Source: Actinomycetota bacterium
GTDB lineage: Bacteria > Actinomycetota > Actinomycetes > Nanopelagicales > Nanopelagicaceae
Assembly (NCBI GenBank): GCA_016195215.1
Contig: JACPZY010000096.1
Span: 1-37,495, forward strand
Direction: 5' to 3'
DNA length: 37,495 bases
The stretch's first letter is position 1. Each line of letters starts with the position of its first letter. The position numbers and the translations under genes are program-made. This document shows, in pieces, positions 1 through 37,495 of the stretch. The notes below the pieces were generated by a model. It searched no databases. It was not told the origin of the DNA and was given only the letters and a program-made list of their open reading frames with translations.

Positions 1-435
1 CAAGCGCAATTTATGGAATTGAACTATGACGGCACCGTAAACGGCACCCTTTTTCAGCCATTGGCTGAGGCTGTGTGGAGTGATTGGTCATCGATTAGCA
101 GGAGCAACCCTGCACGTCTGGGACTCATCAAAGGTGTGGGTCCCACCGGTGTCCGAGCTGTTGGAGAAAATATTGAGGTCACAGTTACGTGGGATACGGG
201 CAATCTCCCATATGTATGGATCTGGGAAGAGATGGGTTCAACGAAGAGTGCCCCTTGGTGCGGAGAGTACTTCTGTCTAGGAATTGAGCCTTCCACTTCA
301 CCGCATGGAGCCGGCTTGGGAGAATCACTAAGAACAGGATCAGTAAATACTCTTGCACCAAAGGAAAGATTTCACTGGTGGGTAGCACTGAAAGTTGCAT
401 CGACGAGGACGAAGGGGCGAGATGATTTCGTATAG
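1..435 (+). CDS. Aldose 1-epimerase / DUF4432-like protein, C-terminal fragment (5' end outside window)
   Basis: Frame 1 is open from base 1; sequence such as YVWIWEEMGSTKSAPWCGEYFCLGIEPSTSPHG resembles the galactose-mutarotase-like fold. Partial. Confidence 0.5.
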   Translation, partial: QAQFMELNYDGTVNGTLFQPLAEAVWSDWSSISRSNPARLGLIKGVGPTGVRAVGENIEVTVTWDTGNLPYVWIWEEMGSTKSAPWCGEYFCLGIEPSTSPHGAGLGESLRTGSVNTLAPKERFHWWVALKVASTRTKGRDDFV

Positions 436-1165
436 TGGAAAGAACGCAATTGTCACAGGTGGAGCAAATGGTATTGGAAGCGCAACAGCACAATTGCTTG
501 TCGAACTGGGCGCGCGGGTTGCAGTCTTTGATCGAGAGCAGGCAGCAAGCGCTCCAAATATCAAGAGTTACATCGTAGATCTCTCTGATTTAAAAGCGTG
601 TGAAGATGCAGTTAACCAAGTCAAACGAGACCTTGGGTCTATTGAGATCTTGATAAATGTCGCCGGAGTGTCAATCCCCAATTTCCTCGCTGAGCTAAAT
701 CCCGATTCCTACCAGAAGACTCTTGCAGTCAATTTGAAGGCACCCGTATTTCTTATGAAATTTGTCGGGAACGAGATGGCAAAAAATGGTTACGGCCGTA
801 TGGTGAGTGTCACGAGTGTCCATGCAAGACAGAGCGAGCCGGCCTCGATTGCGTACGACATCACAAAGGCTGGCTTAGAGGCGGCGACGCGAACGGCCGC
901 CTTGGAGTTGGCTGAATCGGGTGTACTCGTTAATGCCGTCGCCCCGGGGTTTGTAATGACCCGAATGTCTATCGTGGATGGGGTCGATGAAACCGAGTCG
1001 GATTGGTTCAAAAATATCTACTTAGAAAACAAGCGTCTTCCATTGCAGAGAGCCGCCCAGCCAATTGAAATTGCTAGGACAATTGCGTGGCTAGCGAGTG
1101 ATACAAACACCTATGTCACCGGTCAGACCCTTGTTGTTGATGGTGGAATATCTTCGAGGTTTTAA
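422..1165 (+). CDS. SDR-family NAD(P)-dependent oxidoreductase
   Basis: TGGANGIG cofactor motif, NVAG, S..Y..K catalytic residues (SVHARQSEPASIAYDITK), C-terminal VTGQTLVVDGG. ATG at 422 preferred over the ORF-track start at 395. Confidence 0.9.
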   Translation: MISYSGKNAIVTGGANGIGSATAQLLVELGARVAVFDREQAASAPNIKSYIVDLSDLKACEDAVNQVKRDLGSIEILINVAGVSIPNFLAELNPDSYQKTLAVNLKAPVFLMKFVGNEMAKNGYGRMVSVTSVHARQSEPASIAYDITKAGLEAATRTAALELAESGVLVNAVAPGFVMTRMSIVDGVDETESDWFKNIYLENKRLPLQRAAQPIEIARTIAWLASDTNTYVTGQTLVVDGGISSRF

Positions 1166-1168
1166 TCG

Positions 1169-2008
1169 ATGAAAGGAGAGTTGGCGACGGTTCTGACTGG
1201 GTTGGCATTTCCAGAATCTTTACGTTGGCATCGTGGCGAACTCTGGTTTTCAGATGTCTTGGCGGGCAAGGTATACAGAGCCAACATTGGGACTGGCGAA
1301 TATTTCGAATTTGCCTCGATTCCTCCAGTCGTGAGCGGGCTTGGGTGGCTACCAAACGGTGACCTACTCGCTGTTGATTGTGAGGCTCGATCGGTGCTTT
1401 CGATCGACAGCAGTGGGATGAGGAGCGTTTATGTAGATATAAGCGGGTTCTGGGAATTTCCAGCCAACGACATGTTGGTGGACGAGGACGGAACTTCTTG
1501 GATTGGGAGTTATGGCTTTAATCCTGAAACTGGCACTCCAAAGGAATCATCGCTAGCGCGTTATAAGGGAGGTGTTTTAGATTTCCCAATCGATTCCCTA
1601 ATTTTTCCAAATGGGATGGCCCGTGTCGACGAGAACCACTTTGTCGTAGCTGAGACCTTCGCAGATCGCCTAGCAATTATCAAAACCGATAGCGGCGGCG
1701 ATGTGAGAGTAGAGAAACGAATCTCCCTCCCCGCTAATTCCACCCCAGATGGATTAACCGTTGATGAACAGGGAAGTATCTGGGTCGCGTCAGCCTATGG
1801 CGAGGCTATTCTGAAGGTGAATCCAGTATCTGGAATTGTAGAACGCGCGATAGAAATAAAGGGCCGCGGAGTATTTGACTGCACGTTTGGCGGTCCCGAA
1901 TTAGAAACCCTCTTCATCGCAGTTTCGGATGTTGATGAGAGTAAAGCACTCATCAATTTTCCTGGAGAAATTCTCGCAATATCCGTCGGCGTGAGTGGTC
2001 GAGAATAA
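1169..2008 (+). CDS. SMP-30/gluconolactonase/LRE-family protein (probable sugar lactonase)
   Basis: Beta-propeller pattern: LAFPESLRWHRGELWFSDVLAGKVYR, PNGMARVDENHFVVAET, PDGLTVDEQGSIWVASAYG. Confidence 0.85.
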   Translation: MKGELATVLTGLAFPESLRWHRGELWFSDVLAGKVYRANIGTGEYFEFASIPPVVSGLGWLPNGDLLAVDCEARSVLSIDSSGMRSVYVDISGFWEFPANDMLVDEDGTSWIGSYGFNPETGTPKESSLARYKGGVLDFPIDSLIFPNGMARVDENHFVVAETFADRLAIIKTDSGGDVRVEKRISLPANSTPDGLTVDEQGSIWVASAYGEAILKVNPVSGIVERAIEIKGRGVFDCTFGGPELETLFIAVSDVDESKALINFPGEILAISVGVSGRE

Positions 2009-2023
2009 GTGTATCTTTCCTCT

Positions 2024-2785
2024 ATGAATGGTTCTGAATCGACTGCCCTCATGGGTAAGACTGCCTTGGTAACAGGGGCGGGTAGCGGTATTGGAAGAGC
2101 ATCTGCTCTGGCGTTGGCGGCAAGTGGAGCCAAAGTGATCGCCGTAGATCGAGACGAACAAACTCTAAAGGAGCTGCAAGCGGATTGTGGCGCGGATATA
2201 ATTGTTGCCGATTTAACCACGCCCGAGAAATACTTTCCTGATGATTTAAAGATCGACATTTTGATTAATAATGCGGGCATTCAGCACGTATCGCCCGTAG
2301 AGCAATTTCCAATGGAAAAAGTCGATTTAATGTTGGCATTAATGTTGCGTACCCCTTTCTATCTCATTCAGAAATCGTTGCCTTACATGTACAGAAATAA
2401 ATGGGGTCGGATTATTGGAATCTCAAGTGTCCACGGACACGTCGCCTCGCCTTTCAAGTCAGTTTATGTTGCAGTGAAGCATGGCATGGAGGGTTTACAT
2501 AAGACGGTAAGTCTTGAGGCCGGTGCGAATGGAGTCACGGCCAACACAATTGCGCCTGCATTCGTACGGACTAATTTGATGGAGAAACAAATTGCGAGTC
2601 AAGCCGAACTAAACCATATTAGTAAAGAGCGAGTACTTGACGAAATAATGCTGGCACCTGTTGCTATTAAGCGCCTGATCGAGCCCAATGAAATTGCTGC
2701 CATGGTTCTGTATTTATGTGGCCCAAATTCCAATTCCATTACGGGCTCCTCGTTCTCGATCGACAATGGATGGACGGCTAAATGA
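2024..2785 (+). CDS. 3-hydroxybutyrate dehydrogenase (SDR family)
   Basis: Family-typical stretches NNAGIQHVSPVEQFPMEKVDLMLALML, ISSVHGHVASPFKSVYVAVKHG, LAPVAIKRLIEPNEIAAMVLYLC. The ORF track begins at GTG 2009; ATG 2024 is an alternative. Confidence 0.88.
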   Translation: MNGSESTALMGKTALVTGAGSGIGRASALALAASGAKVIAVDRDEQTLKELQADCGADIIVADLTTPEKYFPDDLKIDILINNAGIQHVSPVEQFPMEKVDLMLALMLRTPFYLIQKSLPYMYRNKWGRIIGISSVHGHVASPFKSVYVAVKHGMEGLHKTVSLEAGANGVTANTIAPAFVRTNLMEKQIASQAELNHISKERVLDEIMLAPVAIKRLIEPNEIAAMVLYLCGPNSNSITGSSFSIDNGWTAK

Positions 2786-4728
2786 CTGAGGCGGTTCCGA
2801 TTTGGTCTCCTCAAAATTCCGAATCAACTCAGTACGCGAAATTTATCGAGGCAACTCGATCCCATCATCATGGATCTACCAGTGCTGATCTACACCGATG
2901 GTCCGTTGAAGAACCCGGCCAATTCTGGTCTGCACTATGGGATTTCTGTGGCGTAATTGGGGAGAAAGGCGAGAGAAGTGTCATCCCGGTCTCCTTGCCG
3001 GATTCCAGGTTTTTCCCGGATGCGAAGATCAATCTTGCGGAGAATTTGCTCTCAAAGAGTATTGGAGTAGCTACCGTTGATGAGAGTGATTCTCAATGTC
3101 TTGGAGTTGAATATTCTCGTGAACAGCTCTTACAGAAGGTAATTGATCTCGCTACCTTCTTGCAGGAAAATGGCGTTGAGTCTAGTGATTGTATAGTTTC
3201 AATATTGCCAGTGGGGTTTGAAGTCCTTTCGTTTGCGATCGCGGGCTTTGAATTAGGTGCCATCGTCGCGAGCGCGTCGCCGGAATTCGGAGACGCGGCT
3301 ATTCTCTCAAGGTTTGCGCAACTCGAACCAAAAGTTCTTATCGCAACGACCTCGTATAAGTGGGCAGGTAAAGTCTTTGATCGTTCCGAACTGATTGTGG
3401 AAGTGACGGCGGCGATCCCATCACTAGAACTATTGATCTTGGTCGGTGAGGAGGGCAATTCACGGATTAGTGAAAAGGTGAGAATTAAGAGCGCGCGGTG
3501 GTCAGATATTCCTCGTTCTATCGGGACTCTCTCCCATACTCGACGACCATTTGATCATCCGGCCTACGTGCTTTTCACATCTGGCACTACAGGCGCCCCC
3601 AAAGGATTAATGCACAGATCGGGGGGAGTCCTTTTTAAGCATTTATCTGAACAGCGTCTGCAATGCGATATTCAAGAAGGTGATCGTGTTGCTTTCTATA
3701 CAACGACCGGTTGGATGATGTGGAATTGGGAGATCTCCCTACTTGCTTCGAGTGCAACTCTCGTACTTTTTGATGGCTCACCAACATTTCCCGACATGCT
3801 CCAACTTTTTCGCCTTGCCAAGAATCAGAAACTTACGCACTTAGGTCTCTCCGCGCGGTTACTTGATGTCATCAAGGAATCTAATCTTTCACCCGCGGAA
3901 ATTGGACCATTCCCGCATCTTCGATCATTGATGGTGACGGGTTCACCTCTTTCCGCAGATACAGCGGAGTGGATCAGTGGCGAACTTGGATCGAGAGTTC
4001 ACGTTTCTCCATTCTCTGGTGGAACTGACTTAGTTGGTTGTTTCGTTGGCCCTGATCCCTTAAAGACCGCCTATGCCGGGCAGATGCAGGGCCCATTTCT
4101 CGGTATGGATGTGGATGTTTGGGACGAGAACGGCAATAGCTGTCCCCCCGATCTTCTGGGTGAATTAGTCTGCAAAGCGCCTTTCCCCTCTGTTCCTCTT
4201 GGCATTTGGGGAGATGTAAACGGTGAGAGATTTAGGTCCACTTATTTTGATAAGTGGCCAGGCGTCTGGGTCCATGGCGATTTAGCCTCATGGACTAAGC
4301 AAGGCGGGATAATAATTCATGGTCGCTCAGATGCCACTCTAAATGTTTCAGGGGTACGAATCGGTACTGGTGAAATTTACAACGCTCTGGAGGGGACTGA
4401 AGGAATTTCAAGCACTCTGGCTTTTACTCAGCCATGGAATGGTGATGAAAGAATCGTACTTTTGGCAGTGATCGCGATCGAACCGGAGGATCGAGATGAA
4501 TTAAAGAAGCAAATTAAGGCGAAGATTAGAAGGGCATGTTCACCACGGCATGTGCCGGCCGAAATCTATTTTGTCTCGGATTTGCCACGGACATTTAATG
4601 GGAAATTGGCGGAAGTGGCTGTAGCGGATTTGGCCCATGGAAGATCCGTGCGAAATCTCACTTCGCTAGCTAACCCTGAGACATTGGACGAAATATCCAA
4701 ACTATTGAACGAGCAAAGAACCAGCTAG
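2782..4728 (+). CDS. Acetoacetate--CoA ligase (acetoacetyl-CoA synthetase)
   Basis: ANL superfamily; YVLFTSGTTGAPKGLMHRSGGVL, TTTGWMMWNWEISLLASSATLVLFDGSP, SPFSGGTDLVGCFVG; N-terminal region typical of AACS (PDSRFFPDAKINLAENLL). Confidence 0.93.
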   Translation: MTEAVPIWSPQNSESTQYAKFIEATRSHHHGSTSADLHRWSVEEPGQFWSALWDFCGVIGEKGERSVIPVSLPDSRFFPDAKINLAENLLSKSIGVATVDESDSQCLGVEYSREQLLQKVIDLATFLQENGVESSDCIVSILPVGFEVLSFAIAGFELGAIVASASPEFGDAAILSRFAQLEPKVLIATTSYKWAGKVFDRSELIVEVTAAIPSLELLILVGEEGNSRISEKVRIKSARWSDIPRSIGTLSHTRRPFDHPAYVLFTSGTTGAPKGLMHRSGGVLFKHLSEQRLQCDIQEGDRVAFYTTTGWMMWNWEISLLASSATLVLFDGSPTFPDMLQLFRLAKNQKLTHLGLSARLLDVIKESNLSPAEIGPFPHLRSLMVTGSPLSADTAEWISGELGSRVHVSPFSGGTDLVGCFVGPDPLKTAYAGQMQGPFLGMDVDVWDENGNSCPPDLLGELVCKAPFPSVPLGIWGDVNGERFRSTYFDKWPGVWVHGDLASWTKQGGIIIHGRSDATLNVSGVRIGTGEIYNALEGTEGISSTLAFTQPWNGDERIVLLAVIAIEPEDRDELKKQIKAKIRRACSPRHVPAEIYFVSDLPRTFNGKLAEVAVADLAHGRSVRNLTSLANPETLDEISKLLNEQRTS

Positions 4729-4741
4729 CAATTGGAGAGCG

Positions 4742-5920
4742 ATGAAAATCGATTCAGTAGACCCTTTCTATCTTCGTATGCCTGAAGTATTTGATATCGG
4801 AGATGGAAGTCAGGATGGATTAGTATTTAGGGTTCGAGCAGGCGGATTTGAAGGGTGGGGTGAGGCCGTTGCATCCCCACTTACATCTATCGCGAGTTGG
4901 ATTGCGCCAATGTCACACAGCGGGTGCCACCCTATAATTGATTCGGTTCTGGGTGAAACGATTGATTCTCCAACAGATATCGCGCGAATCGCACGGAAAG
5001 TACGGACCAACTCCTTTTACGGAATTATTCAGAGTGATCTCACTTTCTCCGGTATCGAAATTGCCTTATGGGATCTATTGGGTAAGGCAAAGGAATTGCC
5101 GGTATATCAGTTGCTTGGTTACAAGACTAATGAAAAGAAATTGCCTTACGCATCGGTTCTCTTTGGCGATACGCCGGAGGAAACGGCAGAGAAGGCAAAA
5201 TCCATGCGAAAAGTGGGCTTTTCTGCGATCAAATTTGGGTGGGGGCCATTCGGACGCGGCTCAGTGTCAGATGATGAGGATCATATTCTTGCGGCGAGAG
5301 AAGGAATTGGAGCGGAGGCACATCTCATGATCGATGCCGGAACGGTTTTCGATGAAGACGCAGAGGCAGCGGCGTTAAGAATTCCTGCCCTCGCACAGGC
5401 GAAAGTGAAATGGTACGAAGAACCTGTCAACGCTTACGCAATTTCGCTTTACAAGCGGATTTCAAAGATTAATCCAGAAGTAAAACTGGCCGGGGGCGAG
5501 GGCGCCCACAATGCAATGCAGGCTGAAGATCTCATTGATAACGGCGGGATCGGTTTTATCCAGGTCGACACGGGGTACATCGGTGGAATAGGGCCTGCCT
5601 ATCGCGTTGCTCAGTATGCCAAGAATCGTGGGATTCAGTATGTGAATCATACTTTTACGTCGCAATCCGCTCTGGCCGCTTCTATGCATCCCTTTGCCGG
5701 TTTAAAAGAATCCTGGATTGCCGAGTATCCGATGGAGCCAAAATTACTCTGTCTTGAATTGAACAAGGATCGAATTGAAATGGATGAAGATGGAATGATT
5801 TCCGTTCCGGAGCGACCTGGTCTAGGAATAGAATTTGATACCAACATCATTAAGAAATACCTTCAGGATGTTGAGATAATAGTTGAGGGTAAGGTCCTCT
5901 TCAAAACTCCGACAGTGTAG
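4742..5920 (+). CDS. Mandelate racemase/muconate lactonizing enzyme family protein (enolase superfamily, possible sugar-acid dehydratase)
   Basis: EIALWDLLGKAKELPVYQLLGY, AIKFGWGPFG, LMIDAGTVFD, WYEEPV, AGGEGAH, VNHTFTSQSALAASMH. Confidence 0.9.
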   Translation: MKIDSVDPFYLRMPEVFDIGDGSQDGLVFRVRAGGFEGWGEAVASPLTSIASWIAPMSHSGCHPIIDSVLGETIDSPTDIARIARKVRTNSFYGIIQSDLTFSGIEIALWDLLGKAKELPVYQLLGYKTNEKKLPYASVLFGDTPEETAEKAKSMRKVGFSAIKFGWGPFGRGSVSDDEDHILAAREGIGAEAHLMIDAGTVFDEDAEAAALRIPALAQAKVKWYEEPVNAYAISLYKRISKINPEVKLAGGEGAHNAMQAEDLIDNGGIGFIQVDTGYIGGIGPAYRVAQYAKNRGIQYVNHTFTSQSALAASMHPFAGLKESWIAEYPMEPKLLCLELNKDRIEMDEDGMISVPERPGLGIEFDTNIIKKYLQDVEIIVEGKVLFKTPTV

Positions 5921-5934
5921 GGCGGGCTTTTCCT

Positions 5935-6429
5935 TTACCTCAGATCTTTTTTCAATACATCAAAAGCAAGACGTGACCACCTGCCAGATGCGATGAACTC
6001 GTATCCTCGTCTCTGGTAGAAACTCAGCTGGTCCTCCGTCCAGAGGTACAGTGTTTGGATTCCTAAAGATTTTGCTTCCTTTTCACATGCGCTGAGAATC
6101 AATGTTCCGTATCCCTGCCCACGAAGTTCTGGATTGACGATAAATGCTGCGACCCAGGGTGAGAGATGCCGATACTCCTCTAAATCATCAAAACTTACAA
6201 GTGCGATAGTGCCTAAAATATCCTCGCCGTCTTTGGCGATGTAAATGAGTTCCTGATCGTTTCCGTGCCACGCTGTGTAATCAGCGTTTTTTGCCCGTTC
6301 ATAGAAGTTCGTCCAATTCTCTTCTGAGAAGCCTGGAATAGTGCTGCTCCGCCAGAGCTTCAACGCCCACTGAAGTACGACCTCTGAGTCTTTAGGTATC
6401 TCTCGAAGTGGCATAAGGTCTATATTCAT
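5935..6429 (-). CDS. GNAT-family N-acetyltransferase
   Basis: Acetyl-CoA binding motif ELRGQGYGTLILSACEKEAKSLG, followed by YLWTEDQLSFYQRRGYE. Confidence 0.88.
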   Translation of the reverse strand: MNIDLMPLREIPKDSEVVLQWALKLWRSSTIPGFSEENWTNFYERAKNADYTAWHGNDQELIYIAKDGEDILGTIALVSFDDLEEYRHLSPWVAAFIVNPELRGQGYGTLILSACEKEAKSLGIQTLYLWTEDQLSFYQRRGYEFIASGRWSRLAFDVLKKDLR

Positions 6430-6475
6430 GGCAAGAGAAGGCTAATCTACTTTCAAAGCCCTGTTTGGAGAGTCA

Positions 6476-6967
6476 GTGGGAAGAGTCGAGGATTCGAATG
6501 CACCAAGCAGGTGGCCCTCACGGATTTTCGTTCTCATTCAAGGAATCATTCTCTTCCTATTGATCTTCACTCATTTCAAGGTTGGATTGCAGGTCAGGCA
6601 ATTCATGTGGGTTGGATCGCCCTTTGAATGGTTGGGAATAATTGGAATTCTGGTTTCCGCGAGATCCCTTGGAAGTGCGTTAACAGCGATGCCTCTCCCC
6701 AAAAAGGGCGGGAAAATGACCTCACGTGGTCTGTACCGGTATGTGCGCCATCCCATGTATTCAAGTGTCCTTCTATTTACTCTGGGAGTAGCAATCAATT
6801 ACGGTGACCTATATAAATATATTTTAGTTGGCTCGCTCTACCTTCTCTTTTACTTCAAATCCTCTTATGAGGAGAGACTTCTAGTAAGTACTTATCCAGA
6901 TTACGAAAGCTACGCGAAGAACACCCCACGCTTCATTCCGACTTTTAACCGGAAAAAATATTTATAG
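6476..6967 (+). CDS. Isoprenylcysteine carboxyl methyltransferase-like membrane protein (ICMT/PEMT family)
   Basis: Multi-helix protein with GLYRYVRHPMYSSVLLFTLG and ...YESYAKNTPRFIP; GTG start. Confidence 0.85.
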   Translation: MGRVEDSNAPSRWPSRIFVLIQGIILFLLIFTHFKVGLQVRQFMWVGSPFEWLGIIGILVSARSLGSALTAMPLPKKGGKMTSRGLYRYVRHPMYSSVLLFTLGVAINYGDLYKYILVGSLYLLFYFKSSYEERLLVSTYPDYESYAKNTPRFIPTFNRKKYL

Positions 6968-7369
6968 ATTGATTTCCATCTCCCACGTGCATCCGTTCTG
7001 ATCGGCCGAGTAACTTCCGTGGCCTGAGATAGCTGAGAGTTCGTCGGTCCCGGAACTCGGAATAATCTCCATGATTGAATTTGCTACACCACTGGTGAAT
7101 GTCCCAGAATCGTTAAGGGCAAAACTTCCAACTTTTCCTTGGAGAGTCCCGACAATACGAATTTGACCGACGTAGCGCGCCTGAGAATTGTGCAGATCGG
7201 CTGGATCGAATGAGGTGTAGTACATTAAGTATTCAACAGTGGCGAGTCCTTCGATATCGCCTGCAAATTGAAATTCCACTGACGCCCTGGTGGATTTCAT
7301 ACGTTCACTAATGACGAGGTAGTCGACTTCATCCCATTTTATGGGCGTGTAAGTACCAGAAATCCTCAT
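6962..7369 (-). CDS. DUF3224-family protein
   Basis: SVEFQFAGDIEGLATVEYLMYYTSFD, FALNDSGTFTSG, pattern typical of DUF3224 proteins. Confidence 0.65.
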   Translation of the reverse strand: MRISGTYTPIKWDEVDYLVISERMKSTRASVEFQFAGDIEGLATVEYLMYYTSFDPADLHNSQARYVGQIRIVGTLQGKVGSFALNDSGTFTSGVANSIMEIIPSSGTDELSAISGHGSYSADQNGCTWEMEINL

Positions 7370-7391
7370 TACTCCTCCTCCAAATTGGGGA

Positions 7392-8198
7392 TTAAAAACG
7401 ACCGCCGCTAGTGGAATCCTGGCTTAGTCGTTGAGATAGGTAAATCGGCAGGACCGAAACAATTACCAGAGTAGCGGCTACTACGTTAACAATGGGCGCC
7501 TGATTTGGACGGAAGAGATTATTGTAGATCCAGATGGGAAGCGTCTGTATTCCTGGACCTGCAGTAAATGTTGTCACAACGATTTCATCGAAGGAGAGAC
7601 CAAAGGCCAGTAACGCTCCAGCGAATAATGCCGATGCCAAGTTGGGGAGCGTGATCAACCTAAAAGTTGTTATTCCGTTGGCGCCCAAATCCATAGAGGC
7701 TTCTTGCAGCGAAGTCCCCATCCGTTTAAGTCGAGCAAGTGCGTTGTTGTAGACCACGACGATAGTGAAGGTGGCATGCCCGATAACAATTGTCATTAAT
7801 CCAGTCGAGATTCCCAACTGTTGGTTGAAAGCATTACTCAGGGCAATACCAGTCACAACTCCGGGAAGTGAAATCGGCAGGATGACAAGAAGAGATATTA
7901 CTTCCTTACCAAAGAAGTCATAGCGGCTTACAGCGAACGCGAGCGAGGTGCCAAGGAGTAACGCGATGGCGGTTGCCAGAAGTCCAGCGGTTAGGCTCCA
8001 ACCGAATGCCTTCCTTACCCCAGTGTTGCCAATCGCCTTGCTCCACCACTGAGTAGTAAAACTTTGGGGGGGCCAACTAAAAGTGCGACTGCTGTTAAAG
8101 GAGTTGATGATGACAACCGAGAGCGGTATATAGATAAAGGCAAGTCCAACTCCCATGAGAGACATCAGGGCATATCGCGCCTTATTTGAGATGGTCAC
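7392..8198 (-). CDS. potC: ABC transporter permease, spermidine/putrescine type (PotC-like)
   Basis: [62 protein letters not shown] (EAA loop). Confidence 0.88.
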   Translation of the reverse strand: [268 protein letters not shown]

Positions 8199-9059
8199 TT
8201 AAAGACTCGCTAATGCGCCAGTGCGCCGTACCAGCCAGAGATAGATCGCCATGATTGCCACCGGAATAGTTGCAATGGTGGCGGCGAAAGGCAAATTAAT
8301 ACTGAAATTCTGGTAGACGACATTGCCGAGCATCTGTAATTTGCCGCCAATGATCTGAGCGGTGATGTAATCACCCAAGCTCAACGAGAAGGTAAACATT
8401 GAACCTGCTACGAGGCTTGGGAATATCAGAGGAAGAATCACTCTCCTAAAAGTGTAGAAATTGCCTGCTCCGAGATCGCCGGATGCGTCAAGGAGAGAAT
8501 TTGGCAGTCGCTCAAGCCCTGCATAAATTGGCAAGATCATGTACGGCAACCAGAGATAAGAGAGACCAATGACAATTGCCGGTCCTCCAAAGCCAGGGGA
8601 ACGAATGCCGATGGGACCAAGAACCCAGTCAATTACCCCAGTGCGTGGCTCCAGCATCGAGCGCCAAGCATAGATTTTGACCAAGTACGAGGCCCAGAGT
8701 GGCGTGAGTACCAAGGCGACCAAGATCTTCTGGTTTCTAGGTTTAGCAATTTTTGCCATGAAGAAGGCCATGGGGATTGCAAATGTCGCACAGATGAGTG
8801 TCACGGAAAGAGCAATGCCAAGTGTTCGTAGAACAACATTCCGATAAGCAGGGTCGGTGAGCATATCCTGGAAATTGCCCAAATTAAATTGCGCGACCAC
8901 ATCTCCAGTGAACGAGTCAATGGTAAAGAAAGCGGTAACTAATAGAGCGCCAAGAGCGCCCAAGTAGGCAACCACCAGCCAGAGAGTTGGTGCGGCAAGG
9001 AGGGCTACAAGACGAAATTTCGGTCGCTTATACATCCATCTTGCTACCGAACTTTTCAT
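8199..9059 (-). CDS. potB: ABC transporter permease, spermidine/putrescine type (PotB-like)
   Basis: YLVKIYAWRSML, LPYMILPIYAGLERLPNSLLDASGDLGAGNFYTFRRVILPLIFPSLVAG; adjacent to potC. Confidence 0.88.
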   Translation of the reverse strand: MKSSVARWMYKRPKFRLVALLAAPTLWLVVAYLGALGALLVTAFFTIDSFTGDVVAQFNLGNFQDMLTDPAYRNVVLRTLGIALSVTLICATFAIPMAFFMAKIAKPRNQKILVALVLTPLWASYLVKIYAWRSMLEPRTGVIDWVLGPIGIRSPGFGGPAIVIGLSYLWLPYMILPIYAGLERLPNSLLDASGDLGAGNFYTFRRVILPLIFPSLVAGSMFTFSLSLGDYITAQIIGGKLQMLGNVVYQNFSINLPFAATIATIPVAIMAIYLWLVRRTGALASL

Positions 9060-9117
9060 CTTGCCCTCCTTTCTTAACTGTTCTTAATTGTTTCGATTCC
9101 TTTATTGCTCAAAAGAA

Positions 9118-9152
9118 ATCGGGTGCGAGGCTGGATATGCCCCGCACCCGAT
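9118..9152 (-). terminator. GC-rich hairpin with downstream T-rich tract between potD and potB (possible leaky terminator or attenuator)
   Basis: 10-bp perfect stem ATCGGGTGCG (9118-9127) / CGCACCCGAT (9143-9152); on the minus strand the stem is followed by TTCTTTTGAGC. Confidence 0.7.
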
Positions 9153-9157
9153 CAACG

Positions 9158-10351
9158 TCAAGCGTTACGCAGACTGGACCAAGCTTTCACCCATTCTGAG
9201 TATGGAACGCACTTCACATCTTTGCGGCCGTCCAAGCAGGCCTCGGTCGCCGTGTTCCAGTAGTAGACGTCATTCCAGTATGTGGCCTCTGCTGCATGGT
9301 ATGTCGTGCAGAAGTTCTTATCGGAAGTGAGATCACATGCTTTGGCATTTGATGGAGCTTCGCCAAACCATTCTGCGACGGCAGCATTCGATTCTGGAGA
9401 AACAATGCTATTCATCCACTTGTAGGCACAGTTTGGATTCTTAGCCTTGCTGCTAATCATCCACGTATCGGACCAGCCAGTTGATCCCTCAACTGGCTTG
9501 ATGCCTTCTACTTTTACGCCTTCGCTCTGCGCAAGGTTGATATTTACCTGCCAAGTAGTTCCAAGAACAGTTCCACCTGATTTAAGCGAAGCAACATGCT
9601 TCAAATAATCGCCCCAGTACTCGCCAATCAGAGGCTTCTGTACTTTCAAGAGCGCAACTGCAGCATCGAACTGTTTCTGATCGAGCGCATATGGGTACTT
9701 GATACCGAGATCTGGTTGAGTCTTCATCAAGTAGAGCGCAGCATCTGCGATGTAGATCGGTGAATCGTATGCAGTGATTCTGCCTTTGTACGGTGAATTA
9801 GCATCGAAGACCGCACCCCAAGAGGTTGGTGCAGGATTAACAATGTCGGTGCGGTAGGCCAGAAGGTTGGCACCGCGGCCATGTGGGATTCCGTATGCGA
9901 CGCCATCTACTGAGTTCCACTGTTGGTTCTTTAGATCCGCAAAAATATCTGCGTAGTTCGGAACCAATGCAGTATTTACAGGTGCAACATCGCCTCCGTA
10001 GATCAGGCGGAGGGAAGCATCTCCAGATGCGGAAACGACGTCGTATTCACCCGTCTTCATGAGTGCAACCATCTCATCGGATGTAGAGCCAACTTTTACA
10101 TTGACCTTGCAGCCGGTCTCCTTTTCGAATCCTGTGACCCAGTCAACTTTCGGGTCGTTGGAACCGTTCTCGACATACCCTGCCCAAGCAACGATATTAA
10201 CCTGACCCTCGCCCGCGCCAAGAGACTTCATCATCTCGACCTTAGGGAGGGTCGTCTCTGATGCTTTCTTATCGCTTGAACTACAGCTGGCCAGCACTAG
10301 TGCAATCGCGGATGCTACCGCGATCTGTGAAAACAGACGCTTTTTACGCAT
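9158..10351 (-). CDS. potD: ABC transporter substrate-binding lipoprotein, spermidine/putrescine (PotD) type
   Basis: Lipoprotein signal MRKKRLFSQIAVASAIALVLASCSSS; periplasmic-binding-protein stretches (VNIVAWAGYVENG, EYDVVSASGDASLRLI). Confidence 0.88.
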   Translation of the reverse strand: MRKKRLFSQIAVASAIALVLASCSSSDKKASETTLPKVEMMKSLGAGEGQVNIVAWAGYVENGSNDPKVDWVTGFEKETGCKVNVKVGSTSDEMVALMKTGEYDVVSASGDASLRLIYGGDVAPVNTALVPNYADIFADLKNQQWNSVDGVAYGIPHGRGANLLAYRTDIVNPAPTSWGAVFDANSPYKGRITAYDSPIYIADAALYLMKTQPDLGIKYPYALDQKQFDAAVALLKVQKPLIGEYWGDYLKHVASLKSGGTVLGTTWQVNINLAQSEGVKVEGIKPVEGSTGWSDTWMISSKAKNPNCAYKWMNSIVSPESNAAVAEWFGEAPSNAKACDLTSDKNFCTTYHAAEATYWNDVYYWNTATEACLDGRKDVKCVPYSEWVKAWSSLRNA

Positions 10352-10410
10352 CTGTACCTCCCTCTATACAGCCCGCACTCAGCCGTTGAACGCGGTTCGC
10401 CCGGTGATTT

Positions 10411-11430
10411 TTATTTCACCAGGAATTCTTTCTCAGATTCCCAGGACAGGACAACATCATCTCCGACATCGAGTAGACCACTGGGATCAGTAGAAATGAT
10501 CGATTCGCCGAGTTCTGTATCAACCAGGTAACGAGTCGTTGCTCCCACAAAGATTGCATCGTGGAGTTTGCCTTTCACGATCCGATCTCCACGTTCTGCC
10601 GATTTCGAGACAGTTATAAACTCCGGACGGATATTTATCTGCCTGCCATCCATTGTAATTTTGTTCGTCTGTCCAACAAATTCAGAGACAAAGGGACTCT
10701 GAGGATTCTCATAAACTTCGCGAGGTGTTCCAAGTTGCTCAATATTGCCTAGATTAAAGACGGCAATGCGGTCGCTCATCGTGAGCGCTTCCTCTTGATC
10801 GTGTGTTACGAATATAAAGGTGATACCCACCTCTCTTTGGAGCTCTTTCAACTCAATCTGCATCTGCTCGCGGAGTTTGAGATCAAGGGCACCCAGGGGT
10901 TCATCTAGCAGAAGCACTGATGGTCGATTCACGAGGGCTCGTGCGAGGGCAACTCTCTGCCGTTGCCCCCCAGAGAGTTCTGCAGGCTTACGGTCGCCAT
11001 AACCGGTGAGTCGGACCTGCTCCAGAGCTTTCTCCGTCCGAGCGATTCTCTCTTCCTTTGCTACACCGGCCACGCGTAGCCCGTATCCAATGTTTGAGAT
11101 GACATCCATGTGGGGGAAAAGGGCGTAATCCTGGAAGACCGTATTTACATCCCGTTCGTAGGGAGGCAACTGGGAGACATCCCTGCCGCCGAGCTCGATC
11201 GTCCCGGAATCGGGTTTTTCAAAGCCTGCAATCATTCGAAGTACTGTCGTTTTTCCTGAACCTGACGGACCGAGAAGAGTGAGGAATTCTCCAGAGTAGA
11301 TATCGAGATTAACCCCATCGACAGCTTTTACACTTCCGAAGGTTCGAGAAAGGTTGCGAATCGAAACTATGACTGAGGCGGGCTCGACCACGCTAATAAA
11401 CTCCAATGTTTTTCTGAGGGTTTGGCTCAA
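10411..11430 (-). CDS. potA: ABC transporter ATP-binding protein, spermidine/putrescine (PotA) type
   Basis: Walker A GPSGSGKTT, signature LSGGQRQRVALARAL, Walker B VLLLDEPLGALD, C-terminal TOBE-like region. Exact start uncertain. Confidence 0.92.
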   Translation of the reverse strand: MSQTLRKTLEFISVVEPASVIVSIRNLSRTFGSVKAVDGVNLDIYSGEFLTLLGPSGSGKTTVLRMIAGFEKPDSGTIELGGRDVSQLPPYERDVNTVFQDYALFPHMDVISNIGYGLRVAGVAKEERIARTEKALEQVRLTGYGDRKPAELSGGQRQRVALARALVNRPSVLLLDEPLGALDLKLREQMQIELKELQREVGITFIFVTHDQEEALTMSDRIAVFNLGNIEQLGTPREVYENPQSPFVSEFVGQTNKITMDGRQINIRPEFITVSKSAERGDRIVKGKLHDAIFVGATTRYLVDTELGESIISTDPSGLLDVGDDVVLSWESEKEFLVK

Positions 11431-11504
11431 TTAGGGAGCCTACTTTACTCAATTAAGGCGTGAAAGAGATGGTTTGCCAGGAGGAACTTTCTTATTAGCC
11501 GCCT

Positions 11505-12296
11505 TTAGTGCGGAAGACGGGGGAGACTTTCAATTAATTTACGGGTATAGGACTGACTAGGATTGCCCAGAACCTTTGAAGTTTTACCTTTTTCTACTAT
11601 TGCACCCTTCTCTAGGACGATAGTTTCATCGCACAGAGCGGCCACGACGGCCAAGTCATGAGAAACCATAACTATTGTCTGTCCCCTGCTCTCTCCCAAC
11701 TCTTTCAATAAATCTATTACTTGGACTCGGGTGGTGACATCGAGTGCACTTACGGGTTCATCTGCCAGAAGTACTTTCGGATTACAAACTATCGCTCGAG
11801 CGATTGCCACCCGCTGTCGTTGCCCTCCCGAGAATTCTGCGGGATATTTTTTCAGCGAGTCAGTAGAAAGACCCACCGAACGTAAAGAATCTTCTACTTG
11901 ACTCTCTATCCATCTCCGTCGACTCTCTCTGCTATTTCCACCGAGTGAGTTCGCCAGCCCTAGTGAGACCAGCGGCTCTGCGATAAGTCGATCTATTCGT
12001 TGGCGAGGGTCAAGGGAAGAGTAAGGATCCTGGAATACGACCTGGACTTGAGCGCGAAATTCACGCGCCTGCTTCTTATCGGCAACTGACAAATTCTTAC
12101 CACCAAAGAGGATCTCTCCATCAGTAGGTTTACGTATACCCAGAAGCAGGCGCAGTATGGTGCTCTTTCCTGATCCTGATTCACCAACAATGCCTAAGTT
12201 CTTACCTTGGAAGAGTTCGAAATTGATGTCACTCAGAACGGGAGAGCCGTGGAGATATTCAAATTCAACATTTCTCGCCTCAAGAATTGATCCCAT
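11505..12296 (-). CDS. Oligopeptide/dipeptide ABC transporter ATP-binding protein (OppF/DppF-like)
   Basis: GESGSGKSTILRLLLG, VQVVFQDPYSSLDPRQRI, FSGGQRQRVAIARAIV, LLADEPVSALDVTTRVQVIDLL. Confidence 0.92.
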   Translation of the reverse strand: MGSILEARNVEFEYLHGSPVLSDINFELFQGKNLGIVGESGSGKSTILRLLLGIRKPTDGEILFGGKNLSVADKKQAREFRAQVQVVFQDPYSSLDPRQRIDRLIAEPLVSLGLANSLGGNSRESRRRWIESQVEDSLRSVGLSTDSLKKYPAEFSGGQRQRVAIARAIVCNPKVLLADEPVSALDVTTRVQVIDLLKELGESRGQTIVMVSHDLAVVAALCDETIVLEKGAIVEKGKTSKVLGNPSQSYTRKLIESLPRLPH

Positions 12297-13119
12297 CTAA
12301 ACCCCCTTCCGTGCTCGCGAAATCTAGTGCGCTATCGAGTTGGAGCGCGCTGGCAACTAGATTGCGAGTGTATGAATGTTGGGGATTATGTGTGATTTCC
12401 TCAATAGATCCAGACTCGACGAATTCGCCCTCCTTGAGAACTAGTACGCGATCGGTGATTTGTGAGACAACTGCAAGATCGTGACTTATGAATAGAAGAG
12501 ACATATGTCGGTGCTCCACGAGACCATCCAATAGACCGAGTATTTCCGCCTGAACGGTCACGTCAAGAGCAGTCGTCGGCTCGTCGGCGATCAGCAGAGT
12601 GGGTTCGCATGCAAGAGCCATTGCAATTGCAACCCTTTGACGCTCTCCTCCTGAAATTTCGTGAGGATAGGCTCTGGCTATTCGTGCTGGATTATTGATA
12701 CGAACCTCTGTAAGCGCATCAATAACACTCGATTGGAGTGCGCGTCCCGTTAATTTTCGGTGTCTTCTAAGAGGCTCTGCAAGTTGCCTGCCTACCCGCA
12801 TCAACGGATCCAATGCGGTCAGAGGCTCTTGAAAAATCACGCTCACCACTTCACCCCGAATCTGATTGAGGGCACTCTCTTTCGCAGTAAGGATTTGGGT
12901 AGATTCAGATTCACCCTCACTGAGAGAAACTTCTCCAGACTTGTAAAGCTCGCCAGGAAGTAAACCCATAATGGCGAGTGCGGTGAGTGATTTTCCTGAT
13001 CCGGACTCTCCAATCAAGCCCAGCCTCTCGCCTCGGCCTATGGTGAAGGAAAGACCACGGACAAGTGGGACGCCTCCATGCGTGGTGATAGTCAAGTCAG
13101 AGACCTCGAGAACTTTCAT
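12280..13119 (-). CDS. Oligopeptide/dipeptide ABC transporter ATP-binding protein (OppD/DppD-like)
   Basis: Start MKVLEVSDLTITTHGG at 13119 (TAATG overlap with the permease stop); GESGSGKSLTALAIMGLLPG, EISGGERQRVAIAMALACEP, LLIADEPTTALDVTVQAEIL. The longer ORF to 13419 overlaps the permease gene and is unlikely. Confidence 0.92.
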   Translation of the reverse strand: MKVLEVSDLTITTHGGVPLVRGLSFTIGRGERLGLIGESGSGKSLTALAIMGLLPGELYKSGEVSLSEGESESTQILTAKESALNQIRGEVVSVIFQEPLTALDPLMRVGRQLAEPLRRHRKLTGRALQSSVIDALTEVRINNPARIARAYPHEISGGERQRVAIAMALACEPTLLIADEPTTALDVTVQAEILGLLDGLVEHRHMSLLFISHDLAVVSQITDRVLVLKEGEFVESGSIEEITHNPQHSYTRNLVASALQLDSALDFASTEGGLDGINS

Positions 13120-13937
13120 TATATTTTCCTCAAAGTTGGGTCGCCCTGCGATCGAAGGCCATCGGCAATCAGATTGACGCCAATGACTAATGCAACAAGG
13201 CAGAGACCCGGAGCGATGGCGGCAATCGGAGAGGTGAGAACAGTGACTTGTGCTTCTTGTAGCAAGCTCCCCCATGATGCATTCGGTGGGGGCGCACCAA
13301 GACCTAAGTAGGACAAGCTTGCTTCGCTTAGGCCAGCCAGACCGAATTGCAGCGCAAGACTCACAATAAGTGTCGGCCAGATATTTGGAAGAATGTGTAT
13401 GACAATGACGCGCGGCCATGATGTTCCCGAGGCGCGAGATGCCGTGATGAAATCTTGCGCGAGCACCCGCTTAACCAGTAGCCGAGTGAGCCGTGCGATG
13501 ATGGAGGACATTCCAATGCCAATCGCGATGATGGCCGAACTTAAAGAGGAACCTCTGCCAGCAACGATGAGCATGGCAACTAGAAGCGTTGGAAATGCGA
13601 TGAGAATATCGAGCAACGCCGATACAGACTCATCGATCCGGCGTTGAGCAAAACCAGCCCCAATGCCCACAGTTATTCCAATAAATGCGCCAATGAGGAC
13701 TGAGAAGAATCCAACAGAAAGTGCAATTCTTGCGCCGACCATGAGGCGGCTCAACGTATCTCTTCCAAGTTTGTCTGTTCCAAGAAGATGTTGAAGATTC
13801 GGCGGGGAGAGGCGACCTCCTGTTGTGTCGCTCAATTGATAAGGCGTCCAGAAGAGAGACACCAGTGCGACCAGCGCGAGTAGCCCTACGAGCAGGTATC
13901 CGACAATCAGCGTCAGAGGACGACTCTTGATCTTCAT
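13119..13937 (-). CDS. Oligopeptide/dipeptide ABC transporter permease (OppC/DppC-like)
   Basis: LLGTDKLGRDTLSRLMVGARIALSVG, DFITASRASGTSWPRVIVIHILPNIWPTLIV, LSEASLSYLGLGAPPPNASWGSLL. Confidence 0.93.
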   Translation of the reverse strand: MKIKSRPLTLIVGYLLVGLLALVALVSLFWTPYQLSDTTGGRLSPPNLQHLLGTDKLGRDTLSRLMVGARIALSVGFFSVLIGAFIGITVGIGAGFAQRRIDESVSALLDILIAFPTLLVAMLIVAGRGSSLSSAIIAIGIGMSSIIARLTRLLVKRVLAQDFITASRASGTSWPRVIVIHILPNIWPTLIVSLALQFGLAGLSEASLSYLGLGAPPPNASWGSLLQEAQVTVLTSPIAAIAPGLCLVALVIGVNLIADGLRSQGDPTLRKI

Positions 13938-14899
13938 CCTCTTGTCGCTGTCAGGGATTTATTCAGGCGTGGATCCATCCACCGTTGAATGAGGTCTACG
14001 CAGAAACCAATAATGAGCACGGCCATGGTGCTCACAAATAGGACTCCCTGAATCACCGGGTAATCACGTTGGGAGATTGCCCTCACAAGGAGACTGCCAA
14101 GTCCAGGTAGTGCAAAAACACTTTCAACGACAACGGCTCCAATGAATGTAGTAGCCAGCTCAATTCCTAGAATCGAAACGACGGGTACGGCAGCGTTTCG
14201 CACCCCATGCCTCCACATTGCTTCTACATAGGAGGAGCCAAGTGCACGAGAAGTTCGTATGTAATCGCTACCAAGCACATCCAATGTTGCCGATCGGATA
14301 TAACGAGTCAGCGATGCTGACATCACTATGGCAATTGTTAAAACTGGAAGTAACAAGGACTTGAGAGCCCCGGCAGTATCAGCCCATCCATCACTGGGAA
14401 ATCCACCTGCAGGCAGAACCATCAGGCGAAGCGAGAATGTGAGAATGAGAAGGACGCCGACCCAGAATACGGGTATGGCGATCCCAAGTTGCGAGATGGC
14501 ATTGAGAGCTGATCCGTACCAAGTCCGTGCTCGGTAAGCGGCGACAAAGCCAAGTGGAACTGCAACTATCAAGGCGAGCAGGAAGGCGGTCATAGTTAGA
14601 GGCACGGTGATTGACATACGGGAGGCGATTTCTGGAGCTACAGCGACGCCACTAATCAATGAGTTGCCGAAGCGTAAAGAGAAGAGCTGCACTATCCACT
14701 TCAAGAATTGTTGCAGAAGGGGTAAATCCGACCCAACTTTATGTTGAGCTGCGGCTATTTGCTCGGGTGTCGCGCCGACACTTAATAGCGCATTGGCGGG
14801 GTCTCCGGGTAGAAGTCGGAGTAAGACGAAGAGTGAGACGCTCGCTAGAAAGATTGAGAAAAAAAGGAAAGTAAGTCGTCGTATGAGATATTTCAACAT
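13934..14899 (-). CDS. Oligopeptide/dipeptide ABC transporter permease (OppB/DppB-like)
   Basis: MLKYLIRRLTFLFFSIFLASVSLFVLLRLLPGDPA, DYIRTSRALGSSYVEAMWRHGVRNAAVPVVSILG. Confidence 0.93.
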   Translation of the reverse strand: MLKYLIRRLTFLFFSIFLASVSLFVLLRLLPGDPANALLSVGATPEQIAAAQHKVGSDLPLLQQFLKWIVQLFSLRFGNSLISGVAVAPEIASRMSITVPLTMTAFLLALIVAVPLGFVAAYRARTWYGSALNAISQLGIAIPVFWVGVLLILTFSLRLMVLPAGGFPSDGWADTAGALKSLLLPVLTIAIVMSASLTRYIRSATLDVLGSDYIRTSRALGSSYVEAMWRHGVRNAAVPVVSILGIELATTFIGAVVVESVFALPGLGSLLVRAISQRDYPVIQGVLFVSTMAVLIIGFCVDLIQRWMDPRLNKSLTATRG

Positions 14900-14936
14900 C
14901 TATGCACGATTACATTCCACTTGGAGAGTTTATGCC

Positions 14937-14974
14937 AATCCGTCCCAGGTACGAAAGCGTACCTGGGACGGATT
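14937..14974 (-). other. 17-bp perfect stem-loop between peptide-binding-protein gene and permease gene
   Basis: AATCCGTCCCAGGTACG (14937-14953) / AAAG loop / CGTACCTGGGACGGATT (14958-14974), exact reverse complements. Confidence 0.9.
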
Positions 14975-15005
14975 TAACTCCGCATCTCTGAATCAGACTC
15001 CTTTA

Positions 15006-16493
15006 TTAGCCCTTCGTAATGTTGTAGGCGAAGAACTGCGAATTAAGCCCATTGATTGGATATCCAGATAACGTAGAAGAAGCCACGACAATCTGAGGGT
15101 AAAGATAAATCCAATCGCTCGCCGCATCTGCCACGATTATTCTATTTGCTCTTTTGAGCAATTGAGTCTGAGCCGTGGCCGACTTTGCTTGCTCGGCTGC
15201 GTTAATTAAGGATATTACACGGGGATTGTTGTAACCCCAGTAGAAATTTGGATTGCCGTACCAGACGACATCACGATCGTTTACGTGCTCCTGCAAAGTT
15301 GCCGCATAATCGAGTTTCTTGTAGACGTTGTTATACCACTGGTCAGCGGTGATGATGTTGATATTTACGGTGATGCCAACCTTTGCAAGCTCAGACTTGA
15401 TAAAAGTCGCAGCAGCTGGATGTGGATCGTAGTTTGGAGTGTCGAGTCTGAAGGTAAAACCCTTGGGATAACCGGCCTGAGCCAATTGCTTCTTAGCCAG
15501 AGTGGGGTTGTATGGATTTACCTTTGTGAGGTTTTCATACCAAGGATCCGTTGGGGGAACCATCGATCCAGTAAGTGTTCCGTACTCTCCCCAAATTGAC
15601 TGCAGAAGCTTCTTATTATCTATTGCTGATGTAATCGCTTTACGGACTAGCGGTTTCTTGAATGGGGCGACTCGATCATTGAAGACGAGGAGAAGTTTGG
15701 TCGTAGAGGCACCATTGGTGATCTTAAATGCCGAACTCTTGAATTGGGCGAGTGCATCGGGACTCTGTTCGCTGGTAATGACATCCACGGCGCGAGTGAG
15801 GAGTGCGTTATTGAGAGCAGTGGCATCGGTGAAATAGCGGAAAACCACCTGCTTGTTCTTAGCAGCTGATCCCCAATACCCGTCAAACCGGTTCAAACTA
15901 AGGGTTGATCCGCGCTTCCAAGTTCCCAAAGTGTATGGACCTGTTCCATCTTCACTAGCGCTGATGTCCTTAGCGTCCTCGTTCACAATCCAGATGTAGC
16001 TCAAGTTGTAGACGAAGGAGATTGAACGGCTGGAAAGAGTTATTACAACACTCTTGTCGTTCGGAGTTGCGACAGATTTTACAACCTTGAAACTACTCTT
16101 TCTCGCTGATTGCGAATTGGCAGCGGTGACTTTTCCGATGCTGTACTTGACGTCGGCCGAAGTGAGGGTCTTTCCCGAGTGGAAACGGACATTACTACGG
16201 AGTGTGAATGTGTAAGTCAATCCGTCAGAGCTGATTTTGTAGGCTGTCGCAAGGAGGTTCTCTACCTTGCCGGAGTCCGTCAACTTGAAGAGGCCTTCGT
16301 ATACATTGCCGTTGAGGGCCTCAGTGACTCCCTGCCCACCTCCGCCTGTGTTATCTAGATTCTGTGGCTCGTAAAGGGAGCCTATATTAATTGTGGCGTT
16401 AGAATCCGCCGCTATTGCATTCGTGGTTGTAGTAACAAGACTGAGGGCAAGCACACCGACCATGGCGAACTTACCAAACTTCTTCGTGTTCAT
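15006..16493 (-). CDS. ABC transporter substrate-binding protein, oligopeptide/dipeptide family 5 (OppA/DppA-like)
   Basis: Signal peptide followed by SLYEPQNLD, RSNVRFHSGKTLTSADVKYSIGK, FNDRVAPFKKPLVRKAITSAIDNKKLLQSIWG; family SBP_bac_5 pattern. Confidence 0.9.
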   Translation of the reverse strand: MNTKKFGKFAMVGVLALSLVTTTTNAIAADSNATINIGSLYEPQNLDNTGGGGQGVTEALNGNVYEGLFKLTDSGKVENLLATAYKISSDGLTYTFTLRSNVRFHSGKTLTSADVKYSIGKVTAANSQSARKSSFKVVKSVATPNDKSVVITLSSRSISFVYNLSYIWIVNEDAKDISASEDGTGPYTLGTWKRGSTLSLNRFDGYWGSAAKNKQVVFRYFTDATALNNALLTRAVDVITSEQSPDALAQFKSSAFKITNGASTTKLLLVFNDRVAPFKKPLVRKAITSAIDNKKLLQSIWGEYGTLTGSMVPPTDPWYENLTKVNPYNPTLAKKQLAQAGYPKGFTFRLDTPNYDPHPAAATFIKSELAKVGITVNINIITADQWYNNVYKKLDYAATLQEHVNDRDVVWYGNPNFYWGYNNPRVISLINAAEQAKSATAQTQLLKRANRIIVADAASDWIYLYPQIVVASSTLSGYPINGLNSQFFAYNITKG

Positions 16494-16856
16494 TATTCCT
16501 TCTCTCTTGTAAGTGGTGGTTTAAAGATTTAATTCGAGTTCGATCAGTGGACCTGGTGGCCGATAGTGAATATTGGGTCGATTGGGGCAGAGCAGTTTTC
16601 AAGAGTTTGATTCGGCTCCCCACAAATGGGGGATTCTTAATGACCGACGTGAATTAGAAGTTGCAACAGATAGCGCTAGATGTGCGCTTCAAATCAATGT
16701 GACGACGGGTAACATGCTCACTAAACACAGACCGATGTTAGTCTATTGGTCGCTTTCATATCTGCGTCGGCTTCTCTTATGAGAATGCCTTGCAGAAGGC
16801 GCAGTAATGGGTCAGGCGTTTCGTTCTGTTCAATTTCAAAGGGAAGGGATTGAAGC

Positions 16857-18248
16857 ATGGGAAAAGTCACAGTCACATTTCTAGGTGCGACAGCAACCGT
16901 CACCGGTAGCAGATTTCTGGTTGAGAGTGAGAAATCAAGGATTGTCGTAGACGCCGGTCTATTTCAAGGATTGAAAGCAGACCGGAAGAGGAATTGGGAT
17001 CCATTTCCTGTCGAACCATCGACAATTGATGCAATCGTCCTGACGCACGCACACTTGGATCATTGTGGGTACTTACCTTTACTCGTGCGCCAAGGATTTA
17101 GAAATCAGATTTTTGCCACGGAATACACCATTAAGTTGGCAGCGGTCATTCTTCGGGACTCTGGGCACCTACAGATGGAGGATGCAGAATTTGCAGCGAA
17201 GAAGGGATTTTCAAAGCATCCAACCCCGCTTCCGCTCTATAACTTGGATGATGTTGAAAAAACTTTAAATCATTTTACTGAGGTGCCCTTCCGCAAGAGG
17301 ATCCAATTAACTCAAGACGCCTCCGCTACTTATTTTCCGTCAGGACATATTCTGGGATCAGCCTTCGTCTTATTGGAAATTGATGGGAAGGCCTTACTTT
17401 TCACCAGCGATATGGGGCGGAGCAACCATCCCCTTCTGGCATCGCCGGATAGGCCACCACAGATGGCTCTTGATGCCGTAATAACGGAATCTACTTATGG
17501 CAATCGAGTTCACGAGACACCAATGAGGTCTTTTGCTGATGAAATCAATGCCGGAATGAAGCGTGGCGGATCCATACTTATTCCAGCATTCGCGGTTGAT
17601 CGCACGGAAGTGATTCTGATGGCCCTTCGGGAGTTGATAACCGATCGATCGATTCCAAACATTCCGATCTACGTTGATTCTCCAATGGCCCTAACGGCAC
17701 TGGACTATTACCGAGAGGCGGTCAAGGAGGACGCCCCAGAGCTCGGTGCAGGTGTGGGAGAACGTTGGAAGTCCGTGGACCCGTTTGACCCAGGAAATCT
17801 CCACCAGATGCGAACAACGGAGCAATCAAAATCCCTTAATGAGTTGAAAGATAAAAGCATCATTATTTCAGCAAGCGGTATGGCGACTGGGGGGCGAGTA
17901 GTTCACCACTTGGCCAACATGCTGCCTGACCCGAAGAACACCGTGATTCTCGTCGGATTCCAGGCTGCGGGTAGTCGAGGTCGATCCCTAGAGGAGGGAA
18001 AAAAAGAGATCAAGATGTACGGCAAATGGGTGCCAGTCCAAGCGCACATTGTGAAGGTTGAAAATTTCTCTGTGCATGCCGATTCTAATGAACTCATTTC
18101 CTGGCTGCGAGAGATTTCACATTCAAAAGAGGCTTTTGTAGTCCACGGTGAACCGGATGCGCAGAATTATTTAGCATCACGTCTTCGCACCGAATTGGGA
18201 TGGAAAGCGACCGTTCCTAAGACTGCCCAAGTTTATGAGGTGGGCTAA
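16857..18248 (+). CDS. MBL-fold / beta-CASP metallo-hydrolase with RNA-specificity domain (predicted RNA-processing nuclease)
   Basis: VVDAGLFQG, LTHAHLDHCGYLPLLVRQGF, SGHILGSAFVLL, ESTYGNRVHE, IISASGMATGGRVVHHLANMLPD, FSVHADSNEL. Confidence 0.93.
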   Translation: MGKVTVTFLGATATVTGSRFLVESEKSRIVVDAGLFQGLKADRKRNWDPFPVEPSTIDAIVLTHAHLDHCGYLPLLVRQGFRNQIFATEYTIKLAAVILRDSGHLQMEDAEFAAKKGFSKHPTPLPLYNLDDVEKTLNHFTEVPFRKRIQLTQDASATYFPSGHILGSAFVLLEIDGKALLFTSDMGRSNHPLLASPDRPPQMALDAVITESTYGNRVHETPMRSFADEINAGMKRGGSILIPAFAVDRTEVILMALRELITDRSIPNIPIYVDSPMALTALDYYREAVKEDAPELGAGVGERWKSVDPFDPGNLHQMRTTEQSKSLNELKDKSIIISASGMATGGRVVHHLANMLPDPKNTVILVGFQAAGSRGRSLEEGKKEIKMYGKWVPVQAHIVKVENFSVHADSNELISWLREISHSKEAFVVHGEPDAQNYLASRLRTELGWKATVPKTAQVYEVG

Positions 18249-19978
18249 GACCGTCCGACTACTGGCGGGACGAATCTACGTATTTCCGGAGTTGGGGCTC
18301 TGAGGAAATCAAAGTCACAGCCTTCATCTGCCTGGAGCACATGTGCCTGATAAAGAGCGGGCCACCCTCGCAGGTGCGGGCTTACCGGTGGAACCCAAGC
18401 CCTCTCTCGTTCAGCAAGTTCTGCATCGGTGAGACGCACATGGAGCGAACGGTTTGGAACGTCGAGTTCGATGATGTCGCCATCTTTAACCAATCCAAGC
18501 GGACCGCCAATAGCGCCTTCGGGTGCGACATGCAGAACGCAAGTGCCAAAAGATGTTCCACTCATACGAGAATCAGTGACTCGGACCATGTCGACCACAC
18601 CTTCTGCCGCAAGTTTCTTTGGAATCGGAATCATTCCCCACTCTGGCATTCCGGGGACGCCGACGGCTCCGCAACCTGAAAGAACGAGCACACTATCTCT
18701 TGTAACATCGAGATCGGGATCATCAATACGGGTGCGCATATCTTCATATCCCGTAAAGACGACGGCGGGACCTGCGTGCGTTATCAGTTCATGTGATGCT
18801 GCCGAAACTTTGATTACTGCGCCCTTAGGTGCGAGGTTGCCGGAGAGAACAGAGAATGCACCTGTGGGTCTTATGGGATTGTCGATTGATCTAATTGCCC
18901 TGTTGGACTCAACTCGCGGCGACATATGTTCGCCAAGGGTTTTTCCGGTGAGGGTCTTTGAATCAAGTTCGAGGAGTTCTCGAAGTTCATAAACAAGCGC
19001 TGGTAACCCACCTGCCTTATGAAAATCCTGAATTAGCCCAACACCGGAAGGTTCCACATCAGCAAGAACAGGAATGTTCTCTCCGAGATTCGCGACGCTC
19101 CCCAGGGTGAGCTCGCCACCGATACGTCCGGAGATTGCTATTAAATGGATGAGGGCGTTGGTAGAGCCACCACATGCGTGAAGCACGCGTATGGCATTTC
19201 GAAAAGCTTGGGGTGTCATGATGTCGGAAGGAAGGATCTGCTCTCGTACCATCTTCACAACTTCACGGCCAGATGCGAATGCTGCAATCTTTCTTGCCGC
19301 ATCATTATTTGGAATTGTGGAAGTTCCGGGAAGAGACATTCCCAAGGCTTCAATCATCAGAGCGACTGAGGAGGCCGTACCCATTGTGTTACAGGATCCA
19401 AGACCGCAACTGAGACAGCTCTCAAATTCTCTCCACTCCTCGGCTGAGATCTTCTCGGATCGATAATCTGCCCACATCCGCCAGAGATCAGTGCCAGTTC
19501 CGATCCGTTTCCCTTTATACATTGCTGCGGGACGGGCGCCAGCAGTAAACATGACCGTTGGGAGATTTGAACTTGCCGCACCCATAAGAGCGCCAGGGAC
19601 ACTCTTGTCGCAATTTGCCAGCAGAACAACTCCGTCGAGCGGGTAAGAGCGCAGGTACTCTTCAACCTCCATAGAAAGTAAGTTGCGGTAGAGCATTGCC
19701 GAAGGCTTCATAAGATCTTCGCCAAGTGACATCACAGAAAAGACAAGTGGGATACCGCCAGCATCAACTACTCCGGCCTTGACATCCTCGATGTAATCGC
19801 GCAATGGAAGATTGCAAGGGTTCAGTTCACTAGAAGAATCGGCGATTCCTATGACTGGTCGGTCGTTATCGGGTTCAATTTTCAACCCGACCGAGGCCAT
19901 TACTACCCGATGCGATAGTGCGACTTCGTCATTGCCGGCAAACCACTCGCTACTTCTTAAGGTGTGCTCAGACAACAT
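18245..19978 (-). CDS. IlvD/Edd-family dehydratase (dihydroxy-acid or sugar-acid dehydratase)
   Basis: GVVLLANCDKSVPGALMGAASSNLPTVMFTAG, GLGSCNTMGTASSVALMIEALGMSLPGTSTIP, HACGGSTNALIHLIAISGR, DSRMSGTSFGTCVLHVAPEGAIGGPL. Confidence 0.92.
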   Translation of the reverse strand: MLSEHTLRSSEWFAGNDEVALSHRVVMASVGLKIEPDNDRPVIGIADSSSELNPCNLPLRDYIEDVKAGVVDAGGIPLVFSVMSLGEDLMKPSAMLYRNLLSMEVEEYLRSYPLDGVVLLANCDKSVPGALMGAASSNLPTVMFTAGARPAAMYKGKRIGTGTDLWRMWADYRSEKISAEEWREFESCLSCGLGSCNTMGTASSVALMIEALGMSLPGTSTIPNNDAARKIAAFASGREVVKMVREQILPSDIMTPQAFRNAIRVLHACGGSTNALIHLIAISGRIGGELTLGSVANLGENIPVLADVEPSGVGLIQDFHKAGGLPALVYELRELLELDSKTLTGKTLGEHMSPRVESNRAIRSIDNPIRPTGAFSVLSGNLAPKGAVIKVSAASHELITHAGPAVVFTGYEDMRTRIDDPDLDVTRDSVLVLSGCGAVGVPGMPEWGMIPIPKKLAAEGVVDMVRVTDSRMSGTSFGTCVLHVAPEGAIGGPLGLVKDGDIIELDVPNRSLHVRLTDAELAERERAWVPPVSPHLRGWPALYQAHVLQADEGCDFDFLRAPTPEIRRFVPPVVGRS

Positions 19979-19987
19979 GTATGTACC

Positions 19988-20902
19988 TCACGGCTTAGGA
20001 ATACCTAGCCCAGCGGCACCAGGATCAGATTGCTTAAATGGCTTTCCACTTCGCTTGAGCCATTCGAGCGAAATTTCCGCACGGCGCACCTTCTCGCGAG
20101 CAATGGCAATCGCGTCATTCTCTAGGTGCATACCAGAAGGATAAATCCCGCGAGAGTTCCGCAATCCAAACTTTACATAAAGAGGCGAGGAAACTGCGAC
20201 CAGATCTGCAATTTCGTTTCCCCGCACGACACCACCGAGGCTATCTGGAGCTTCAACGTATAGGTCTAGAGGTAAATCTGTTGCTCCGCGCATTTCTGCC
20301 AATTCATGGATTGTGAGGTCTGTTGGCAGATTAATAGTGTCTCCACCAATGGATTGAAGGAGCTTAACGGTTGCAGGATTGGATGGTGCCTTCATTGCAG
20401 AGACTTTTAAGACGGCGTCACCAGGAATTTCTCCCTTAGCGCGAGCGCCAGATAGAACTTGTAGAAGTCCAAGGTCGGCAACGAGAAGGCCGCGGATGCC
20501 ACATTCAAATGCGCGCAGCGCGTCTTCGACCGCGTAACGAAGTTGTCGCATTCCGCGGATAGATCCACCGAGGGCAGCACCTTCGGGAGCGCGTGACATC
20601 GCCCCGACTCCCCACTCCTCGCGTGGTCCGATAAATAGCGAAATTTCCAAACCTGCATCCGAACCGATCTTCGACATCTCTCTCAACTCAGATTCAGTGT
20701 GTAACATCGCGCCACTGCCCTGTGAGACGCGGTTGATAGTGACTCCACGTTTTTTGGCTTCTTCAAGAGCGGCGCTGAGCACCTTTGGCCCTTCAATAGA
20801 AGGAATTTCAATTCGAAAATGTGCACCATCTGGAAAGCGCGCGGTGCTGGCCAATGGAAGTGACTCTGGGCCGAATTCGCCCAATAAGGTATCTGCGAGC
20901 AT
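19988..20902 (-). CDS. Uncharacterised protein, U32-peptidase-like TIM-barrel
   Basis: ORF 317 aa to 20941; internal ATG at 20902 (MLADTLLGEFGPESLP) preferred because the upstream codons overlap a palindromic operator. ALRAFECGIRGLLVADLGLLQ and INLPTDLTIHELAEMRG resemble barrel proteins annotated as U32-like. Confidence 0.55.
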   Translation of the reverse strand: MLADTLLGEFGPESLPLASTARFPDGAHFRIEIPSIEGPKVLSAALEEAKKRGVTINRVSQGSGAMLHTESELREMSKIGSDAGLEISLFIGPREEWGVGAMSRAPEGAALGGSIRGMRQLRYAVEDALRAFECGIRGLLVADLGLLQVLSGARAKGEIPGDAVLKVSAMKAPSNPATVKLLQSIGGDTINLPTDLTIHELAEMRGATDLPLDLYVEAPDSLGGVVRGNEIADLVAVSSPLYVKFGLRNSRGIYPSGMHLENDAIAIAREKVRRAEISLEWLKRSGKPFKQSDPGAAGLGIPKP

Positions 20903-20912
20903 TAAAATGTCC

Positions 20913-20973
20913 GTTCGGTATTGCCGAACGTCGTTCGGCAATACCAGTATTCCTTATCCGCCCTGATTGTCAA
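20913..20973 (-). promoter_or_regulatory. Promoter with overlapping palindromic operator upstream of the U32-like/IlvD pair
   Basis: Minus strand: TTGACA (20968-20973), 16-nt spacer, AATACT (20946-20951); operator GGTATTGCCGAAC-GTC-GTTCGGCAATACC (20917-20945) plus an extra half-site GTTCGG (20913-20918). Confidence 0.7.
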
Positions 20974-20979
20974 CGATTG

Positions 20980-21618
20980 CTAATCCTCTTCCAGATTCGG
21001 TTCAATGAGGCGCTCAAGTTTTCGTTTGAGAAAGAGGATCACGATAACGACAACAGTGAGGAAGCCTATGGCCCAGTATTTGAGGACGTTCTCAAGTTTG
21101 GCTAGTTGATTTGAAAATTCGTAACCTAAGAGAACGACAATGGTTGAAAAAACAATGCCGCCAGCGGCGTTCCATTTGAGAAATGTCCAGTACGGAACTC
21201 GATTCATTCCAGCGAGAGCTGGGACAAGGGCGCGTAAGAGTGCTTGTGCTCTCCCAAAGAAGATTGCCCCCCCGTGATACTTATCAAAAATATGTTGGGC
21301 GAGACGCCAACGTTTAGCTCCGACCAATTTCCCCATCCGGGAAACTTCGATCCGCGGACCAAAGTGCTTTCCCACTTCGTAGCCCACTGAATCACCAGCA
21401 ATTGCTCCAATGATCGCGCTGAGGAGAAAGAGCCAGAGCGGCCAAACTTTCTGATAGGCGAGAACGCCTCCTATGAGTAGAGATGTCTCACCTGGCAGTA
21501 CAAAGCCAACAAAAGCCGCAGCTTCGGTGAAAGCTAAGAGGATGAGCAGCATGAAGAGGGGTATCTGAAGATTATTGGCTACGAGCCAGTCGGCCGTGGT
21601 TTGAATCCATTGGGACAT
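20980..21618 (-). CDS. DedA-family membrane protein
   Basis: AAAFVGFVLPGETSLLIGGVLAY, GDSVGYEVGKHFGP, GRAQALLRALVPALAGMNRVPYWTFLKWNAAGGIVFS. Start 21618 (MSQWIQ) or 21642. Confidence 0.92.
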   Translation of the reverse strand: MSQWIQTTADWLVANNLQIPLFMLLILLAFTEAAAFVGFVLPGETSLLIGGVLAYQKVWPLWLFLLSAIIGAIAGDSVGYEVGKHFGPRIEVSRMGKLVGAKRWRLAQHIFDKYHGGAIFFGRAQALLRALVPALAGMNRVPYWTFLKWNAAGGIVFSTIVVLLGYEFSNQLAKLENVLKYWAIGFLTVVVIVILFLKRKLERLIEPNLEED

Positions 21619-21656
21619 GAGGGTAAGCCTATTGGTAGGCACTATCTTTATCTCTT

Positions 21657-22850
21657 GTGACGACTCATAGGGGTTCTATTCGAGTGCTTATGCTGGTCGC
21701 AACATCGGTAGCCACTGATACTCGAGTGCTACGAGAAGCCCAGAGTTTGGTGAGAGATGGCTATGAGGTGTTGATCATCGGCCGAAATGTGCCCGATGAC
21801 TATGTGGCGCCAGAGGGGATTGCCGTTTATTCGGCATCGAGTGGAAGGGGCTTACGCCCATCATCGATAGGCTCAATGACCGCAAAGAGGATGCCTCTAC
21901 ATATACGCGCGATTCGGTGGGCACTTCTACCGTTACACCGCAGACGCTCTTTCCAGGCCTGGGCTAAATCCGCCTATGCCGTCGGTTCAACCTTGAAATT
22001 TGACCTCGTTCATTCGCATGATTACACGGCGCTCGCACTCGGTTCGCGTCTGGCAACCGAGCGGAATCTTCCACTTATATATGACAGCCACGAGTGGTGG
22101 TTAGGAAAACAACGACAGTATCGACCTACTCCGATCTCGGATCTGAGAGAGGCTAAGGTTGAGCAGAGACTATCGCAGCGGGCCGCGGCCGTAATTACCG
22201 TCGGCGAATCAATTGCAGGGCTGATGCGAAGTAAACGTGGAGTTAAGGATGTCTACGTTGTGCGCAATAGTTTTCCTGACTCTGGAGATCAGAGTAAGAG
22301 GGTCGCCTCACCACCTAACGGAATAATTTACGCCGGAAGAATCGACGCTTACCGCGAACTCGAAGTAATAATCGAAGTTTCGAGGGAGATTGATTTGCAA
22401 ATCTCCTGGATGGGTGAGCACGAAAATCAGTGGGCCTCGAAATTTGTTCCGATAGCAAGGGAAGCGGGAATTGAAATCTTGCCTTCGCAGCCGTTAGCTG
22501 CTGTGACGACGGCTATGCAGAGTGCAGGTTTAGTATTCGTCACTCATTCCAACCGGTTCGAGTCTCATCGCTTGGCAATGCCAAACAAACTTTTCCATGC
22601 TGTTCATGCTGGCGTTCCCTTGATCGCAACAGATGTAACCGAACTAGGTAATATAGTGCGCCAATTCGACATAGGTGAGTTATATAAACCTGGTGATGCT
22701 ACGTCGATGGCGGAGGCGATATCGAGAGCGATCTCCCGACATGCAATTCTCATTGAGAATGTTAATCGAGCAAAATCAGAATTGTCATGGGAAAGAGATT
22801 CAGAAGTGTTGAGCAGCATCTATAGGCAAGTTTTAGCAGAGGTTCGATAA
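21657..22850 (+). CDS. Glycosyltransferase (GT4-like)
   Basis: RVLREAQSLVRDGYEVLIIGR, LVHSHDYTALALGSRLA, LIYDSHEW, IIYAGRIDAYRELEVIIEV, PNKLFHAVHAGVPLIATDVTELGNIV. GTG start. Confidence 0.88.
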   Translation: MTTHRGSIRVLMLVATSVATDTRVLREAQSLVRDGYEVLIIGRNVPDDYVAPEGIAVYSASSGRGLRPSSIGSMTAKRMPLHIRAIRWALLPLHRRRSFQAWAKSAYAVGSTLKFDLVHSHDYTALALGSRLATERNLPLIYDSHEWWLGKQRQYRPTPISDLREAKVEQRLSQRAAAVITVGESIAGLMRSKRGVKDVYVVRNSFPDSGDQSKRVASPPNGIIYAGRIDAYRELEVIIEVSREIDLQISWMGEHENQWASKFVPIAREAGIEILPSQPLAAVTTAMQSAGLVFVTHSNRFESHRLAMPNKLFHAVHAGVPLIATDVTELGNIVRQFDIGELYKPGDATSMAEAISRAISRHAILIENVNRAKSELSWERDSEVLSSIYRQVLAEVR

Positions 22851-23953
22851 TGGCGAAATACGACGTCAGTATTCTCGCCACGGGTAGAGATGTTTCTAAT
22901 GCTCGTCTGCAGCGAGTCATGGCGTCATGCGTATCCGCGGGGCTCAAGGTCGAACTTTTTAGCACCGGTAACAAGTGCGACACTCCTGCAGGAGTGGACT
23001 TTCATACTGTCGCGAAAGGATCACTCGCGATGCGGGTAACTAATGCATTGATCACCCCCTGGCGCGCGAGAGGCCGTGTTCTCTTTACTCCAGACCCAGA
23101 GGGTGCGATCGCCATCTGGTTAAGTTGCATCATTTATCGTCGTCCTTGGGTCGCGGATGTTCGGGAGGACTATCGACTCCTAATTGAAGACAGGGCGTGG
23201 GCTAAAGGTCTACAGAAATTGGTAGCGATACTTCTTGCAAAACTTGCCCTCTTCTCCAGTGCGAGGGCTGACGTAACTGTCGTTGTCGACGATTGGGTCC
23301 GCCCACTACAAGCGAAGAAACGATTGGTCGTGAGGAATGCGCCGGACACTCGTTTTTTGCCTGAAATAAGCGATCCAGATCTTTCTCCGCGCGCACTCTA
23401 TGTCGGAGACGTGCGGGGTTCGCGTGGACTCTGGTCGATGCTTCGTACCATGGAGTTGGCACCTGATTGGCAATTGGACGTAGTCGGGACAATTTCCAAA
23501 GAAGATATATCTCAGGTGCTCTCCTGGAAAGAGAAATCTCCCGCTGCACTGCGCGTGAAATTTCATGGTGCTCTTAATCCACAAGAGTCCTGGAAACTTG
23601 CCAGCGGAGCTTGGGTTGGTCTGTCGCTACTCGAAAACACTCCAGCATTCCGACGCGCATGGCCTACGAAAATCGGGGAGTACTTGGCTTGCGGAATACC
23701 TGTGATAACTACGGATCTACCCCGTCCTAAGGAGGTCATAATTGAAACGCGCGCGGGTGGTACCGTGGACTTTGACACCAACGAATTGACGGCTGGGCAG
23801 ACTGCAGGGATTTTGAATTCTTGGGCTGAAAACCCCGATAAATATGCTGCAGTACGTGGACGCGCGCGAGACCAAGTGGAGAAATGGCGGAGTGGCGCAA
23901 GTTACGACCTGATCGCTCAAGCAATTGCGGGATTAACTGAGGTCAAAAGGTAA
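22850..23953 (+). CDS. Glycosyltransferase
   Basis: LFTPDPEGAIAIWLSCIIYRRPWVADVREDY, LYVGDVRGSRGLWSMLRTMELAP, TKIGEYLACGIPVITTDLPRPKEVI; TAATG overlap with upstream gene. Confidence 0.83.
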   Translation: MAKYDVSILATGRDVSNARLQRVMASCVSAGLKVELFSTGNKCDTPAGVDFHTVAKGSLAMRVTNALITPWRARGRVLFTPDPEGAIAIWLSCIIYRRPWVADVREDYRLLIEDRAWAKGLQKLVAILLAKLALFSSARADVTVVVDDWVRPLQAKKRLVVRNAPDTRFLPEISDPDLSPRALYVGDVRGSRGLWSMLRTMELAPDWQLDVVGTISKEDISQVLSWKEKSPAALRVKFHGALNPQESWKLASGAWVGLSLLENTPAFRRAWPTKIGEYLACGIPVITTDLPRPKEVIIETRAGGTVDFDTNELTAGQTAGILNSWAENPDKYAAVRGRARDQVEKWRSGASYDLIAQAIAGLTEVKR

Positions 23954-23962
23954 GGTTTGCAT

Positions 23963-24565
23963 ATGTCCTCTCCGCGTATCCATGCCACTTCTGATGTCGC
24001 GGCAGACGTTGAAATTGGCGACGGCTCTTCAATCTGGCATTACGCCCAGGTCCGCGAAAATTGTGTGCTTGGTGAAAATGTAATCGTCGGTCGAGGTGCC
24101 TATATTGGAACTGGTGTGCATGTTGGATCAAATAGCAAGATTCAAAATTACGCTCTCCTCTACGAGCCAGCACTTTTAGAGGCTGGAGTATTTATCGGTC
24201 CTGGCGTGATCTTGACGAATGATGAATATCCACGTGCAATCAACCCAGATGGATCGCAGAAGAATGGGAGTGATTGGGAAGCCAAAGGCGTGATAATACG
24301 TGAGGGTGCTTCAATCGGAGCGGGAAGCATCTGTGTTGCCCCGGTTGAAATTGGAGCTTGGTCATTGGTGGCGGCGGGGTCAACCGTTACCAAAAATGTC
24401 CCAGCATTCGCGCTTGTTGCTGGAGTGCCAGCAAAGCGCATTCGTTGGGTCGGTAAGGCTGGCGTACCATTGACGGATGATGGCGCTGGAAATTTCACTT
24501 GTCCAAAAACTGGCGCGCGTTATTTCCAACGCGATGCAAATACTCTGGCGGAAGTAGAAAAATGA
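23963..24565 (+). CDS. wbpD: Left-handed-beta-helix N-acetyltransferase, WbpD/WlbB-like
   Basis: Hexapeptide repeats IGDGSSIWHYAQVRENCVLGENVIVGRGAYIGTGVHVGSNSKIQNYALLYEPALLEAGVFIGPGVILTND, AGVPAKRIRWV. Confidence 0.85.
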   Translation: MSSPRIHATSDVAADVEIGDGSSIWHYAQVRENCVLGENVIVGRGAYIGTGVHVGSNSKIQNYALLYEPALLEAGVFIGPGVILTNDEYPRAINPDGSQKNGSDWEAKGVIIREGASIGAGSICVAPVEIGAWSLVAAGSTVTKNVPAFALVAGVPAKRIRWVGKAGVPLTDDGAGNFTCPKTGARYFQRDANTLAEVEK

Positions 24566-25647
24566 GCAGAATGATTCCAGCAGCAAAACCAATTATTGGC
24601 GAAGAAGAGCGCGCTGCGGTAGATCGCGTGCTGCAATCTGGCATGCTGGCGCAAGGCCCAGAAGTCGCGGCATTTGAGAGTGAATACTCCGCTACGGTAC
24701 AGAACCGTTACTGCATCGCAGTTAACTCGGGTACTTCGGGACTTCACATGGCGCTAGAGGCGATCGATATGAATGCTGGCGATGAAGTTATCGTGCCATC
24801 CTTCACCTTTGCGGCAACTGCAAACGCGGTAGCCCTCACTGGGGCTACTCCTGTTTTTGTTGATATCGATCCCCTCACTTTCAATATCGATCCCAAAGCA
24901 GTTGAAGCCGCTATAACGCCTCGCACTCGCGCGATTCAACCCGTTCATCTTTATGGGCAACCAGCAGCGATGAAAGAAATCATGGCTCTTGCCAAGCGCC
25001 ACTCCCTCTTGGTTGTTGAGGATGCCGCTCAAGCTCACCTGGCCTCTCTAGATGGAACCCCCGTTGGTGCATTTGGTATTGCCGGTGTTTTCTCTTTCTA
25101 CCCCACTAAGAACATGACTTCTGGCGAAGGAGGCATGATCACAACTGGATCGGATGAGGTTGCCCGTCAGTGCAGGTTGCTGCGAAATCAGGGTATGGAG
25201 AAACGTTATGAGAATGAGATCGTTGGATTCAATACTCGAATGACGGAGATTCATGCTGCGATCGGTCGAGTTCAATTGCGAAAATTGGCGAATTGGACTG
25301 CGATTCGCCAAGCAAATGCAGAGTTTCTCAATGAGAACCTAAATGGCGTTGTTGTCCCCTACGTTGCTCCGGGAGCCGTTCACGTTTATCACCAATACAC
25401 GATTCGAGTTGTCGGTCATGACCGAGATGCGTTTGCTGCCGAGATGTCCAAGCGCAGTGTTGGAAGTGGCGTTTACTACCCGATCCCGGTTCACAAACTT
25501 CCATCCTTTGGCTTATCTTTCGATCTCCCCGAGACCTCACGAGCATGCAGAGAAGTTCTCTCGATTCCAGTCCACCCCTCACTCTCACCAGGCGATCTTG
25601 AAACAATAGTCTCGGTAATCAATTCAATTGCCGCAGCAGGTGCTTAA
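24562..25647 (+). CDS. wbpE: DegT/DnrJ/EryC1 PLP-dependent sugar aminotransferase, WbpE-like
   Basis: GTSGLHMALEAIDMNAGDEVIVPSFTFAATANAVALTGATPVFVDID, VEDAAQAHLASLDG, SFYPTKNMTSGEGGMITT (PLP lysine). ATG 24562 overlaps the upstream stop. Confidence 0.92.
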   Translation: MSRMIPAAKPIIGEEERAAVDRVLQSGMLAQGPEVAAFESEYSATVQNRYCIAVNSGTSGLHMALEAIDMNAGDEVIVPSFTFAATANAVALTGATPVFVDIDPLTFNIDPKAVEAAITPRTRAIQPVHLYGQPAAMKEIMALAKRHSLLVVEDAAQAHLASLDGTPVGAFGIAGVFSFYPTKNMTSGEGGMITTGSDEVARQCRLLRNQGMEKRYENEIVGFNTRMTEIHAAIGRVQLRKLANWTAIRQANAEFLNENLNGVVVPYVAPGAVHVYHQYTIRVVGHDRDAFAAEMSKRSVGSGVYYPIPVHKLPSFGLSFDLPETSRACREVLSIPVHPSLSPGDLETIVSVINSIAAAGA

Positions 25648-25650
25648 GTA

Positions 25651-26643
25651 GTGGCAAATCTCCGTGCTGGATTGGTCGGACTTGGCATGATGGGACGACA
25701 CCATGCACGAGTTCTTGCATCACTTCCTGGCGTTGACCTCATTGGCGTTTCAGATCCTGCGGGGGATCTTGCTGGCGTTGCCCAGGGTCGCACAGTTGTC
25801 AGTTCAGTAACTGAGTTGATTGCTATGGGAATTGACTACGCAATGGTTGCGGTACCAACTATCTACCATTTGGAAATCGGCAAGGAACTTGCTAGGGCAG
25901 GAATTCATGCAATGGTGGAGAAACCGCTTTCCCATGACACGCTCACCTCAAAAGAATTAACGAAGGCATTTAGCGATGCAGGACTGATCGGAGCAGTGGG
26001 ACATATCGAGCGGTACAACCCATCGCTGCAGGAAGCTCGTCGTCGACTCAGTCAACTCGGTGCGCTCTATCAAGTGGTTACTCGCAGGCAAGGGCCGTTC
26101 CCTGCACGAATTGCCGATGTCGGTGTTGTTAAGGATCTCGCAACTCACGATATTGATCTCACCTCCTGGATCACAAGCCAGACTTACACTTCGGTCTCTG
26201 CTCGCACCGCGCTACGGACAGGGCGGGTGCACGAGGATCTCGTTGCGGTCGTTGGCACTCTGGCCGATGGCACAATTACAAATCATCTGGTCAACTGGCT
26301 AAGCCCGCTCAAAGAGCGGGTAACCATATTGACGGGCGAGAAGGGAGCTTTTGTCGCAGACACCTTGACCGCTGATTTAACCTTTTACGCTAACGGTACC
26401 GTCACTTCTGGGTGGGATGAGATCGCCCAATTCCGCGGAGTGAGCGAAGGAGATGTCATCCGATACGCGATATCCAAACACGAACCGCTTCGCATGGAGC
26501 ATGAGAATTTCCGCGATGCCATTCTAGGCAAGCCGGCCGACATTGTGACTATGGAACAGGGTTTAGCGACCGTTGTGGTTGCCGAAGCCATTATCGAGAG
26601 TGCACAGAGAAATTCGACGGTCATGATACCTGCGTCACGATAA
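25651..26643 (+). CDS. wbpB: Gfo/Idh/MocA-family oxidoreductase, WbpB-like
   Basis: RAGLVGLGMMGRHHARVLASLPGVDLIGVSDP, MVEKPLSHD, AVGHIERYNPSLQEARRRL; GTG start. Confidence 0.88.
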   Translation: MANLRAGLVGLGMMGRHHARVLASLPGVDLIGVSDPAGDLAGVAQGRTVVSSVTELIAMGIDYAMVAVPTIYHLEIGKELARAGIHAMVEKPLSHDTLTSKELTKAFSDAGLIGAVGHIERYNPSLQEARRRLSQLGALYQVVTRRQGPFPARIADVGVVKDLATHDIDLTSWITSQTYTSVSARTALRTGRVHEDLVAVVGTLADGTITNHLVNWLSPLKERVTILTGEKGAFVADTLTADLTFYANGTVTSGWDEIAQFRGVSEGDVIRYAISKHEPLRMEHENFRDAILGKPADIVTMEQGLATVVVAEAIIESAQRNSTVMIPASR

Positions 26644-26652
26644 TTGCTTTCC

Positions 26653-28023
26653 ATGAATCCCGAAGAACGCTCCAAGGTCCATATTCTCTCAATAGTTACC
26701 AATAATGCGGTCGGCGATTCAAGAGTTCTCAAGTCTGCAGAGACTTTAGCGACAGCGGGGTACAAGGTGACGCTGCTCGCCGGGCTTATTGGTCATGTTC
26801 CACCAACTGAGTCGATAAAGGGTTTCACAATTCTTCGTGCGCCGAGTGTTAGTAAGTACGGCCAGAATAGACATCGACCCCTCTTTCCTTTTAATTACAT
26901 ATTGGATTTGAGTAATCAATACCTTCCTCGAGGAAAGCGCTTTGTTCGTTACGGATGCAAAATGTTTACTCCAGATCGCTTACTTTGGCGTTGGGCAACT
27001 CCGATCCTGATAAAGATTTCCCCTAAATTTCTCTATTTATGTTGGCCAATTCTGAAAGATGGCGAGAAGACTTTTGGGAAGGTCATCGATGAACTTAAGC
27101 CAGACATCATTCACGCCAATGACTGTGACACCCTCGGGCTGGCTATGCGAGCAAAGAGGCGTGCCTTTATTAAAGGCCGTTCAATAAGAGTTCTTTACGA
27201 CGCCCATGAGTACGTGAGTGGCGTGCATCGCAAGCACCCAAACTGGCGGTTGGCGATGACAATGTTAGAGCGCTCGTCTATAAAACGCGTTGATGCGGTG
27301 ATGACTGTCTCCGAAACGATTGCTGGGATGCTTGCTGATGACTACCAATTGAAGGAGCGACCTGCTGTCGTTCTTAATGCTCCACGCCGCCAACAACCTA
27401 TGATCGACGAATCACTTCAAACTATCCGCAAAAAGATCGGTTTGGCTCCTAATATTCCCCTTCATCTATATGTTGGCGCGGCTGCGCCACAGCGCGGTCT
27501 AGATACGATGGTTGAGGCGCTGGTGGCAGCACATGGTCATCACATTGCACTCGTGGTAAATACAAATGCGCCTTATATAAATGGTCTGCTAAAGAAGGCG
27601 GTTGATCTTGGCATTCGGGACCGAGTGCATGTCCACCCGTACGTACCCGAGTGGTACGTCTCTACTTTTGCCTCCGATGCGACGAGTGGGGTGATTCCAA
27701 TCTTGCACCACCCAAATCATGAAATTTCCCTAGTGACCAAATATTTCGAGTATCTGCACGCTCGCATTCCAATCATTGTAAGTGACGTGAAAACGATGTC
27801 TGAGGAGATTCTTCTGCAAGGCAATGGTCTCGTCTTTCCTGCCGGAAAAGCTTACGAATTGGCTGATCGATTTGAAAGGATAACCGTCGACCGTGCTCAA
27901 TATCTTGCAGCGATTACCGAATCCATGCTTGACGAATATTCGTGGGAGCTGCAAGGCGATAAACTAGTCGAGGTCCATGATGGGCTCGCCCAACTTGCCA
28001 CACTCAAGAGAAAGACGAGATGA
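26653..28023 (+). CDS. Glycosyltransferase (GT4-like)
   Basis: NAVGDSRVLKSAETLATAGYKVTLLAG, IIHANDCDTLGLAMRAK, VLYDAHEYVSGVHR, LYVGAAAPQRGLDTMVEAL, TKYFEYLHARIPIIVSDVKTMSEEIL. Confidence 0.88.
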   Translation: MNPEERSKVHILSIVTNNAVGDSRVLKSAETLATAGYKVTLLAGLIGHVPPTESIKGFTILRAPSVSKYGQNRHRPLFPFNYILDLSNQYLPRGKRFVRYGCKMFTPDRLLWRWATPILIKISPKFLYLCWPILKDGEKTFGKVIDELKPDIIHANDCDTLGLAMRAKRRAFIKGRSIRVLYDAHEYVSGVHRKHPNWRLAMTMLERSSIKRVDAVMTVSETIAGMLADDYQLKERPAVVLNAPRRQQPMIDESLQTIRKKIGLAPNIPLHLYVGAAAPQRGLDTMVEALVAAHGHHIALVVNTNAPYINGLLKKAVDLGIRDRVHVHPYVPEWYVSTFASDATSGVIPILHHPNHEISLVTKYFEYLHARIPIIVSDVKTMSEEILLQGNGLVFPAGKAYELADRFERITVDRAQYLAAITESMLDEYSWELQGDKLVEVHDGLAQLATLKRKTR

Positions 28024-29327
28024 GGGATTCTTTAATGAAAATCACCGTAGTCGCGCTTGGCAAAATTGGTCTTCCCCTTGCAGTTCAGTTTGCACGCAAA
28101 GGTCACTCGGTCATCGGAGCGGATGTTAATGAATCGACGGTTGCCCAAGTTAGAGCGGGAGTTGAACCCTTCCCGGGTGAAGACCATTTAGCTGAGTATT
28201 TGAAAGAAGTTGTGGTAAGCGGGCATCTCCAAGCCACAACCGATACTACAACTGCAGTTGCGCAGAGCGATGTTGTTGTTGTTGTTGTCCCACTTTTTGT
28301 TGACGAGCAAGGTGTTCCCGATTTTGGATGGATGGATGCAGCAACTGAGGCGATTGGTAAAGGGCTAAAACCCGGCACACTCGTCTCGTACGAGACCACA
28401 CTTCCAGTTGGAACAACTAGAACACGCTTCGCGCCTGCTCTTGAAAGAGTATCCGGTTTGACAGCTGGCGTTGATTTCCACTTGGTCTTCTCGCCCGAAA
28501 GAGTTTTTACGGGCCGGGTTTTTGCTGACTTACGTAAATATCCAAAATTGGTGGGAGGGGTTGACGCGGCTAGCGGAGCACGCGGCGTCAAATTCTATGA
28601 AGATGTGCTCGATTTCGACTCGCGGTCCGATCTCGCACGGCCTAATGGTGTCTGGGATCTCGGGAGTTCTGAGGCTTCAGAATTGGCTAAATTGGCCGAG
28701 ACCACTTATCGCGACGTGAACATTGCACTAGCAAATCAATTCGCGCTCTTCTCAGAATCCCATGGAATTGATGTTCAGAAAGTTATTGATGCATCCAATT
28801 CGCAGCCATTTTCGCATATTCATCGCCCTGGAATTGCGGTGGGTGGCCATTGCATTCCGATCTATCCCCGTTTCTATCTCTGGAATGATCCAGCAGCAAC
28901 TGTGGTTAGTGCCGCACGAAGCGCAAATGCAGCAATGCCCGCGCATGTTGTCAATACACTGGCAAAGATCCACGGCGATCTACGTGGGCAACGCGTTGTG
29001 GTATTAGGTGCTGCTTATCGTGGTGGAGTAAAAGAGACAGCCTTCTCCGGAGTTTTCCCCACAGTATCCGCTCTTGAGCAAGCTGGTGCTGTAGTGAGTG
29101 TTCAGGATCCGATGTATACCGATGATGAGTTAGAGCACTACGGATTCCAGAGTTATCATTTTGGAGAAGAAGTTGACGCTGCGATCGTGCAAGCGGACCA
29201 CAAGGAATATCGTCAATTGTCTAAGAGCGACCTACCAGGTTTACAGACAATTCTTGATGGCAGGGGCATTACTTCAGAAGAGAATTGGCGGGGAGTTCGC
29301 TACCACGTTGTCGGGCGGGCTCTCTAG
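28020..29327 (+). CDS. wbpA: Nucleotide-sugar (UDP-HexNAc type) 6-dehydrogenase, WbpA/WecC-like
   Basis: MKITVVALGKIGLPLAVQFARKGHSVIGAD, FSPERVFTGR, ELAKLAETTYRDVNIALANQFALFSE, GIAVGGHCIPIYPRF, GAAYRGGVKETAFSG. ATGA overlap with upstream gene; 28035 is an alternative start. Confidence 0.92.
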   Translation: MRDSLMKITVVALGKIGLPLAVQFARKGHSVIGADVNESTVAQVRAGVEPFPGEDHLAEYLKEVVVSGHLQATTDTTTAVAQSDVVVVVVPLFVDEQGVPDFGWMDAATEAIGKGLKPGTLVSYETTLPVGTTRTRFAPALERVSGLTAGVDFHLVFSPERVFTGRVFADLRKYPKLVGGVDAASGARGVKFYEDVLDFDSRSDLARPNGVWDLGSSEASELAKLAETTYRDVNIALANQFALFSESHGIDVQKVIDASNSQPFSHIHRPGIAVGGHCIPIYPRFYLWNDPAATVVSAARSANAAMPAHVVNTLAKIHGDLRGQRVVVLGAAYRGGVKETAFSGVFPTVSALEQAGAVVSVQDPMYTDDELEHYGFQSYHFGEEVDAAIVQADHKEYRQLSKSDLPGLQTILDGRGITSEENWRGVRYHVVGRAL

Positions 29328-29369
29328 TAGGAGATTCCCTCGGGATCGAGTCGGTAGACTCGCAGCACC

Positions 29370-31142
29370 ATGGCGCGCAACCTAGTTAATCTCGAAGAGG
29401 TATCCAAGGCCTTCGATATTAAGCAGTTACTCGATCAGGTCTCGCTGGGTATTTCCGAGGGAGATCGAATAGGCATTGTTGGTCGGAACGGATCTGGGAA
29501 AAGTACTCTTCTACGAGTCATTGCATCGGTTGAACCAGCAGATAGAGGTCGCGTTACCCAAGCAAATGGAATCCGAGTGGGATTGCTATCCCAGGTGGAT
29601 TTTGCCGATCCATCTGCGACAGTTCGTGATGTCGTACTCGGGAAGCGACAAGAACATGAATGGGCGCGCGAGGCTGGAATTAGGGAGGTATTTGACGGAC
29701 TTTTTGGAGGCCATTCCGAAGAATTCTTCAATCGGACTTTTGGGGCGCTCTCGGGTGGAGAGCGTCGAAGAGTTGGTCTGGCAAAACTTCTCATTGATGA
29801 CCTTGATTTAATTCTTCTTGATGAGCCAACAAACCATCTAGATGTCGAGGGTGTCGCTTGGCTTTCACGTCACCTCAATTCTCGAAAAGGTTTAGCGGTG
29901 GCGGTTATTACGCATGATCGTTGGTTTCTAGATGCCGTAACCGAACGCACATGGGAAGTAGTAGATGGCTCGATTGAAGAGTATGACGGAGGCTATTCGG
30001 CCTATATATTGGCAAAAGCCGAACGTAGTCGACAGGCATCAGCGATGGAAGGCCGCAGAAATCAGCTTATCCGCAAGGAACTTGCTTGGCTAAGAAGGGG
30101 TCCACCTGCGAGAACAACAAAACCGAAATTTAGAGTGGATGCAGCTAATGAGTTGATTTCAGCTGAACCCGCGCCTCGTGATGGAAATGAACTTCTTCGT
30201 TTTGCGCGAAACCGTCTCGGTAACACGGTTTACGAACTTCATCACGCGCAGATTCGTGCGGGAGATAAAGAGATTCTCGCCGATACATATTGGAATGTTG
30301 GACCTGGCGATCGCATCGGAATTGTCGGCATCAATGGTGCGGGTAAGACCACGCTTATGCGGACTCTTGTTGGAGAGATAAAGCCAGCAGCCGGAAAATT
30401 AATCAAAGGTGTTACAGTCAAGGCTGCTTTTCTCTCACAGCACCTTACTGAATTGAAATCGACGTGGCGCGTTCTTGAGGCGGTTGAAGATGTGGCCTTC
30501 CATGTCGAATTGGGAAATGGAAAGGATCTCTCCGCCTCGCAACTCTGCGAGAGACTTGGTTTTGACCGCGAGTCACAATGGGCACCCGTTGCCAAACTTT
30601 CAGGTGGAGAGAGAAGGCGGCTTCAGCTCACGCGTCTCTTAATGGAAAGTCCTAATGTTCTTCTATTGGACGAACCGACCAACGATTTTGATATCGAGAC
30701 GCTTACGGAATTAGAAGACCTGCTTGATAGCTATACCGGCACAATTCTCGCGATTTCACACGATCGCTATTTTCTTGAGCGCGTATGTGATCGTTTTGTT
30801 GGGATGCTCGGAGATGGACAATTACGCGATCTTCCGCGTGGAGTAGATCAGTACTTAGAGCAGCGGGAAGAAATGATTCTTAAGGCCAATGAGAGTGAGA
30901 ATTCCACGAGGAAAGCTTCAAGTGCGGCTGAGGAGCGCCAATTGAAGAAGGATCTTGCCCGCCTTGAGCGACAAATTGAGAAAGCGAATGAAAGGGAACG
31001 CCAACTTTTACGGGAACAGGACGAGAATTCCGATGACACTGAGCGATTGGTGGATATTCATAACGCATTGGATGAGACGCAGAAAGTACGTGCAGATCTT
31101 GAAGAGCAATGGTTGGCTGCGACCCTTCAACTTGAAGATTGA
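29370..31142 (+). CDS. ABC-F family ATP-binding protein
   Basis: Two ABC domains (GRNGSGKSTLL ... LSGGERRRVGLAKLL ... LILLDEPTNHLD; GINGAGKTTLM ... LSGGERRRLQLTRLL ... LLLDEPTNDFD) with a C-terminal coiled coil. Confidence 0.95.
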   Translation: MARNLVNLEEVSKAFDIKQLLDQVSLGISEGDRIGIVGRNGSGKSTLLRVIASVEPADRGRVTQANGIRVGLLSQVDFADPSATVRDVVLGKRQEHEWAREAGIREVFDGLFGGHSEEFFNRTFGALSGGERRRVGLAKLLIDDLDLILLDEPTNHLDVEGVAWLSRHLNSRKGLAVAVITHDRWFLDAVTERTWEVVDGSIEEYDGGYSAYILAKAERSRQASAMEGRRNQLIRKELAWLRRGPPARTTKPKFRVDAANELISAEPAPRDGNELLRFARNRLGNTVYELHHAQIRAGDKEILADTYWNVGPGDRIGIVGINGAGKTTLMRTLVGEIKPAAGKLIKGVTVKAAFLSQHLTELKSTWRVLEAVEDVAFHVELGNGKDLSASQLCERLGFDRESQWAPVAKLSGGERRRLQLTRLLMESPNVLLLDEPTNDFDIETLTELEDLLDSYTGTILAISHDRYFLERVCDRFVGMLGDGQLRDLPRGVDQYLEQREEMILKANESENSTRKASSAAEERQLKKDLARLERQIEKANERERQLLREQDENSDDTERLVDIHNALDETQKVRADLEEQWLAATLQLED

Positions 31143-31156
31143 GATAAAGTTCGCCA

Positions 31157-32107
31157 ATGAGGATTGACTTACTCGCCGCACTTGCGGGGGTATTCATTGC
31201 AATCCAGTCCAGAGCCAATGGCGAGCTCTCATCGCGCATTGGGAATTCGCTAGAGGCTGCGCTCATTTCTTTTGGTTCGGGTTTAGTCATAATACTTTTG
31301 ATTGCACTATTTCATCCGGGGATCAAGCGCGGTGTGGCAAAGGTTGCAACCGCCGTGCGCGAAGGGGCAATCCCAAAATGGCGCCTCATGGGAGGTGCGC
31401 TTGGCGGAATCGTCATCGCTGTGCAGACGCAAGTGGTTCCACTTATGGGAGTTGCAATATATTCGGTGGCAGTGATTTCAGGTCAAACCGCGACCTCTTT
31501 AATTGTCGATCGAATCGGTCTTACCGGAGGCGGCAAGAAAATGATTTCGAGGCATCGAATTGTTGCCGCCTCGCTTACAGTCCTTGCTGTCTTAGTCTCG
31601 GTCTGGGATCGAATTGATGCCAAGCATCTCTCATTTTTGGCGATTGCTTTGGGAATACTCTCGGGCGGCGTTGTCGGTATTCAACGAGCGCTCAATGGGC
31701 AAGTCAATGAATTCTCTGGACAGAGTTTTTCGACATCGCTCTTTAATTTCATTACCGGAACCATGCTTTTACTCATTCTATTTGCGGGTTCGGTTGTAAC
31801 ACGCCAGAGCCATCTATCTGCTCTTCCCCCAGGCCCTTGGTGGATGTACCTGGGAGGTGTAACGGGGCTGATTTATATCGCTTTTTCAGCGACCGTGGTG
31901 CAGCACGTAGGAGTGCTCACCTTCACGCTTTTTAGCATTGGCGGCCAACTCGTCGGCTCGCTCCTTATTGACCTTTTTCTTCCATCAGAAGGCGTGCATG
32001 TTGGCGTCTACCTAGTGACGGGGATCCTGATGACTTACCTAGGAGTTCTGGCAAATAACGATCGTGCGTTAGGAGGGAGCAGGTCCCGTAGAGTCGCGAA
32101 TGATTAG
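31157..32107 (+). CDS. DMT-family transporter (YdcZ/DUF606-like, duplicated)
   Basis: LAGVFIAIQSRANGELSSRIGNSLEAALISFGSG ... GGALGGIVIAVQTQVVPLMGVAIYSVAVISGQT; the second half repeats the pattern (LSGGVVGIQRALNGQVNEFSGQSFSTSLFNFITG). Confidence 0.85.
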   Translation: MRIDLLAALAGVFIAIQSRANGELSSRIGNSLEAALISFGSGLVIILLIALFHPGIKRGVAKVATAVREGAIPKWRLMGGALGGIVIAVQTQVVPLMGVAIYSVAVISGQTATSLIVDRIGLTGGGKKMISRHRIVAASLTVLAVLVSVWDRIDAKHLSFLAIALGILSGGVVGIQRALNGQVNEFSGQSFSTSLFNFITGTMLLLILFAGSVVTRQSHLSALPPGPWWMYLGGVTGLIYIAFSATVVQHVGVLTFTLFSIGGQLVGSLLIDLFLPSEGVHVGVYLVTGILMTYLGVLANNDRALGGSRSRRVAND

Positions 32108-33091
32108 GGGACACGGAAGATAGATAGTTGATGGCTCGGGAATTGAAGTGCCTTCGATCCATGCTTGGAGTATCTGAGCAGCCTTCACTCCCATTTCATG
32201 CTTTGGCAGAGCAAAAGTTGTAAGCGCCGGATTTATTCGATCCATCCTAGGAATATCGTTAAATCCAATCACAGAAATGTCTTCGGGGCATTTGATTCCA
32301 GTGGTTGAGAGGCGATCCATTACTCCAATTGCCAACTGATCATTTCCAGCGAGAATAGCCGTCGGCCTTGATGTCGAGTGCGAAACCAATTCTTTGGAAG
32401 CTGCCTCGCCAGCTGCTTCATTGAAACCGGTTGCAACTACAACCGGGCATTCTTCAGGCTCGAGTCCAAGATCCCTTATCGTTGTCAAAAATGCTCGGTG
32501 GCGGATATATCCAGGCGAGAGGTTCTGTGGGCTTGCAACGTGTGCGATCCGACGATGTCCAAGTTTTACCAAATACTTGATCGCATCTCGAACTTCTGCA
32601 ACTTCATCACCTGCAACCGCTGGCAATAAGTGACTTTCGGTGGAACGGTTTACCAGGACGGCTGGGATATTTCTTTTTGATATTGCTTCGACTACAGGAT
32701 CCTGGCGGAACGCAGTTGCGAGAATAAAACCATCGCATCGGCGACTCAACAACGTCATAAAAAGTTGCATTTCCTTTTTTGCATCGTTGTCGGTATTGAC
32801 TATGAGCGCGCTGTAGCCCGCCGCGCCTAGGACCTCTTCAATTCCTCTCACGATCGGTGGAAAGAGCGGATTGGTGAGATCAGGGACAAGTAGTCCAATC
32901 GTGAAGGAACGACTCGTGCGCAGCCCCCTTGCAAAGGAATTTGGTTGGTAGTCCAGCTCGGCGGCTATTTCACGGACTCGTTGAACGGTCACGGCAGCGA
33001 CAAGGTGTCTCGAATCTGGGTTGAGAGCTTTCGACGCAGTGCCGGGGTGGACACCGGCCGCTCGCGCCACATCGGCAAGTGTGCTGACCAT
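32069..33091 (-). CDS. LacI-family transcriptional regulator
   Basis: N-terminal HTH TLADVARAAGVHPGTASKALN; SFTIGLLVPDLTNPLFPPIVRGIEE; CPEDISVIGFNDIP. Confidence 0.95.
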   Translation of the reverse strand: MVSTLADVARAAGVHPGTASKALNPDSRHLVAAVTVQRVREIAAELDYQPNSFARGLRTSRSFTIGLLVPDLTNPLFPPIVRGIEEVLGAAGYSALIVNTDNDAKKEMQLFMTLLSRRCDGFILATAFRQDPVVEAISKRNIPAVLVNRSTESHLLPAVAGDEVAEVRDAIKYLVKLGHRRIAHVASPQNLSPGYIRHRAFLTTIRDLGLEPEECPVVVATGFNEAAGEAASKELVSHSTSRPTAILAGNDQLAIGVMDRLSTTGIKCPEDISVIGFNDIPRMDRINPALTTFALPKHEMGVKAAQILQAWIEGTSIPEPSTIYLPCPLIIRDSTGPAPS

Positions 33092-33281
33092 TTTTCAAGA
33101 ATAGGTGATACCACTCAGTCATACCAGGCATTTTTCGAGATCATTCTTTTTCAATAGATAACTCACTCGTTACAACCAAGGATTTGCGACTGGGGATGCA
33201 GTTTGAACTCGTGTCCTATCCAAATGGCAAAGTCTGGGAGAAATGGCTTTAGTACTTTTTTCCGCGTAGAGCGTTAACGGA

Positions 33282-34658
33282 TCAAACGCACTTTTTGACA
33301 GCTGCTGCCACTGCCTTGACCACGTTCGGATCAAAGACACTTGGCACGATGAATGAGGCGTTGAGTTGTTCGGAGGAGACACAACCTGCAATCGCCTCGG
33401 CGGTCGCGACAAGGAGTTCGTCGGTGATCTTATGCGCATTGGCATCGAGCAATCCGCGGAAAATACCAGGGAAAGCGAGCACATTATTGATCTGGTTTGG
33501 CTGATCACTTCGGCCAGTGGCTACAACGGTTGCATGCTTTCGCGCAATAACGGGATCAATTTCAGGATCTGGATTTGCAAGTGCAAAAACGATCGCATCC
33601 CTACCCATGCCGGCAACGTCGGACTCCTTCAAGATATTGGGCGCGCTCACTCCAATAAATATGTCAGCATTCTTGAGCCCCTCAGAGATTGTGCCTGAGA
33701 AATCAGTTGGGTTGCAGTGATGGATGAACCAGCGACGGTCTGGATCCTGCGTTTTCGTTCCACTGTGAATAGCACCTTTTGTGTCAAAAGCAATGATGTT
33801 CTTTGCTCCACTTATGGTTAGCAAGCGGGCTATAGCGGTTCCGGCGGCTCCTGCGCCACTCATTATAATTTTGCAATCAGCAAGCTCTTTCTTCACCAAT
33901 TTCAAGGAATTTCGCAGTGCCGCAAGAACAACAATTGCGGTGCCATGCTGGTCGTCATGAAAAACTGGTATATCGAGAAGTTCGCGCAGGCGTCGTTCGA
34001 CCTCAAAGCACCTGGGCGCAGAAATGTCTTCAAGATTGATTCCCCCGTAAGCCGGAGCAATCAGTTGAACAGTACGAACGATTTCATCTACGTCCTGAGT
34101 GTCGAGGCAGACTGGCCATGCGTCAACATCTCCGAACCTCTTAAATAGCGCCGCTTTGCCCTCCATGACGGGAAGAGCTGCGGCAGGGCCGATATTTCCA
34201 AGACCTAGTACCGCTGACCCGTCGGTGACAACTGCGACTGTGTTTCGCTTAATAGTCAGTCGGCGAGCATTGGCTGGGTCATCAACGATTGCCTGGCAGA
34301 TGCGAGCAACTCCTGGGGTGTAGGCCCGGGAGAGGTCATCGCGCGTCTTTAATGGGACTTTAGACTGAACTTCGATTTTTCCACCAAGATGGAGAAGGAA
34401 AGTCCTGTCGCTGACATTTCGGACTGAGAGTCCGGGTAGCGCACTGATCGCCTTTGTGATCTCTTCGGCATGATCTGCGTTGATTGTGTCGCAAGTGACA
34501 TCTACGACCACTCGCTCCAAAAGCGATTCGACAACGTCAAGCGCGGTGATGGTCGCGCCAGCCTTTGTAATCGCAGCGGTCGCCTCTGCAACGGGCTGCG
34601 CCGAAGGTGCGCCTTCAACTCGAATTGTTATGCCATATCCAGGACTAGTTGATGCCAT
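33282..34658 (-). CDS. NAD(P)-dependent malic enzyme with N-terminal ACT-like domain
   Basis: [93 protein letters not shown]. Confidence 0.94.
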
Positions 34659-34660
34659 TT

Positions 34661-35299
34661 TTATACAACTCCATAAAGTCGGTCGCCCGCGTCACCAAGA
34701 CCCGGAACGATGTAGCCATTTTCATTGAGCTTTATATCAAGCGCGCCGGTAACAATTGTTATTGGTACCGGCGAATTTTCAAAGGCTTGCTCCATATGAG
34801 CAATTCCTTCTGGGGCGGCGAGAATGCAGATCGCAGTGATATCAGTCGCTCCCAAATCGATTAAGTAATTGATAGCTGCCACCAGAGTGCCTCCGGTTGC
34901 CAGCATTGGATCTAGGACGAAGCACTGCCGCCCGGATAAATCATCTGGAAGTCGATTGGCGTAAGTGCTTGCTTCTAGCGTCTCTTCATTTCTCACCATT
35001 CCAAGGAAGCCAACTTCCGCTGTCGGAATCAGGCGGACCATCCCTTCCAACATTCCAAGTCCTGCTCTAAGAATTGGCACAACGACGGGAGTGGGACCCG
35101 CCATCTTGAGGCCCTGTGTGAGTGTCACCGGCGTTTTTACTTCTACCGTTTTAGTTCGGACGTCACGAGTTGCTTCGTACGCGAGCAATGTCACAAGCTC
35201 TTCGACCAGTCGGCGAAAGGTAGGCGAGTCCGTCTTCTCGTCGCGTAAAATCGTCAATTTATGAGAAATAAGTGGGTGATCTGCGACGTGGACTTTCAT
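34661..35299 (-). CDS. upp: Uracil phosphoribosyltransferase
   Basis: [90 protein letters not shown]. Start at 35299 rather than the ORF-track start 35551. Confidence 0.97.
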
Positions 35300-35381
35300 G
35301 TTCCCTACCTTACAGGGCTTTCCTTCCCGCGAAATGAGTGTCACTATGCAACCAGGGATGCATATCGAGTAGGAGGCCGCA

Positions 35382-35843
35382 ATGACCCGAGAAGTTGACG
35401 TTGCTGTGGCAGCCTGGCACGAGGACGGTCGTTGGACTCTCGCACAACTCCCAAATCCACATGATTTAGCACACATTATCGACCGTTTGAAGAGCCAACG
35501 CACTAATGGCGGTGCAATTGCACTCATAGCGATAGACGAGGAGTTCTTCATCCTTGTCCGAGTACTGGGATCTCACATCAGTATGTTTATGAGCGATGCG
35601 ACTTGCGCAATTGACTACGAGGTTGCGGCGGAATTTATCGAGTTAGCTGACTTGCCGTTTCCGGAGGAAGATGATGAACCCCTACCGACGGGTCACTTAG
35701 ATATTTTGGCGGATCTTGGTCTCAACCATATGGAAATTTCAGCGCTCTGTGATGATGCCGAGTTATTCCCCGACGAACAATTGGATGCGATCGCAACGCG
35801 ACTTGGCTTTGGAGAAGAATTTCGTCAGATAGTAGGTCTTTAA
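35382..35843 (+). CDS. tRNA adenosine deaminase-associated protein
   Basis: [24 protein letters not shown] ... directly upstream of tadA; acidic C-terminal region typical of this actinobacterial family. Confidence 0.82.
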
Positions 35844-35847
35844 TGGT

Positions 35848-35893
35848 TGCGAAATGAAAGAGTGCATTTCGTCATTGCACTCCTCATTTCGCA
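35848..35893. promoter_or_regulatory. 46-bp imperfect palindrome in the gap before tadA
   Basis: TGCGAAATGA-AA-GAGTGCA-TTTCGTCAT-TGCACTC-C-TCATTTCGCA: 10-bp outer and 7-bp inner stems with one small internal loop. Confidence 0.85.
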
Positions 35894-35906
35894 GTAGCAT
35901 CTCGGC

Positions 35907-36368
35907 ATGAACGTCGAAGAGGCGATGCGGATGGCGATTGATCTAGCCAAGAGTTCGTCGATGAACAGCGATGATGTTCCGGTCGGAGCGGTAATTATGG
36001 ATGCAAGTGGTGAGCTTGTTGCTACTGGAAGCAACGAGAGAGAGTTGCATGCCGATCCGAGTGCGCACGCTGAAATTGTTGCGATGCGTAGAGCGGGTAA
36101 GGCGCTTGATGATTGGCGCTTGGACGGACATACACTCGTTGTCACCCTTGAACCGTGTGCGATGTGCGCTGGCGCCATAGTTCAATCCAGGATCTCTAAG
36201 GTGGCTTTTGGAGCCTGGGATGAGAAGGCCGGGGCGGTTGGTTCAGTCTGGGACATATTGCGTGATCCTCGAACGCTAAATAAAGCTGAAGTCGTTTCAG
36301 GGGTTCTTGCTCAGGAGTGTGCCGAGTTGCTTGCCACCTTTTTTGGAGAGAAGCGAAAAGGAAAATAG
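35907..36368 (+). CDS. tadA: tRNA-specific adenosine deaminase
   Basis: SMNSDDVPVGAVIMD, DPSAHAEIVAMRRAG, TLVVTLEPCAMCAGAIVQSRISKVAFGAWDEKAGAVGS (HAE and PCxxC zinc motifs). Confidence 0.96.
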   Translation: MNVEEAMRMAIDLAKSSSMNSDDVPVGAVIMDASGELVATGSNERELHADPSAHAEIVAMRRAGKALDDWRLDGHTLVVTLEPCAMCAGAIVQSRISKVAFGAWDEKAGAVGSVWDILRDPRTLNKAEVVSGVLAQECAELLATFFGEKRKGK

Positions 36369-36387
36369 TTACGGTATCGTCACCCCT

Positions 36388-36477
36388 GGTGGCGTGTCTG
36401 AGCGGCCAAAAGAGCACGCCTCGAAAGCGTGTGTTGGGGAAACTCAACCGTGGGTTCAAATCCCACCGCCACCGCCA
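36388..36477 (+). tRNA. tRNA-Ser (anticodon CGA), CCA encoded
   Basis: Acceptor GGTGGCG/CGCCACC, anticodon arm CACGC-CTCGAAA-GCGTG, long variable arm, T-arm GTGGG-TTCAAAT-CCCAC, 3' G-CCA. Confidence 0.95.
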
Positions 36478-36478
36478 G

Positions 36479-37402
36479 TGTAAAACTGACGTTCGTCGGT
36501 GACATTCACGCCTTGGTCACATCTAGTAGTTTCTCGAATGGAGTTCGGCCGCCAATGCCGCCGTGGGGTCGATGGTAGTTGTAGTAGTCCTCCCACTCCT
36601 GGAGCTTCTCGTTGAGCTGATTGGTGTCATCAATCATCACCCCCTCCAGTAATCGATAGAACTCCTCGCCATCAATCCGGTGGGAGCGTTCTACTTTGCC
36701 GTTCAGCCGCGGCGTCGCCGGTCGGATATAGGTATGCCCGTATCCCTTGTCCAGGACATGCCAGTGGAACGCTGTCTGAAACTCAGATCCATTATCCGTT
36801 TGGATCGTATCGATGGTGAAGGGAATGCGCTGGGCAACATAGTCGATGAAGGCGATCGCGCTCTTCTGGTCGCAGCGGGGGTAGATACGCAATACTCGAA
36901 GGCGCGTGCAATCATCGATGGCGGTAAACTGATAGTGCTTGCGCAGTTTGCCATCCTTATCTTTTATGGGGGCTAAGAACTTCACATCGACCTGGACGTG
37001 ATGGCCGGGGCGTTGCTTCTCATAGCGCTTCCAGCGCTGCTTATGAGGTTTGTAACGCTGCGAGGAAGGCAGGCGGTTCATCTCCAGCCGCTTGAGGATC
37101 CGCCAGACCCCTGAGCAACTGATAGTCACATCGTGATAGCGGGCTAAGTACATAGCGATCTTCTGCGGGCCGAAATGGTAGCTCTGTCGTAGATGAATGA
37201 TCTTTGCCACCAGGTCGGTTTCAGTGGTTCTGGGGCTGTAGTGGGGACGACTGGATCGATCCTTGAGTCCATCCAGACCCTGTTCTTCATAGCGGTTCTT
37301 CCACCGGTAGAAGACCTGCCTACTGATTCCGAAGTACCGGCAGGTCGCGGCAACGCTTCCGGTCACTTCTACCGCCCTTGGTTTCAGCCGGTCATTGCAA
37401 CA
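36479..37402 (-). mobile_element. IS481-family insertion sequence (boundaries provisional)
   Basis: Left end (+) TGTAAAACTGAC at 36479 and inverted right end (-) TGTTGCAATGAC from 37402 share 8 of 12 positions; encloses the transposase. No clear target duplication seen. Confidence 0.55.
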
Positions 37403-37435
37403 ACTTCGAGAAACTTCTCCGATGGTGTCATCCAA
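36506..37435 (-). CDS. IS481-family transposase (integrase-core DDE)
   Basis: HTH VTGSVAATCRYFGISRQVFYRWKNRY; core HHVQVDVKFL, FTAIDDCTRLRVLRIY, TIQTDNGSEFQTAF, PRLNGKVERSHRIDGEEFY, WEDYYNYHRPHGGIGGRTPFEKL. The true start is probably inside the element (for example GTG 37366). Confidence 0.92.
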   Translation of the reverse strand: MDDTIGEVSRSCCNDRLKPRAVEVTGSVAATCRYFGISRQVFYRWKNRYEEQGLDGLKDRSSRPHYSPRTTETDLVAKIIHLRQSYHFGPQKIAMYLARYHDVTISCSGVWRILKRLEMNRLPSSQRYKPHKQRWKRYEKQRPGHHVQVDVKFLAPIKDKDGKLRKHYQFTAIDDCTRLRVLRIYPRCDQKSAIAFIDYVAQRIPFTIDTIQTDNGSEFQTAFHWHVLDKGYGHTYIRPATPRLNGKVERSHRIDGEEFYRLLEGVMIDDTNQLNEKLQEWEDYYNYHRPHGGIGGRTPFEKLLDVTKA

Positions 37436-37494
37436 TTGAGTGTTTGTCGAGGGCGTGCATTGAGCTCTTGCGCAATTGCATCAAGTTCTTCCTC
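37384..37494 (-). pseudogene. IS30-family transposase C-terminal remnant
   Basis: Minus-strand frame reads EEELDAIAQELNARPRQTLNWMTPSEKFLEVVAMTG*, the LNxRPRxTLxWxTP signature of IS30-type C-termini; its last codons fall in the presumed IS481 end. Confidence 0.65.
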
Positions 37495-37495
37495 G

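Follow-up and report, generated by a model that had tools for sequence, protein, structure and literature searches.

We found that the promoter of a two-gene operon in the window (the whole stretch of 37,495 nucleotides that was analysed) carries a compact three-box site, which we consider, with a probability of roughly 85%, to be the operator of an IclR-family factor repressing this U32-like/ilvD sugar-acid catabolic operon. The layout of the site is known; the most interesting feature is the loss or rewiring of the regulator.

On the minus strand, the elements follow each other in the order TTGACA-16 nt-AATACT-7 nt-CCGAAC-GAC-GTTCGG-CAATA-CCGAAC-GGACATTTTA-ATG (Table 1). The TTGACA-16 nt-AATACT promoter described by a previous reading of the sequence only was recovered with a score of 10/12, and the ATG of the U32-like gene (20902-20900) lies 10 bp past the three-box operator CCGAAC-N3-GTTCGG-N5-CCGAAC (20913-20938). 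Boxes 1 and 2 (CCGAAC-N3-GTTCGG) and boxes 2 and 3 (GTTCGG-N5-CCGAAC) form alternative palindromes. With a spacing of 20 bp, boxes 1 and 3 make up a direct repeat on the same face of the helix. These data support the design proposed by the sequence-only reading, namely three half-sites and two dimer registers with the central box in common. The third half-site it had reported (GTTCGG, 20913-20918) is present, and the 15-bp palindrome attributed to it grows to 17 bp (GTTCGGTATTGCCGAAC, 20913-20929). The 29-bp palindrome (GGTATTGCCGAAC-GTC-GTTCGGCAATACC) also exists as claimed, with both 13-bp arms intact, and can alternatively be read as 14-bp arms around a one-base loop. Its arms are longer than those found in all 40 simulated first-order Markov windows (longest 10 bp), and the 2.05-Mb genome contains no other match to it when up to three mismatches are allowed.

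Table 1. Features of the locus, its alignment to the closest relative, and near matches to the operator in the window genome.
Feature	Position	Strand	Remarks
-35 element TTGACA	20968..20973	-	TTGACA or TTGACT in 12/12 orthologous loci
-10 element AATACT	20946..20951	-	AATACT in 11/12 orthologous loci, AATAAT in 1/12; spacer 16-17 nt
Operator box 1, CCGAAC	20933..20938	-	invariant in 12/12 close orthologous loci
Operator box 2, GTTCGG	20924..20929	-	common to both dimer registers; invariant in 12/12 close loci
Operator box 3, CCGAAC	20913..20918	-	CCGAAC in 8/12, CCGAAT in 2/12, CAGAAC in 2/12 close loci
29-bp palindrome	20917-20945		13-bp arms without mismatch
U32-like protein	19988..20902	-	304 aa, predicted TIM barrel; first gene of the pair
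IlvD/Edd-family sugar-acid dehydratase	18245..19978	-	577 aa; second gene of the pair
VTT/DedA-domain membrane protein gene	20980..21642	-	PF09335; directly upstream, co-directional
Deletion junction (simplest reading)	20974..20982		between VTT gene and promoter; ~1.04 kb of L076 with IclR gene absent
Aligned block	16847-20978		L076 13787-9647
Aligned block	20981-21653		L076 8604-7932
Near matches to the operator, window genome	C125:22647, C56:7540, C225:8742		

We compared 12 loci, that is, the window and 11 loci encoding close orthologues of the U32-like protein (75-88% identity). They come from three genera within a single family, and L021 and L022 among them are identical in promoter sequence. 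The sequence-only reading had named a lack of conservation of the palindrome at orthologous loci as evidence against itself. Instead, the promoter and the three boxes are kept in 12/12 loci, directly upstream of the ATG and at a fixed distance from it. The boxes and N5 each average 96% pairwise identity and the -35 element 95%, as opposed to 43% for the -35/-10 spacer, 48% for the 8 bp that precede box 1 and 59% for N3. The outer 7-bp arms of the 29-bp palindrome (20917-20923 and 20939-20945) are specific to the window genome and are not conserved as a palindrome. Since identity reaches 96% in the boxes but only 43% in the spacer and 48% in the 8 bp next to box 1, the three boxes are constrained and the outer arms not. 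The comparison thus points to the three CCGAAC/GTTCGG boxes as the functional unit, and the 29-bp palindrome can be ruled out in this role because its outer arms differ between orthologues. Therefore, of the claim of an operator on the U32-like/IlvD promoter, the predicted protein-binding operator stands while the 29-bp palindrome as its conserved unit does not. In the order as a whole, the three-box pattern was found in 27 of 296 genomes at up to two mismatches, the weakest of these matches being no better than those of a reversed control.

A palindrome with so long a stem might instead act as an RNA hairpin, either a leader structure or a terminator, rather than as a protein site, and the plus strand does contain a terminator-like match. 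However, no pair was changed on both sides among 22 sites, the fold of the leader was only slightly better than that of shuffled sequences (z-score -1.56), and the outer stem precedes the inferred transcription start and is not conserved. Furthermore, conservation follows the single boxes, including box 3, which lies outside the stem of register 1+2. With no compensatory changes and a weak fold, the hairpin or terminator reading is disfavoured, and we consider it very improbable.

The assignment of the operator to the IclR family comes from its genomic neighbourhood. Most of the close orthologous loci have, divergent from the U32-like gene, a regulator gene of the IclR family; at one of them (L083) this regulator matches the Pfam families IclR_C and HTH_IclR. 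In named genomes of more distant Actinobacteria, the U32-like gene is often still linked to an IclR gene, at about 40-54% identity. When we searched the 200 bp upstream of IclR in 25 such IclR-linked loci, allowing up to four mismatches of 18, CCGAAC-N3-GTTCGG-N5-CCGAAC was found in 19 of them; 300 other half-sites of equal G+C content gave a mean of 0.08 loci and at best 5, a control that provides a scale and not a probability, given that the 25 loci are not all mutually independent. The motif count showed a sharp optimum at spacings of 3 and 5 and dropped steeply at other spacing pairs. In the distant genomes, the motif is mostly found before the linked IclR gene and not directly before the U32 gene. 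In the closest relative of the window genome (G003), a second copy of the three-box operator is flanked by an IclR gene on one side and a sugar ABC transporter on the other. The IclR gene as divergent neighbour in most relatives, together with the motif upstream of IclR in distant Actinobacteria, makes the assignment to the IclR family, with a three-box type of operator, well supported at the level of comparative genomics. Of the two classes suggested by the sequence-only reading, IclR or GntR, we thus retain the former; a GntR-family operator is not needed, the regulator linked at the orthologous loci being an IclR. Among NCBIfam models, the linked regulator scores best against BhcR (153 bits) and IclR (138 bits), yet both scores are far under the curated cut-offs of 350 and 380, so it is neither.

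Three-box sites have been predicted for 32 IclR orthologous groups, with two proposed modes of dimerisation (Suvorova and Gelfand 2021, PMC8222616). That study cites PcaU, PobR and HmgR as IclR-family proteins with three-box operators and states that PcaU binding requires the third box. As described there, these operators resemble ours in having three boxes, a palindrome with an external direct repeat of the half-site, one box belonging to two palindromes, and half-sites of the GTTCG type. On the other hand, the box in the window is GTTCGG with a 5-bp centre (GTTCG-N7-CGAAC), compared with GTTCG-N5-CGNAC for PcaU, PobR and HmgR, its boxes, unlike theirs, extend over the region where transcription of the target operon would start, and the target is predicted sugar-acid catabolism instead of aromatic compounds. 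Of the two published groups, boxes 1 and 2 (CGAAC-N3-GTTCG) agree with group 2 (GRAAC-N3-4-GTTYC), whereas boxes 2 and 3 (GTTCG-N7-CGAAC) are one to two bases wider than group 1 (GTNCG-N5-6-CGNAC). Being too wide for group 1, the site is classed here by family and three-box design and not as a group 1 site. Since three-box sites with two modes are already described in PMC8222616, the two-register idea is a known proposal, to which the window adds a well-conserved example.

How the operator might work is suggested by its position. The transcription start would lie near 20939, 7 nt past the -10 element, and relative to it the three boxes would cover about +2 to +27, which suits a repressor. RNA polymerase would be blocked by one dimer, or two, bound there, with box 2, at the centre, allowing the alternative registers 1+2 or 2+3, and an intermediate of the pathway may then release the IclR-family factor from the operator. 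We infer repression from the position of the operator only, and some IclR proteins activate. As the divergent IclR gene of the relatives has the operator in common with the operon, it is probably self-regulated.

In the window genome, as the sequence-only reading had remarked, no regulator gene is adjacent to the operon. This does not extend to the relatives, where a divergent IclR gene is usual, and the idea of a cognate factor encoded elsewhere overlooks that the regulator is normally adjacent and that ~1.04 kb with the IclR gene is absent here. When aligned to G003 (88% protein identity), the window falls into two blocks that abut at 20978/20981 and lie 1.04 kb apart in G003, with the IclR gene inside the intervening ~1.04 kb. 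Because most other relatives also have an IclR gene at this locus, its deletion in the window lineage would explain the absence most simply; a misassembly at this position inside the contig is also conceivable. We found no IclR remnants in the window by tblastn, the sole good match being to the U32-like gene, read on its reverse strand, and to its promoter, both of which are also spanned by the over-long query frame. The deletion places the VTT/DedA gene directly upstream of the operon in the same direction, so that read-through into the operon is possible. In another genome (G034), the promoter and operator (L079 8547-8582) precede the U32-like gene with no adjacent IlvD or IclR gene, and an IclR of the subfamily was not found in that genome. 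G034 is thus another genome in which the operator stands without a regulator of its own.

With the adjacent IclR gene deleted, the operator in the window would be either served by a paralogue or left unoccupied; these are alternatives inside our main explanation and not against it. The window assembly contains one IclR of the subfamily, on contig C125, and the close, type A copy was not found; this is an assembly of 228 contigs, from which a further subfamily IclR may be absent. The C125 protein shares 54% identity with regulators of type A and 92% with a further IclR of G003. Its gene adjoins an oligopeptide-type ABC transporter and has a CCGAACACTGTTCGG (CCGAAC-N3-GTTCGG) site upstream.

A takeover of the operon by this C125 paralogue after the deletion has, in our estimate, slightly less than an even chance. 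It is the sole subfamily IclR in the assembly and carries the CCGAACACTGTTCGG site upstream, and its orthologues in two other genomes (G082 and G019) face GTTCGGCAATACCGAAC, whose 17-bp core is the same as that of the window; this identity makes a takeover of the window operator plausible. However, the C125-type site consists of two boxes, not three, in the window genome and is without a good third box in G003 too, and the ligand of a regulator encoded beside an oligopeptide-type transporter may not suit a sugar-acid operon. A natural regulator swap, in which the operator stayed unchanged and the diverged IclR paralogue of the transporter locus took over, is a tentative idea that we would lean against.

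The operator may instead be a relic, its cognate regulator lost and its promoter now constitutive, still in place only because too little time has passed since the deletion. Indeed, the assembly has neither the adjacent IclR gene nor a type A copy, and in G034, which lacks a subfamily IclR, the operator has drifted (CACTA, CAGAAC). On the contrary, 18/18 box positions and N5 of the window operator are unchanged with respect to G003 despite divergence of the -35/-10 spacer, and the assembly encodes a paralogue that uses these boxes. We therefore regard the relic as possible but not the outcome to be expected. A genome-wide search with the palindrome, which the sequence-only reading had recommended in order to define the regulon, did not reveal a large one: the window genome contains one full three-box site only, and matches to the core with at most one mismatch were not above the reversed control (8 versus 10).

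The function of the operon can be approached through its genes. The dehydratase of the IlvD/Edd family scored 749.6 bits against PRK06131 (cut-off 539) and fell below the cut-off for L-arabinonate dehydratase. The predicted structure of the U32-like protein (mean pLDDT 85.8) gave the YdjI aldolase and the U32 protein Mk0906 as best structural matches; the TM-scores on the query were modest (about 0.42-0.48). The relatives encode, in the operon and among the divergent genes, an IlvD-type dehydratase, a zinc alcohol dehydrogenase, an SMP-30-type lactonase, an aldehyde dehydrogenase, an aldose epimerase and a sugar ABC transporter, a gene set that would fit a non-phosphorylating pathway of sugar oxidation. 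We recognised no other aldolase in the sugar-acid operon besides the U32-like candidate, and we hypothesise from the structural model that this protein may be an aldolase or lyase, possibly the missing lyase of the pathway. The library searched contained no literature on a link between U32 proteins, IclR regulators and dehydratases. In one relative (G045), the genes for the solute-binding protein and IlvD each appear to be split into two reading frames (L080 8404-9746 and 9762-11504), by frameshift or assembly error, while the operator and IclR gene are intact.

Altogether, the locus provides a well-supported pairing of operator and regulator for a catabolic operon of uncultured freshwater Actinobacteria, and it hints that the U32-like protein may act on sugar acids as an aldolase or lyase. 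The compact three-box design on the start site is convenient for testing the two dimer registers in IclR proteins, and an intact operator next to a deleted regulator gene offers a way to test what becomes of orphan operators.

Two further observations concern other parts of the window. An inverted repeat (14937-14974; 17-bp arms, 4-base loop), located between the genes for an oligopeptide-binding protein (15006-16493) and a permease (13934-14899), is probably an intercistronic stem-loop setting the ratio of the transporter subunits. Moreover, a gene block with, among others, glycosyltransferase-like, aminotransferase, oxidoreductase and acetyltransferase genes occupies 21657-29327, between VTT and ABC genes that are neighbours in G003, an apparent insertion of a surface-glycan cluster.
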